Assembly (NCBI GenBank): GCA_020047815.1
Contig: JAIFNG010000061.1
Coordinates: forward strand, 1-51,333
Direction of reading: 5' to 3'
DNA from: Anaerolinea sp.
Lineage (GTDB): Bacteria > Chloroflexota > Anaerolineae > Anaerolineales > Villigracilaceae
DNA length: 51,333 bases
This document shows positions 1 to 51,333 of this stretch, piece by piece. Below the pieces are notes generated by a model. The model was not told the DNA's origin. It searched no databases and was given only the letters and a program-made list of their open reading frames with translations. The position numbers were made by a program, and so were the translations under genes. Position 1 is the stretch's first letter, and the number at the start of each line of letters is the position of its first letter.

Positions 1-974
1 CCCCCGCCGAAGCCGAATCCATCAAGAAGGACTTCCGCAAGGCGCTGGCTGACACCGGACTCGTCGTCCCAATGGCAACCACCAACCTTTTCGGTGACCC
101 CATCTTCAAGGACGGTGCTTTTACATCCAACGATCCCAAAGTGCGCGCCTACGCCATTCATAAGACCCTGCATGCCATTGATCTGGGTGTGGAATTTGGC
201 GCAAAAACCTACGTCTTTTGGGGTGGACGCGAAGGCACTGAAACCGATTCCAGCAAGAGCGCAGTGGACTCCATCAAACGCAGCCGCGAAGCCATGAACT
301 TCTTCTGTGAATATGCGCTTGATAAAAAATATGACTTGAAATTTGCACTGGAAGCCAAACCCAACGAGCCGCGCGGTGACATCTACAACCCGACAACTGG
401 TCACATGCTGGCATTCATCTCAACCCTCGACCACCCCGAGATGGTCGGTGTAAACCCGGAAGTGGCGCACGAACACATGGCCGGCATCAACTTTATGCAT
501 GGAGTTGCCCAGGCCTGGGAAGCGGGCAAACTCTTCCATATTGATCTGAACGACCAGTATCCCGGACGCTATGATCAGGATCTGCGTTTCGGTTCCCGGG
601 ATATCAAAGCTGCCTTCTACCTTGTTAAATTCCTTGAGGATGTCAAATACGCCGGTTCCCGACATTTTGATGCACACGCCTACCGCACGGAAGATTACGA
701 GGGCGTCAAAGACTTCGCCCGTGGCTGCATGCGCACCTATCTGATGCTGAAAGAGAAAGCCGCCCAGTTCAATGCCGACAAGGAAATTCAGGCAATATTG
801 GCGGAAGTCAATGCTGACGATGGCTCAATGGATCAATATTTTGGCAAATACTCTACTGAAAAGGCCAGGTCACTCATGTCTCAGCCTTTTGACCGTGCAG
901 CCATCAGTTCCCGCGGCTTGCAATACGAGCGCCTCGACCAACTCACAATTGATTTGTTACTGGGCACTCGTTAA
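1..974 (+). CDS. xylA: Xylose isomerase, C-terminal part (5' end outside window)
   Basis: Interconverts D-xylose and D-xylulose in the cytoplasm, the first step of the isomerase route of xylose use. The reading frame is open from base 3, so the first ATG (72) is internal: the codons before it encode a typical segment ending [16 protein letters not shown]. Metal-ligand regions are visible: [24 protein letters not shown], the HIDLNDQ...YDQDLRFGS pair of acidic residues, and RHFDAHAYR. The catalytic His/Asp pair of the family lies upstream and cannot be checked. The roughly 320 codons present and the motif style match the shorter, actinobacterial-type (group I) isomerases of about 390 residues. 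xylB follows after 187 bp containing a long inverted repeat. Family assignment is very secure. Confidence 0.95.
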
Positions 975-1000
975 GTTCCATAAAAAAACCGTTACTTTTT

Positions 1001-1065
1001 TAAGCAAATGCCGTTAACCAACAAGTTGCACGATCGATCCTTGGAAAATTAGCGGCATTTGCTTA
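1001..1065. repeat. 17-bp inverted repeat between xylA and xylB
   Basis: Arms 1001-1017 and 1049-1065 pair over 17 positions with one G-T pair, around a 31-nt loop. There is no T-run on the + side. It may attenuate or stabilise mRNA between xylA and xylB, or act as an operator for a sugar regulator. Function is inferred only. Confidence 0.5.
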
Positions 1066-1161
1066 TTTGTATTAACCAGCAGGTCGGGTTCTCCGGCTGA
1101 CTTTTCCAACAAACACAAACATTCGCAGGTATAAACCCACTCTAAAATTGGAGGAATCAAA

Positions 1162-2667
1162 ATGACATATTTTATTGGCATTGACTCATCAACCACTGCC
1201 ACCAAAGCCCTGTTGATGAATGAGCATGGGGCAGTATTAGGCGTGGCTTCGAATGAATATTCATATGAGACCCCCCATCCTTTGTGGAGCGAGCAATCTC
1301 CATCCCTATGGTGGCATGGCACCGTTGAGAGTATCCGCCAGGTACTTGCAAAAACAAACGTGGATCCATCCGCTGTAAAAGGCATTGGACTGACCGGACA
1401 AATGCACGGGCTGGTGTTACTGGATGAAGAAGGCCAGGTACTCCGCCCCGCTCTCTTGTGGAACGATCAACGCACAGCCGCACAATGCGACACCATCCGC
1501 CTAAAGCTTGGCCGCGAAAAACTGATCCAGATCACGGGAAATGACGCACTGACAGGTTTCACCGCCCCAAAGATCCTGTGGGTGCAGGAAAACGAACCGG
1601 AAATTTGGAAACGCGTACGTCACATACTGCTTCCAAAAGATTACGTGCGCTACAAATTGACGGGTGAATTCGCCATTGACTGCGCGGATGGAGCGGGTAC
1701 CATTCTGTTTGACCTGGAAAAGCGAACCTGGTCGCCGGAAGTATTATCTGCGCTTGGTATTCCATTTGAATATCTTCCAAAAGTCTTTGAAGGGACGGAT
1801 ATCACTGGCACATTGCTGCCCAAAGTGGCTGGCGAACTCGGCTTACCTGTTAACACCCCTGTGATCGCTGGCGGAGGAGATCAAGCCGCCAGTGCAGTCG
1901 GCACAGGAGCAGTCACCGCTGGCGTGGCTTCGCTCAGCCTTGGAACTTCTGGTGTAGTCTTCGTCACTACCGATACGCCGGCCATCGAACCAAACGGACG
2001 GTTACACGCATTTTGTCATTCTGTGCCTGGCAAATGGCATTTCATGGGAGTAATGCTCTCAGCAGCGGGAAGTCTGCGCTGGCACCGGGATACATTTGCT
2101 CCAAAAACGGGTTACGATCAACTGCTTGAACCTGCAGCCAATATTCAACCTGGCAGTGACGGCTTGCTCTTCCTGCCCTATCTAACCGGGGAGCGCACAC
2201 CTCACCCCGACCCGCTTGCCCGCGGAGCCTTCGTTGGGCTGACAGTGCGTCACACCCTGCCCCATTTGACCCGCTCTGTCATCGAAGGCGTTTCTTTCGG
2301 ATTGAGGGACAGCTTCGAATTAATAAAAAATGCCGGTGTGGCACAGATCAAAGAAGTGCGCGTTACAGGCGGCGGAGCAAAAAGCCCGCTCTGGCGGCAG
2401 ATCCTGGCAGATATTTTGGAAGTTGAATTGACAACGGTTGCATCTGAGGAAGGTGCCGCCTACGGCGCAGCCCTGCTTGCGGCTGTTGGCACAGGGACAT
2501 TCCCGGATGTGCGCTCAGCCTGCGAGAAAGTGATCCAGATCACCGGCACCACCAAACCAGGACAGAACAGCGCGATCTATAATGAACTCTACCCGATCTA
2601 TCGTGATCTGTATCCGTCGTTATCTGCTCAATTCAAGAGACTTTCAAAGTTTTCACAAACCAATTAA
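1162..2667 (+). CDS. xylB: Xylulokinase
   Basis: Phosphorylates D-xylulose with ATP to D-xylulose 5-phosphate, feeding the pentose phosphate pathway. The 501-residue length is normal for an FGGY-family sugar kinase. The N-terminal phosphate-binding segment YFIGIDSSTTATKALLM (residues 3-19), the substrate-domain segment GLTGQMHGLVLLD, WNDQRT, the second-domain GGGDQAASAVG and the C-terminal adenosine-binding VTGGGAKSPLWRQI are all present. TTGGAGGAATC precedes the ATG, a good ribosome site. The gene directly follows xylA and is closed by a strong hairpin at 2723-2757. A sugar-specific relative in the FGGY family is formally possible, but the xylA neighbour and motif set make xylulokinase the best call. 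Confidence 0.93.
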   Translation: MTYFIGIDSSTTATKALLMNEHGAVLGVASNEYSYETPHPLWSEQSPSLWWHGTVESIRQVLAKTNVDPSAVKGIGLTGQMHGLVLLDEEGQVLRPALLWNDQRTAAQCDTIRLKLGREKLIQITGNDALTGFTAPKILWVQENEPEIWKRVRHILLPKDYVRYKLTGEFAIDCADGAGTILFDLEKRTWSPEVLSALGIPFEYLPKVFEGTDITGTLLPKVAGELGLPVNTPVIAGGGDQAASAVGTGAVTAGVASLSLGTSGVVFVTTDTPAIEPNGRLHAFCHSVPGKWHFMGVMLSAAGSLRWHRDTFAPKTGYDQLLEPAANIQPGSDGLLFLPYLTGERTPHPDPLARGAFVGLTVRHTLPHLTRSVIEGVSFGLRDSFELIKNAGVAQIKEVRVTGGGAKSPLWRQILADILEVELTTVASEEGAAYGAALLAAVGTGTFPDVRSACEKVIQITGTTKPGQNSAIYNELYPIYRDLYPSLSAQFKRLSKFSQTN

Positions 2668-2722
2668 CCGCGCGGACGCTTCGCGTTTTTATTTTCCCAA
2701 AGGCGGCTGATAAACATAAGAT

Positions 2723-2759
2723 ACGGGTCTGGTTTCATTTTGTGAGACCAGACCCGTTA
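2723..2759 (+). terminator. Hairpin after xylB
   Basis: Perfect 11-bp stem (2723-2733 with 2747-2757) and a 13-nt loop. Only a short T/A tail follows, so termination is probable but not textbook. It separates the xylose pair from the next transcription unit. Confidence 0.55.
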
Positions 2760-2827
2760 TATAATGCCTACAGTCACAAATTGCGCTTTCCACCTTGAAA
2801 AAAAGCGTAATTTATGACCGTCGTGGG

Positions 2828-2833
2828 TATAAT
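2828..2833 (+). promoter_or_regulatory. -10 hexamer TATAAT for the MFS gene
   Basis: A perfect TATAAT ends 10 nt before the ATG at 2844. A transcript starting about 7 nt after the hexamer would have a leader of about 4 nt. The hexamer lies inside the longer possible reading frame that starts at 2814, which argues against that start. Confidence 0.55.
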
Positions 2834-2843
2834 TTCCCTCATC

Positions 2844-4019
2844 ATGCAGATCAAACCTTCCAAAATTACAATTTTCCTTCTCACAGCTGGTTGCTTCCTT
2901 TCATTCTTCGTCTTTGGATTCACTGACAACCTCAAAGGCCCCACCCTGCCAGCCATGCTTGCGGAGCTGAATATTAGCTACGGCACAGGCGGGAACATTT
3001 TCTTCGGCGAATATCTGGGATTTCTCATTGCCACCCTGATCACAGGCATTCTCGCTGACCGCTTTGGACTGAAAAGTGTCATCATTCTGGCCGGCGTTTT
3101 TTTGGGGATCGGTGTTGGTGGATACAGCTTTTTTCAATCTGCCATCCTGCTTTCCGGATCGCTCTTCATACTTGGGATGGGCCTGGGTGCGCTCGAACTT
3201 GGCCCCAATGCCATCATCGTCAGTTTGCACCATGAACACAAGGGGCTTTTTCTTAACCTCATGTCAGTCCTGCATGGATTGGGATCACTCCTTGCGCCGC
3301 TCTTTGCAGGCTGGCTATTAAGCATAAGTGTTTCCTGGCGGGTGATCTATCGCTGGGACATCCTGCTGATCGCCCTGTTCGTTTTTATTTTTATCTTCCT
3401 GCGTTTTCCAAAAGCCGAAGAAAAAGCGCAGCTTGATTTCCGCCACATTCCGCAAATCGCATTCAAAGGACATTTGCCCTGGTTTTATGTTGCAATTACC
3501 TTTTATGTCGCAGCAGAGATCGGGATCGCATCCTGGCTGGTCACCTTTCTACAGGAATTTCACAACATTCCAGTAGCCGCCAGCAATCAATCCATGTCAT
3601 TCTTCTTTGCCATGCTCATGATCGGGCGCTTGATCGGCGGATTCTTCGTTCACCGCGTTGGTTATTTACGTTCCATACTTATCATGACCATTGGCAGCAT
3701 CTTCTGTGTTGTTGCCGGCTTATTCGGTCCCAAAGAGATGGCCTTCTTTCTACCCCTGACAGGTTTCTTCTTTTCCATCATCTTCCCCACCATCACAGCC
3801 GCCGTCTCTGATACACACACGGAAAACGGGAATACAATTCTCGGTGTGCTCTTTACCTTTGCCGGGCTTGGCGGCGTTATTGGTCCCTGGTCCATGGCGT
3901 GGGGCAGCGACCTCTTCGGTCTGCAAACAGGATTCTCGGTCATCATACTCTTTTTGGCCATCCTGCTCATCTCGATCATAACTCTTCTAAAAAGGATCTC
4001 AAATGGACAAAATACTTAA
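2844..4019 (+). CDS. MFS transporter, sugar-permease-like
   Basis: Polytopic inner-membrane protein of 391 residues with about 12 hydrophobic helices in two halves. The loop sequence GILADRFGLKSVIIL after helix 2 and a weaker counterpart (GGFFVHRVGYLRSILIM) in the second half are the MFS signature. The overall look is closest to the fucose/sugar-permease type, but the substrate cannot be read from sequence. An ATG at 2814 would add 10 residues, but the TATAAT promoter lies within that extension, so 2844 is preferred. The stop overlaps the start of the oxidoreductase gene by 17 nt, implying co-translation and a shared pathway, probably uptake and oxidation of one carbohydrate. Confidence 0.82.
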   Translation: MQIKPSKITIFLLTAGCFLSFFVFGFTDNLKGPTLPAMLAELNISYGTGGNIFFGEYLGFLIATLITGILADRFGLKSVIILAGVFLGIGVGGYSFFQSAILLSGSLFILGMGLGALELGPNAIIVSLHHEHKGLFLNLMSVLHGLGSLLAPLFAGWLLSISVSWRVIYRWDILLIALFVFIFIFLRFPKAEEKAQLDFRHIPQIAFKGHLPWFYVAITFYVAAEIGIASWLVTFLQEFHNIPVAASNQSMSFFFAMLMIGRLIGGFFVHRVGYLRSILIMTIGSIFCVVAGLFGPKEMAFFLPLTGFFFSIIFPTITAAVSDTHTENGNTILGVLFTFAGLGGVIGPWSMAWGSDLFGLQTGFSVIILFLAILLISIITLLKRISNGQNT

Positions 4020-4992
4020 CTGGGGATTGCTCTCCACCGCAAAAATAAATCGAGCCTTGATCAAACCCCTGCGCGCCTCAAAACGGACCAGGCTGCTGGC
4101 TGTTGCTTCGAGAAGTATTTCCTCAGCTGAAAGCTATGCCCGCGAGTGGAACATTCCGCGCGCTCATGGCAGTTACGAAGCCCTGCTCGCCGACCCTGAA
4201 ATTGATGTGGTCTACAACTCATTACCCAATCACCTGCACGCTGAGTGGACGATCAAGGCGCTGCGCGCCGGAAAACATGTGCTGTGTGAAAAACCTTTCG
4301 CACTGACAACTGCCGATGTGGACAAAATGAGTCAGGCCGCGCATGATAATGGCAGAGTACTGGCTGAGGCTTTCATGTATCGCCATCATGCACAAACCTT
4401 AAAGGTCAAGGAAATGGTGGACAGCGGTGTGCTGGGAAAACTGCAGCTCATCAAAGGTTCATTTACCTTTACCCTGACCCGCGAAGGCGATATTCGATCA
4501 AAGCAGGAGACGGGCGGCGGCAGCATTTGGGACATCGGCTGCTACCCCATATCCTACGCGCGGATGATCGTTGGCACCGAGCCGCTTGAAGTATTTGGCT
4601 GGCAGGTGAAAAGTGAAAATGGACCTGACGATTCTTTCATCGGCCAGATGAGATTCGAAGGCGGAATTCATGCCCAATTTGACAGCGGATTTAGATCCCC
4701 GGACCGTTCCATGATCGAGATCGTGGGTACCAATGCATCATTGAGTATTCCCAACCCCTTCAAGCCCCGAAAAACGGCTGAAATTTATCTTTCCCATGGA
4801 GACAAACAGGAAAAGATAAAGATCAAAGGAAATGAGCTGTACCTGGGTGAAGTGGAAGACATGTGCGACGCGATCACAGGGAAAAAAGCGCCGCGCATTT
4901 CGCATGAAGACAGCCGCGCCAATGTGGCCGTTATCCTGGCATTGCTAGAATCAGCTCAACTCGGAAAACCCGCCGCGCCTGCCCGCGCCTGA
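4003..4992 (+). CDS. Gfo/Idh/MocA family NAD(P)-dependent oxidoreductase
   Basis: Cytoplasmic sugar or polyol dehydrogenase of 329 residues. The N-terminal Rossmann fold shows the nucleotide-binding turn near residues 5-12 (WGLLSTAKI), followed by YNSLPNHLHAEW and the family hallmark CEKPFAL. The C-terminal domain carries GGGSIWDIGCYPISYARMIVG, the usual substrate-site helix. The start codon lies inside the end of the upstream permease gene and is preceded by AAAGGATCTCAA. It resembles the 1,5-anhydrofructose reductase / dimeric dihydrodiol dehydrogenase branch, but that subgroup assignment is by eye. A strong hairpin ends the unit, so permease and enzyme form a two-gene operon. Confidence 0.87.
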   Translation: MDKILNWGLLSTAKINRALIKPLRASKRTRLLAVASRSISSAESYAREWNIPRAHGSYEALLADPEIDVVYNSLPNHLHAEWTIKALRAGKHVLCEKPFALTTADVDKMSQAAHDNGRVLAEAFMYRHHAQTLKVKEMVDSGVLGKLQLIKGSFTFTLTREGDIRSKQETGGGSIWDIGCYPISYARMIVGTEPLEVFGWQVKSENGPDDSFIGQMRFEGGIHAQFDSGFRSPDRSMIEIVGTNASLSIPNPFKPRKTAEIYLSHGDKQEKIKIKGNELYLGEVEDMCDAITGKKAPRISHEDSRANVAVILALLESAQLGKPAAPARA

Positions 4993-5016
4993 TCAACTTC
5001 AGCCATGGAAATTCTG

Positions 5017-5053
5017 ATAAATCCCATTGGCCAAAACAGCCAATGGGATTTAT
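5017..5053 (+). terminator. Hairpin after the oxidoreductase gene
   Basis: A 15-bp perfect stem (5017-5031 with 5039-5053) and a 7-nt loop. The right arm runs into a TATAAT (5051-5056), so end of transcription and a possible promoter for the next gene are packed together. Confidence 0.6.
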
Positions 5054-5092
5054 AATCAAGTCACTATACTCTAATGACTGGAGGATTTTCCC

Positions 5093-6193
5093 ATGGCAAG
5101 TGTTACATACAAGAACGTTTTTAAGAAATTTGGTGATCTGATGATCATCAAAGACCTCAACATCCAAGTTGAGGATAAAGAATTCCTTGTGCTGGTTGGC
5201 CCCTCAGGCTGCGGCAAAACCACCGCCCTGCGCCTGTTGGCTGGACTGGAAGAGATCACAGATGGACAGATCATCATCGGTGACCGCGTGGTAAATGATG
5301 TTGCGCCCAAAGATCGCGATATTGCCATGGTCTTCCAGTCATACGCGTTATATCCTCACCTTTCGGTGTACGATAACATGGCGTTCGGCTTAAAGCTGCG
5401 CAAGACTCCAAAAGAGGAGATCAAGCGCCGGGTTGGTGATGCTGCTGAGATCCTTGGTATCACAGACCTGCTCCAGCGCAAGCCGCGCCAGCTCTCCGGC
5501 GGTCAACGCCAGCGTGTGGCAGTGGGACGCGCGATCGTGCGCGAACCAAAAGTATTCCTGTTCGATGAGCCGCTCTCCAACCTGGACGCCAAACTGCGCG
5601 TACAGATGCGCGCCGAGATCAGCAAACTTCACCAACGCCTGCAAACCACCTTCATCTATGTGACTCACGACCAGACCGAAGCCATGACCATGGCAAGCCG
5701 GATCGCGGTCATTAACAAAGGCAAACTGCTGCAGCTGGATACACCGCAAAATTTGTATGATTATCCAAACAATTTGTTTGTGGCCGGCTTCATTGGTTCA
5801 CCCGCCATGAACTTCTTCCCTGCCAAACTGGTCAAGGAAGGCGACAAAATGCTGGTGGACACAGGCGATTTCAAAGTTGCGATTCCCGACAAGCACGCCG
5901 CGCCCTACAAGAGCATGGACGGCAAGAGCGTTGTCTTCGGCATTCGCCCCGAAAACATCCATGACCCCGAATTTGCCCCGCAAAACATCCTGGCCGAAAA
6001 GATCACATCCAAAGTGGATGTAACCGAATTGATGGGCAATGAAACCCTCCTGTACCTCGTCAGCGGCAAGAATTCATATGTTGGGCGTGTTGACCCGCGC
6101 TCGAAACTGCGCGTCAGCGATTCTGCCGCAATGATCTTCGATATGGACAAGTTCCATATCTTTGATGCAGAAACCGAAAACGCAATTCGATAA
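5093..6193 (+). CDS. ABC transporter ATPase, MalK/UgpC/MsmX type
   Basis: ATP-hydrolysing subunit of a carbohydrate importer at the inner face of the membrane, 366 residues. Visible elements: Walker A GPSGCGKTT (36-44), the Q-loop MVFQSYALYPHL, signature LSGGQ (134-138), Walker B LFDEP with D158-E159, and the H-loop THDQTEAM. The C-terminal 120 residues form the TOBE/MalK regulatory domain (VFGIRPENIHD). TGGAGGATTTTCCC precedes the ATG. It stands alone, about 1.6 kb before the malE-like gene, as is common for a shared ATPase serving several CUT1 importers. The likely partners in this window are the MalE/F/G-type genes at 7.8-11.7 kb. Confidence 0.93.
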   Translation: MASVTYKNVFKKFGDLMIIKDLNIQVEDKEFLVLVGPSGCGKTTALRLLAGLEEITDGQIIIGDRVVNDVAPKDRDIAMVFQSYALYPHLSVYDNMAFGLKLRKTPKEEIKRRVGDAAEILGITDLLQRKPRQLSGGQRQRVAVGRAIVREPKVFLFDEPLSNLDAKLRVQMRAEISKLHQRLQTTFIYVTHDQTEAMTMASRIAVINKGKLLQLDTPQNLYDYPNNLFVAGFIGSPAMNFFPAKLVKEGDKMLVDTGDFKVAIPDKHAAPYKSMDGKSVVFGIRPENIHDPEFAPQNILAEKITSKVDVTELMGNETLLYLVSGKNSYVGRVDPRSKLRVSDSAAMIFDMDKFHIFDAETENAIR

Positions 6194-6213
6194 ATAATCC
6201 CCGGGTAACCTTC

Positions 6214-6252
6214 ATTAGAGGTTGGCGCAAAACATACGCGCCAACCTCTAAT
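6214..6252 (+). terminator. Hairpin after the MalK-type gene
   Basis: Perfect 15-bp stem (6214-6228 with 6238-6252), 9-nt loop, followed by AT-rich sequence but no clean T-run. Confidence 0.6.
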
Positions 6253-6253
6253 C

Positions 6254-6375
6254 ATTTAATCAAGGTTTGATTATTTCCCGCAGATTATTACAAAACCCAA
6301 AAAGCCATTTATGCCAGAAGGTAAATTAAGTGTCATAATTTTAAGGTTTCATTTTGTTAAAACACTTGATTAAAT
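6254..6375. promoter_or_regulatory. Inverted repeats upstream of the ROK gene, possible operators
   Basis: ATTTAATCAAG at 6254-6264 is the exact inverse of CTTGATTAAAT at 6365-6375. A related ATTAAGTG motif lies between them. AT-rich dyads in front of a ROK regulator gene suggest autoregulation, but no factor can be assigned from sequence. Confidence 0.35.
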
Positions 6376-6410
6376 ATGGATTTGTGCTACTATTAAGCAT
6401 AGAATAATAA

Positions 6411-7715
6411 TTGCAACTGGAAAACGTAGGCGTATTTATTGTGTTTTATTGGATCCCCGCTAATCAAAATATAAAGAATTTTAACAAACATTCTGCAGTA
6501 GATCTGATCCGTTTTGCATCCAATGGCATTTCACGGACAGAACTTGCAGAACGTATGGGTTTAACGCGCGCCGCGTTAACCATGATCGTTAATGATCTGC
6601 TCGAAAACGGGGTTATCCTGGAAGCAGAGAGCCGTGCCGCTCCAAACGGACGTCCCCCAGTGGTATTGGAGATCAACCCAAAAGGCGGAATGGTGGCGGC
6701 AGTGGATATGGGTGCCACCCACATGAATATTGCCCTTGCAGACCTTTCTGCAAAAATTATTGGCGAAAAATACCTGCCGCTTGATATCCGGGAGGGACCT
6801 CAGGTATGTCTGGCGAAAGTCAGCCACGGCTTGAATACACTTTTGGAAGAGTGTGGATTTAACCTGTCGCAAGTGATGGCTGTCGGTATTGGGGTGCCTG
6901 GTCCAGTGATCACAGATGCCGGCATGGTGATTTCCCCCCCGATCATGCCAGGCTGGGATAAATACCCGATCCGTGACACCCTGGAAAAGGAATGGGGATG
7001 CTCCATTTCACTTAACAACGATGCCGAATTGGGGGCATTGGGCGAATGGGCCTATGGTGCCGGTCGTGGAGAGCGAAACCTGGCCTTCATTAAGGTCGGG
7101 AGCGGAATTGGGGCAGGGCTGATCATTGATCAACAGATCTATGGCGGCACCACAGGCTCCGCCGGCGAGATCGGACACATCACAATTGATGAAAACGGAC
7201 CGCTTTGTACCTGTGGAAATCATGGCTGTCTGGAAGCCTTTGCAGGCGGCAACGCCATTGCACAGCAGGCAAAAAAAATGGTTGAGTCAGGCAAGCGCAC
7301 CTTGCTTTCCGCTATTCCGATCGAAAATTTGACGGCTCAGGAAGTATCCAAAGCCGCCCGCCGTGGTGACCTGCCCTCCCAGGAGATCATCATGCGCGCC
7401 GGCACCTTCATTGGAATTGCCATTGCGGGACTTGTCAATCTATTCAACCCGGGTGCCGTGGTCATCGGGGGCGGTGTTGCCCTATCCGGTGATATGTTGA
7501 CAACCTCGATCCGTCAGGCTGTCCGCGAACGATCCCTGCTTGCACTGGAACAAGGCTTGCACATTACAACCGCCATGCTTGGCAGGCGCTCTTCTTTAAC
7601 AGGCGCCGCTGTACAGGCGGTTAATATTGCCATCCATGACATCATTGAAAAGAAACATCCCGCTTCCAGGGATATTCTCACGCCAGGTACAAAACAGGCG
7701 TTAGCCATTAAATAA
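6411..7715 (+). CDS. ROK-family transcriptional regulator (XylR/NagC type)
   Basis: Sugar-responsive repressor of about 434 residues. The N-terminal winged helix-turn-helix lies around residues 25-85 (LIRFASNGISRTELAERMGL, then DLLENGVI). The ROK kinase-like domain begins near residue 95 with VAAVDMGATHMNIAL. The zinc-site signature CTCGNHGCLEAFAGG is complete, as is VGSGIGAGLIID. The start is a TTG at 6411. A TAGAAT hexamer at 6400-6405 would give a nearly leaderless message. A GTG at 6441 is an alternative, because the first ten residues are atypical for the family. Position before the binding-protein/permease/amylase genes suggests control of maltodextrin or xylose genes. The inducer is unknown. 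Confidence 0.85.
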   Translation: MQLENVGVFIVFYWIPANQNIKNFNKHSAVDLIRFASNGISRTELAERMGLTRAALTMIVNDLLENGVILEAESRAAPNGRPPVVLEINPKGGMVAAVDMGATHMNIALADLSAKIIGEKYLPLDIREGPQVCLAKVSHGLNTLLEECGFNLSQVMAVGIGVPGPVITDAGMVISPPIMPGWDKYPIRDTLEKEWGCSISLNNDAELGALGEWAYGAGRGERNLAFIKVGSGIGAGLIIDQQIYGGTTGSAGEIGHITIDENGPLCTCGNHGCLEAFAGGNAIAQQAKKMVESGKRTLLSAIPIENLTAQEVSKAARRGDLPSQEIIMRAGTFIGIAIAGLVNLFNPGAVVIGGGVALSGDMLTTSIRQAVRERSLLALEQGLHITTAMLGRRSSLTGAAVQAVNIAIHDIIEKKHPASRDILTPGTKQALAIK

Positions 7716-7813
7716 AAGGAGGTGGTACCCTGCTCCCCGACCAAACCATAAAATTACGCTGATCTGTTCAAGAAACATAAATCAAAACTTTCCAATTTTC
7801 AAGGAGAAGATGA

Positions 7814-9130
7814 ATGAAAACAAAAATTAGTTTGTTAATCAGCCTGTTGGTAATTGCCAGCATGGCACTCACGGCTTGCGGCGCTTCCGCCACGGAAGCA
7901 CCGGCTGCCGAAGTCCCCGCAGTCGAAGAACCCGCCGTTGAAGAACCTGCCGCCACCGAAGCACCCATGGACGAAGCTGAACCCATTACCATTACATTCT
8001 GGGAACAGGAAGGCGAAGACGTGGATGTGTTCATTGACGGCCTGATCGCCGACTTCCAGGCAGCCAACCCGAACATCACCGTCGAGCGCACCCACTACGA
8101 GAACGAAGCACTGCGCGATCAGTTCCAGACCGCTTCCCTCGCCGAAGCTGCCCCTGATGTAGTCCGCGTTCCCAATGACTTCGCTGGTCCTTTCAGCACC
8201 CTCGAGATCATTGCACCCGTTGATGCCTTGTTCGATGAGGCCTTCCTTGGTCAGTTCTTCCCCGGTTCCCTCGACCCGGCTAAAGTTGCCGGCACCCTCT
8301 GGGGCGTTCCTGACAACTACGGCAATCACCTGATGTTGATCTACAACAAATCCCTGATCGCCGAACCCCCTGCCACATTCGAAGAATTGATCACCGTCTC
8401 CAAGGAACTCACCACGGGTGATGTTCAGGGTTTTGCCTACAACTTAAATGAACCCTTCTGGGGCGCCGGCTTCTATGGCGCTTTCGGCGGCTGGCCTCTC
8501 GATGAGAATGATCAGCCCCAGTTCGACAACCAGGCTTTCGTTGATTACCTGACCTTTGTGGCTTCTCTCAAGACCGACGGTGTTGTTCCCGCGGAATGTG
8601 ATTATGCCTGCGCCGACACCCTGATGAAGGAAGGCAAAGCTGCCATGATCATCAACGGCGACTGGTCTCTTGGCGATTACACAACCGCCATTGGTGACAA
8701 CCTGGGCGTTGCCCCGGTTCCCACCATCAACGGCCAGCCCTACACCGAAATGACCGCCGGCAAGTACTTCATGGTATCCAATGCTGTTCTTGATGATGCC
8801 GCCCGCCAGGAAGCTGTCACCGCGTTCATTACCTACATGACCTCCGCCGACATTCAAAAGAAATGGCTGGATGAATTCAAACGCCTGCCCTCCAATGTTG
8901 AAATTGCGAAGGACCCCAGCATCGCCAGCGACCCGATCCTCGCCGGCTCCATGGCTGACCTCGCTGTGGGCCGCGGTCAACCGGCCGCTCCCGAAATGCG
9001 CTGCGCATGGGATGCCTGGCGCCCGAACCTCGAAGGCGTGATGGCTGGCACGGTTACCCCTGCTGACGCCGCTCCTGCCGCTCAGGAAGCCGCTGACGCC
9101 TGTGTTGCCACCCTCGGCACAACCCCATAA
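7814..9130 (+). CDS. Maltodextrin-type ABC transporter substrate-binding lipoprotein
   Basis: Extracytoplasmic receptor delivering oligosaccharide to the MalF/MalG channel, 438 residues. The signal peptide is lipoprotein-type with lipobox LTAC and lipidated Cys22, then an Ala/Glu/Pro-rich tether (about residues 25-58) and the mature fold starting ITITFWEQEG. The mid-region EGKAAMIINGDWSLGDY is typical of MalE-like family 1 binding proteins. AAGGAGAAG precedes the start. It is followed by a near-perfect 19-bp hairpin and then the two permease genes. This is the usual arrangement in which the receptor is made in excess over the membrane parts. The sugar is inferred from the neighbouring GH13 genes, not from binding residues. 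Confidence 0.92.
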   Translation: MKTKISLLISLLVIASMALTACGASATEAPAAEVPAVEEPAVEEPAATEAPMDEAEPITITFWEQEGEDVDVFIDGLIADFQAANPNITVERTHYENEALRDQFQTASLAEAAPDVVRVPNDFAGPFSTLEIIAPVDALFDEAFLGQFFPGSLDPAKVAGTLWGVPDNYGNHLMLIYNKSLIAEPPATFEELITVSKELTTGDVQGFAYNLNEPFWGAGFYGAFGGWPLDENDQPQFDNQAFVDYLTFVASLKTDGVVPAECDYACADTLMKEGKAAMIINGDWSLGDYTTAIGDNLGVAPVPTINGQPYTEMTAGKYFMVSNAVLDDAARQEAVTAFITYMTSADIQKKWLDEFKRLPSNVEIAKDPSIASDPILAGSMADLAVGRGQPAAPEMRCAWDAWRPNLEGVMAGTVTPADAAPAAQEAADACVATLGTTP

Positions 9131-9143
9131 TTTTTAGTTCCAA

Positions 9144-9184
9144 AAATAAGCTGGAGAGCATGAAACATGCTCTCCAGCTTATTT
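9144..9184 (+). terminator. Strong hairpin between receptor and permease genes
   Basis: A 19-bp perfect stem (9144-9162 with 9166-9184) closed by an AAA loop and ending in T residues. It lies between the receptor stop (9130) and the malF-like start (9280), consistent with partial termination or 3'-end protection that raises receptor expression over the permeases. Confidence 0.7.
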
Positions 9185-9279
9185 CATCTGATAGACACCC
9201 TCAAATGTTCCTGGGATTCGACGATCTTTTCCAGGATCTCACAGCAAACCCCGCTTCCTGATAAATACCAGAGGTTAAC

Positions 9280-10782
9280 ATGGAAAACGAAAACTTCCTG
9301 CGAAAAAACCTGCCAGCGATTTTATGGATTGCCGTACTTGCCTCGATTTATTTTGTCCTGTCCTCATTAATTACCCCCTTTGCAGCTGGCATCACATTAA
9401 ATAGCAAAATCGTGGTTGAACGTCTCCAGGAAATTGGCAGTTTCCTTTTTGCAATTCTGGGGGGTCTTGCGATCATCGAAATTTATTTTTACCAGATTTT
9501 CTTCCGTGAGCCGCTTAACCAAACTTCCAGGATCATCACCAGGGCCATCCAAATTGTGCTGGGGCTCTTAACGTTGACAGTCGTGATCTACTTTTTCGAT
9601 CTGACCGACCTGATCAAACTTGGCGACAGCGCTTTCAGCAAATTTGTTTACATGCCCCTTGACCTGTTCACAGATCTTCAAAAATCCCTCATCAGTTCAA
9701 AGATCGCGGCCAAAGACTCCGGCAAAATAATCGCGGGCATCATTTTATCGCTCGGCATCCTGGCGCTGTATGCGGTCATTCAATTCACCAGCAGATCAAA
9801 AAATAGCCGGGTGGGCCTGGCGTACCTGTTGATCATGCCGGCGTTTATCGGCACGCTCTTCCTCATCATTTACCCCTTTCTTTTCGAGATCAAACTTGCG
9901 TTCTCAAATGCATCCCTTGGCACCCAGGCGACCAAGAATGCTGAATATGGTCTTATTTATGGCTGGGATAATCTCAAGGCTTTATTCACAGGCAGTGTGG
10001 CAAAGGACGCAAAATTCTTTGAGGTTTTCTGGCGCACCATCCTGTGGACAAGTATCAACGTCACGTTTCACACCCTGGGCGGCATGGGACTGGCCATCCT
10101 GCTCAACAGGCCGCTTAGATTCAAAGGCTTTTACCGCACGCTGCTGGTCATCCCCTGGGCCATTCCGACCACCATCGCTGCGATGGCATTGCGGAATGAA
10201 TTTGACAGCCGCTATGGCATGTTCAACATTATCCTTGGAAACATTAATACCTGGCTGACAACCGTCAGTCAGAACACAGAAAACATTGTCGGGATCGGGA
10301 ATGGCTTTGCCTGGCTGGCTGCCACCATCGGCCCCGTCAGTTGGAAACAGGATCCGGTTTGGGCGTTTGTTTCCGTTCTCCTTGCGAACATCTGGCTGGG
10401 GATCCCCTTCATGTCGGTCATCATCCTCGGCGGTCTGCAAAGCATCTCACAGGAATATTACGAAGCGGCCGAAATTGACGGCGCAAGCCGCTGGCAGCAA
10501 TTCCGCAACATCACCCTGCCCCTGCTCAGACCCGTCCTGACCCCCGCCATTATTTTGGGCGTCGTTTGGACATTCAACAAATTCGACATTATTTACCTGA
10601 TCACACAGGGAGGTCCACAGGAAAAAACGGACATCCTTGTGTCCTCCATGTATAAAGCCGCGTTCCAATTTTATCGCTACGGCTTCACTGCCATGTTCGC
10701 GCTTGTGATCTTTGCCATTCTCTTTGTGTTCACCCTTTTCTATCTCAAATCCAGCGGTGGACTTAAGTCTGCGACCGAATAA
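9280..10782 (+). CDS. ABC transporter permease, MalF type
   Basis: Membrane channel subunit of the CUT1 importer, 500 residues. It has an N-terminal extension of about 165 residues with four hydrophobic helices before the core permease, as in MalF rather than in short LacF-type subunits. The EAA loop YYEAAEIDGASRWQQFRNITLP begins with E395 at the third position and would dock on the MalK-type ATPase. A large loop between helices of the core (about residues 225-250) faces outside. The stop codon is followed 10 nt later by the next permease start. GC content and codon use match neighbours. Confidence 0.9.
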   Translation: MENENFLRKNLPAILWIAVLASIYFVLSSLITPFAAGITLNSKIVVERLQEIGSFLFAILGGLAIIEIYFYQIFFREPLNQTSRIITRAIQIVLGLLTLTVVIYFFDLTDLIKLGDSAFSKFVYMPLDLFTDLQKSLISSKIAAKDSGKIIAGIILSLGILALYAVIQFTSRSKNSRVGLAYLLIMPAFIGTLFLIIYPFLFEIKLAFSNASLGTQATKNAEYGLIYGWDNLKALFTGSVAKDAKFFEVFWRTILWTSINVTFHTLGGMGLAILLNRPLRFKGFYRTLLVIPWAIPTTIAAMALRNEFDSRYGMFNIILGNINTWLTTVSQNTENIVGIGNGFAWLAATIGPVSWKQDPVWAFVSVLLANIWLGIPFMSVIILGGLQSISQEYYEAAEIDGASRWQQFRNITLPLLRPVLTPAIILGVVWTFNKFDIIYLITQGGPQEKTDILVSSMYKAAFQFYRYGFTAMFALVIFAILFVFTLFYLKSSGGLKSATE

Positions 10783-10792
10783 GGAGCATCCC

Positions 10793-11695
10793 ATGTCTAA
10801 CAATCCATTATCCCGCTTCTTTGGCTGGTTTTTCCATCGTTCACGCGGTGACAGTCCCTTCAAGACCCTCATGATCCACGCCACCCTTATTGTTGCATGT
10901 ATCATTGCCGTCTACCCCGTCCTGCGCGTGGTGACCATCTCCCTGCGCCCGAATGACACGCTGCTCACCACAGACCTGCGGATCATTCCAGAAAACGCCA
11001 CTCTCGATAATTACAAGGAAGTCCTGTTCGGCGATCCTGAAAAAAATCGCCAATCTGATTTCTTCCTTTGGATCTGGAACTCGATCTCCGTCGTGGCGGT
11101 CACTTCTGTCATCAGCGTCATCCTCGCGGCGATCAGCGCGTACGCCTTCTCACGCTTTCGCTTCCCGGGACGCGAGGCAGGCCTTGTATTCCTGCTGACC
11201 ACGCAAATGATCCCCGCGGGCATGCTATTGCTGCCCCTGTTCATTATGATCGCCAAGTTGAAAATGATCAACACCTCGCTCGGGCTCATTATTGCCTACG
11301 CTGTCACCTCGGTGCCGCTTACGATCTGGACGCTCAAAGGTTATTACGACACCATCCCCGTTGACCTGGAGGAAGCGGCGCTGATCGACGGCGCAAGCCG
11401 CGTCACCGTCTTCACCAAGATCATTCTGCCGCTTTCCACGCCCGCGCTTGCGATCGCCTTCCTCTTCTCGTTCATGGGCGGCTGGAGCGAGTATCTGGTG
11501 GCGCGGGTGGTCCTGCAAAAGAATGAGATCTTCACCTGGCCACTGGGCATCTTCACCTTTGCGCAGCAATTCACGGTTTCATGGGGTCAATTCGCCGCCG
11601 CATCCGTCCTGATCGCCATCCCTGTTATGGCGCTTTTCCTGTACTCATCCAAGTGGCTCATCTCGGGCCTCACGCTCGGCAGCGTAAAAGGATAG
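10793..11695 (+). CDS. ABC transporter permease, MalG type
   Basis: Second channel subunit of the importer, 300 residues with about six transmembrane helices. The EAA loop reads LEEAALIDGASRVTVFTKIILP, with E194 at the conserved position. The start at 10793 is preceded by AAGGAGCATCCC, which overlaps the stop of the MalF gene. A longer in-frame start at 10712 would lie within the MalF coding sequence and lacks a ribosome site. The C-terminal SGLTLGSVKG matches the MalG tail, which contacts the ATPase. A rho-independent terminator follows at 11713. Confidence 0.92.
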   Translation: MSNNPLSRFFGWFFHRSRGDSPFKTLMIHATLIVACIIAVYPVLRVVTISLRPNDTLLTTDLRIIPENATLDNYKEVLFGDPEKNRQSDFFLWIWNSISVVAVTSVISVILAAISAYAFSRFRFPGREAGLVFLLTTQMIPAGMLLLPLFIMIAKLKMINTSLGLIIAYAVTSVPLTIWTLKGYYDTIPVDLEEAALIDGASRVTVFTKIILPLSTPALAIAFLFSFMGGWSEYLVARVVLQKNEIFTWPLGIFTFAQQFTVSWGQFAAASVLIAIPVMALFLYSSKWLISGLTLGSVKG

Positions 11696-11712
11696 GGTTT
11701 CCCCAACCAATG

Positions 11713-11752
11713 ATCCCTTTCCTTCCTGGAGAAGGAGGGGATTATTTTTTTT
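11713..11752 (+). terminator. Rho-independent terminator after malG-like gene
   Basis: Imperfect stem 11713-11725 with 11731-11742 (one bulge, one G-T), 5-nt loop, then TTATTTTTTTT. It closes the binding-protein/permease unit before the GH13 genes. Confidence 0.8.
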
Positions 11753-11849
11753 CAAAAAAAATAAATACATCAGAGCTGGACTGTGACGAACAAGGATCAT
11801 TTCAGGCATTGGATCCCCCGCTCTGGTCCTCTCCTTTGAAAAACAACTC

Positions 11850-13460
11850 ATGATCAAACAGTTTTTTTCCACGCTCCTCATCCTTGCCCTGCTCCCTTCC
11901 TGCATTGCAGGTCCAACCGCTGATGCAACACCTCGCGCGGAATCCACACTTGGGCAGTGGTGGGACAGCGCCGTGTTCTACGAAATTTTCGTAAGATCGT
12001 TTTACGACAGCGACGGGAACGGCATCGGGGACTTCAACGGCGTCACCCAAAAACTTGATTATCTGGACGAACTAGGCATCAGCGCCATCTGGCTCATGCC
12101 CGTCTTTCCCTCCCCCTCCTATCACGGCTACGATGTGACGGATTATTACGCCGTCAATCCACAATATGGGACAATGGATGAATTCAAAAATCTGGTCACG
12201 GAAGCCCATGAACGGGACATCCGCATCATCCTTGATCTCGTCATCAACCACACCTCAGACAAGCATCCCTGGTTCAAGGAAGCCAAAGACCCCGGCTCTG
12301 CATATCGTGACTGGTACATCTGGACCGAGACAGACCCCCAATATAAGGGTCCCTGGGGCGAGCGGGTCTGGCATCCATCAACCAGCGGCTACTACTATGG
12401 CATCTTCGAAGCCTTCATGCCTGACTTAAATTACGCCAACCCGGCTGTCACCGCAGAGATGAAAAAGATCGCCAATTTCTGGCTGACAGACATGCGCGTG
12501 GACGGCTTCCGCCTGGATGCCGCCAAGCACTTGATCGAAGATGGGGCAAAACAGGACAACACCCAGGCCACCCACCTCTGGTATCAGAATGAATTTTATC
12601 CCGCGTACAAAAAAAATAATCCAGAGGCGATCACTGTCGGCGAATTATTCGGTGACGGTTTTAACACCCTCGCCAGCTACATCAAAAACGACCAGTTTGA
12701 CCTGGCGTTCAATTTTCAACTGGCAGCCAGTATTATCAAATCAGCGGATAGCGGCCGGGCAGGGTATCTGGCAGCGACCCTCGTCACCAGTGAAAAATCC
12801 ATCCCGGATCATCAATACGCGAGTTTCCTGACCAATCATGACCAGGAACGCATCCTGTCCCAACTGGGCGGGGATGTGGACAAGGCCAAACTTGCGGCTT
12901 TTCTGCTGCTCACTTCACCTGGAGTGCCTTTCATCTATTACGGCGAGGAGATCGGCATGATGGGAAAGAAGCCGGATGAAAATATCCGCCTGCCCATGCA
13001 GTGGACTTCGGGACCCAACGCGGGCTTTAGCACAGCGCGTCCCTGGCGCTCTCCTGCCGGTGATTTTGCCGTTGTCAATGTTGCCGCGCAAACCGCCAAA
13101 CCCGATTCACTGCTGGAACATTACCGCGCATTGATTCAATTACGAAACAGGGTTCCCACCCTGCAAACAGGCGAATTAATTATGTTAAAATCGAATAAAC
13201 CTTCAGTGTACACGGCCGTGCGGGCGGATAAATATGGAATATTCCTGATATTAACAAATCTCTCGAACCAGGCGATTGACGATTACAATATTCCGCTCGA
13301 TAAGGCCGGGCTGGCAGGATCCGCCTACCGTGTCTCTGCTGTCTTTGGCACAGAGCAGGTGGATGCGCCAGAGGTCACCCAAGACCGGCTGCAAAAGTAC
13401 AAACCTTTTGCAGCCCTGCCGCCCTATGCAATGATCGTTTTAAAATTCGATCCTAAATAA
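11850..13460 (+). CDS. Secreted GH13 alpha-glucosidase/alpha-amylase lipoprotein
   Basis: Surface-anchored alpha-glucan hydrolase, 536 residues. A short lipoprotein signal ends at LLPSC with Cys18. The (beta/alpha)8 barrel begins at WWDSAVFYEIFVRSFYDSDGNGIGDF. Conserved regions: DLVINHTS (I), GFRLDAAKH with nucleophile D223 (II), VGELFG with acid/base E265 (III), and LTNHDQER with D331 (IV). A C-terminal beta domain follows from about residue 440. The Asp-rich DSDGNGIGD loop is a typical calcium-site motif. It would trim starch-like chains outside the cell for the adjacent importer. Exact specificity (alpha-amylase or exo-glucosidase) cannot be settled. The cytoplasmic GH13 gene starts 11 nt after its stop, so the two are co-transcribed. 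Confidence 0.9.
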   Translation: MIKQFFSTLLILALLPSCIAGPTADATPRAESTLGQWWDSAVFYEIFVRSFYDSDGNGIGDFNGVTQKLDYLDELGISAIWLMPVFPSPSYHGYDVTDYYAVNPQYGTMDEFKNLVTEAHERDIRIILDLVINHTSDKHPWFKEAKDPGSAYRDWYIWTETDPQYKGPWGERVWHPSTSGYYYGIFEAFMPDLNYANPAVTAEMKKIANFWLTDMRVDGFRLDAAKHLIEDGAKQDNTQATHLWYQNEFYPAYKKNNPEAITVGELFGDGFNTLASYIKNDQFDLAFNFQLAASIIKSADSGRAGYLAATLVTSEKSIPDHQYASFLTNHDQERILSQLGGDVDKAKLAAFLLLTSPGVPFIYYGEEIGMMGKKPDENIRLPMQWTSGPNAGFSTARPWRSPAGDFAVVNVAAQTAKPDSLLEHYRALIQLRNRVPTLQTGELIMLKSNKPSVYTAVRADKYGIFLILTNLSNQAIDDYNIPLDKAGLAGSAYRVSAVFGTEQVDAPEVTQDRLQKYKPFAALPPYAMIVLKFDPK

Positions 13461-13471
13461 CGAGGAATACA

Positions 13472-14944
13472 ATGACGACTCCCAGCTGGGTAAGAGATGC
13501 AGTTTTTTATCAGATTTTTCCGGACCGCTTTGCAAAAAGCAGGCACAACCCTTCGGCTAATTTGCCCTTCGAAGCATGGGACTCCCCTCCTACGGTCCAT
13601 GGCTTTAAAGGCGGCGACCTGCACGGCGTGATCGAAAAACTGGATTACCTGCAAAAGCTTGGCATTACTGCCATTTATTTCAACCCGGTCTTTGCCTCGG
13701 CCAGCAACCACAGATATCACACCTACGACTACTATCAAATTGACCCCCTGCTGGGCGGGAACGACGCGCTTAAAAAATTGATCCGGGAGGCGCATAAACG
13801 GGAAATTCGCATCGTGCTGGATGGCGTGTTCAATCATGCCTCGCGCGGTTTCTGGCAGTTCCACCATGTGCTGGAAAACGGCGAAGGCTCTCCGTATGTG
13901 AACTGGTTTTATTTCGATCCTGAGCGGCTCAAGGGGCGCCGCCATTGGGGCGCATACCCTGCCACAGGTGAATTGCACGCCCTGCATAACGGTGAAGCAA
14001 GTCTGCACGCCATCGGCTATCAAGCCTGGTGGAATTTGCCCGCCCTGCCAAAGTTCAATACCGACACACCCGCCGTGCGTGATTTCCTGTTTGACGTGGC
14101 CGAATATTGGATCAAATTTGGCATTGACGGCTGGCGGCTGGACGTTCCCGCCGAGATCAACGACGACGAATTCTGGCGCGAGTTCCGCCGCCGCGTCCAT
14201 GCCATCAATCCCGATGCTTACATCGTGGGCGAGATCTGGCATGAGGCGCAGCGCTGGCTTCAGGGTGACCAGTTCGATGCGGTGATGAATTACCCGGTCA
14301 CTGCGCTGGCCCTAAATTTCTTTGCAGCGGACAGCCTGGATTATCAGGTCATTCAGCATGCGGGCGGATTGAAAGACCGCATCCATCCGATCAAAGCCTA
14401 TGACGCCGCCAACGAGTTGGACCGTCTGCTGCACCTGTATCCGCACGATATTACCTATGCGCAGCTTAACCTGCTCGACAGCCACGATACCCCGCGCTTT
14501 CTTTCGAGTGCCGGCGGAGACCGGGATGCGCTCAAACTGGCCTGGCTGTTGATGTGCACCATCCCCGGCGCACCCTGCATTTACTACGGCGACGAGATCG
14601 GTGTGGATGGCGGGCATGACCCCGACTGCCGCAAATCCTTCCCCTGGGATGAAAGAAAATGGGATAAAGACCTGCTTGAATACGCCAGGTCCTGCATTGC
14701 GCTGCGGACGAAATATGTCCCCCTGCGGCGCGGCGACTACAAACGGGTCCATGCCGATGGCGAGGTGCTGGCATACTCGCGTTCATACGGCGCTGAAAAC
14801 ATCACCGTTGCATTCAACACTGCAAGGGAAGAGAGAACCATCACCCTCCCATCCGCAAAAAAGCCCTACGTGTTGTTCGGAACGCCTTCCATCTCTGGCA
14901 ATCAGGTTACCATCCCGCCGCGCAGTGGAGTTGTTTTGAAATAA
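13472..14944 (+). CDS. Cytoplasmic GH13 neopullulanase/cyclomaltodextrinase-like enzyme
   Basis: Intracellular maltodextrin hydrolase of 490 residues without a signal peptide. It starts VRDAVFYQIFPDRFA, the neopullulanase-subfamily opening. Region I DGVFNHAS, region II GWRLDVPAEI with D224, region III VGEIWHE with E254, and region IV LDSHDTPRF with D339 are complete. The N-terminal starch-binding domain that many neopullulanases use to dimerise (about 120 residues) is missing, so this is a short form. AACGAGGAATAC precedes the ATG. The likely role is cleavage of imported maltodextrins to maltose and glucose. A clear terminator at 14950 closes the operon. Confidence 0.88.
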   Translation: MTTPSWVRDAVFYQIFPDRFAKSRHNPSANLPFEAWDSPPTVHGFKGGDLHGVIEKLDYLQKLGITAIYFNPVFASASNHRYHTYDYYQIDPLLGGNDALKKLIREAHKREIRIVLDGVFNHASRGFWQFHHVLENGEGSPYVNWFYFDPERLKGRRHWGAYPATGELHALHNGEASLHAIGYQAWWNLPALPKFNTDTPAVRDFLFDVAEYWIKFGIDGWRLDVPAEINDDEFWREFRRRVHAINPDAYIVGEIWHEAQRWLQGDQFDAVMNYPVTALALNFFAADSLDYQVIQHAGGLKDRIHPIKAYDAANELDRLLHLYPHDITYAQLNLLDSHDTPRFLSSAGGDRDALKLAWLLMCTIPGAPCIYYGDEIGVDGGHDPDCRKSFPWDERKWDKDLLEYARSCIALRTKYVPLRRGDYKRVHADGEVLAYSRSYGAENITVAFNTAREERTITLPSAKKPYVLFGTPSISGNQVTIPPRSGVVLK

Positions 14945-14949
14945 GCCAA

Positions 14950-14981
14950 CAGGTCACGTTCGAAGCGTGACCTGTTTTTTT
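14950..14981 (+). terminator. Rho-independent terminator of the GH13 operon
   Basis: A 9-bp perfect stem (14950-14958 with 14966-14974) and then seven T residues. Confidence 0.88.
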
Positions 14982-15048
14982 ATGATCACCGAAACATCTC
15001 CGCCAGTTCAGGGTTAAAATGATCAGGAGACTTTATCGGGTTTTAGAA

Positions 15049-15121
15049 AAAACGTCCCGAAGGTTGTCATTAGACGCGCAAAAACCTCGAAATAATCCTT
15101 CGGGACGGTGCTTATAAGTGA
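15049..15121. repeat. Hairpin repeat element, copy 1
   Basis: About 73 bp, with a second copy at 38604-38679 (about 91% identity over the 65-bp core, 6 mismatches). An 11-bp perfect stem, CGTCCCGAAGG (15053-15063) with its complement (15097-15107), encloses a 33-nt loop. Within the loop, AACCTCG (15084-15090) can alternatively pair with the left arm. Conservation extends to a TATA-containing flank (15113-15121). Read on the minus strand, the stem is followed by TTTTTT. It is not coding and lies just upstream of a membrane protein gene. Confidence 0.8.
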
Positions 15122-15186
15122 TTTCGGAAAAGGTCCGGGAAATACTCCTCCTCATCTTTAAGCAAAAAACTGGCACAGGGAAGAAC

Positions 15187-18100
15187 ATGGCTGAAAGCGA
15201 ATCTCAAAAACCGGAAGACATCCTCAAGGATATTCTCAGCGGACTGCAAAGCGCAGATGCCGCCCGGCGCCTAAGCGCCCTCGCGCAATTAAAAACCTTT
15301 GCATACAGCAGTGAAGCCGTCCGCAACGAACTCGAACAACTGGCGCTTAACGACGCGGATGAAGCCATCCGCAGGGAGGCGCTTGCCGCGCTTGACCTGC
15401 CAGCCCAGCGCAACGTCCGCAGGCATTTCAACAAGGTGGATAAAAACAGCCGCCGCGTTCTTTTGCAGGAACTGACCGAGTGGGAAAAACTCGGCATCCT
15501 GGAAAGTCAAAAAGCGGATCTGGTCCGCCGCCGTTACGACTTTGACCTCGCGCCTGCGCCCAGCGACTCAGCGCAGGACAAGCCCGCGGATAAAACGCCC
15601 ACGTCAGAATCTTCACAGGGCGAAGAAAGCCTTCCGCGAGCCACACTGCTGCAAAACCTGCTCAGTGAAGCGAACATCAAGATCTCGTTGTATCTCGGCG
15701 CCTTCTTTGTGGTCGCTTCCGCCGCCATCCTGGGCGCATTTGTAGATGTCTTCCGCCTCCCGCTGCTTATTCTGGGCACGCTCGTCTTTGGCGGACTCTC
15801 CGTCGCCATCCGCAAGAGACTTCCCCAGCCAAGTTTTGCGCTCTTCATTGTTTTTTCCTTTTTCCTGCCCATCACCGCCAACGTAGTCGAGGACACGCTG
15901 AACCTCTCCACGCCGTGGAGCGCGGTGTATTGGGTGGTGGTCGGTCTCTTTATGACAGTCATCTGGGGCGGCGGGACCTGGCTGTACACCTCGCGCCTGT
16001 TCAGCATCACAGCCTTTGCCGCATTGGGCACGGCGTTCTACCGCATCGGTGACATCTTTGGCGCACAGCCTGAATTTTTTGCCGCCATAACCGGCTTTGC
16101 CGCGCTCGCGGGGTTGGCGGGCGTCTGGCTGCTCAAAAAGTGGCGGGATGCAAAGTTCGCCCTGCCCTTATTCCTTGCTGCGCAGTTATTGCAGATCGGC
16201 CTGCTGGGCACATTCCAAACCATCTTCATGCTTCAGGGTCTGGGCAGCGACCTGTATACCTCGCCTCTTTGGCATCTGCTGCTCGCCCTTGCCTGGGGTC
16301 TGGCATGTGTGTTTTACATTTTCTCGGACCTGCTCTATTCCTTTTTCCTCTTTCCATGGCTGGCCGCCGGGACGCTTATTTTCATCCCCTGGCTGGCCGG
16401 CTCTGCCTTTGATGCAGGGGACCTGGCAAATACGGTCCTCTTCGCGCTTTGGGGGCTGGGCCTGTCTGCCGCCAGTGAGATCATCAGCAGGTTACCGGCT
16501 GCGCGCAAATACAGCCTGCCCCTTTTGCTGGCATCCATCCCCGTCCTGGGCTTCGCCGTCATCAGCGGATTCAACCACAACGCCACCCTCGGGTTCAGCG
16601 CCGCGCTGTTCGTCACGCTGGTCTACAGCGCGCTGCATTTCATCCGTCCGCGCGGATGGCTGTGGGCGCTGGCATTGCTCAGTTTCACGGCTGCCTACAT
16701 CGCCTTCTTTAACCTGCCCTTCCTTGCCAAAGCGCAGGTCTTTGCAGGCTATCAACAGCTTGGGCTGGCGCTGATCTTCCTGACACTTGAACTCCTGCTG
16801 CGCAAAGCCCGTCCCGATTGGAATTTCCCGCCGCGCATCTTTGGCGGACTCTTCACCTTGATCGCCAGTGTTTCGCTCCTCGAGGGATCCGCGCGCGCCG
16901 CCATCGGCTTTGCGGTACTCACCGTTTTCTTCCTCATCTTCACCATGGTCCATCGCAAAGCGTTCATCGGCCATCTGCCCGCCGCATTCCTCGCGCTGAC
17001 CGTGCTCTTCACGCTCGACTATTTGGAACTAGATGCCTGGCTCCCCGCGCTGACCACTCTTGCCGTGCTCTACTTCATCATCGGCGCAGTCCTGCGCTCC
17101 AAAGACTCGGCGCGGAACTCATGGGCCTGGATGCTGCGCAGCAGCGGGCTGGCGCTCGGCGCGCTCATCGCGCTCAGTGCGCTGGTCACGGCCAAAGAAA
17201 CGGGCGGCTGGTACGCGCTTGCGGCTGGCTTGCTCTTTGCCGCGGAAATGTACATAAGCCGCAATGGCTGGTTCGAGATCGGCCTGCCGCTCATGTTCAG
17301 CATTGGCGCCTTCCTCATTTTACGTGACCTGGATCTCGATCAACTCACCCATCAGCTGCTGGCGTACAGCCTCGTCTGGCTTGGCACGGACCTCGTCAGC
17401 CGCCTGGCCTTCAAAGGCCCTCGTCCGCTGCAATGGATCGTGCGCGGCGCGGGCGGACTGCTGGCGCTGCTCAACTATGGATTTTTATTTATCAATGAAA
17501 ACGCCGCGACGGCGGCTCTGGGTTTTGGGGTATACACGCTGTTCTTCCTGACCCTCAGCCTGGTCTATCGCCAACCGGTCCTCTTCTACACCTTTACCCT
17601 GACCCTGCCGCTCTTTGCCGCGTTCCTGTTCCGGGCGTTCGACCTGACCCAATGGATCCACCCCGTCATCCTGCTTGCGCTGGCATACTACGCGCTGGGC
17701 TATTTCCTGCGCCTTGCGAAACGAGCGCCAGGCTGGGACACGACCCTGCTCTTCAGCGGGCTTGGGGTGGGCGTGATCGTCTCGGCCGCCGCACCCGTCT
17801 TCAGCGGACTGGACACAGCCATCCCGGTCGCGTTTGCCGCCACGCTCTGGGCGGTGGAAGCCTTCTGGCGCAAAAATGTCTGGCTGGGATTCCCCGCCAA
17901 TGGCTTGTATCTGCTGGCGTACTTCATCATCCTGCTTGAACTGCATGCCGACCAGCCGCAATTCTTCTCGATCGGTGCGGCACTGCTGGGCATGATCCAG
18001 CATTACCTGTTGAACCGCGCCGGGAGCAAAACCGGCACCTTCATCATGGGCATGCTTTCACAGTTGACCCTGCTGGGCACGACCTACATCCAAATGGTGG

Positions 18101-18396
18101 GCAACGGCTCGGAAGGTTTGATCTACTTTGTGGTACTGTTCTTCCAGGCCATCGCTGTGCTGGTCTACGGGGTGGTCATCCGCTCGCGCAGTCTGACATT
18201 CACCCCCATCTTCTTCCTGGTGGTCAGCGTCATGAGCGTGATCTACATTTTGGTCTACGACCTGCTGGATGTCATCACCACCATCGTAATGGTCGGCTGC
18301 ACCGGCGTCATCCTGCTCGCGCTGGGAATTCTGGCAGTCCTGATGCGCGAAAGGATTACAAAACTCGGTGAAAAACTGAGCGATTGGAAGGCATAA
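15187..18396 (+). CDS. Large polytopic membrane protein with HEAT-like N-terminus, function unknown
   Basis: About 1,069 residues, not recognised as a characterised family. The first about 110 residues are soluble and helical (SADAARRLSALAQLKTF, then ADEAIRREALAAL), resembling two HEAT-like repeats. An acidic Ser/Pro-rich linker follows. From about residue 155 to the end there is an almost unbroken series of some 25 or more hydrophobic helices separated by short loops with Arg/Lys, Trp and Pro. It is reminiscent of DUF2157/DUF2339-type giant membrane proteins. The chosen ATG is preceded by CAGGGAAGAAC. A GTG at 15118 would add 23 residues but lies in the repeat element and has no ribosome site. 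No operon partner; role unknown. Confidence 0.75.
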   Translation: MAESESQKPEDILKDILSGLQSADAARRLSALAQLKTFAYSSEAVRNELEQLALNDADEAIRREALAALDLPAQRNVRRHFNKVDKNSRRVLLQELTEWEKLGILESQKADLVRRRYDFDLAPAPSDSAQDKPADKTPTSESSQGEESLPRATLLQNLLSEANIKISLYLGAFFVVASAAILGAFVDVFRLPLLILGTLVFGGLSVAIRKRLPQPSFALFIVFSFFLPITANVVEDTLNLSTPWSAVYWVVVGLFMTVIWGGGTWLYTSRLFSITAFAALGTAFYRIGDIFGAQPEFFAAITGFAALAGLAGVWLLKKWRDAKFALPLFLAAQLLQIGLLGTFQTIFMLQGLGSDLYTSPLWHLLLALAWGLACVFYIFSDLLYSFFLFPWLAAGTLIFIPWLAGSAFDAGDLANTVLFALWGLGLSAASEIISRLPAARKYSLPLLLASIPVLGFAVISGFNHNATLGFSAALFVTLVYSALHFIRPRGWLWALALLSFTAAYIAFFNLPFLAKAQVFAGYQQLGLALIFLTLELLLRKARPDWNFPPRIFGGLFTLIASVSLLEGSARAAIGFAVLTVFFLIFTMVHRKAFIGHLPAAFLALTVLFTLDYLELDAWLPALTTLAVLYFIIGAVLRSKDSARNSWAWMLRSSGLALGALIALSALVTAKETGGWYALAAGLLFAAEMYISRNGWFEIGLPLMFSIGAFLILRDLDLDQLTHQLLAYSLVWLGTDLVSRLAFKGPRPLQWIVRGAGGLLALLNYGFLFINENAATAALGFGVYTLFFLTLSLVYRQPVLFYTFTLTLPLFAAFLFRAFDLTQWIHPVILLALAYYALGYFLRLAKRAPGWDTTLLFSGLGVGVIVSAAAPVFSGLDTAIPVAFAATLWAVEAFWRKNVWLGFPANGLYLLAYFIILLELHADQPQFFSIGAALLGMIQHYLLNRAGSKTGTFIMGMLSQLTLLGTTYIQMVGNGSEGLIYFVVLFFQAIAVLVYGVVIRSRSLTFTPIFFLVVSVMSVIYILVYDLLDVITTIVMVGCTGVILLALGILAVLMRERITKLGEKLSDWKA

Positions 18397-18453
18397 GAGG
18401 GATGGGATGGACATACTCTCTTTCCATAAAACGCTAATATAAAACTATCGAGT

Positions 18454-18459
18454 TATAAT
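18454..18459 (+). promoter_or_regulatory. -10 hexamer TATAAT for leaderless regulator gene
   Basis: Ends 6 nt before the GTG start at 18466, so the predicted first transcribed base is the G of the start codon. No Shine-Dalgarno sequence is present. Confidence 0.7.
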
Positions 18460-18465
18460 TATCTT

Positions 18466-19764
18466 GTGCATACTCCGGATATAAACCTGCTGGGTTTGGT
18501 TTTGAAACAATGGCCTGAACGGGTTCGCTCATACAAACGGGGAAATGTTCTCTATTGGCAGGGTGATCCTGTGGAAAATTTGTATGTAGTTCAAAATGGG
18601 GCAGTCAAAATATCCTCCATATCAAGTTCAGGAAAAATATATTCACATGGGATCCTAGGCGCGGGTCACTTATTAGGGGCAACAGACTATTTTTTGGATA
18701 GTATCCACGAAACAACCGCTGAAGTTGTAGACAAAACCTTGCTGGTTGTGATCCCACTTTCAGAGTTTCAACATCTGATTGGACGGGATCGAAACTTCTC
18801 TACATGTGTCATGCGCGAGTTGGCAAAAGAAGCCAAGGTTCATTTTTCCAAGGCGCAGGATTTGAGTTTTCTGGATGCGCAGCAGCGACTTAAACATTGT
18901 TTGATAAAACTGGCTGAGGAACATGGACTCGAAACAGATAAGGGTGTTGAAATAGATGTCAATATCACGCATGAAGATATTGCAGAGTTGATTAACGCAA
19001 ATCGAACGACTATTACGCTCTGCCTGCAGGATCTAAAAAAACTTGGTTACCTCATAACAGAAGGTAGAAGGATTATCCTGATCCCTGTCAATCACATTAT
19101 CATACTCGATCAACTAAGCGAGGCTGTTGTCTGCGGTGGAATTGGCGAAGCTGCCGATCTGGTAAACACTGCCATTGCAGAGGGAATCGATTTGGTCATT
19201 GTTTTGAATGCTTTGATGAGCGGAATGAAGGAAGTGGATCGGAGATATGCGCAGGGTCAAAATGATATAAACGATATTATGTGGTCGGCCACACATATGC
19301 AAGAAGCCCTGCCGATCATCGAAGCTGCCATCAAACATGAGGATATCAGTCTAAATCATCTCGGAAGAATTGTATTTGGAACGGTTCAGGGCGATATTCA
19401 CAATATCGGCAAAACAATGGTCACCATGCTGCTCAGGGCGCGGGGGTTCGAGGTCATAGATCTGGGAGTGGATATATCTGCTGAGGAATTTGTGGAAGCA
19501 GTGAAAAAATATAAGCCAGATATCCTCGCAATGTCTGCTTTGTTATCCACAACCCAACTTGAAATGAAGAACGTTGTCCAAGCGTTGGAAGATGCCGGAG
19601 TACGGGACCAGATAAAAGTAATGATTGGGGGAACCCCTATCACTCCGAAATTTGCACAAGAAATAGGCGCTGATGGTTATGCCCAGGAGGCCCGTGGTGG
19701 AGTTGAATTGGCCTGGGGGTGGTGCAGCAATCCTGATAGCTGGTTTCCATTAGTCGAACTGTGA
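18466..19764 (+). CDS. Crp/Fnr-type regulator fused to a corrinoid-binding module
   Basis: 432 residues in three parts. Residues about 17-115 form a cyclic-nucleotide-binding-type beta barrel (GNVLYWQGDPVENLYVVQNGAVKI). The cAMP-contact Glu and Arg-Ser of Crp are not conserved (GHLLGATDYF...HETTAEV), and there are no N-terminal Fnr cysteines. Residues about 140-205 form a Crp-type winged helix (NITHEDIAELINANRTTITLCL, from residue 166). Residues about 215-425 form a complete methyltransferase-type corrinoid unit: a helical cap, then a Rossmann-like domain with the DxHxxG lower-ligand motif D310-I-H312-N-I-G315 and the downstream MSALLSTT and GGTP segments. The C-terminal half closely resembles the corrinoid protein encoded at 21075. 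Inference: a transcription factor sensing cobalamin or its methylation state and controlling the next two genes. GTG start, leaderless promoter. Confidence 0.9.
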   Translation: MHTPDINLLGLVLKQWPERVRSYKRGNVLYWQGDPVENLYVVQNGAVKISSISSSGKIYSHGILGAGHLLGATDYFLDSIHETTAEVVDKTLLVVIPLSEFQHLIGRDRNFSTCVMRELAKEAKVHFSKAQDLSFLDAQQRLKHCLIKLAEEHGLETDKGVEIDVNITHEDIAELINANRTTITLCLQDLKKLGYLITEGRRIILIPVNHIIILDQLSEAVVCGGIGEAADLVNTAIAEGIDLVIVLNALMSGMKEVDRRYAQGQNDINDIMWSATHMQEALPIIEAAIKHEDISLNHLGRIVFGTVQGDIHNIGKTMVTMLLRARGFEVIDLGVDISAEEFVEAVKKYKPDILAMSALLSTTQLEMKNVVQALEDAGVRDQIKVMIGGTPITPKFAQEIGADGYAQEARGGVELAWGWCSNPDSWFPLVEL

Positions 19765-19795
19765 AACCCTGAGCGAGTGGAGCAAAATGGGGGTT

Positions 19796-19838
19796 TGTTG
19801 TCCAGGCAACATCGTTGGTTCTTTTCCCGAAGTAGAAT
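19796..19838 (+). promoter_or_regulatory. Crp-type dyad and -10 box in front of the methyltransferase gene
   Basis: TGTTG (19796-19800), a 6-bp spacer and CAACA (19807-19811) have the 5-N6-5 geometry of Crp-family sites (TGTGA-N6-TCACA). A TAGAAT hexamer lies at 19833-19838. If transcription begins 7 nt after it (19845), as for the leaderless genes here, the dyad centre is at -41.5, the classical class II activator position. No good -35 hexamer is present. Confidence 0.55.
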
Positions 19839-19877
19839 GGAAATATCAAAATCTTCGTAATGGGAAAGGAGCACAAA

Positions 19878-21074
19878 ATGGCTAATCTGATGGCAATCAT
19901 GCTAAAAGCCGTGGCAAAGCGCAAGCTAGGCGTCGGAAAGATCAATGGCACGGAACGTTTTATGCTAAGCCAGCTTGGCATGGCAGATCGCATCCCAACT
20001 ACCTTGGGTGCAACCAACATTGAACCGCATTTGATAGATCCAAAATATAATTACACAATATTGGCCAAAAGCCCGGAAGCTAACCTGGAGTTATTTGAAA
20101 AGGTTTGCGAAAGGGTGGATGCTGATTTGATCGTAGCGCCGGTCTGGCAAGGCCTGATGTTTTTTGGAACGGCAGAACTGGGAACGGAATTCAAGATCAC
20201 TGACGATAGAGTACCTTACTCGGTTGGATACCCAATTAAGACCAAAGAGGATATAGAGAAAATAAAACTGCCTGAAGCGCCTGCCGGTTACTTCAAAATG
20301 TATCTGGACATCACCAAGGAAGCTCAGAGACGCCGCCCAGACCTGCTGTTTACCATGCTTTTCGATGGCCCCTGGGATTTGGCGATGCTGCTAAGGGGAG
20401 ACGATAAATTACCTCTGGATATGCGCTTGTATAAGGATTATGTCGAGACGGATGATCCTATCCGTAAAGAGAAAATCCGAAAGCGTGGAAATCCAGACAT
20501 TTACCCTGCGATCATGGAATTGACAACTAAATTGGCAATTCAGCACATTAGCCTGGCGGTGAAATATGGCATGTCGCTTACGGGAGCTATGTTAGTTGAT
20601 CAATATGCAGCCAGTCCGATCATGAGCCGCCAGGACTATGTGAAATATGTACTTCCATACATCGAAAGAGTGTGGCTCCATCATAAGAAAAAGGTGCAAA
20701 TCATGTATCCGTGTCCATCTCCAAATCAAATGCAGGAGATCATGGAGAAAGAGCCGGATGGGATCAATCATCAGATCCTATGGGCAAACTACATTTTCCC
20801 GACAACGCCTGAAGGGATTACTCTGCCAGAATTTGATCGTCCCGTATTCGAGCTTGCGAAAAAATACAAAAAGAACTTTTCTTATTTTCTTCACGGCAAG
20901 TTCTTGAGAGATGCGACCGAATTGGAGATCGAACAAGTTGTCAAGCGCGTGTGTACCTTGGCAGTTCAAATGGGCGTTTCGCTCTCGTTTATTATTTCTT
21001 CGGTTCCTCCGGGAGCAAGTTTGGAAAAAGCCAACTTCACATTTCAAATGGTTCAAAAATATGGGAGATACTAA
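19878..21074 (+). CDS. Uroporphyrinogen decarboxylase (UroD)-family methyltransferase
   Basis: 398-residue cytoplasmic TIM-barrel protein of the UroD/MtaA/CmuA superfamily, which moves methyl groups between corrinoid proteins and acceptors. ERFMLSQLGMADRIP, RVDADLIVAPVWQGL and the C-terminal VPPG segment fit the family. In MtaA-like enzymes three residues bind zinc: His and Cys in an HxC motif and a later Cys. Here the first pair aligns with Y277-P278-C279, and the later Cys region reads S374-S375-VPPG, so only one ligand seems kept (alignment by eye). The start at 19878 has AAAGGAGCACAAA before it; an ATG at 19860 lacks such a site. The stop abuts the corrinoid protein start, implying translational coupling. 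Substrate unknown; it is not a haem-pathway HemE. Confidence 0.85.
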   Translation: MANLMAIMLKAVAKRKLGVGKINGTERFMLSQLGMADRIPTTLGATNIEPHLIDPKYNYTILAKSPEANLELFEKVCERVDADLIVAPVWQGLMFFGTAELGTEFKITDDRVPYSVGYPIKTKEDIEKIKLPEAPAGYFKMYLDITKEAQRRRPDLLFTMLFDGPWDLAMLLRGDDKLPLDMRLYKDYVETDDPIRKEKIRKRGNPDIYPAIMELTTKLAIQHISLAVKYGMSLTGAMLVDQYAASPIMSRQDYVKYVLPYIERVWLHHKKKVQIMYPCPSPNQMQEIMEKEPDGINHQILWANYIFPTTPEGITLPEFDRPVFELAKKYKKNFSYFLHGKFLRDATELEIEQVVKRVCTLAVQMGVSLSFIISSVPPGASLEKANFTFQMVQKYGRY

Positions 21075-21701
21075 ATGCTTACTTCAATTTCTGATGCTAT
21101 TTGCAACGGCAACACATATGATATTGCAGAATTAGTACAATCTGACTTGGATGCTGGCAACGATCCCCACGAGCTTCTAAAAGCAATGACAGATGGCCTA
21201 GACCGGTGTGGTCAAAAATTTGGTTGCGGTGAATACTTTTTGCCTGAGTTGATCGTGGCTGGTGAAGCCTTTACTGAAGGCATGAACATATTGGAACCAC
21301 ATCTGGTGGGTTCAACAATGGGGCAAGAGGGCAAGGTTGTTTTAGGAACCGTAGCTGGTGATGTTCATACTATAGGAAAAAATTTGGTTGGTTTCCTGCT
21401 GAAAAGCTCCGGTTTTGAGGTCATTGACCTGGAAACGGACAACAGTGTCGAGAAATTTGTACAGGCAGTGAAAAAGTTTCAGCCAGATGTTCTAGGCATG
21501 TCGGCTCTATTGACCACCACAATGGAGGGAATGGGAAATGTCATCAAAGCCCTGGATAAAGAAGGCTTGCGCGAAAGAACCAAGGTGATTATTGGTGGTG
21601 GTCCCGTTTCAGAGAAGTTTGCGGAACAGATTGGTGCGGATGCCTATGCGGCTGATGCTGTGGAAGGTGTTAGAAAAATCAAGGAATTGGTTGCTAAATA
21701 A
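21075..21701 (+). CDS. MtaC/MtbC-type corrinoid protein
   Basis: 208-residue methyl-carrier protein. The helical cap domain (residues 1-85, with LDRCGQKFGCGEYFLPELIVAGEAF) precedes the cobalamin-binding fold. Its base-off/His-on motif is D96-V-H98-T-I-G101, where His98 is the expected lower cobalt ligand. MSALLTTTMEGM and IIGGGPVSEKFAEQIGADAYAADA complete the fold. Length matches methanol, methylamine and aryl-methyl-ether corrinoid proteins. It would shuttle a methyl group from a substrate methyltransferase to the UroD-family partner. No substrate methyltransferase (MtaB or MttB type) and no corrinoid reductive activase are in the window, so they must be elsewhere if the system is complete. 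Terminator immediately downstream. Confidence 0.93.
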   Translation: MLTSISDAICNGNTYDIAELVQSDLDAGNDPHELLKAMTDGLDRCGQKFGCGEYFLPELIVAGEAFTEGMNILEPHLVGSTMGQEGKVVLGTVAGDVHTIGKNLVGFLLKSSGFEVIDLETDNSVEKFVQAVKKFQPDVLGMSALLTTTMEGMGNVIKALDKEGLRERTKVIIGGGPVSEKFAEQIGADAYAADAVEGVRKIKELVAK

Positions 21702-21724
21702 TCACTCCGTGCAAGCCAGGTTTA

Positions 21725-21758
21725 TTGAACCGCAGCGAGAAACTGCGGTTCAATTTTT
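21725..21758 (+). terminator. Rho-independent terminator of the corrinoid cluster
   Basis: Perfect 11-bp stem (21725-21735 with 21743-21753), 7-nt loop, then TTTTT. Confidence 0.88.
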
Positions 21759-21852
21759 ATACCGTAGGATGCCATGAACTCACAAACAACCGTTCTCCAC
21801 CTGTTCTTGGAGCAATAAGCAAATGGTTATTGAAATATCATTAGCATTGTGC

Positions 21853-21858
21853 TAAGAT
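21853..21858 (+). promoter_or_regulatory. Extended -10 promoter of the RelE/Xre pair
   Basis: TAAGAT with an upstream TG-N (21850-21852) ends exactly 6 nt before the GTG at 21865, giving a predicted leaderless transcript. Confidence 0.65.
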
Positions 21859-21864
21859 AGAGGC

Positions 21865-22122
21865 GTGTACAAAATCACCTACACCACCCAGGCCGCGAAA
21901 GCCTTGCTCAAAATGCCCCGAAATATCGCTCAATTGATTCGGGAAAAAATGGAGCAGGTGGCCGTTGATCCATTTGCATCAATCTCAAATGCTAAAAAAC
22001 TGCAAGCCAGGTCAGGTTATCGTTTACGGGTTGGTGATTGGCGCGTGATCTATGAAATCAATACAGACCAGGTTGTAATTATTGTTATGAAAATTTCCCC
22101 CAGGGGCGAGGTGTACAAATGA
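21865..22122 (+). CDS. RelE/ParE-family toxin
   Basis: 85-residue toxin of a type II pair, probably an mRNA interferase. The sequence shows the RelE fold order: YTTQAAKALLKMPRNIAQLIREKMEQVA helices, then KKLQARSGYRLRVGDWRVIYEIN, the basic strand-turn carrying the Arg residues used in catalysis, and a final strand VVIIVMKISPRGEVY. GTG start with a leaderless promoter. Its last 4 bases overlap the antitoxin start (ATGA), the normal coupling in such modules, here with the toxin gene first. The nucleolytic mode cannot be confirmed from sequence. Confidence 0.9.
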   Translation: MYKITYTTQAAKALLKMPRNIAQLIREKMEQVAVDPFASISNAKKLQARSGYRLRVGDWRVIYEINTDQVVIIVMKISPRGEVYK

Positions 22123-22502
22123 GCGTACAAGTGATCAAACAAGGTGATAAGCCGGAATGGGCAGTCGTTCCTTATAAAATCTATTTGGATCTTGTCGAAA
22201 AGGCTGAAATGCTGCAGGACGTCCTGGATTATGACAGCGCAAAAGCGGCTTTGGAACGCGGTGATGATGAATTAGTTCCAAGTGAAGTGGTTTATGCCAT
22301 TCTCGATGGCGAAAACCCTATAAAAGTTTGGCGCGAATATCGCGGAATGTCACAGCCAGAGACTGCTGAAAAAGCGGGGATTAGCGTGCCTTATTTATCA
22401 CAATTGGAAACCAATAAACGCAAAGGCTCACTTGATGTTTTATCGGCCCTTGCCAAAGTTCTGCAAGTTTCCCTTGAAAACATAGTTTCTTCGCAATCTT
22501 AA
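22119..22502 (+). CDS. Xre-family antitoxin
   Basis: 127 residues. The C-terminal half (about 65-122) is a lambda-repressor-like helix-turn-helix: VWREYRGMSQPETAEKAGISVPYLSQLETNKRKGSLDVLSALAKVL (residues split by eye). The N-terminal half (VIKQGDKPEWAVVPYKIYLDLVEKAE) resembles the Phd/RelB-like extension seen in antitoxins that partner RelE toxins, where it wraps the toxin. It would neutralise the 21865 product and repress the promoter. It overlaps the toxin stop by 4 bp. About 220 bp of repeat-like, gene-free sequence follows. Confidence 0.88.
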   Translation: MSVQVIKQGDKPEWAVVPYKIYLDLVEKAEMLQDVLDYDSAKAALERGDDELVPSEVVYAILDGENPIKVWREYRGMSQPETAEKAGISVPYLSQLETNKRKGSLDVLSALAKVLQVSLENIVSSQS

Positions 22503-22524
22503 AACAGGCCAACACACGTGACGT

Positions 22525-22650
22525 GGACATGTGGGACGTTTCGCATGCGTGGTTTCAAGCATTTCGCGTAACGCGGCTTCAGGTTTTTTTCTGCTCTCAA
22601 ACCTTGTCCACGTCCGCATACGATCCGCTACGCAAACCTTTGGCTGGCTT
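22525..22650. repeat. Degenerate intergenic repeat, copy A
   Basis: Shares the phrases GTGGGACG.TTYGCAT, CTTCAGGTTTTTT and CGCAAACC.TTGG with copy B (25648-25752). Copy D (23521-23594) shares the first two phrases in more diverged form. GACGTGGAC (22521-22529) and GTCCACGTC (22606-22614) are inverted, so the element can fold. It lies directly after an antitoxin gene, as copy B does. Confidence 0.5.
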
Positions 22651-22711
22651 CGCTAAAAATTATATTTTGAAAATCAAGGCAAAAGGCCTTGCTCATAGTA
22701 TCATTTTCTGA

Positions 22712-22717
22712 TATTAT
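22712..22717 (+). promoter_or_regulatory. Extended -10 promoter of hicAB
   Basis: TATTAT with TG-N (22709-22711) upstream, ending exactly 6 nt before the GTG at 22724. No ribosome-binding sequence precedes the start, consistent with a leaderless message. Confidence 0.65.
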
Positions 22718-22723
22718 TTCATT

Positions 22724-22978
22724 GTGGATAGCAAACACCGTAAAACCCTTGAAGCCATTTTCGAGAAGCCAGAGCGGGCAAATATCCTTTGGAGGGATAT
22801 CGAGTCTTTGTTCACCGCTTTGGACGCTGAAATTTCAGAAGGTCATGGCTCAAGAGTTCGAGTCGCTTTGAAAGGTGTTCGCGCTGTTTTTCACCGTCCG
22901 CATCCACGCAAGGAAACAAACAAAGGAGCAGTAAAGTCCGTTCGTCGTTTTCTCGAAGCGGCAGGAGTAAAGCCATGA
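22724..22978 (+). CDS. hicA: HicA-family mRNA interferase toxin
   Basis: 84-residue double-stranded-RNA-binding-fold toxin that cleaves mRNA. The family features are the helix KTLEAIFEKPERANILWRDIESLFTALDAEI, the GHGS turn with catalytic His41, SRVRVALKGVRAVFHRPHP, and a C-terminal helix VKSVRRFLEAAG. Starts at GTG with a leaderless promoter. The last 4 bases overlap hicB (ATGA). Toxin-first order and small size are standard for HicAB. Intact by length and motifs. Confidence 0.92.
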   Translation: MDSKHRKTLEAIFEKPERANILWRDIESLFTALDAEISEGHGSRVRVALKGVRAVFHRPHPRKETNKGAVKSVRRFLEAAGVKP

Positions 22979-23304
22979 TGGAATATAAAGGTTATATCGG
23001 TAAAATTGAAATTGATGATGAAGCAGGCATTTTGTATGGGGAAGTAATAAATGTCCGCGATGTGGTCACCTTTGAAGGCACAACCGTCGAAGAAGTTCAA
23101 AAGGCTTTTCACGAGTCGGTTGACGATTATTTGGAATTTTGTGCAGCGCGCGGCGAATCACCGGAAAAACCGTTTTCAGGTAAATTTGTTTTACGGTTAC
23201 CCGAAGAATTGCACCGCAAGGCATATATTCAGGCGAAACTGAAAGACAAGAGTCTGAATAGCTGGGTTACGGACGTTTTACAGTCGGTTCTTGAAGGTAA
23301 GTAG
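22975..23304 (+). CDS. hicB: HicB-family antitoxin
   Basis: 109 residues. The N-terminal half is a partial RNase H-like fold that masks HicA (YKGYIGKIEIDDEAGILYGEVINVRDVVTFEGTTVEEVQKAFHESVDDYLEFC). The C-terminal third, LRLPEELHRKAYIQAKLKDKSLNSWVTDVL, is a ribbon-helix-helix DNA-binding segment that would repress the hicAB promoter. It overlaps hicA by 4 bp. Typical length and no signs of decay. Confidence 0.92.
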   Translation: MMEYKGYIGKIEIDDEAGILYGEVINVRDVVTFEGTTVEEVQKAFHESVDDYLEFCAARGESPEKPFSGKFVLRLPEELHRKAYIQAKLKDKSLNSWVTDVLQSVLEGK

Positions 23305-23672
23305 AGTCTCGCACAACAAACAGCCGCCCGCCAATTAACAGCAATGTGTGCGGCATGAAGTTTCTTATGGTATTGTCTTGCTCGTGAACCATGAGACAAG
23401 ACCTGTTATCCCATTAGCAGCACCCTATGGGATCATGGTCGATGGCAGCCTATCACCATCAAAGCTCACAAACAATATCCCCACCGTTATAATATCAGGC
23501 ATCCAAACTAAAATCGCAAAGGATGGGCAGGCGGTATGCTTCGCGTTGCCATTTTGCGTACCAGATCTTTAGGTTGTTCTCTGCTCCCTGCCCGCCGCAC
23601 AATAACGGGAACGATCCATCGGTGTTATTAAATCCAGGTATGTTGAAGGATCTTATTTTTGGAGGATGAATC
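23305..23672. other. Gene-free stretch after hicAB
   Basis: 368 bp with no supportable gene. It holds several imperfect inverted repeats, for example TATCCCATTAG with CCTATGGGATC around 23408-23433, and CTTGCTCG with TGAGACAAG around 23378-23402. It also holds repeat copy D (23521-23594), which resembles the elements after the other toxin-antitoxin genes. TTTGGAGG just before 23673 is the ribosome site of the VOC gene. Confidence 0.5.
23521..23594. repeat. Degenerate intergenic repeat, copy D
   Basis: GGATGGGCAGGCGGTATGCTT aligns with GGACAGGCAGGTGGGACGCTT of copy B, and TTTAGGTTGTTCTCTGCTC with the corresponding part of copy A. Diverged and without coding potential. Confidence 0.4.
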
Positions 23673-24023
23673 ATGCTGGAGATCGGAGCCATCGTCTGGG
23701 GTGTGCGAGACCTGCAGCCGAGTATAAAATTTTGGAGTGCGGCGCTGGATTACAAATTGTCCAGAGAGCCTGATGTCGATTTTGCCATTCTTATTCCCAG
23801 GAAAGGAGAAGGCATACAACTATCCCTCAATGCCGCCGTCACATCGGTTAAACCCAAAAGACACCACATGGACTTGTTTACCAGGGATCAGGAAAAAGAA
23901 GTGGAGCGGCTGCTGAACCTTGGCGCAGTCCGGGTGGCTTGGAAGTATGAACCCGGCGCGGATTATGTCGTGCTGGCCGACCCGGATGGAAACACCTTCT
24001 GTGTTGTCCATGTTCAGGAGTAA
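23673..24023 (+). CDS. VOC-family (glyoxalase/bleomycin-resistance fold) protein
   Basis: 116-residue single-module VOC protein made of two beta-alpha-beta-beta-beta units: IGAIVWGVRDLQPSIKFWSAALDYKL in the first, and HHMDLFTRDQEKEVERLLNLGAVRV with YVVLADPDGNTFCVVH in the second. His65 (second His of RHHMD) and a metal-type Glu/His near the C-terminus could form part of a metal site after dimerisation, but the first-unit ligand is not obvious. Such proteins bind or modify small molecules, including antibiotics. The substrate is unknown. A TTTGGAGGATGAATC ribosome site supports the start. Isolated in the accessory stretch between toxin-antitoxin modules. Confidence 0.82.
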   Translation: MLEIGAIVWGVRDLQPSIKFWSAALDYKLSREPDVDFAILIPRKGEGIQLSLNAAVTSVKPKRHHMDLFTRDQEKEVERLLNLGAVRVAWKYEPGADYVVLADPDGNTFCVVHVQE

Positions 24024-24113
24024 GAGACCCCGCTTCCCCGCCCGGGCAGGAACATCCCCGGGCACAATGCGTTAGATGCCCCCGAACCGAATCCACACCC
24101 GCCCACCTGCCGT

Positions 24114-24142
24114 GCTTCTTTACGCAGACCTTGGGCGGCAAT
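24114..24142. repeat. Degenerate intergenic repeat, copy C (partial)
   Basis: CTTCTTTACGCAGACCTTGGGCGG resembles the right-hand ends of copies A (CTACGCAAACCTTTGGCTGG) and B (TTCGCAAACCGTTGGGCGC). Located between the VOC gene and the membrane protein gene. Confidence 0.35.
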
Positions 24143-24164
24143 ATTTAAAAACAAGGAAAATATT

Positions 24165-24998
24165 ATGACTAAGACTTTTAATGGTAACCAAATACTACCG
24201 GAAACGCGCTGGGTTGCAGCCCTGGTTATTCCTTTTCTCGTGGCTGCCTTCGTGATTTTGTTCATATTCCCCCAGGAAACCGAAAGTTTATTTGCCTGGA
24301 AAATTCAGCCATCGATGTCAGCCATGATGCTGGGCGCGGCTTACGCCGGCGGGATCTACTTCTTTACAGGAGTATTGCGCAGCAGGCAATGGCACAAAAT
24401 TAAAGTGGGTTTCCTGCCGGTGACAGCCTTTGCATCCCTGCTGGGAATGGCAACCATCCTGCATTGGGACCGCTTCAATCATGGTCATATCTCATTTATT
24501 GCCTGGGCTGCACTGTATTTCACAGCCCCGTTTATCGTTCTGGCTGTGTGGTTCCGCAATCGAAGCCAGGATTCAGGGCAGCGTGATGCCCAGGATGCCG
24601 TCATCCCGTACCGGGTTCGCCAGTTTATAGGGGCCATTGGCGTTGTCACGCTGGGCGTCAGTCTGTTCCTTTTCCTGCAGCCTGTGATAATGATCGGACT
24701 TTGGCCCTGGACTTTAACTCCCTTAACAGCGCGTGTCATGGGAGCGATGTTTGCCCTGCCCGGGGTTGTAGGTCTGGGAATCGCCTTTGACATGCGCTGG
24801 AGTGCGGCAAAACTCATTCTTCAAGCCCAGGGTTTTTCGATCCTGCTAATTCTAATAGCCGCGGCCCGGACGTGGCGCGAGTTTAACTGGGCCAACCCGG
24901 TCAGCTGGATGTTTACAGGCGGTTTGGGCGCAATGTTGATCAGCATTATCATCCTCACCATATTTATGCAAACCCGGCCTGGTGATCAAAAAAACTGA
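24165..24998 (+). CDS. Unrecognised membrane protein with duplicated W-P/A-W motif
   Basis: 277 residues, about eight hydrophobic helices. It carries an internal duplication: LFAWKIQPSMSAMMLGAAYAGG (about residues 42-63) and LWPWTLTPLTARVMGAMFALPG (about 180-201) occupy the same place in each half. The protein at 35564 has the same architecture and two equivalent motifs, so the two are paralogues of one family. I do not recognise a characterised member. AAGGAAAATATT precedes the ATG. The HigB-type toxin gene starts inside its last 17 bases, coupling the membrane protein to a toxin-antitoxin pair, which is unusual. Confidence 0.8.
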   Translation: MTKTFNGNQILPETRWVAALVIPFLVAAFVILFIFPQETESLFAWKIQPSMSAMMLGAAYAGGIYFFTGVLRSRQWHKIKVGFLPVTAFASLLGMATILHWDRFNHGHISFIAWAALYFTAPFIVLAVWFRNRSQDSGQRDAQDAVIPYRVRQFIGAIGVVTLGVSLFLFLQPVIMIGLWPWTLTPLTARVMGAMFALPGVVGLGIAFDMRWSAAKLILQAQGFSILLILIAAARTWREFNWANPVSWMFTGGLGAMLISIIILTIFMQTRPGDQKN

Positions 24999-25254
24999 AA
25001 CTCTGAAAATTTATCAGCGTCAACGTTCACGCAAGTTGCCAGCCGACATTCAACAAGTTGCCTTGCGCAAGTTACGCATGATAAATAACGCAGTCTCCAT
25101 CAATGACTTGCGTGTACCTCCCGCAAATCGGCTGGAAAAGTTAAGCGGGAACAGAGCTGGTCAATGGAGTGTTCGTATCAATGACCAGTGGCGTATTTGC
25201 TTTCAATGGGAAGGCAGTGACGCCTTTGATGTTGAAATAGCCGATTATCATTAA
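24982..25254 (+). CDS. higB: HigB-family toxin
   Basis: 90-residue RelE-fold mRNA interferase. The core IYQRQRSRKLPADIQQVALRKLRMINNAVSINDLRVPPANRLEKL and the catalytic strand GQWSVRINDQWRICFQW are typical of the host-inhibition-of-growth branch. The final strand is DVEIADYH. The N-terminus MIKKTETLK appears a few residues shorter than is usual and is encoded within the 3' end of the membrane protein gene (17-nt overlap), with a GTG start. HigA follows after 13 bp with GGCAGGTAGAA as ribosome site. Probably functional, since all core residues are present. Confidence 0.9.
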   Translation: MIKKTETLKIYQRQRSRKLPADIQQVALRKLRMINNAVSINDLRVPPANRLEKLSGNRAGQWSVRINDQWRICFQWEGSDAFDVEIADYH

Positions 25255-25267
25255 CAGGCAGGTAGAA

Positions 25268-25567
25268 ATGTCCAATAAATTAAATCCAATCCACCCTGGC
25301 GAAGTTTTGCTGGAAGAATTTTTGAAACCGATGAGTTTAAGCCAGAACAGGCTTGCAATTGATATTGGCGTGGACGCACGGCGTATCAATGAAATTGTTT
25401 TAGGTGTGCGGAGTGTGACCGCCGATACAGCCTTACGTTTATCCCGCTATTTTGGGATATCCCCTCAATTTTGGCTTGGGTTACAAGCTGAATATGATCT
25501 GGATGTAACTCTTGATGCCTTGGGAAGTCGTCTTGAGCGTGAAGTAAGACCGCGAGTGCCGGCATAG
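25268..25567 (+). CDS. higA: HigA-family antitoxin
   Basis: 99 residues. It opens with NPIHPGEVLLEEFLKPM, the HigA hallmark, followed by a helix-turn-helix SQNRLAIDIGVDARRINEIVLGVRSVTADTALRLSRYF and the characteristic FWLGLQAEYDL. It would bind the 24982 toxin and repress the module. Normal length. Confidence 0.93.
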   Translation: MSNKLNPIHPGEVLLEEFLKPMSLSQNRLAIDIGVDARRINEIVLGVRSVTADTALRLSRYFGISPQFWLGLQAEYDLDVTLDALGSRLEREVRPRVPA

Positions 25568-25647
25568 TTTTCAAAACACAGGGACGGGTAAAAAAAATAA
25601 AAAGCAGTTTAACATGGCACACCCTGAGTCCCCGGTGAATTGCAAAG

Positions 25648-25752
25648 GACAGGCAGGTGGGACGCTTTGCATTTCGGGCAGCATGGCTTCGGGCTTTTTC
25701 TATTCCCTCCCCTCCCAGACGCGGGGCTTTCGCAAACCGTTGGGCGCTTTCA
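25648..25752. repeat. Degenerate intergenic repeat, copy B
   Basis: The best-preserved copy of the A/B/C/D family: GGACAGGCAGGTGGGACGCTT, then GGCTTCGGGCTTTTTCT and CGCAAACCGTTGGGCGC. It contains a GTTGGGC heptamer (25739-25745). It falls between higA and the acetyltransferase gene. An open frame crosses it from 25657, but translation of that part gives a low-complexity Arg/Pro/Ala stretch and is not believed. Confidence 0.45.
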
Positions 25753-25782
25753 GTTAAGCCAATACTTTATGAAGGAGGCGGT

Positions 25783-26283
25783 TTGATCATAACAAGGCGA
25801 ATTCAGCCCGACGAAGCAGACTTATTCAAGCGGATAAGGCTTGCAGCTTTACAAAATGCGCCTTACGCTTTTTCATCCACTTATGATTCTGCATTACGCC
25901 GAACTGCTGAAAGCTGGCGTGAGCAGGCAGAAAGCACCGCATTTGGAAATGATAGAGCAACTTTTATCACCTTTTCCAATAATGAGCCTGTTGGAATTGC
26001 AGCACTCTATCGGCTTGACAACCAAGCAGATGTGGGCGAAATGTTGCAAGTATGGGTTGCTCCTGAACAGAGGGGAACTGGCGTTGCCTGGGATTTAATG
26101 AACGCCCTCTTTACATGGGCTGATGGAAATAATTTCCGCACAGTGATCGCCAAAGTTACCAATGGAAATGCCAGAGCAATAAAGTTCTATATCAAATATG
26201 GTTTTTCCATAGGCGGCACAGATGAATATTCACAACAAAATGTGGATGATGTGACCTTAGTGAAAGAAGTTAAGCAAGAATGA
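25783..26283 (+). CDS. GNAT-family N-acetyltransferase
   Basis: 166 residues from TTG at 25783, preceded by AAGGAGG. A longer frame from 25657 runs through repeat copy B and is rejected. IITRRIQPDEADLFKRIRLAALQNAPYAFSSTYD is the usual GNAT opening. The acetyl-CoA-binding segment is VWVAPEQRGTGVAWDLMNALFTWA (Q/RxxGxG/A type), and NARAIKFYIKYGFSIGGTDEY is the C-terminal motif. The substrate is unknown (amine, antibiotic or protein terminus). A hairpin with a T-run lies at 26410. Confidence 0.85.
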   Translation: MIITRRIQPDEADLFKRIRLAALQNAPYAFSSTYDSALRRTAESWREQAESTAFGNDRATFITFSNNEPVGIAALYRLDNQADVGEMLQVWVAPEQRGTGVAWDLMNALFTWADGNNFRTVIAKVTNGNARAIKFYIKYGFSIGGTDEYSQQNVDDVTLVKEVKQE

Positions 26284-26409
26284 CTGCATAAAAAATAACC
26301 TTTCCCAACAAGGTGAGTGGATATTTTTTGTAGTTTCCAAAGATCCAGGCGTGTGTAAAAATCCTGCAATTACTTTGGTAGAGGCTTGCTCAAGAAACCA
26401 TCCTTTCCC

Positions 26410-26446
26410 AAGCGCCCCTGGCTTTATCGTCAAGGGCGCTTTTTTA
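26410..26446 (+). terminator. Rho-independent terminator downstream of GNAT gene
   Basis: Stem AAGCGCCC (26410-26417) with GGGCGCTT (26434-26441), then TTTTTT. It is 127 bp after the acetyltransferase stop. Confidence 0.75.
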
Positions 26447-26481
26447 TGGATTGATTCTGGTCATCAAGTGTTGGTGAAAAT

Positions 26482-26661
26482 TTCTCTACCGTACAAATGT
26501 CATCGCAAGGCGGTTTGTACCGAAGCAATCTCCTGTTTTCCGGGAATTTCTAGTCAAAAGAGGATTGCCACGCCGCCACACCTGCCCTGGCGGGCGGTGC
26601 CAGGGAAGAGCAAGAGCGGCGGCTCGCAATGACAAATATTTATGAGACGTACGGTAGAGAA
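26482..26661. mobile_element. MITE-like element with 13-bp terminal inverted repeats
   Basis: TTCTCTACCGTAC (26482-26494) and its exact inverse (26649-26661) bound 180 bp. Inside, a second imperfect palindrome (TGTCATCGCAAGGCGG against CCGCCGGCTCGCAATGACA-like sequence on the right) encloses a GC-rich core. No gene is carried. The same terminal sequence bounds a 118-bp element at 35418-35535, so both were probably moved by one transposase acting in trans. Confidence 0.6.
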
Positions 26662-27208
26662 GTGAACATTAATTGTGAGCCACTCAATAGTTTACTAATG
26701 GGCAATTTTCATCATTTGACATATCATCCTGAACGACATGCAGTGCGCGCAAATAATCCAGCCTTTGAACATTCATGATGGGAGTGAGATGACCATGATC
26801 AAATAATTGTTTAAGCAAGCGTCTGTGAAGTCTGAAGCGCCGCGCTCCCCGCCAGAGCAGGCAGAAACCCGGGCTTCCCAATCGCGTTATTAGATCCTTT
26901 CAGCCCGCCACCCACTCATTGGGTCGTGGATCCGTTGAACTCAGCCGGCAGCATCAACATGATCCATGACCGTCAGCACCCATGCCAGACTGGTGGTCAT
27001 CGACGCCCTGGCGAATGTTTTCGGCTGCCTGTTTGGATCCTGAGTATGATGCAGGCATGGTCAAGGATATTCGAGTTCAGTCAACGAAGTGAGCGCGCGG
27101 GACCGTACCCATAGCCTGGCTTGGAGCAGACAACGGCGGCGGGCAGGGTGTGAAGGCGGATCACAACCTGATCGAAAAAGGCAGGCGGGCTGACGGAAAG
27201 TTGTACTG

Positions 27209-27346
27209 GTTGTATCTTGTATCCCGGTTGTATTTTTTTGATTTTGGTACAAGAAGGTTGTAGTTGTATCTTGTACCCCTTTCTTAAGAAAGGGGTACAA
27301 GATACAACCAACCAAACCGGGTAAATAAACAGGAGGTTGTATCTTG
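27209..27346. repeat. GTTGTATCTTG repeat cluster with perfect 46-bp palindrome
   Basis: GTTGTATCTTGTA occurs at 27209-27221 and 27263-27275, inverted at 27296-27308, and as GTTGTATCTTG at 27336-27346. The segment 27263-27308 is a perfect palindrome (23-bp arms, centre TTAA, no loop). It lies about 220 bp before the ATP-grasp gene. Function unknown; options are a protein-binding site, a decayed mobile-element end or a very stable RNA hairpin. Confidence 0.7.
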
Positions 27347-27562
27347 CAGATCTTACGGCGGATGGCGCGGTCTCAACACAAGTTTATTGCCATGGCGGGC
27401 AGGATAAACTTAACACTCTTTGCCGTACATGCCGTCTAAAAGTCAGACGCATTACCACGCCTGGCTTCCCCAAAGAGGCAAAAACCGCCATGGGGCTAAT
27501 GGGCTTGCTGGGGTAAAATCGGCGGGCTGGCAAGCAGGTCAAAATCATTCAAGGAGAATTTC

Positions 27563-28747
27563 ATGTTCTTTGCAGACAAGCCCTATATCTCAGACTTTTT
27601 CAAACAGACGGTCAGGGATAACAACATTCCAGTGGTAGGCACAGAGACCGCACAAACCCTGGGGTTGTACAGCGGCACAAGGATCATCAGCGAAGAAGCT
27701 GCAGTCGAAATGGCGCGCGCGTCGGGGGATCTGAGGATCTACACCACATCCGAAAACGCCATTGGCTGGTTGTCCAAAAATTTAACCTTCAGCGGCCTGC
27801 CTGAAAAGATTGCCTTGTTCAAGGATAAGGTTAAATTCAGGGAACTGACAAAACCCCTTTTCCCGGACTTTTACTTCAAAGCGGTCTGTGTGAAAGACCT
27901 GGAACAAGTTCAGATCGAAGACATTCCGCTGCCATTCATCATCAAACCGGCTGTTGGCTTTTTCAGCATGGGAGTGCGCAAGGTCACCAGCCGCCAGGAA
28001 TGGCCCGGCACGGTTAATTCGATCCGCGCGGAAATGGATAAAATTAAAGATGCATACCCTGAAGCGGTATTGAACACCGATACATTCATCATTGAACAAT
28101 GTATCCACGGGGATGAATATGCCTTTGACGCGTATTTTGATTCAAGCGGCGAGCCGGTGGTGGTGGGCATTCTCAAACACACATTCTCCTCGGATACCGA
28201 TGTCAGTGACCGGGTCTACACCACCTCGAAGGAGATCATCGAAGAGAACCTTGATGACTTTACCCGCTTCGCAGGCAGGATCGGCAAACTGGCTCAACTG
28301 CGAAATTTCCCGGTCCACATTGAGGTCAGGCGGGAGGGCGGCGTTTTACTGCCGATCGAAGTCAACCCCATGCGCTTCGGCGGCTGGTGCACCACGGCAG
28401 ACATCTCCTTCATGGCGTACGGCTTCAATCCCTACCTGTGTTATTTTTTGCAGCAAAAACCGAATTGGGTTGAAGTGCTGAAAGGAAAAGAAGGGAAACT
28501 CTACAGCCTGGTGGTGCTCGATAACTCAACCGGTTTTCACGCTGACCAGATCACCGCCTTTGATTTTGAAAAATTACTTGCCAATTTCGAGCAGCCGATG
28601 GAACTGAGAAAGATCGATGTCAGGGAACATTCGGTCTTCGGCTTTTTGTTCACCGAAACCAGAGCGGAGAATTTTATTGAATTAAAAAGGATCCTGGATT
28701 CAAATTTGAGTGAATTCATTTCGGTCGATCCTTCAGCGGGCAGGTAA
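27563..28747 (+). CDS. ATP-grasp domain protein (carboxylate-amine ligase-like)
   Basis: 394 residues. The ATP-grasp fold is seen from the lid-type segment LPLPFIIKPAVGFFSMGVRKV (around residue 130), FIIEQCIHGDEYAFDAYFD, and the metal-binding HIEVRREGGVLLPIEVNPMRFGG, where E and N at the end are the expected Mg ligands. An N-terminal pre-ATP-grasp region of about 95 residues and a C-terminal about 100-residue domain (KLYSLVVLDNSTGF...HSVFGFLF) flank it. Such enzymes join a carboxylate to an amine or thiol through an acyl-phosphate. The partners cannot be predicted. A clear CAAGGAGAATTTC ribosome site supports the start. No operon partner. Confidence 0.8.
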   Translation: MFFADKPYISDFFKQTVRDNNIPVVGTETAQTLGLYSGTRIISEEAAVEMARASGDLRIYTTSENAIGWLSKNLTFSGLPEKIALFKDKVKFRELTKPLFPDFYFKAVCVKDLEQVQIEDIPLPFIIKPAVGFFSMGVRKVTSRQEWPGTVNSIRAEMDKIKDAYPEAVLNTDTFIIEQCIHGDEYAFDAYFDSSGEPVVVGILKHTFSSDTDVSDRVYTTSKEIIEENLDDFTRFAGRIGKLAQLRNFPVHIEVRREGGVLLPIEVNPMRFGGWCTTADISFMAYGFNPYLCYFLQQKPNWVEVLKGKEGKLYSLVVLDNSTGFHADQITAFDFEKLLANFEQPMELRKIDVREHSVFGFLFTETRAENFIELKRILDSNLSEFISVDPSAGR

Positions 28748-28851
28748 GCGGGCCGTCCGTTCACCCTGCCTCGCTGCGGGCACTGCGGGGAGGATGAGCC
28801 TCCTGAAAATATTTTTATAAAACACCGCGACAATAAGGGCATCAAATAGAC

Positions 28852-29805
28852 ATGGAACAAACCATTCAAATTCTCAACCAGGTGTTACCCATTCTTTTTC
28901 TCATTTCGCTGGGATATTGGACCAGGCGTAAAAAATTCTTATCTGAAACCACCATGGATGACCTGCGCAAGATCGTCGTCAATCTCGCACTGCCCGCGGT
29001 GATCTTCGTATCCTTCCTGCAGGTTGAGCTCAAGTCATCCTATTTCATCCTCTTTGGATTAACGTTCCTGCTGTGTGTCTTGCTGTTCCTGCTGGGACAA
29101 TTTATAAAAAAACAATTCAATCTTCGCCATGCCTACTTTCCATATCTCACCACAGGATTTGAATATGGAATGCTGGGGCTCAGTCTTTATGGGGCTGCCT
29201 ACGGTCTGGACAAGATCGGGGTCATCGCTGTGACAGACCTGGGACATGAGATCTTCATCTGGTTCGTGTTCCTGCCCCTGCTGCTGATCAAACGCGATGG
29301 AATGCAAAATCCCAAAGAGATCGTCAGATCCTTCCTGTCTGCGCCGGTGGTCATTGCCATCCTGACCGGCATTCTTTTTAACATGCTGAACGGGCAGGAA
29401 TGGCTGGTTCAACTGCCCGTCACGGGCGCCTTGATGACCACCTTTGATTTTCTTGGCAAACTCACGGTGCCCCTGATCCTGATGATCGTCGGCTACGGCA
29501 TAAAAATTAACCGCAGCGGTTTGAAGGATGCCCTGCTGGTGGTCTTGATCCGGCTGGGTGTTTTGATCCCGCTGGCGCTATTCCTGAATGTCCACCTCAT
29601 ACGGAATTTTATGCAACTGGACAGGTTATTTGAAGCGGGTCTGTTCACCCTGCTGATCCTCCCGCCGCCATTTATTGTGCCGCTGTATGCGCCCTCGAAC
29701 CTGGGGGATGAAGAAAAACAGTACATCAACAATGTACTGACGATCCATACCATGATCTCAGTGGCCGTCTTTATTATTTATTTTGTGATGAACCCGGTCA
29801 TATAA
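28852..29805 (+). CDS. AEC-family transporter (auxin efflux carrier type)
   Basis: 317-residue membrane protein with about ten helices in two inverted halves. The first half begins LNQVLPILFLISLGYWTRRKKFLSETTMDDLRKIVVNLALPAVIF, a typical AEC opening. Discontinuous helices with Gly/Pro occur at YLTTGFEYGMLGLSLYG and LPPPFIVPLYA. Bacterial members export or take up small organic acids such as malate or malonate. The substrate is not predictable here. A weak AAGGG precedes the ATG. Gene downstream is convergent. Confidence 0.87.
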   Translation: MEQTIQILNQVLPILFLISLGYWTRRKKFLSETTMDDLRKIVVNLALPAVIFVSFLQVELKSSYFILFGLTFLLCVLLFLLGQFIKKQFNLRHAYFPYLTTGFEYGMLGLSLYGAAYGLDKIGVIAVTDLGHEIFIWFVFLPLLLIKRDGMQNPKEIVRSFLSAPVVIAILTGILFNMLNGQEWLVQLPVTGALMTTFDFLGKLTVPLILMIVGYGIKINRSGLKDALLVVLIRLGVLIPLALFLNVHLIRNFMQLDRLFEAGLFTLLILPPPFIVPLYAPSNLGDEEKQYINNVLTIHTMISVAVFIIYFVMNPVI

Positions 29806-29818
29806 CAACCCCCATTCC

Positions 29819-30556
29819 CTATTCGCCCCAGACTGCCTGCACCAACCCGGGCAGGATCTCGCCGGACCTGCCGTGAAAGACAAAATCCGCTTTGGCTGTG
29901 AGCGGGGTCGGCTCAGCGTTGACTTCCACCACCACCGCGCCCGCGGCTTTGGCGGTATGCGCCAGCGCAGAAGCAGGATGCACCACGCCGGAGGTGCCGA
30001 TCGAAAAGAAAACCTGGCAGGTCTGCGCGGCATTGACCGCCGCATCCAGCTGCGGACGCGGCAGGGATTCCTCAAACCAGACCACAGCGGGGCGCAAGTA
30101 CCCGTTACATTTTGAACAACGCGGGAGAACATCCAGACCCTCATCCCACTCATCGGCATAGGTCCCGCATTCCGAACAGCGCACCTTCAGAATGCTGCCG
30201 TGCAGCTCGAGAATATTTTGACTGCCCGCCACGCGGTGCAAGCCGTCCACATTCTGCGTAATAAGCGTGAACTCGGGGATGATCTTTTCCATCGCCGCCA
30301 GCGCATAATGACCCGCGTTGGGGTGTGCGCCTTTGGCGGTTTCGCGGCGATATGCGTACCAATCCCAGACAAGTTTGGGGTCACGTGCAAAAGCCCGGGG
30401 CGTGGCCAGATCTTCGGGGCGGTACTGCTGCCAAAACCCGGTCTGGGCATCGCGAAAAGTGCGCAATCCGCTCTCTTGTGAGACACCAGCTCCCGTCAGT
30501 GCAGCGACGCGGGTGGCTTTCTTCAGGAAACGGATCAGGTCCGGGTGAAAGTCCAT
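29819..30556 (-). CDS. NAD-dependent protein deacylase, sirtuin (class III-like)
   Basis: 245 residues. It removes acyl groups from lysine with NAD. NAD-binding GAGVSQESGLRTFRD (22-36), TQNVDGLH with the catalytic-region His in ELHGS, and four zinc cysteines in two CxxC pairs (CSEC and CSKC). The Y67-A-Y-R70 motif matches the Tyr/Arg pair of SIRT5/CobB-type enzymes, so activity on succinyl or malonyl lysine is plausible. The start at 30556 shares one base with the stop of the upstream lipoprotein gene (TAATG on the minus strand), supporting it over a start 16 codons earlier inside that gene. Translationally coupled. Confidence 0.93.
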   Translation of the reverse strand: MDFHPDLIRFLKKATRVAALTGAGVSQESGLRTFRDAQTGFWQQYRPEDLATPRAFARDPKLVWDWYAYRRETAKGAHPNAGHYALAAMEKIIPEFTLITQNVDGLHRVAGSQNILELHGSILKVRCSECGTYADEWDEGLDVLPRCSKCNGYLRPAVVWFEESLPRPQLDAAVNAAQTCQVFFSIGTSGVVHPASALAHTAKAAGAVVVEVNAEPTPLTAKADFVFHGRSGEILPGLVQAVWGE

Positions 30557-31278
30557 TACGGCATTGGTGTCAGGGATGCAGCTGGGATGGGTGTCGGCAC
30601 ACATTCCAGCAGGGTAAGCCGCTCACTAAAGACATCTGTCTTACCCACCTGTTTGGAATTGGAGTCGGTAGCCACGATCTGGTATTGAACCCAGGCATTC
30701 TCGAAGGAATTCACTGCTTTCATTTCCAGCGTGATCAGATCATGCATATATGTCCCACCCCCAACGGACTGCATGGCAATGCTGTCTGCCCATTCACTGG
30801 TGACCCCTGACTGCTTGCTTTTAAAGCGGACAAAAAGCAAAACAAAAGCCACCCTGGCCGGCTCGGCAACCTGTACCGTAAATTTTACAGATGTCGGCTG
30901 GCAGTCCTGCCCCTTATAGAACGCCTCATCAGAAAGAGAAACTGAGACAAAGCCCGGGATGGCCACCTGGGGCAGCAGCGCAATCGGGGTGATCGACGGC
31001 AGCACCGTCACGTCCAACGGCGCTAGGATCAACGGCGTGGGCGTGAAATAAGGTGTGGCTGTCCTTGTCTTTTGTCCCACCATGGTGGGCGTGGAGGTAA
31101 AGGTCGGCGACGGGACGGTCGCTGTAAAGGTTGGGGCAGTGGTGGGGGTATTCGTAAATACCACAGGCGCGGCTGTTACAGGGGGTTGTATGCCCAGAAA
31201 CTCATAAACCGTCATGGAACAGGCCGAGAGCAATGCAGCAAAAATAAAAAGGATGGAAATTTTTTTCATGTGGATCAT
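30556..31278 (-). CDS. Secreted lipoprotein with Thr/Pro-rich linker, function unknown (paralogue 1)
   Basis: About 240 residues. Signal peptide MKKISILFIFAALLSAC with lipobox LSAC, then a low-complexity Thr/Pro linker of about 60 residues and a C-terminal beta-rich domain of about 120 residues with two cysteines that could form a disulfide (GQDCQPTSVKF near the start, LLECVP at the end). Two start codons are possible, 31278 and 31269. The latter gives the classical signal peptide; the former has AAAGGA close upstream. The C-terminal domain closely resembles that of the next gene, so the two arose by tandem duplication. No known domain recognised. Co-transcribed with the sirtuin gene. Confidence 0.78.
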   Translation of the reverse strand: MIHMKKISILFIFAALLSACSMTVYEFLGIQPPVTAAPVVFTNTPTTAPTFTATVPSPTFTSTPTMVGQKTRTATPYFTPTPLILAPLDVTVLPSITPIALLPQVAIPGFVSVSLSDEAFYKGQDCQPTSVKFTVQVAEPARVAFVLLFVRFKSKQSGVTSEWADSIAMQSVGGGTYMHDLITLEMKAVNSFENAWVQYQIVATDSNSKQVGKTDVFSERLTLLECVPTPIPAASLTPMP

Positions 31279-31317
31279 AAATCCTTTGCCGTCAAAATCT
31301 TCAAAATCGGGAAAGCA

Positions 31318-31965
31318 TTACAGACAGGGGGAAAGCGCGATCTCATTGGTATAGATCCTGGTGCGTCCGATCTCCAATCCCATGTCATCCGTGGCCACCA
31401 GTTGAAACAGGATCCATGAACTTTTATAATGATTATGTCCGCGGGTTGTGTTTGCAGACAGGTTGTAGGAAAAAGTTCCATCCCGATGATCGTGCATGGC
31501 ATTGCCGGATGTCCAGGGGGTGTGATCATCCTTGAAGGCCGATTTGACCTGGACGAAAATGATCACGCTGAACACATCCTCGGGGTTTTCAACCTGTGCG
31601 ACAATTCTTGTCCTGTTCGGCTGACAGCTTCCCCAATAGATCCTTTTTTCGCTAAGTTCAACAGACAGAAAACCCGGACCCGGTCTGAAAGGGGTTGAGG
31701 TTAATACCGGTGTAATTGTGTCCCTGCCAATAAAAATGGGGACAGGCACAAAAGTTTCAGTCGGCTGGTTTGGGTCCTGCGTGGGGATATGCACAACCGT
31801 CGGCGAAGATGTAATGGTGGGTGTGATCGTTGGTGTGAGCGTATCCATGGGCGTAAAGGTCGCCATGGCTGTAGGAGTGGGGGCAGGCGTATTGGCAGGC
31901 GGACGCAGTCCTGCGCATGCCTGAAGAAGGACTGCCAACGCCATCACAAGATAAAATTTGCGCAT
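31318..31965 (-). CDS. Secreted lipoprotein with Thr/Pro-rich linker, function unknown (paralogue 2)
   Basis: 215 residues. Lipoprotein signal with lipobox LLQAC (Cys17), a Thr/Pro linker (about residues 20-85) and a C-terminal domain FLSVELSEKRIYWGSCQPNRTRI...ILFQLVATDDMGLEIGRTRIYTNEIALSPC matching paralogue 1 in order, spacing and the two cysteines. Probably an extracellular Ig-like beta-sandwich that binds a ligand or partner, by inference. AGAGGTCGTAG precedes the ATG, and a TATAAC hexamer lies 16-21 bp upstream. It is the first gene of a three-gene unit ending with the sirtuin. Confidence 0.78.
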   Translation of the reverse strand: MRKFYLVMALAVLLQACAGLRPPANTPAPTPTAMATFTPMDTLTPTITPTITSSPTVVHIPTQDPNQPTETFVPVPIFIGRDTITPVLTSTPFRPGPGFLSVELSEKRIYWGSCQPNRTRIVAQVENPEDVFSVIIFVQVKSAFKDDHTPWTSGNAMHDHRDGTFSYNLSANTTRGHNHYKSSWILFQLVATDDMGLEIGRTRIYTNEIALSPCL

Positions 31966-32435
31966 CTACGACCTCTTTGAAGTTATATTGAAAACGGGCA
32001 TAAATTGCGCTTTTGCAAACCAGGATTTGGGCGGACTGCACCTGCCCGGCGGGTTGTGCCAGGGAAGTCCTTCCTCAGTTCGTGAAAGTCGGTTAAAACC
32101 GATTGCTTGCGCCAGCCCGCAGGGCTTCCATGCAATGAGCAGGTGGCTTCAGCCCCGCGAAATTGGCAACCAAAAACCGCAATTTGTGACCGTGCAAGGT
32201 ATATGATCACAAAAAACATATTCCCCTCTTATTTTACAACAACATGACATCAATCGAAGCAGCAAACCTGTAAACAATCCTTGCAAAGCGGGCCTGGCAG
32301 GCCGCCGGGTTCACTCACGGCCTGTGCTGGAAAATGCCTGGGGACCTGCCACCCGGCACAGGGGTGCCCGCCAAACAGGGCTGCGGCACTACGAATGCGG
32401 AAGCGCAAAGCAATTCGAAGTGTGAATTTTTCTGG
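31966..32435. other. Gene-free stretch between divergent units
   Basis: 470 bp separating the lipoprotein operon (-) from rpsO (+). It holds a GC-rich phrase (32039-32067) nearly identical to one at 26579-26608, the hairpin TCGGTT-AA-AACCGA (32089-32102), and further GC-rich palindromic segments around 32281-32390 (GCCTGGCAGGC, CCTGCCACCCGGCACAGGGG). No open frame in it is convincing. Confidence 0.5.
32039..32067. repeat. GC-rich dispersed repeat, copy 2
   Basis: CACCTGCC.GGCGGG..GTGCCAGGGAAG also occurs at 26579-26608, inside the MITE-like element, with one indel and two mismatches. Confidence 0.5.
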
Positions 32436-32441
32436 TATAAT
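32436..32441 (+). promoter_or_regulatory. Extended -10 promoter of rpsO
   Basis: TATAAT with TG-N in front (32433-32435). TTCGAA at 32414-32419 with a 16-bp spacer could be the -35. Predicted start near 32448, giving a leader of about 100 nt. Confidence 0.65.
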
Positions 32442-32447
32442 CCCAGC

Positions 32448-32550
32448 CCGTGACTGGTCCTGCCCTACGGTTTAACGCTGTGGACACGGAGACCTGCAAA
32501 GTGCGGCAAGGTTTTGCCGCTAAAATCTAAAAAGAAAGGAAGCACACGTC
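32448..32550 (+). promoter_or_regulatory. rpsO leader with possible S15 autoregulatory structure
   Basis: The leader can form GGTC (32456-32459) with GACC (32491-32494) and a 7-bp hairpin GCGGCAA/TTGCCGC (32503-32509 with 32514-32520) just before the AAAGGAAG ribosome site. S15 represses its own translation in several bacteria through varied leader structures. Here this is inferred from position only. Confidence 0.35.
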
Positions 32551-32823
32551 ATGCCGCTTGCAAAAGAAGTTAAGACCAAGGCGATCGAGGATTTTCATCG
32601 CCACGAGAAGGATACCGGTTCGCCAGAAGTGCAAATCGCGATCCTGACCACCCGCATTTCTCAGCTCACCGAGCATTTGCGAAGCAACAAGCAGGATCAA
32701 TCCTGCCGCCGTGGGTTGCTCAAAATGGTCGGTCAACGCCGCCGATTGCTCACGTACCTGCGATCAAGCAATTACCAGCATTACCTAAGCGTTACCGAAC
32801 GATTACAGCTCCGCCGCAAGTAA
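32551..32823 (+). CDS. rpsO: 30S ribosomal protein S15
   Basis: 90 residues, the standard size. It binds the 16S rRNA central domain at the three-way junction. [23 protein letters not shown] and HSRRGLL-type sequence ([22 protein letters not shown]) are the family signature. The usual KDxHSRRGL His is replaced by Cys (DQSCRRGL). AAAGGAAGCACACGTC precedes the ATG. pnp follows, the common rpsO-pnp order, but with a clear terminator between them. Confidence 0.97.
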
Positions 32824-32831
32824 GTTTGTTG

Positions 32832-32866
32832 GACCCTAAAGGTCGCGAGACTTTTAGGGTCTTTTT
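32832..32866 (+). terminator. Terminator between rpsO and pnp
   Basis: A 13-bp stem (32832-32844 with 32849-32861, one G-T), GCGA loop, then TTTTT. Confidence 0.88.
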
Positions 32867-32995
32867 AAAATCTTTAACCCACAAAGGGAACCAGGGTTAA
32901 AGGCAGGAAGCCCGCAGTCAGGAATTGAATAGCGCGAATAACAGACCGTTGTTCCCACTCTTCAGTCCCTGACCCACTGGCGGGAAATATTGGAT

Positions 32996-33023
32996 GGTCG
33001 GATCGCGATCTGACCTAATTAGG
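32996..33023 (+). promoter_or_regulatory. Hairpin and palindrome at the pnp ribosome site
   Basis: An 8-bp hairpin (32996-33003 with 33008-33015, CGCG loop) is followed directly by the palindrome CCTAATTAGG (33014-33023), which includes the start of the AGGAG ribosome site (33021-33025). PNPase is known to autoregulate through its leader in enterobacteria. A similar role is possible but unproven here. Confidence 0.35.
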
Positions 33024-33035
33024 AGACAAATAATA

Positions 33036-35294
33036 ATGAAACCCGAATTAAAACGCTATTCAGCCGTCGTTGGCACGCGCACCTTCACCTTTGAGACCGG
33101 CACACTGGCTGCCCAGGCGGGCGGCGCTGTCACCTTCGGCGTGGAAGAATCCATCGTCTTTGCCGCAGCCACCATGGGCGGTGTCCGCGAAGGAATTGAT
33201 TTCTTCCCCCTTTCCGTTGATTTTGAAGAGCGCATGTACGCCGGCGGCAAGATCCCCGGTTCCTTCTTCCGTCGTGAAGGACGCGCCTCCACAGATTCCA
33301 TTCTTGTTTCACGCCTGACCGACCGACCGCTGCGTCCGCTGTTTGCGCATGGGATGCGGAATGAAGTCCAGGTCATCATGTATACCTTCTCGGCGGATGG
33401 CGTCAACCCCCTGGATATTCTTGCGATCAATGCCGCCTCTGCCGCGGTGATGATCTCGGACATCCCCTGGGCCGGACCTGTCGGCGCGGTGCGCGTTGGA
33501 CGTGTGAATGGTGAGTTCGTGCTCAACCCGACTTTTGAAGAAATGAACGCATCTGACCTTGACCTGAGAATTGCCGGCACCAAAGATGCCATCCTGATGG
33601 TGGAGTGCGGCGCAAACGAAATCCCCGAAGATGTAATGGTCGCCGCGCTCGAATTGGGACATCAGTCGATTCAGCCGATCATTGATGTGCAGCTCAAGAT
33701 GCAGGCTGAAATTGGCAAGCCGAAACGCGAAGTGGTCATCACCACCGCCAATGAAGAATTACAGAAGAGAGTATTTGGATCGGTCAATGCAAAGATGAAT
33801 GAGTTGCTTGACAAACCGCTGAGCAAAGGCGAATTCTACGGCGGCATGGACGAACTGCAAGCCGCAGTCGTCGCTGAGCTGTGCGTGGAAGGCGATGCCA
33901 ATGCCCCAAAGACAGCAGATGTGAAATCTGCATTCAGCGAAGCCGAACACAAGATCGTCCGCGAGCGGATCTTAAGCATGGGCAAGCGTCCCGATGGACG
34001 CACCCCCACCGACATCCGCCCGATCTGGTGCGAAGTGGGACTTTCACCACGCGCGCACGGCACCGGACTCTTTACACGCGGCGAGACACAGGTTTTATCC
34101 TTTGCAACACTTGGCACCCTGGGTGAAGCGCAGGAACTCGACAATTTATCCCCCGAGAAGAACAAACGCTACATGCACCACTACAGTTTCCCGCCTTTCT
34201 CCACCGGTGAAGTCAAAATGCTGCGCGGTCAGAGCAGGCGCGAGGTTGGTCACGGCGCATTGGCAGAACGCGCCCTCGAGCCCGTCCTCCCGGCTGAAGA
34301 ATCCTTCCCGTACGCCATTCGCGTGGTATCCGAAGCCTTATCCTCCAACGGCTCCACTTCAATGGGCTCAGTCTGCGGCTCGACCCTGGCATTAATGGAT
34401 GCAGGAGTGCCGATCAAGGCTCCCGTTTCCGGTGTGGCAATGGGACTCATTACAGACGAAACAGGACGCTACCAGATCCTGACCGACATCCAGGGAACCG
34501 AAGACCACCTCGGAGACATGGACTTTAAAGTAGCTGGAACCGCAGATGGGATCACTGCCCTGCAGATGGACATTAAGATCAGCGGCTTGAGCACACAAAT
34601 GATGAAGGAAGCGCTGGCGCAAGCTCATACGGCGCGCCTGTCCATCATGGAAAAAATGCTGGCTGCCCTGCCGGAATCGCGCGCAGAGCTGAAACCGCAT
34701 GCCCCGCGCATCATCACCGTCAAAATCCCGATCGACAAGATCGGTGCATTGATCGGCCCTGGCGGCAAGAATATCCGCGCATTGCAGGAAGAGACCAACA
34801 CCAAGATCGATATTCAGGAAGACGGCACCGTTTATATCGCCTCCACCGACAGTGTCGGCGCGAAGATCGCGCAGGAACGCGTGGCAGGACTGACGGAGTC
34901 GGTGGTGGTCGGAAATATCTACACCGGCAAGGTTGTGCGCATTGAAGCCTTCGGCGCATTCATCAACCTTTTGCCCGGCGTGGATGGATTGGTGCACATT
35001 TCACAACTGGCAAGCGAACGCGTGAACTCGGTTGAGGATGTGTGTGCCATGGGCGATGAGTTGACCGTGATGGTCACAGATATTGACCCGCAAGGCAAGA
35101 TCCGGCTTTCACGCCAGGCTGTACTTGAAGGCTGGTCTGCTGAAGAAGCCCGCGAGAAGGATAAGGGCGGACGCAGCGGCGGTGGACGCCCCAGCGGCGG
35201 CGGACGCGGTGGTGACCGCAATGGCGGACGAAGCGGCGGTGGTGATCGTGGCCGCAGCGGCGGCGGCGGGGATCGCGGCGGAAACAGAAGATAG
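33036..35294 (+). CDS. pnp: Polynucleotide phosphorylase with Gly/Arg-rich tail
   Basis: 752-residue phosphorolytic 3'-5' exoribonuclease, trimeric. Order: first RNase PH domain (about 10-145, FFRREGRAS...RPLRPLF), helical linker, second catalytic RNase PH domain (about 315-545, with FPPFSTGEV, GSTSMGSVCGSTLALMDAG and the Asp pair region DIQGTEDHLGDMDFKVAGT), KH domain (IGALIGPGGKNI, GxxG), and S1 domain (about 620-690). The last about 42 residues are Gly/Arg/Ser repeats (RSGGGRPSGGG and similar), like eukaryotic RGG tails, and are not part of the standard enzyme. The start at 33036 follows AGGAGACAAATAATA; an earlier in-frame ATG at 32994 is before the ribosome site and is rejected. Confidence 0.97.
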   Translation: MKPELKRYSAVVGTRTFTFETGTLAAQAGGAVTFGVEESIVFAAATMGGVREGIDFFPLSVDFEERMYAGGKIPGSFFRREGRASTDSILVSRLTDRPLRPLFAHGMRNEVQVIMYTFSADGVNPLDILAINAASAAVMISDIPWAGPVGAVRVGRVNGEFVLNPTFEEMNASDLDLRIAGTKDAILMVECGANEIPEDVMVAALELGHQSIQPIIDVQLKMQAEIGKPKREVVITTANEELQKRVFGSVNAKMNELLDKPLSKGEFYGGMDELQAAVVAELCVEGDANAPKTADVKSAFSEAEHKIVRERILSMGKRPDGRTPTDIRPIWCEVGLSPRAHGTGLFTRGETQVLSFATLGTLGEAQELDNLSPEKNKRYMHHYSFPPFSTGEVKMLRGQSRREVGHGALAERALEPVLPAEESFPYAIRVVSEALSSNGSTSMGSVCGSTLALMDAGVPIKAPVSGVAMGLITDETGRYQILTDIQGTEDHLGDMDFKVAGTADGITALQMDIKISGLSTQMMKEALAQAHTARLSIMEKMLAALPESRAELKPHAPRIITVKIPIDKIGALIGPGGKNIRALQEETNTKIDIQEDGTVYIASTDSVGAKIAQERVAGLTESVVVGNIYTGKVVRIEAFGAFINLLPGVDGLVHISQLASERVNSVEDVCAMGDELTVMVTDIDPQGKIRLSRQAVLEGWSAEEAREKDKGGRSGGGRPSGGGRGGDRNGGRSGGGDRGRSGGGGDRGGNRR

Positions 35295-35318
35295 TCGAAT
35301 AAGCAGGAAACGCAACTC

Positions 35319-35353
35319 AAAAAACGGACGAAATAAACTTCGTCCGTTTTTTT
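35319..35353 (+). terminator. Rho-independent terminator of pnp
   Basis: Stem ACGGACGAA with TTCGTCCGT in a longer A/T-flanked hairpin (35319-35332 with 35339-35352), then a seven-T run. Confidence 0.9.
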
Positions 35354-35417
35354 GTTCTAATTTTTGAATTGGCAGAAATTAACATTTGCAATATGATGCC
35401 TGGAATTCATTTAACTT

Positions 35418-35535
35418 TTCTCTACCGTACATTTTAAAAATTGGGACGCAGATGAACGCAGAAAACGCGGATTTTTCTTTTATCAGTGAAAATCAGCGTT
35501 TTTCAGAGTCCAAAAATGTTTTATACGGTAGAGAA
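35418..35535. mobile_element. Short MITE-like element sharing termini with the 26.5-kb element
   Basis: TTCTCTACCGTAC (35418-35430) and an inverse copy with one mismatch (35523-35535) bound 118 bp. The interior has the GGGACGCAGATGAACGCAG phrase followed by AT-rich sequence that partly mirrors itself (CATTTT near the left end, AAAATG near the right). It ends about 28 bp before the start of the next gene, so it forms most of that gene's upstream region. Confidence 0.55.
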
Positions 35536-35563
35536 TTTAACTTTAGAAATAAGGAGAAAATTC

Positions 35564-36382
35564 ATGAACCCGGTTTCCAACCCCAAAATCTCGTCCGTGC
35601 TTCGGACCCTGACCCTGGTTGAAGTTGTTGTGCTTTTCCTGGCTGGCTGCGGAATGTTCTTTCTACCCAAAGTGGTTACGCCTTTCTGGCCCTGGACTGT
35701 GGCACCCTTTAACGCAAGTTTTCTCGGCGCAGTGTATACCGCAGCAATGATAGCGGCGGCCATGCAAACAGCCTATGCGCGCTGGTCGCCGACACGCATT
35801 GTGACGCCCATGATCTTTATTTTCACACTGATCATTATGATCCTTTCTCTTGTGCATTTGGATCGATTTGATCTTCAGCGGCCCGAAGTTTGGATATGGT
35901 TCCTGCTCTATATGATCATTCCGATCAATGCCGGGGTGCACATCCTTAAATACCGCCAACTTCCTCCCGCAGACACAACTCCCCCATCGAGGTTTGGAAA
36001 ATACCTCCTGCTTGTTCAAGGCATCCTCCTGGGAGTCTACGGCATGGCGCTTCTGACAATACCCTCTGCCGCAGCCAGTATCTGGCCCTGGAAAATTGAC
36101 GTTTTTCACGCCCAGCTCTACAGCGTGACTTTTCTGACACCTGCGCTTGGCGCCTTTTTGCTTGTGAAAGCCGCATCCAAATTTGAATGGTTCAGTATGG
36201 GATTAACCCAGTGTGCCCTGGGATCATTCCCGCTGATCGGGTTATCTGTTGTGGATGCTGCTGAAAAACGCATCAACTGGGACAGTACAGGCGTATGGAT
36301 ATGGGTCGCCCTGTTTTTAACCATCCTTGTCATTGGGTTGTGGATGCTGGGACAGGCACGAATGTCAAAAAACAACATCTAA
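35564..36382 (+). CDS. Unrecognised membrane protein with duplicated W-P-W motif
   Basis: 272 residues, about eight helices. FWPWTVAPFNASFLGAVYTAA (about residues 43-63) and IWPWKIDVFHAQLYSVTFLTP (about 178-198) are equivalent positions in two halves. This matches the architecture of the protein at 24165, including an SLVHLDRF / TILHWDRF segment after the first motif. Function unknown. The ATG at 35564 has AAGGAGAAAATTC upstream; a start at 35486 would lie inside the MITE-like element and is rejected. A terminator follows at 36381. Confidence 0.82.
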   Translation: MNPVSNPKISSVLRTLTLVEVVVLFLAGCGMFFLPKVVTPFWPWTVAPFNASFLGAVYTAAMIAAAMQTAYARWSPTRIVTPMIFIFTLIIMILSLVHLDRFDLQRPEVWIWFLLYMIIPINAGVHILKYRQLPPADTTPPSRFGKYLLLVQGILLGVYGMALLTIPSAAASIWPWKIDVFHAQLYSVTFLTPALGAFLLVKAASKFEWFSMGLTQCALGSFPLIGLSVVDAAEKRINWDSTGVWIWVALFLTILVIGLWMLGQARMSKNNI

Positions 36383-36409
36383 ATCTGCCGCCTGGTGCGG
36401 TAGATTTTT
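36381..36409 (+). terminator. Rho-independent terminator
   Basis: An 11-bp stem (36381-36391 with 36397-36407, one G-T), 5-nt loop, ending in TTTTT. Confidence 0.8.
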
Positions 36410-36605
36410 CCGGATGAAGTTTTCAGTCACACCCGATGTATTGGAAGAAGTGGATAAAGGAATAATTTCCACACGAAAAATTGGCGCAAAATCTCCGGAC
36501 TTTGTACTTTCTTTTATACAGATTACTGAGAAGCGCCAACAATCTTTTCTGTGCCGTAGTTTTTTGGTGTAACAGAATTTTTTATATCGTTGTCCGCTTT
36601 ACTGC

Positions 36606-36642
36606 AAAACTCCGAGTTCCTGACGAACCCGGAGTTTTTTTA
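36606..36642 (+). terminator. Hairpin with T-run upstream of the DUF1697 gene
   Basis: AAAACTCCG (36606-36614) with CGGAGTTTT (36630-36638), followed by more T. The upstream gene it serves is unclear, since another terminator already lies at 36381. Confidence 0.75.
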
Positions 36643-36646
36643 AATG

Positions 36647-36652
36647 TATAAT
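36647..36652 (+). promoter_or_regulatory. -10 hexamer of leaderless DUF1697 gene
   Basis: TATAAT ends exactly 6 nt before the ATG at 36659. A longer frame starting at 36644 would translate through this promoter. Confidence 0.7.
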
Positions 36653-36658
36653 CCCCGC

Positions 36659-37195
36659 ATGACAAAATACATCGCATTCCTCCGTGCAATCAACGTCGGC
36701 GGACACACGGTAAAAATGGATCAACTGCGCCAATTGTTTGAGTCACTTGGCTTTGCCCATGTGGAGACGTTTATCGCCAGCGGCAATGTGGTCTTTGAGG
36801 CAAATGCGGGGAAAACAAAAATGCTCGAAAAGAAAATAGAAACCTGCCTGCACCAATCCCTGGGATACGAAGTTGCGACCTTCATCCGAACCGGCGCGGA
36901 AGTGAGCGGGATCGCACAATATACACCCTTTCCGCAAGCTCAACTTGACGCGGCAATGGCGCTAAATATCGGATTCCTGACTGACACACTTGATGAGCCA
37001 GCAGAACAGAAGTTGATGTCGCTGCAAACCGAGATCGATGACTTCCACGTCCACGGGCGGGAATTTTATTGGCTATGCCGCAAAAAGCAAAGTGACTCCA
37101 AAATCTCCAATGTGGTGATCGAAAAGGCGCTGGGGGTCAAGTCAACCTTGCGCGGCGTGAATACGATCAACAAGCTGGCTCAGAAATACTGCTAA
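36659..37195 (+). CDS. DUF1697-family protein
   Basis: 178 residues. The opening MTKYIAFLRAINVGGHTVKMDQLRQLFESLGF is the standard DUF1697 N-terminus, followed by VETFIASGNVVFE and, at the C-terminus, SNVVIEKALGVKSTLRGVNTINKLAQ. Function is not established for the family; members are small cytosolic proteins. The family's start and the promoter position both fix the ATG at 36659 rather than 36644. Single gene. Confidence 0.9.
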   Translation: MTKYIAFLRAINVGGHTVKMDQLRQLFESLGFAHVETFIASGNVVFEANAGKTKMLEKKIETCLHQSLGYEVATFIRTGAEVSGIAQYTPFPQAQLDAAMALNIGFLTDTLDEPAEQKLMSLQTEIDDFHVHGREFYWLCRKKQSDSKISNVVIEKALGVKSTLRGVNTINKLAQKYC

Positions 37196-37326
37196 CCTGT
37201 CTGTCTCGCAAAGCCGGAAAACATGGCAGGCATCATCCCGGGGGCGAAGAACCAACCTGCGTTTTCATGTTACACTCGTCCTCATAATTACCCAATCCTC
37301 CACAGAAAACGATCATTCTTTCCCTC

Positions 37327-38562
37327 ATGTTCTATAAACTCAGACTCCTCTACAACGAATATCCGCGCCAGTATTGGCTGATGATCGCAGGCATTGTCAT
37401 CAGCACGGCGGGCGGAAGCATGATCTGGCCCTTCCTGTTGATCTACGCCAGCGGAAAACTGAACCTGCCGCTCAGTACCGTGGCAATGCTGATCTCGATC
37501 AATGCCGGCACGGGACTGTTCGCATCCTTTCTCGCAGGTACCCTTGCCGATAAGGTGGGGCGCAAGGTGGTCATGGTATTCAGTCTTGCGCTAAACGGCA
37601 TCGCCTATCTGTTCCTGATGCGCGCCGAGACCTACCAGCATTTTGTGATCCTGATGGTCTTGATCGGCTTGTCCAATCCCCTGTACCAGGTGGGCGCCGA
37701 CGCCATGCTGGCCGACATGATCCCCTCTGAAAAACGGACCGACGCCTACGCCATCAACCGCATCGCCAACAATGCCGCTTTCGGCATTGGTCCAGCCGTT
37801 GGCGGGTTCCTCGCATCCACATCGTATAATCTCGCATTCTACGGCGCGGGAGCTGGCTTCATTATTTACAGTCTGCTGCTCTCCTTCCTGGCACACGAAA
37901 CACTCGATAAAACCGCTTCCATCACAAAAGCAGATCCTTCGGAAACCCCCATCCAGAGCGCGGGGGGGTATGCGCATGTCTTCCGTGACAAAGGCTACAT
38001 GGCTTTTGTCTCCCTGATGTCAGTCGGTCTGATCGCCCCCACCATGTTGTGGATCCTCATGCCCGTTTACGCAAAAATGAACTTCGGCATCCCTGAAGTC
38101 CAATACGGCTGGATCCCCACCACCAACGCGTTCATGTGTGTTTTCATTCAATACGCCGTCACAAAAGTCACGCGGCGCCACAATACGCTGCCTGTCATGG
38201 CGGCGGGCATGTTCATCTATGCAATGGGGGTGGGCAGTGTGGCACTGATGACAAACTTCTGGGGCTTCTGGCTGAGCATGGTCATCCTGACTTTCGGCGA
38301 ACTCACCATTGTGCCAACCGCCAGCAAATACGTGGCAGACATTGCGCCGGCAAATATGCGCGGCAGGTACATGTCGGTGTATTGGTTCGGCTGGGGTATG
38401 GCTCGAACCCTCTCGCCGCTGATCGGCGGCTTCCTCAACGATAACTTCTTTCCACAGGCCATTTGGATCGGGGGTATTTCCATCGGGTTGATCAGCACCC
38501 TGGGCTTGATCCTGCTCAACAACCTGACGAAAGCCCGAGCCGCGCTGCGGGCCATATCGTGA
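37327..38562 (+). CDS. MFS transporter
   Basis: 411 residues, 12 predicted helices. The loop after helix 2 reads GTLADKVGRKVVMVFSLALNG, a good MFS motif A, and NPLYQVGADAMLADMIPSEKRTDAYAINRIANNAAFGIGPAVGG (two segments) resembles drug/multidrug efflux members. In the second half, YVADIAPANMRGRYMSVYWFGWGMARTLSPLIGG is the typical DHA1-type helix 10-11 region. Likely export of a small molecule; substrate unknown. No strong ribosome site is visible before the ATG. The downstream gene is preceded by the repeat element at 38604. Confidence 0.87.
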   Translation: MFYKLRLLYNEYPRQYWLMIAGIVISTAGGSMIWPFLLIYASGKLNLPLSTVAMLISINAGTGLFASFLAGTLADKVGRKVVMVFSLALNGIAYLFLMRAETYQHFVILMVLIGLSNPLYQVGADAMLADMIPSEKRTDAYAINRIANNAAFGIGPAVGGFLASTSYNLAFYGAGAGFIIYSLLLSFLAHETLDKTASITKADPSETPIQSAGGYAHVFRDKGYMAFVSLMSVGLIAPTMLWILMPVYAKMNFGIPEVQYGWIPTTNAFMCVFIQYAVTKVTRRHNTLPVMAAGMFIYAMGVGSVALMTNFWGFWLSMVILTFGELTIVPTASKYVADIAPANMRGRYMSVYWFGWGMARTLSPLIGGFLNDNFFPQAIWIGGISIGLISTLGLILLNNLTKARAALRAIS

Positions 38563-38603
38563 GTTGAATTGGACCCATCTATTAGATCTTTTCGGTAATT
38601 GGC

Positions 38604-38679
38604 AAAAACGTCCCGAAGGTTGTTATTAGATGCTCAAGAACCTCGAAATAAACCTTCGGGACGATGCTGGTATATGTGA
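38604..38679. repeat. Hairpin repeat element, copy 2
   Basis: Same element as 15049-15121. The stem is longer here, 13 bp: 38609-38621 with 38651-38663. The loop contains AACCTCG (38639-38645), able to pair with the left arm instead. The TATA-containing flank (TATATGTGA) is conserved. Confidence 0.8.
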
Positions 38680-38782
38680 CCCTTCTATTTCTTATTTTGT
38701 TTTTGCCCTGCCAGGAAATTGGTTTTTTACGGATATAAAATAAGAAACCCATCTCGATGATCGGGGTTATACCTAAAACAAA

Positions 38783-38808
38783 GGACTTCGGGAGGATTTC
38801 CGAAGTCC
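38783..38808. repeat. Hairpin upstream of the nitronate monooxygenase-like gene
   Basis: GGACTTCGG (38783-38791) with CCGAAGTCC (38800-38808), 8-nt loop. It lies 26 bp before the start codon, so it would fall in the 5' leader. A wider inverted repeat TTTCTTATTTT / AAAATAAGAAA (38688-38698, 38737-38747) lies just upstream. Confidence 0.6.
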
Positions 38809-38834
38809 CATTTATTAATATTTGGAGCCAACGA

Positions 38835-40289
38835 ATGAACCTACCGAAGTTAATACAAGGCGGCATGGGAGTAGCCATCTCTGATTGGCGCCTGGCAAAA
38901 GCCGTTTCGCAATTGGGGCAGTTGGGGGTTGTATCGGGCACGGGCATCAGCCGGGTCATGGTAAGCCGTCTGATGGACGGTGACCTGGGCGAAAATGTAC
39001 GCCGCGCGCTTGGTAATTTTTCGATCCCCGAACCTGTACAAAATATCATTAACCGCTACTACACCCCGGGCGGCAAATCAGCGGAAACACCCTATAAGAC
39101 CCCCGCGGCGTACACGCTAAAACCGCCCCAATTCCTGGACCAGGTGACAGCGCTTGCCAATTTTGTGGAGGTCTTTCTCGCCAAGGAAGGGCATTCCGGA
39201 CTTGTCGGCATCAACCTGCTGGAGAAAGTGCAAATGCCCACCCTGGCCTCACTCTACGGCGCAATGCTGGCGGGTGTGGATGTGGTGCTGATGGGCGCGG
39301 GTATTCCCACCCAGATCGCGGGAGTGCTGGACAAACTAAGCAACCATGAACCTGTTTCCTACCGGGTGGACGTACACGGCGCGGGCAAGGAGGATGACCA
39401 CCGCATCCATTTTGACCCAGAAGGAATTTTTCCCGGCATTGCCAAACTGGTTGGAAAACTTAAACGCCCAAAGTTCCTGCCCATCATCTCATCCGTTGTG
39501 CTGGCTCAGGCATTGATCAAACGCAGTGAAGGCTCTGTGGATGGTTTTATTATCGAAGGTCCCACGGCGGGAGGTCATAATGCGCCCCCCCGCGGTACGG
39601 TCAATTTCAATGAAAAGGGCGAACCCATCTACGGTGAAAAGGATGCCGTTGATCTTGAGAAGATGAAACTACTGGAACGGCCCTTCTGGCTGGCTGGCGG
39701 CTACGGCAATCCCAAACAGGTACAAGCGGCGCTGGATGCAGGCGCAGCAGGCGTGCAGGTCGGCACCGCGTTTTCCCTTTGCAATGAATCAGGCATGAGG
39801 GATGACTTGAAAAAACGCCTTCTTCAAAAGGTAATGAAGGAAGAGGCAGAGGTTTTCACCAGCCCGTACACTTCACCAACAGGTTTCCCCTTCAAAGTGG
39901 CGCAATTGGAAGGCACCCTCTCAGAAACAGAAGCCTATGAAAAGCGCCCTCGAATCTGCGACCTGGGTTTTCTGCGCATCCTTTACAAACGGGAGGATGG
40001 CTCGGTGGGTTATCGCTGCGCCTCCGAACCAGTGGATATGTTCGTTAAAAAAGGCGGTGAGATCGAAGACACCGTCAATCGCTCCTGCCTGTGCAACAAC
40101 CTGACCGCCACGGCCGGCTTCCCACAAATCCGCAAGGATGGCTACGTGGAACAACCCATCATCACCTCGGGAGACGATCTGGTATTGGCGGGGCAATTCC
40201 TCAAGGAAGGAAAAACCAGCTACTCGGCCGAAGACGTGGTCACATATTTGCTTGGTCCCTTCCTGAAGCCAAACCTGGCGACTGGTTAA
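38835..40289 (+). CDS. Nitronate monooxygenase-like flavoprotein
   Basis: 484 residues, longer than the usual about 320-360. FMN TIM-barrel features: IQGGMGVAISDWRLAKAVSQLGQLGVVSGTG at the N-terminus, GFIIEGPTAGGHNAP with the active-site-region His, and AGGYGNPKQVQAALDAGAAGVQVGTAF, the phosphate-binding end. The C-terminal about 100 residues hold several Cys (ICDLGFL, YRCASEP, RSCLCNNL), not typical of short nitronate monooxygenases. They could bind a metal or belong to the longer PfaD-like branch. TTTGGAGCCAACGA precedes the ATG; a start at 38757 would translate the leader hairpin and is rejected. Substrate unproven. Confidence 0.83.
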   Translation: MNLPKLIQGGMGVAISDWRLAKAVSQLGQLGVVSGTGISRVMVSRLMDGDLGENVRRALGNFSIPEPVQNIINRYYTPGGKSAETPYKTPAAYTLKPPQFLDQVTALANFVEVFLAKEGHSGLVGINLLEKVQMPTLASLYGAMLAGVDVVLMGAGIPTQIAGVLDKLSNHEPVSYRVDVHGAGKEDDHRIHFDPEGIFPGIAKLVGKLKRPKFLPIISSVVLAQALIKRSEGSVDGFIIEGPTAGGHNAPPRGTVNFNEKGEPIYGEKDAVDLEKMKLLERPFWLAGGYGNPKQVQAALDAGAAGVQVGTAFSLCNESGMRDDLKKRLLQKVMKEEAEVFTSPYTSPTGFPFKVAQLEGTLSETEAYEKRPRICDLGFLRILYKREDGSVGYRCASEPVDMFVKKGGEIEDTVNRSCLCNNLTATAGFPQIRKDGYVEQPIITSGDDLVLAGQFLKEGKTSYSAEDVVTYLLGPFLKPNLATG

Positions 40290-40308
40290 GAAATTCACAT
40301 AAACCCTG

Positions 40309-40352
40309 AAAATATCCCATAAACAATTACAATTGTTTATGGGATATTTTTT
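40309..40352 (+). terminator. Rho-independent terminator
   Basis: A long AT-rich stem of about 18 bp (40309-40326 with 40333-40350) ending in TTTTTT. Confidence 0.85.
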
Positions 40353-40427
40353 GCACGACTTTACCTGTTCCCCCACGTCCAGGATGCCGGGTAATCACCC
40401 AAAACGAAATAACAAGGCGGATCTGCA

Positions 40428-41546
40428 ATGCAGCGACATACCAGGTTTTTAAAAGTTTTTATCCTGTTGTTATTATTGGGAATGTTCATTGGAAAAACAG
40501 TACCACCCATGAAATCCCTGGCTGGCCCCGTCCCAACGCCAATACTCAACATGCCCGTTGCGCCGCCAACGGCCACGCAGGAATCAACGCCAATCCCCAC
40601 CCAACCCCCGCGGACCCGCATTCTCTTCACAGGAGATATAAATCTTGGGCGTTGTATCGCCAAACAGACGGTCATCGCAAACGGACAGAAAAACAACTAT
40701 AACCATCCGTTCGAATTTGTCGCAGACGAATTGCGCGCTGCAGATATCACGGTCGGCAGTCTGGATGGGTCACTTTCGGACGAATCCCCACCCATGCCGT
40801 GTCCCAACAGCATGAATCTGATCGGTCCAACGCGCATGGTGGAGGGGCTGCAATTCGCCGGCTTTGATGTGATCAGCGTTGCCACCAATCACATCAAGGA
40901 TTGCGGTAAAAAGGGGTTTGAATGTAATAACAAAGCGCTGCTGGATACGATCACCACCCTTGGGGCAGCCGGAATTCAGCCAGTGGGCGCAGGTAATACG
41001 TTAATAGAATCCCGCCAGCCGATCGTCATAGAGCGGAGCGGGATCCGCTTTGCATTTTTGGGAATCAATCAGATCGATCACAGGGTCTGGGCATCAGAGA
41101 ACATGCCCGGCACCGCGCCTCTTTCCGAGGCATATATTGACATGATCAAGGCAGAGATCGTCTCGGCCAAACAAATTGCAGATGTGGTGATCGTGTTGCC
41201 GCACTGGGGTGTGGAATATGACGCCAAGCCTCAGGACATCCAGCGTGTATGGGCACGGGATTTTATCAGCGCGGGGGCGTCCCTTGTGATCGGCAACCAT
41301 GCGCATATCGTCCAGCCCCTGGAGGTTTTCTCAGATAAGCTGATCTTTTATGCCCTGGGGAATTTTGTCTTTGACCAGGGGCAAAACTTCCGGCGAGAAA
41401 GCATCGTGGTCGAAGTGAACTTTGTGGGTGCAGAGATCGAAAGCTGGAAGCTGCATGCGGTAAATATAAACTACTACACCCTCCAAACCCATTGGGCGGA
41501 AGAACCTGAAGCCGGGTATATTTTAGCAAGAGCAGGAGAGCAGTAG
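40428..41546 (+). CDS. CapA-like (poly-gamma-glutamate synthesis type) metallophosphatase-fold protein
   Basis: 372 residues. An N-terminal hydrophobic helix (about 9-26) acts as signal or anchor, then a Pro/Thr linker, so the domain lies outside the membrane. Metal-site-like motifs in order: FTGDINLGR, VGSLDGSLSD (NLEG-like), SVATNHIKDCG, VLPHWGVEYD and IGNHAHIVQP. This is the CapA superfamily pattern. Some members work in poly-gamma-glutamate or cell-wall processes, others are uncharacterised phosphoesterases. No capB/capC neighbours are present, so a capsule role is not supported here. The next gene is convergent. Confidence 0.85.
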   Translation: MQRHTRFLKVFILLLLLGMFIGKTVPPMKSLAGPVPTPILNMPVAPPTATQESTPIPTQPPRTRILFTGDINLGRCIAKQTVIANGQKNNYNHPFEFVADELRAADITVGSLDGSLSDESPPMPCPNSMNLIGPTRMVEGLQFAGFDVISVATNHIKDCGKKGFECNNKALLDTITTLGAAGIQPVGAGNTLIESRQPIVIERSGIRFAFLGINQIDHRVWASENMPGTAPLSEAYIDMIKAEIVSAKQIADVVIVLPHWGVEYDAKPQDIQRVWARDFISAGASLVIGNHAHIVQPLEVFSDKLIFYALGNFVFDQGQNFRRESIVVEVNFVGAEIESWKLHAVNINYYTLQTHWAEEPEAGYILARAGEQ

Positions 41547-41583
41547 TCAGTTTTGGAGAAGCACTGCAATGGCTGTATCCGCC

Positions 41584-42195
41584 TTAAACAGCAGATACCC
41601 TGTATTTTTCCAGCATTATTTCAAGTTTTTCCTTCACAGCAGGCCACTCTGTATCCAAAATGCTGTAAAACACCGAATCGCGAATGCGCCCATCCGGCAG
41701 GATCATGTGGTGCCGCAGCACACCCTCCTTCCTGGCCCCCAGGCGTTCTATTGCTCTTTGCGAACGTTCATTGATCAAGTCGGTTTTTAATTGAACCCGG
41801 ATGGCATTAAGTGTTTCAAAGGCATGAGTCAGCAGCAGGTATTTACATTCGGTATTGACCACTGAGCGTTGGAACTCGGTCCCATACCAGGTACCGCCAA
41901 TTTCGAGACCACGATCATTGGGGATGATATTCAAGTAGCGGGTTGCACCGGCCACCCTCCCAGACTCAAGATGGATCACTGCAAAAGGAAGGTCTGTTTC
42001 CCGCTGCCCACGGCCCATGATATCCAGAACCCAGCGCCGTATATCGGCTTCCGTCTGCATGTCACCATATAACATGAAATGCCAGAAATTCTGCCCCACG
42101 CCGACCCTGGCAAGGCCGGGGATATGCAATTCGCTCAATGGTTCAAGACGAACATACCTGCCAGTCAAAACAACAGGGGTAGTCCAGTTTGTCAT
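41584..42195 (-). CDS. GNAT acetyltransferase, RimJ/RimL-like
   Basis: 203 residues. VVLTGRYVRLEPLSELHIPGLARVG at the start, FAVIHLESGRVAGATRYLNI, LEIGGTWYGTEFQRSVVNTECKYLLLTHAFE and VQLKTDLINERSQRAIERLGARKEGVLRHHMI are the RimJ/RimL-type GNAT3 order. Probably acetylates a protein N-terminus or small amine. The start overlaps the SRPBCC gene stop by 4 bp (ATGA), so the two are co-translated. Confidence 0.88.
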   Translation of the reverse strand: MTNWTTPVVLTGRYVRLEPLSELHIPGLARVGVGQNFWHFMLYGDMQTEADIRRWVLDIMGRGQRETDLPFAVIHLESGRVAGATRYLNIIPNDRGLEIGGTWYGTEFQRSVVNTECKYLLLTHAFETLNAIRVQLKTDLINERSQRAIERLGARKEGVLRHHMILPDGRIRDSVFYSILDTEWPAVKEKLEIMLEKYRVSAV

Positions 42196-42653
42196 TTGCC
42201 ACTCCCAAAAAGTTCATTGATCTTTTGAAATCGAAAATCAAAGATGCGCTCCAATTTGCCCCGGATCCAGACCGCGGTCACAAGATCGCCCAAAAAGCCG
42301 TACGGCGGGACATAGGTTACATGGTCAGTCATCTTCACCCCGTTGGCGGTTTTTTCGAAACGGTGTTCATGGTACCAAAAACGATACGGTCCCACACGCT
42401 GTTCATCCACAAAATATTGAAGGTCACGCACATGTGCGATCTCCGTCAGCCACAGCGATCTGATGCCGCGTAAAAATTCCACGCGGTATTCAATGATCTG
42501 TCCCTCAACCATTTTCACATCCCCCCCGGCGACAATTTCAAAATTCATATCGGGCGGGGTAATGGGGTTCAGGTTTTTAGGGTCTGAAAAATATGCCCAT
42601 ACTTCTTCAATGGGAGCAGGGATCACTTGTTGGCGGTGCAAGTAATGAATCAT
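42192..42653 (-). CDS. SRPBCC-family ligand-binding protein
   Basis: 153 residues of START/Bet v1-like fold: LHRQQVIPAPIEEVWAYFSDPKNLNPITPPDMNF at the N-terminus, a central sheet with YRVEFLRGIRSLWLTEI, and HRFEKTANGVKMTDHVTYVPPYGFLGDLV near the end. Homologues bind hydrophobic ligands or act as cell-division-inhibitor-like or cyclase proteins. The role here is not known. The ATG at 42653 has GGGAG six bases upstream and is preferred to a TTG two codons earlier. Coupled with the downstream acetyltransferase. Confidence 0.85.
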   Translation of the reverse strand: MIHYLHRQQVIPAPIEEVWAYFSDPKNLNPITPPDMNFEIVAGGDVKMVEGQIIEYRVEFLRGIRSLWLTEIAHVRDLQYFVDEQRVGPYRFWYHEHRFEKTANGVKMTDHVTYVPPYGFLGDLVTAVWIRGKLERIFDFRFQKINELFGSGK

Positions 42654-42710
42654 AAACAACTCCCGATGAGATCGTGCTGCTGAATGTCGTTTTGGGACCG
42701 GGATGGCATA

Positions 42711-44276
42711 TCAGCCTGGCAGCCAATCTTTTTCATTTTTATCCTGCGGAGGCAGGTATGGCATTTTTTCGCCTTCAATCCCCAGAAATTCGGTCAATGC
42801 AGCCCGCATGGCAGTACGGTCATCCCACAAATATTCGGTCCTGCCAAAGCACATGGATTGCTCATGTCCCTTGCCGCACGAGAGGACGATGTCACCTGGC
42901 TTTGCGAGGCGGATCGCAAACCTGATGGCAGCGCCGCGATCCGCAATCCGCCAGAACGTCTCACCCTCCACACCGCCCTTTGACCTGGCCCCGGCTGCCA
43001 TTTCATCAAGAATTCCAGCCAGCGATTCGGTGCGCGGGTCTTCAGCCGTCAATATGGAGAAGTCCGCCAATTCAGCTGAAACTTCCGCCATCATGCGGCG
43101 CTTTTCCTTATCACGCAAGCCTGCTGAACCAAAAACAGAAATAACCCTGCCCTTTGTCATTTTTCTCCCTGCCTCAAGGGTCACTTTTAAAGCGTTCGGT
43201 GTATGAGCAAAATCCACAACCGCGATAAAATTTTGACCCAGGTCAATCTGCTCCATACGCCCGGGAATACCCTCCAATGCACCAATTCCGCGGGCTGCAG
43301 CCTCAGGAGCCACGCCCAGCCCATAGACAACCGCTGTAAGCGCTGCAAGGCAATTAGAGATGTTATATGCCCCGACCAGACTGCTCTCAACTTCCACACG
43401 GAAATCATTGGAGACTGCAGTAAATTCAATTCCAGATGGACCATATTGGATGCCCTCTGCACGGACATCGGCAGCGACTCCCAAACCGTAGTTCAACTTC
43501 TTCGTTTTAATAAATCCATCCAGGAATTCAAACGAACGGTCATCACGATTGATGACCGCCAGACGCGGATTACCCCGGGGTTTGGTTTTGGTCTGCGCCA
43601 GACTGTCAAACAAGCGGGCTTTTGCGGCACGATAGTTCTCGTAAGAGCCGTGTTCGTCAAAATGTTCATGGGTGATATTGGTAACCACCCCAACATCGAA
43701 CTCGCAGGCATCCACACGATGCTGTGACCAGCCGTGTGAGGTGGTTTCCAGCACAACATGGGTCAAACCCGCAGCGACCATCTGCGCAAGAAAACGCTGT
43801 ACATCGTGCGCGTCGGGCGTGGTGACATGGAAACCTGTGTCCAATATCTCATCCCCGATGACTGCATTAACCGTCGAGATCATCCCTGCCCGAATCCCTG
43901 CGGCGATCAAGATCTTGTGAATCAGGTTGCAGGTGGTGGTTTTCCCATCGGTACCTGTAACGCCAATGACTGTCAACTTGCGGGCGGGAAAACCGTAAAA
44001 TGCCGCGGCCAGATGGGTCAATGCCTGGCGCGGTTTTTCGAGTCCGATATAAGCCGGGCTGGAAGCACGGCCCACATCACCAACAATGGCAACAGCGCCA
44101 TTCTCAATTGCCCTGGGGATGTAATTGTGTCCATCCAGGGAACCGCCCTGCATGGCGACAAAAAGATAACCAGGCTTGACTGCACGGCTGTCAATGGCAA
44201 TTCCAGTGATCTCCACATCCGGAATATTTTGAGGAGCGGGAAATGGAAAGTCAACAAACAAGGTTTTAAGCTGCAT
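42711..44276 (-). CDS. murE: MurE-like UDP-MurNAc-tripeptide ligase
   Basis: 521 residues. An ATP-dependent Mur ligase adding the third amino acid of the peptidoglycan stem. N-terminal UDP-binding domain (ITGIAIDSRAVKPGYLFVAMQG), ATP-binding GVTGTDGKTTT (about 105-115), TPDAHDVQRFL, VLETTSHG, THEHFDEHG, and the C-terminal domain with EDPRTES (412-418). In DAP-adding MurE this last motif is usually DNPR; here Asn is replaced (E-D-P-R), so the amino acid added may differ. The gene stands alone next to the ATP synthase operon rather than in a mur cluster. A terminator lies about 20 bp before its start. Confidence 0.87.
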   Translation of the reverse strand: MQLKTLFVDFPFPAPQNIPDVEITGIAIDSRAVKPGYLFVAMQGGSLDGHNYIPRAIENGAVAIVGDVGRASSPAYIGLEKPRQALTHLAAAFYGFPARKLTVIGVTGTDGKTTTCNLIHKILIAAGIRAGMISTVNAVIGDEILDTGFHVTTPDAHDVQRFLAQMVAAGLTHVVLETTSHGWSQHRVDACEFDVGVVTNITHEHFDEHGSYENYRAAKARLFDSLAQTKTKPRGNPRLAVINRDDRSFEFLDGFIKTKKLNYGLGVAADVRAEGIQYGPSGIEFTAVSNDFRVEVESSLVGAYNISNCLAALTAVVYGLGVAPEAAARGIGALEGIPGRMEQIDLGQNFIAVVDFAHTPNALKVTLEAGRKMTKGRVISVFGSAGLRDKEKRRMMAEVSAELADFSILTAEDPRTESLAGILDEMAAGARSKGGVEGETFWRIADRGAAIRFAIRLAKPGDIVLSCGKGHEQSMCFGRTEYLWDDRTAMRAALTEFLGIEGEKMPYLPPQDKNEKDWLPG

Positions 44277-44296
44277 GTATCTCCATCATCCTTTAA

Positions 44297-44332
44297 ATAA
44301 AAAAGGGTTCTGGTAATTTTACCAAAACCCTT
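44297..44332 (-). terminator. Terminator of the F0 operon
   Basis: Read on the minus strand: a 12-bp stem (44332-44321 with 44314-44303, one G-T), 6-nt loop and a T-run. It lies between atpF and the MurE-like gene. Confidence 0.82.
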
Positions 44333-44373
44333 TCCAAACATTTGAAGTCGTTATTACGATGTGACAACCGGGT

Positions 44374-45090
44374 TTATTTCAAAGTCTGACGAAGACCTTC
44401 GAGCTTGCCCGCTACAGAACCATCCAGTACTTTGTCACCAACTTTGATGACGAGGCCGCCAAGAATGGAGGGATCCACCTTGAAGGAAATTTCCTTGACA
44501 GAGACACTCGTCTTCACAGCCTTCTGTTCATCACTGGTCAGCGGCAGGGCACTGGTGACCTCGGCAGAATCGCCGGTAAGGCTGTCTGCAACAATCACCT
44601 TGCCGCCTTTTACGCCAGAGAAAAACTCATCAATTAACGCGCGCTGTTTTTTCTCGTCCAGAGTCTCCCCCACGAGTTTATTGGCGGCAGCAATGGCGAG
44701 CGCTGCGACCTGTCCGCGCAGATCACCAAGAATGCGATTACGCTCAAGTTCCGCTTCCGCCATGGCGGCTTCACGGGCCTTGACGGCTTCAGCTTCAGCG
44801 GCGGCCTTCACTTCCTTCCCGGCAACAGCGGCGCGTTCCGTGGCTTCACGAACCACCTTGCCCGCTTCAGCCTGAGCTTCAGCAAGGACCCTGGCAGCTT
44901 CTTTTTCAGCGTTTGCGCGGGCTTCAGAAGCGACGCGAGCGTCTTCCAAACCCTGGGCAATTTTTTGCTTGCGGGATTCCATCATATCCAACATGGGTTT
45001 GTAGACCCAGGCGTTCAGTGTCAGAAACACAATGGCGAACGCAATGATCTGGACGATGAGGAGACCAAAATTAATACCAAGAGCTTCCAT
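44374..45090 (-). CDS. atpF: ATP synthase b subunit fused to the C-terminal domain of delta
   Basis: 238 residues. One N-terminal membrane helix (about 8-28, FGLLIVQIIAFAIVFLTLNAWVY) and a long Ala/Glu/Lys coiled coil (to about 160) form the b peripheral stalk. The last about 75 residues (LPLTSDEQKAVK...FKVDPSILGGLVIKVGDKVLDGSVAGKLEGLRQ) are the C-terminal part of delta (AtpH). The N-terminal helical bundle of delta, which normally binds the top of F1, is absent or very reduced. A stand-alone delta gene is not seen here. b-delta fusions are known in actinobacteria but with a full delta. AGGAGCCTGGAAAT precedes the ATG. Confidence 0.88.
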   Translation of the reverse strand: MEALGINFGLLIVQIIAFAIVFLTLNAWVYKPMLDMMESRKQKIAQGLEDARVASEARANAEKEAARVLAEAQAEAGKVVREATERAAVAGKEVKAAAEAEAVKAREAAMAEAELERNRILGDLRGQVAALAIAAANKLVGETLDEKKQRALIDEFFSGVKGGKVIVADSLTGDSAEVTSALPLTSDEQKAVKTSVSVKEISFKVDPSILGGLVIKVGDKVLDGSVAGKLEGLRQTLK

Positions 45091-45109
45091 ATTTCCAGGC
45101 TCCTATGAA

Positions 45110-45349
45110 TTAAACAACTTTGAAGAGCATGAGGAACGCGATAACCAGACAGTAAATGGCGATGGCTTCAGAGAACGCGATTCCCAGGATCATGTTAGTC
45201 AACAAGTTACCGTACGTATCGGGGTTACGAGCCATGCCCGTAAGCGCACCCTGCACGCTCAAACCGATGCCGATACCCGCCCCAGCGGCGCCAATCATTG
45301 CCAGACCTGCGCCCACATAGCGCATTGCATCCAAAATACTTCCTTCCAT
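45110..45349 (-). CDS. atpE: ATP synthase c subunit
   Basis: 79-residue hairpin of two helices forming the rotor ring. Helix 1 has the Gly-rich packing motif GAGIGIG (23-29), the polar loop is R41-N42-P43, and the ion-binding carboxylate is E61 in helix 2. At positions where sodium-type rings carry Gln (after GIG) and Ser (after the Glu), this protein has L30 and A62. A proton-coupled ring is therefore more likely. AAGGAGGCTTTAC precedes the ATG. Confidence 0.96.
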   Translation of the reverse strand: MEGSILDAMRYVGAGLAMIGAAGAGIGIGLSVQGALTGMARNPDTYGNLLTNMILGIAFSEAIAIYCLVIAFLMLFKVV

Positions 45350-45415
45350 GTAAAGCCTCCTTAGGTTTTTCCTAGTTATTATTAGAGTAATTTATGACAA
45401 AATCAAAGCGGATGA

Positions 45416-46405
45416 TCAATGCTCCGCGTGCTCTTCGCCGCCGTGACCCTGGGTGGCTTGCGCCATGAAGACCATGGTTAACATACCAAACACAAAGGCT
45501 TGAATAACACCGACGAACAACTCAAACATCATGATCATTGCAGGCAGGATGGAGAATTTACCAAGCAAACCGGCAACAATGGCAACCAGAACGATACCCG
45601 CGAACATATTACCAAAAAGACGGAAGGCAAACGAGAGGATCTTCGAGATCTCGGAGATCAACTCAAGCAAACCGACCAAAAAGTCCATCGCGCCGAAGAA
45701 AGGCACTTTGAACATGCGGCGGGTATTAAAGAACTTGCTGAAATAGCTGAGGCCCTGAGCGCGTAATCCGATCACTTGAATCATCACCACGGAAATAATG
45801 GCAAGCGCAGCAGTGAAGTTCAGATCAACGGAAATGCCACGGAAGAATGGAGCAAGGATATAGCCGCCTTCTTCAACTTTGGCGGCAGTCAACAATGACC
45901 AGGCCCCGCCCAGCGCTTCAATTTCATGTCCTTCGCCATGCGCGTGATGCAAGACACCAATGGACTCAAAACCTGGAATTAACTTGAGCAGGTTGGCAAA
46001 CAGAACATAGATCATAATGGTTGCAAACCAGGGGAAGATCATCCTGGCATATTTGCCAGCCGAGCCTTCCGTCAGGTTATAGAGCATTTCCAAAATCGCT
46101 TCCACCACATTGCCAATGCCACGCGGTACAAGGTCTGTATTTTGGCTTTGTTTTAATGAACGATTGGTAAAAAACGCGATCAACACCAGGAGGATAATGG
46201 TCACAACCAGTGTGGGAAGCGTATTCACCAAATACAGTGGACCCAAGCCCAGGAAATTCCCGGCGATCGGCTCCTCAATTAATTTTTCGGCGGCGACAGC
46301 GATCTCAGGCTGAACAGGGACAAAAATCCCTCCCAGAATAAAACCTGCGATCATCAGCACTAGTACAATCCAGCGCCGCCACGGGGTACGTTTTTGGGTC
46401 TCCAA
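45416..46405 (-). CDS. atpB: ATP synthase a subunit
   Basis: 329 residues, about six membrane helices. It forms the proton half-channels beside the c ring. The essential Arg lies in LSFAFRLFGNMFAG, and the last helix has ELFVGVIQAFVFGMLTMVF. The insert between helices (about 150-195) contains several His/Glu (HHAHGEGHEIEA), and the C-terminus is His-rich (HGGEEHAEH). The start is a TTG at 46405 with AGGAGG six bases upstream, overlapping the atpI stop. No ATG gives a better start. Confidence 0.94.
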   Translation of the reverse strand: METQKRTPWRRWIVLVLMIAGFILGGIFVPVQPEIAVAAEKLIEEPIAGNFLGLGPLYLVNTLPTLVVTIILLVLIAFFTNRSLKQSQNTDLVPRGIGNVVEAILEMLYNLTEGSAGKYARMIFPWFATIMIYVLFANLLKLIPGFESIGVLHHAHGEGHEIEALGGAWSLLTAAKVEEGGYILAPFFRGISVDLNFTAALAIISVVMIQVIGLRAQGLSYFSKFFNTRRMFKVPFFGAMDFLVGLLELISEISKILSFAFRLFGNMFAGIVLVAIVAGLLGKFSILPAMIMMFELFVGVIQAFVFGMLTMVFMAQATQGHGGEEHAEH

Positions 46406-46414
46406 GCCCGCCTC

Positions 46415-46693
46415 CTAAGCAGTAGATTCTTTTTCCTCGGTTTCATATTTTTCCTTCAACCTCGCCAGCGTTTTCCGCGAAGCGTACAGCATCAGGAGCA
46501 CCGAAAGAGGAATGCCAGCAAACAACAACACCAAGGTAAAAAGTGGTTTCGTTCCGAACATATTATCAAGCCACAGGCCTCCAAATACAGAAGCCAGGAT
46601 CACAACCAGAGTTAAACAACCCACCTGCCCGATCACAACGATCAGCAGGGTGCTTATCAACCTATTTCGACGGTTTTGGTCTGACTGTGTCAT
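46415..46693 (-). CDS. AtpI/AtpZ-like F0 assembly protein
   Basis: 92 residues with two membrane helices. GGLWLDNMFGTKPLFTLVLLFAGIPLSVLLMLY is the AtpI/AtpZ pattern. Related proteins help assemble the c ring or transport magnesium. First gene of the F0 operon, followed by atpB, atpE and atpF. A TATAAT lies 8 nt before the start and there is no ribosome-binding sequence, so the message is probably leaderless or nearly so. Confidence 0.85.
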   Translation of the reverse strand: MTQSDQNRRNRLISTLLIVVIGQVGCLTLVVILASVFGGLWLDNMFGTKPLFTLVLLFAGIPLSVLLMLYASRKTLARLKEKYETEEKESTA

Positions 46694-46701
46694 GCCGCGC
46701 G

Positions 46702-46707
46702 ATTATA
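46702..46707 (-). promoter_or_regulatory. -10 hexamer of the F0 operon
   Basis: TATAAT on the minus strand, 8 nt before the ATG at 46693. It places transcription of atpI-B-E-F separately from the nuo operon, whose terminator is directly upstream. Confidence 0.65.
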
Positions 46708-46742
46708 ACTGACAGGGCAAAAGGATGTCAAACGAAAATTAA

Positions 46743-46779
46743 AAAATAAAGTAGTGCGATATTCATCATACCGCACTAC
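46743..46779 (-). terminator. Terminator of the nuo operon
   Basis: Minus strand: GTAGTGCG / CGCACTAC stem (46779-46772 with 46758-46751), then TTTATTTTTT. It lies just after the nuoN stop. Confidence 0.85.
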
Positions 46780-46785
46780 CCGTGA

Positions 46786-48234
46786 CTAAAACAAATTTAA
46801 TGCCGCGGCATCTGACCAGGTGAACCAGGGAGCAAACAGAGTACCGACCAGGATCACAGCAAAGGTCAAGACAACGAGCGCAATGGCATACGGGCGGGTC
46901 AACGGGATGGGATGTTTCCCTTCATCCTCATGCGGCATACGATAGAGGTAGACGAATTTCATCGCATTGAGATAGTAGTAGACACCGATGATAGAGTTGA
47001 GTATACCGACCACCACAAGCCAGGTGTAATTGGCCTGCACACCTGCGGCAAAGACGAATACCTTCGCCACAAAACCGCCGAACGGGGGCATGCCCGCCAG
47101 CGAGAGGAAGGCGGCCAGCATCATCAAGGCAAGCCAGGGATTGCGGCGGCTCATACCCGCATAATCTTCAAGGTTATCAAGCCCGGTCACACGACTGAAC
47201 GCCATAATGACACCGAAGGCGAGCAGGTTCGTGACAATATATGCCGCAAGGTAGAAGACGACACCGGTCGCGCCCAGCTGGCTAAAGGCAACCACGCCAA
47301 TCAAGGCATAGCCTGCATGAGCAATGGAGGAATATGCCAGCAGGCGTTTGATATTGGTCTGCGAAATTGCCAGGAGGTTGCCAACCGTCATGGTGATGGC
47401 AGAAAGCGCCGCAAGTACCAACGTCCACGAGGGAGCGAATTCAGGGAAGGCGACAAAGAAGAAACGAACGATGACCGCAAATCCGGCCGCTTTGGAAGCA
47501 GTCGAGAGAAAACCAGCCACGGGTGTCGGGGAACCTTCGTACACGTCGGGTGCCCAAAAATGGAATGGCACAAGGGAAACCTTGAAGCCAAGTCCCACCA
47601 GGACAAGAGCAACCAGAACGAAGGAAAGCATGGGCGAAAGATCACCACCGGCAAGCTTTTCGGAAAGCTGGTAAAGGTTGGTCGTACCTGCAAAGCCAAA
47701 GATCAAACTAAAACCATAGAGCAAAACGGTAGAAGCCAGTGTTCCGAAGAGCAAATATTTAAAGCCTGCTTCGGTGGAGCGGTCGTCAACCAGCAGGAAA
47801 CCAGCCAAAATATAGAGGGGGATGGAGGCTGTTTCGATCGCCAGATAGAGCATGATCAGGTCTGCTGAGACTGCCATCAGGTTCATGCCAAGAACTGAAG
47901 CCAACAGCATGATATATGCCTCACCGCGTCGTCCAGCCTTCTCGTGATCCATCAAAAGAAGAGCGGTGACGGCGGCGGCAAACATGAAGAGCATCTTAAA
48001 GAAGAAACCCAGCCAGTCGAAGCGGATCATGTCGCCAAAAACAGAAATCGGCTCACCAGGCTGACCAAAAAGCAGGCTGACGATCATCGAGATGAAGAGT
48101 CCGCCCGCAGTAAGCCAACCTGCATTGCGGCGCTGGTCTTCCTTCCAGAATGGCTCAACGACAAGCAGGATCACAGCAAGCGCGATGATCAGAATTTCGG
48201 GGAGGATGGAAGCGAACATTACGGGAGTAAACAT
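46786..48234 (-). CDS. nuoN: NADH-quinone oxidoreductase subunit N
   Basis: 482-residue antiporter-like membrane subunit of complex I, about 14 helices. Proton-path residues appear present: Glu in MLYLAIETASIPLYIL (helix 5), Lys in GFKVSLVPFHFWAPDVYEGSP (helix 7), Lys in STASKAAGFAVIVRF (helix 8), and Lys in GGFVAKVFVF (helix 12, as in NuoN rather than the Glu of NuoM). Last gene of the operon. Its ATG directly follows the TAA of the preceding nuoM. Confidence 0.94.
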   Translation of the reverse strand: MFTPVMFASILPEILIIALAVILLVVEPFWKEDQRRNAGWLTAGGLFISMIVSLLFGQPGEPISVFGDMIRFDWLGFFFKMLFMFAAAVTALLLMDHEKAGRRGEAYIMLLASVLGMNLMAVSADLIMLYLAIETASIPLYILAGFLLVDDRSTEAGFKYLLFGTLASTVLLYGFSLIFGFAGTTNLYQLSEKLAGGDLSPMLSFVLVALVLVGLGFKVSLVPFHFWAPDVYEGSPTPVAGFLSTASKAAGFAVIVRFFFVAFPEFAPSWTLVLAALSAITMTVGNLLAISQTNIKRLLAYSSIAHAGYALIGVVAFSQLGATGVVFYLAAYIVTNLLAFGVIMAFSRVTGLDNLEDYAGMSRRNPWLALMMLAAFLSLAGMPPFGGFVAKVFVFAAGVQANYTWLVVVGILNSIIGVYYYLNAMKFVYLYRMPHEDEGKHPIPLTRPYAIALVVLTFAVILVGTLFAPWFTWSDAAALNLF

Positions 48235-49758
48235 TTATGCACCTCCCAGGAGACGCAGGATATTTTCGACACCTTTTTCGACCATCGGCACCATCACCGC
48301 GGGGAACATGCCGATCACGATCATAAAGAAACACAAGGTGGTAATGGCAACTTTATCCAGAATGGTGATGTCACCGATATGATGTTCAAGAAGTTTTTCA
48401 GGCATTGGACTAAAGAACACTTTTCGGATGTTGATCATGATGTACGCAGCAGTGATCACAATGGAAATACTGGCAACAACCGCCACCATCCACTGCCTGC
48501 CCCAGACGCCCATGAAAATGGGGAACTCCGCGACAAAGCCGGAGAAACCAGGCATACCCATTGAAACCAGGCCACCAATTATAAAGCCGATCGTCGCGTA
48601 GGGCATGACCTTGGCGATCCCACCGAGTTCGGGGATCATACGAGTGTGTGCTCTATCATAGATCATGCCGGTGATGGCAAAGAAGAGAGCCGTCATGACG
48701 CCGTGGGAAAACATTTGCACACCCGCACCCACAAGACCGTCATGGTTGAGCGTGGAGACACCCAATACCACAAGTCCCATGTGAGAAACGGAAGAGAAAC
48801 CGATCATATATTTCATATCGGTCTGGACAAAGGCAATAAATGCGCCATAAACAACCGCGATACCCGCAAATGCCATGACAAGCCAGGCCCACTGCTTCGC
48901 GCCTTCGGGTAAAAGCATCACACCAACGCGCAGAGCGGCAAATGCGCCAAGCTTCATCAATACACCCGCGTGGAACATGGAAACGGCTGTCGGCGCGGCA
49001 ACGTGACCATCAGGAGACCAGTTGTGGAAAGGCCAGATACCGCCCAGGACGGCGAAACCAAAGAAGACAGGCAGGAACCAGGCATATTGGAATGCAGCCG
49101 AGAAACCCGCGCTCTCCATTTGGATCATGTCAAAGGAGAGGACGCCCGTGTTTTGATATTGTGTCCAGTACATGACAAGAGCACCAACAAGGGCTATGAC
49201 AGAGCCGATAAACAGATACAGTGTCAGCTTCATGGCCGCGTATTCACGAGTCTTGACCCATCCCCAAATGGCGATGAGCAGGTACATCGGGAACACAGCA
49301 ATTTCATAGAAAAAGAACAGCATGAACAGGTCGAGTGAAACGAATACGCCGAAAACACCGCCCGCCAACAGGAAAAGGAAGGCAAAGAATTCGCGTGGTC
49401 TATCCTGGATGCCTGCAGAAAGGTGTTTTGCTTCATTGAAATCACCCCACGAGATCAAGACACCCGTGAACATGACGATCCCTGTCAGCAGGACAAGCGG
49501 GGCGCTCATGCCATCGACGCCGAACTTCAGGCTGATGCCAAGAGCAGGAAGCCATTTGTAGGTTTCAATGAACTGGTAACCAGTCATATCGCCAAGCAGA
49601 TATTGCAGATAGAGCCAGCCAGAAAGCATAAGGTCAATCGAGGCAGTCGCAAGCGCGACGCCGCGTACTTCTGTTTTCCGTTCCGCAGGGATCATCAACA
49701 TGATGGCTGCGGCAACAAAGGGAAGGAAAGTGATAATGCTTAGGATGGGAAAATTCAT
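48235..49758 (-). CDS. nuoM: Second NuoM-type complex I subunit, altered helix 7
   Basis: 507 residues, about 14 helices. FFFYEIAVFPMYLLI keeps the helix-5 Glu, AGVLMKLGAFAALR keeps the helix-8 Lys, and SGFVAEFPIF keeps the helix-12 Glu. The helix-7 segment, canonically AIKVPxxPFHTW, here reads AVLGGIWPFHNW, so the key Lys (234 in E. coli numbering) is replaced by L238. The start at 49758 has GAGG six bases upstream; an earlier frame extension overlaps the upstream stop and is rejected. The gene lies 10 bp after a canonical nuoM and is therefore a diverged tandem paralogue. Confidence 0.92.
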   Translation of the reverse strand: MNFPILSIITFLPFVAAAIMLMIPAERKTEVRGVALATASIDLMLSGWLYLQYLLGDMTGYQFIETYKWLPALGISLKFGVDGMSAPLVLLTGIVMFTGVLISWGDFNEAKHLSAGIQDRPREFFAFLFLLAGGVFGVFVSLDLFMLFFFYEIAVFPMYLLIAIWGWVKTREYAAMKLTLYLFIGSVIALVGALVMYWTQYQNTGVLSFDMIQMESAGFSAAFQYAWFLPVFFGFAVLGGIWPFHNWSPDGHVAAPTAVSMFHAGVLMKLGAFAALRVGVMLLPEGAKQWAWLVMAFAGIAVVYGAFIAFVQTDMKYMIGFSSVSHMGLVVLGVSTLNHDGLVGAGVQMFSHGVMTALFFAITGMIYDRAHTRMIPELGGIAKVMPYATIGFIIGGLVSMGMPGFSGFVAEFPIFMGVWGRQWMVAVVASISIVITAAYIMINIRKVFFSPMPEKLLEHHIGDITILDKVAITTLCFFMIVIGMFPAVMVPMVEKGVENILRLLGGA

Positions 49759-49768
49759 CATCCACCTC

Positions 49769-51292
49769 TTAGAACAGAGCCACAACGGCTTTGTTGATAA
49801 CTTCCAAAATCCACGCAGGCCAGATACCGATCACCAGGATCAGGACCATGAGCGGGAGCGCCACAAAAATTTCGCGTGCGTTGATCTCGGTCAGTTTGTG
49901 TTCACCGTGCGCCCAATGTTCGTTCATGGGACCATGCAAGACCTTCATGATGCCTTTCAAAATGTAAGCACCTGTAAAAAGTAAACCAAGCATGGCAACG
50001 GCGGTGTAGACCGTCAACACCGGATAAGCGCCCCGCACCACCAGGAACTCGGAGACGAAGCCGTTGAGACCCGGCAAGCCAAGTGACGCCATGCTCATAA
50101 AGATCAAGATGCCGCCATAGACAGGCACGAGCGGGAACAAACCGCCAAAATCTTCAAGGTTACGGGTATGGGTGCGTTCGTAGATCACACCCACCATGAA
50201 GAACATTCCAGCCGCAGACAAACCGTGATTGAACATCTGCAAGACCGCGCCGTTCATGGCAATATGGGCATCGGATGTCCCCGCTGCGGCAGCCGCAGCA
50301 GCAATACCAAGGACGACAAACCCCATGTGATTGATGGAAGAATAGGCCACGAGCCGTTTGAAGTCTGTTTGACCGAATGCGGCAAATGCGCCAAATACGA
50401 TCGCTGCAACTGCAAGAAAAGCCAGTGCACCCGCAAATATCTTCGCTTCAAGTGGATAGAATGGAAGAACCAGCCGCAGGAAACCGTACGCGCCCAGTTT
50501 GAGCAGAACACCCGCAAGGATCATGGAACCAGCAGTCGGGGCTTCAGTATGCGCATCGGGCAGCCAGGTGTGGAAGGGCCAAATGGGAACCTTGATGGCG
50601 AAGGCGATGGTAAATGCCCAAAAGGCGATCGTCTTGACGGTATGCACGGGCATACCCAGAAGAACAGCACCGGGATCCAGCGCATTCCAACGCTCGTAGA
50701 GGGTGACCAGATCATAGGTCCCAAAGAGCACGCCGAGCATCTGCACAGCCAGGAGCAAGCCAAGCGAGCCACCCATGGTATAGATCATGAATTTAAGCGA
50801 AGCATAATCCTTGTTGGCACTGCCCCATTGATTGATGAGGAAGTACATTGGGACGAGACCGATCTCCCAGAAAACAAAGAAGATCAGCAGGTCAAGCGCC
50901 ATGAAAACGCCAAGCATGCCCGTCTCCAAAAAGAGAAAGAGCATCATGTACGGCTTGACACGGTCTGTGACGCTAAAGGATGCAAGAATGGCAAGCGGTG
51001 TGAGCAGGGTGGTCAACAAGACCATGGAAATGGAAATGCCGTCCACGCCAAGATGAAGCGAAGAGTTCAACGCCTCATACCAGGGATATGTTTCTTGGAA
51101 TTGAAAGCCTGTCTTGTTGGGGTCAAAATTGCTCCACAGCACAAGGGTCAGGACGAAGGGTATCAAACTGGCAGAAAAAGCGAACCAGCGCAGAAGTTTC
51201 GTCTCGCCGCTTGGCAGGAAAAGCATGACCAACGCCGCGATCGTCGGCAGGAATAAGATCAGGCTAAGGAGATGAGTATTGAGGAAATCCAT
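49769..51292 (-). CDS. nuoM: NADH-quinone oxidoreductase subunit M
   Basis: 507 residues, about 14 helices, a proton-pumping module of complex I. All main residues are present: E143 in VFWEIGLVPMYF, K234 in FAIKVPIWPFHTWLPDAHTEAPTAGS (two segments), Lys in LLKLGAYGFLR, and Glu in GLNGFVSEFLV. An Ala-rich insertion (GIAAAAAAAGTSD) lies between helices 9 and 10. TAGGAGCGCACG precedes the ATG, overlapping the stop of the upstream gene. Confidence 0.95.
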   Translation of the reverse strand: MDFLNTHLLSLILFLPTIAALVMLFLPSGETKLLRWFAFSASLIPFVLTLVLWSNFDPNKTGFQFQETYPWYEALNSSLHLGVDGISISMVLLTTLLTPLAILASFSVTDRVKPYMMLFLFLETGMLGVFMALDLLIFFVFWEIGLVPMYFLINQWGSANKDYASLKFMIYTMGGSLGLLLAVQMLGVLFGTYDLVTLYERWNALDPGAVLLGMPVHTVKTIAFWAFTIAFAIKVPIWPFHTWLPDAHTEAPTAGSMILAGVLLKLGAYGFLRLVLPFYPLEAKIFAGALAFLAVAAIVFGAFAAFGQTDFKRLVAYSSINHMGFVVLGIAAAAAAAGTSDAHIAMNGAVLQMFNHGLSAAGMFFMVGVIYERTHTRNLEDFGGLFPLVPVYGGILIFMSMASLGLPGLNGFVSEFLVVRGAYPVLTVYTAVAMLGLLFTGAYILKGIMKVLHGPMNEHWAHGEHKLTEINAREIFVALPLMVLILVIGIWPAWILEVINKAVVALF

Positions 51293-51301
51293 CGTGCGCT
51301 C

Positions 51302-51333
51302 CTATGCCAGCAGTAAAAAGTAAACGAGGCCGC
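51302..51333 (-). CDS. 3' end of a preceding nuo gene, probably nuoL
   Basis: The minus-strand frame entering the window encodes GLVYFLLLA and ends at TAG (51304-51302), 9 nt before the nuoM start. A hydrophobic end directly before nuoM fits the last helix of NuoL by position. Too short to identify by sequence. Confidence 0.4.
   Translation of the reverse strand, partial: GLVYFLLLA

What the first reader, a model, noticed from the sequence alone, without database searches (positions are those of the whole stretch)
18466..19764. Crp/Fnr transcription factor fused to a methyltransferase-type corrinoid-binding module
Seen: a Crp-type barrel and winged helix followed, in one 432-residue frame, by a full helical cap plus cobalamin domain with D310-x-H312-x-x-G315. 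Known: B12-dependent regulators such as CarH use a MerR-type DNA-binding domain and a light-sensing B12 domain; I know of no characterised Crp/Fnr version carrying an MtaC/MtbC-like unit. The cAMP contacts and Fnr cysteines are absent, so the corrinoid is the likely signal. Inferred role: sensing cobalamin supply, Co oxidation state or methyl-Co level to control methyl-group metabolism.
Basis: partly seen in the sequence, partly recalled or inferred. Interest (0 to 1): 0.93.

Follow-up and report, generated by a model that had tools for sequence, protein, structure and literature searches.

The report
Methyl-corrinoid sensor switching on methyltransferase operons
A bacterial gene-control protein of the Crp/Fnr family is fused to a vitamin-B12 methyl-carrier module and sits beside methyl-transfer genes, separated from them by a conserved 16-letter DNA site; it likely turns those genes on by reading the state of its own B12 cofactor, which would be a new way for anaerobes to sense methylated food.

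Summary
Window 18466-19764 is one 432-codon frame with cNMP_binding, HTH_Crp_2, B12-binding_2 and B12-binding domains. The 120 listed homologues (best of 2330 matches) all carry Crp-HTH and B12-binding domains, so it is no assembly join. The family is patchy; I found 14 copies in 11 genomes.

New here: all 14 loci have a corrinoid methyltransferase-system gene downstream (methyltransferase or free carrier in 13, the start of a RACo activator in the contig-truncated 14th). Just after the regulator gene lies a 16-bp palindrome, TGTYG-N6-CRACA (13 of 14 exact, one with one mismatch; window 19796-19811). A -10-like hexamer follows at 20-22 bases in 13 of 14 (0 of 5000 shuffles), placing the palindrome at about -41.5, the class II activator position. 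A refined pattern hit 12 places in 11 genomes: 10 at regulators, 2 elsewhere, both heading methyltransferase operons.

So: very likely a dedicated activator of methyl-transfer operons. That its corrinoid is the signal is inferred from retained cobalt-ligand motifs (135 of 135 rows; CarH light-sensing motif in none); methylation by the operon's own methyltransferase is my preferred, untested mechanism.

The parts
18466..19764 (+). Crp/Fnr-corrinoid fusion regulator, 432 aa
   Evidence: single open frame; four Pfam domains; 120 listed homologues
18526..18786 (+). Crp-type beta barrel (cNMP_binding, residues 21-107), without the canonical cAMP contacts
   Evidence: Pfam; alignment to M. tuberculosis CRP; column counts
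18883..19080 (+). Crp-type winged helix-turn-helix (HTH_Crp_2, residues 140-205); recognition helix N179-R180-T181-T182-I183
   Evidence: Pfam; N179 134/135, R180 134/135, T182 133/135 rows
19105..19320 (+). helical cap of the corrinoid module (B12-binding_2, residues 214-285); D258 instead of the Gly of free carriers
   Evidence: Pfam; Asp or Glu at 258 in 135 of 135 family rows, Gly in 13 of 13 free carriers compared (12 from regulator loci, 1 from L149)
19363..19695 (+). corrinoid-binding Rossmann domain (B12-binding, residues 300-410) with D310-x-H312-x-x-G315, S357, G388-G389
   Evidence: Pfam; these residues kept in 135 of 135 rows
19796..19811 (.). predicted operator TGTTGTCCAGGCAACA, 16-bp near-palindrome between the regulator and the methyltransferase genes
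   Evidence: only match of TGTYGN6CRACA in the window, 0.24 expected; same place in 13 of 14 regulator loci, 14th with one mismatch
19833..19838 (+). predicted -10 hexamer TAGAAT, 21 bases after the palindrome (palindrome centre at about -41.5)
19860..21074 (+). UroD-superfamily protein, likely substrate:corrinoid methyltransferase (MT1); probable true start at 19878 by eye
   Evidence: PF01208 42.9 bits; 53-67% identical neighbours in L101, L103, L115
21075..21701 (+). free-standing methyltransferase corrinoid carrier (MtgC/MtbC/MtaC-like), 208 aa
   Evidence: B12-binding_2 + B12-binding; TIGR02370 187 bits, below its cut-off of 215

Best explanation
This is a Crp/Fnr-family protein fused to a methyl-carrier-type corrinoid module, and it likely acts as a dedicated class II activator: bound to the 16-bp palindrome downstream of its own gene, it would recruit RNA polymerase to the adjacent corrinoid methyltransferase operon. 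Shown by sequence: the fusion, the retained histidine and tail-binding motifs of the corrinoid module, the conserved operon neighbourhood, the conserved palindrome, and the -10-like hexamer at the spacing of a -41.5 activator site. Inferred: that this protein binds a corrinoid, that it binds the palindrome, that it activates, and that its corrinoid state is the signal. Preferred mechanism (untested): the operon's substrate-specific methyltransferase (UroD or MTTB type) methylates Co(I) on the regulator as it does on the free carrier, so the regulator carries a methyl group when methylated substrate is present; the change at the cobalt face moves the helical cap and switches the Crp dimer to its DNA-binding form; demethylation or oxidation, with reactivation by RACo, resets it.
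For: (1) Neighbourhood: of 14 loci in 11 genomes, 12 have a UroD or MTTB methyltransferase and 12 a free carrier downstream on the same strand; 13 have at least one of them, and the 14th (L118), cut by its contig end, has the first 24 residues of a RACo (75% identical, 1.5e-11). (2) Operator: TGTYGN6CRACA occurs once in each of 13 of 14 loci (221,696 bases in all), always -7 to +292 bases from the regulator stop; L116 has one mismatch. (3) Spacing: TAnnnT starts 20-22 bases after the palindrome in 13 of 14, exactly 21 in 8; 0 of 5000 shuffles reach either value. No -35: best match to TTGACA is 4 of 6 in 3 of 14, 3 or fewer in the rest. (4) Sites elsewhere: WGTYGYCYAGNCRACA hits 12 places in 8 of 11 genomes, reversed-pattern control 0; the 2 places away from a regulator head a carrier+UroD operon (L149) and a TctC+MTTB operon (L150), with TATAAT and TACAAT at exactly 21 bases. 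(5) Control: 79 corrinoid-protein loci without the Crp half (1.1 Mb, mixed phyla) hold 0 such cores, and 8 scattered matches of the loose pattern. (6) The B12 half is carrier-like: NCBIfam MtgC 186 and TIGR02370 171 bits against 27 for CarH; nearest solved chain MttC; the 14 regulator copies form one clade (98/88) in a 59-row tree, beside the free carriers of L106 and L119 and an actinobacterial one. (7) B12-half distances follow UroD distances independently of the Crp half (partial r 0.63, 3 of 5000; the reverse -0.14).
Against: No binding, expression or spectroscopic data. The loose half-site pattern alone is not enriched genome-wide (G000: 10 against 16 for the reversed control; G931 18 against 44; G055 11 against 6), so specificity rests on the core and the position. 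Four of 14 regulator loci deviate in the core (L100, L104, L105, L115), so the refined pattern misses them, and L116 lacks a TAnnnT hexamer at that spacing. One of the two distant sites (G1050:C66) had already appeared in the listing before I refined the pattern, though it was not used to build it. L106 has a carrier but no methyltransferase found, L105 a methyltransferase but no free carrier found. Several partner methyltransferase types share one regulator clade, which fits a general corrinoid signal as well as a methyl signal. The Mantel test has only 10 loci and strongly grouped UroD types. The model's domain arrangement is uncertain (pTM 0.67). REG_L105 is a long branch in the tree, whose root is the midpoint only.
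Confidence: 0.55

Rival explanations
1. Same activator and operator, but the signal is cobalamin supply or cobalt redox state (apo/holo, or Co(II) against Co(I)), not methylation: it would match methyltransferase expression to usable corrinoid, or call for RACo when the cofactor is oxidised.
For: RACo lies in the operon in 5 loci (L100, L102, L104, L116, L117) and is the first gene after the regulator in L100, L102, L117 and apparently in the cut locus L118. A protein with a weak match to the MetH activation domain (18-24 bits, cut-off 25) overlaps or abuts the regulator gene in L100, L102, L118. RACo is found in 11 of 11 genomes. One regulator clade serves several methyltransferase types.
Against: No RACo was found in the window's operon or in the stretches fetched for L101, L103, L105, L106, L107, L115 and L119; the host's one RACo is on another contig. 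The B12 half co-varies with the UroD type, not expected of a pure supply sensor.
Confidence: 0.3
2. The protein binds the palindrome but represses the operon, releasing it when the corrinoid is loaded or methylated.
For: Crp/Fnr members can repress; CarH, the best-known B12 regulator, represses (both recalled).
Against: The palindrome centre lies at about -41.5 in front of promoters with a conserved -10-like hexamer and no conserved -35, the arrangement of activator-dependent class II promoters (general knowledge). A repressor site would more often lie over the -10 or start site.
Confidence: 0.08
3. A CarH-like or photocobilin-like light sensor that uses adenosylcobalamin.
Against: The residues proven in CarH (W131, E141, H142; PMC11796333, passages read) would give W-x9-EH: 0 of 135 rows hold it anywhere, and 0 of 135 hold EH in residues 245-290. 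No CarH sequence was aligned. Carrier profiles score about six times higher than CarH. Neighbours are methyl-transfer genes.
Confidence: 0.03
4. The corrinoid module works as a methyl carrier in catalysis and the Crp part is a passenger or anchors it near the operon.
For: The carrier motifs are kept.
Against: 12 of 14 loci already have a free carrier; all family rows carry Asp or Glu at 258 where the 13 carriers compared have Gly; the Crp half is about as conserved as the B12 half (45% and 49% mean identity over 10 loci) with a near-invariant recognition helix.
Confidence: 0.04

Closest known systems
CarH/LitR (MerR-family B12 photoreceptor repressors)
   Same: DNA-binding domain followed by helical cap and B12 Rossmann domain; cofactor as signal
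   Different: MerR not Crp DNA-binding domain; the W-x9-EH of the light-sensing cap is absent in 135 of 135 rows; predicted activator of adjacent methyltransferase genes, not a light-controlled repressor (CarH's role recalled)
CooA (heme-dependent CO sensor, Crp/Fnr family)
   Same: cofactor-sensing Crp/Fnr activator of a C1-metabolism operon; similar 16-bp site: CooA consensus TGTCGGCNNGCCGACA (PMC545781, passages read)
   Different: in CooA heme sits in the barrel and no module follows the HTH (recalled); here a corrinoid module follows the winged helix
MttC/MtgC/MtbC/MtaC methyltransferase corrinoid carriers
   Different: carriers stand alone; regulator copies form one clade and carry Asp or Glu at 258 where the 13 carriers compared have Gly
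Mtv/Mto/Cdm corrinoid methyltransferase systems
   Same: methyltransferase 1, carrier, methyltransferase 2 and reductive activase in one operon, as in L100, L102, L116, L117 (Mto layout in PMC8630106, passages read)
   Different: this regulator was not seen in the passages read: PMC8630106 shows an unspecified transcriptional regulator (TR) in the mto operon; PMC13222342 says no regulatory system is identified for cdm and regulation remains largely unexplored (passages)

Membership tests
Crp/Fnr superfamily | cNMP-type barrel followed by Crp-type winged HTH | tested here: met
   PF00027 and PF13545 above cut-off; fold matches to NtcA, FNR, CRP
Crp/Fnr superfamily | symmetric operator of about 16 bp near target promoters | tested here: inconclusive
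   TGTYGN6CRACA at 13 of 14 loci, one mismatch in the 14th; that this protein binds it is not shown
CRP (cAMP receptor) | cAMP-contacting Glu and Arg of the barrel | tested here: not met
   Ala at 72 in 112 of 135, His at 81 in 123 of 135; alignment; contact roles recalled
FNR | cysteines for the Fe-S cluster | tested here: not met
   only one Cys shared by over 20% of rows in residues 1-212, C186 in the recognition helix
CooA | heme ligands in the barrel | not tested
   no residue-level comparison with CooA was made
CarH/LitR | MerR-type DNA-binding domain | tested here: not met
   Pfam finds Crp-type domains and no MerR domain
CarH/LitR | cap Trp and Glu-His (W131, E141, H142) contacting adenosylcobalamin | tested here: not met
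   W-x9-EH in 0 of 135 rows, EH in the cap in 0 of 135; residues from PMC11796333
methyltransferase corrinoid proteins | cap + Rossmann domains with DxHxxG, Ser, Gly-Gly | tested here: met
   D310, H312, G315, S357, G388, G389 in 135 of 135
methyltransferase corrinoid proteins | score over the curated family cut-off | tested here: not met
   TIGR02370 171 bits against cut-off 215; MtgC 186 against 370; the free carrier of the window also misses them (187 and 191)
methyltransferase corrinoid proteins | accepts a methyl group from an MT1 enzyme | not testable with these tools
   needs enzyme assay

The most novel reading that the evidence does not exclude
A transcription factor that is itself a substrate of the enzyme it controls: the operon's methyltransferase methylates the cobalt of the regulator's carrier-like module, and methyl-Co(III) switches the Crp dimer into a class II activator, so that one decoy carrier reports the presence of any methylated substrate (methoxy compounds, methylamine-like compounds) for which the cell holds a methyltransferase.
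Probability: 0.4. Interest if true: 0.92.

Novelty: new variant of a known kind. Interest (0 to 1): 0.82.

Why it matters
How anaerobes choose among many corrinoid methyltransferase systems is open; a 2026 study of chloromethane use says that their regulation remains largely unexplored (PMC13222342, passages read). Here is a compact system with a predicted operator and promoter spacing, in front of several methyltransferase types. If the corrinoid state is the signal, it would be a B12 regulator that senses a metabolic intermediate on the metal rather than light, and the first in the Crp/Fnr family as far as my searches reach. The operator pattern can find target operons without the regulator gene nearby, as it did twice here, and so can point to substrates of uncharacterised methyltransferases.

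Tried and rejected
Assembly join or frameshift: rejected by 120 listed homologues of like length and domain order. Light sensor: motif absent. The named-genome scan with alignment A1 returned mostly free corrinoid proteins because its patterns came from the B12 half and one HTH stretch; of its 80 loci only L009 matched the query from the Crp half on (the same contig as L104), and no Crp half was found in the other 79 at E 1e-3. Sequence search of the window UroD against solved structures found nothing at E 0.1, so its substrate stays unknown. The bare half-site pattern gave background numbers per genome. Autoregulation through the same operator: no strict site upstream of the regulator in any of 14 loci, but L106, L119 and L116 have only 1, 0 and 167 bases of upstream sequence. 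In one search the printed 'centre' column carries an off-by-one error in my formula; with the -10 at -12 to -7 a gap of 21 gives -41.5, as. One search failed on file names and was rerun. In one search the free carrier of L107 was labelled CRPB12b (best hit to a regulator's B12 half); I count it as a carrier by its length of 214 residues. The first greedy frame list missed the L102 regulator under an opposite-strand frame; one search corrected this. The search from the L104 copy gave 37 proteins, 21 of them with the Crp-HTH and B12 domains by my reading, and no other phylum name for a fused one.

Genome counts are lower bounds: in the large searches only the best 4 or 5 candidates per genome were scored. 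Sets given in part: 35 of 121 proteins in alignment A1; of the 79 control loci every third (27) was offered to the tree, with 5 host loci, and 32 such rows entered; 10 of 14 loci (those with UroD) in the Mantel test. The 79 control loci come from mixed phyla, archaea included, and are not matched to the host.

Full report

Distribution. The family is patchy. It was found in 2 of 61 close genomes including the host (none of 36 others of the genus), 5 of 396 of the class, 6 of 350 of the order, and, with a relative as query, 2 of 400 of the phylum, the host counted each time. These sets overlap and are lower bounds. In a 59-row tree of B12 domains the 14 regulator copies form one clade (98/88). 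Beside it, in an unresolved fork, stand the free carriers of L106 and L119 (L119 has an MTTB gene) and one actinobacterial carrier; the free carriers of the other operons fall into several other clades. One fusion event, followed by association with several methyltransferase systems, is the simplest reading; one regulator row (L105) is a long branch.

Neighbourhood. I fetched the surroundings of 13 further copies and compared frames with Pfam-identified neighbours. Downstream on the same strand: UroD-type methyltransferase in 10 of 14, MTTB-type in 2, free carrier in 12, RACo in 5, pterin-binding methyltransferase in 4. L100, L102, L116 and L117 hold the whole set, as in the Mto demethylation system (PMC8630106, passages read). 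The window has UroD and carrier only; the host's one RACo lies on another contig. L106 has a carrier and DUF1638 but no methyltransferase found; L105 has MTTB but no free carrier found; L118 ends just after the regulator, with the first 24 residues of a RACo.

Operator. Reading the gaps after the regulator genes suggested a palindrome. TGTYGN6CRACA occurs exactly once in 13 of 14 loci, from -7 to +292 bases of the stop codon, and nowhere else in those 221,696 bases; L116 has AGTCG in the left arm. In the window it is 19796-19811, with 0.24 expected by chance in the whole window. Aligning the 14 loci on the palindrome shows one clear peak of matches to TATAAT, at hexamers starting 29.5 bases from the centre (mean 3.4 of 6; next best 2.4). 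TAnnnT lies there within one base in 13 of 14, and 0 of 5000 shuffles match this. With the -10 at -12 to -7, the palindrome centre is at -41.5, the place of a class II Crp/Fnr activator (general knowledge). No -35 box is conserved. The site resembles that of the CO sensor CooA (consensus in PMC545781, passages read).

Test beyond the training loci. A refined pattern, WGTYGYCYAGNCRACA, was run over the 11 genomes: 12 places in 8 genomes, reversed control none. Ten are regulator loci from which the pattern was drawn; four regulator loci with deviant cores are missed. The other two were not used to build it, though one (G1050:C66) had shown up in the listing. G1050:C66:73 precedes a carrier-UroD pair, and G525:C16:57943 precedes TctC, MTTB, a 2-hydroxyacid dehydrogenase and, further on, RACo; their -10 hexamers (TATAAT, TACAAT) start exactly 21 bases on. 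In 79 corrinoid-protein loci without the Crp half, 1.1 Mb from mixed phyla, no such core occurs; the loose pattern occurs 8 times, scattered. The loose pattern is not enriched genome-wide either, so the core and the position carry the specificity.

Signal. D310, H312, G315, S357, G388 and G389 are kept in 135 of 135 rows (132 distinct), so corrinoid binding with a histidine ligand is expected. Residue 261 is Tyr or Phe (134 of 135) and 268 Leu, Ile or Val (133 of 135), seven apart like the methyl-shielding pair of MetH (recalled). The W-x9-EH of CarH (residues from PMC11796333, passages read) is absent from 135 of 135 rows. One position separates regulators from carriers: 258 is Asp or Glu in 135 of 135 regulator rows and Gly in the 13 carriers compared; it is in the cap, three residues before the aromatic. 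B12-half distances follow UroD distances after correction for the Crp half (partial r 0.63, 3 of 5000), and the Crp half does not after correction for the B12 half (-0.14). This hints that the B12 half touches the methyltransferase, as a methyl acceptor would; with 10 loci it is a hint only.

Conclusion. Very likely: a dedicated local activator of corrinoid methyltransferase operons. Likely: corrinoid-bound. Preferred but untested: the methylation state, set by the operon's own methyltransferase, is the signal. Cobalamin supply or cobalt redox state remains the main rival.

Noticed in passing
window 21865-22502 and 22724-23304: Two toxin-antitoxin-like pairs directly downstream of the methyltransferase genes: ParE-type toxin with HTH partner, and HicA with HicB.
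   Followed up: partly
L100:7582-8262, L102:9818-10606 (-), L118:4095-4778: A 226-262 residue protein with a weak match to the MetH activation domain (18-24 bits, cut-off 25) abuts or overlaps the start of the regulator gene; it may reset the regulator's cobalt.
   Followed up: partly
L103:2689-3363, L106:2551-3201, L116:5172-5855 (-), L117:10016-10690 (-): DUF1638 genes recur beside these operons; function unknown.
   Followed up: no
P0001 residue 186: A cysteine in the recognition helix is conserved in 118 of 135 rows; it aligns with a buried position of CRP (recalled), but a redox role is not excluded.
   Followed up: no
P0140 (281 aa): A Crp-only protein 50% identical to 48% of the L104 regulator, without the B12 half: an unfused relative or a fragment at a contig end.
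   Followed up: partly
window 9280-14944: Two ABC-type sugar permease-like frames followed by two alpha-amylase-like frames upstream; recognised by eye only, seemingly unrelated.
   Followed up: no
L107:4284-8078 (-), L150:8110-9240: TctC-type solute-binding proteins inside or heading operator-linked operons, suggesting uptake of a carboxylated substrate.
   Followed up: no
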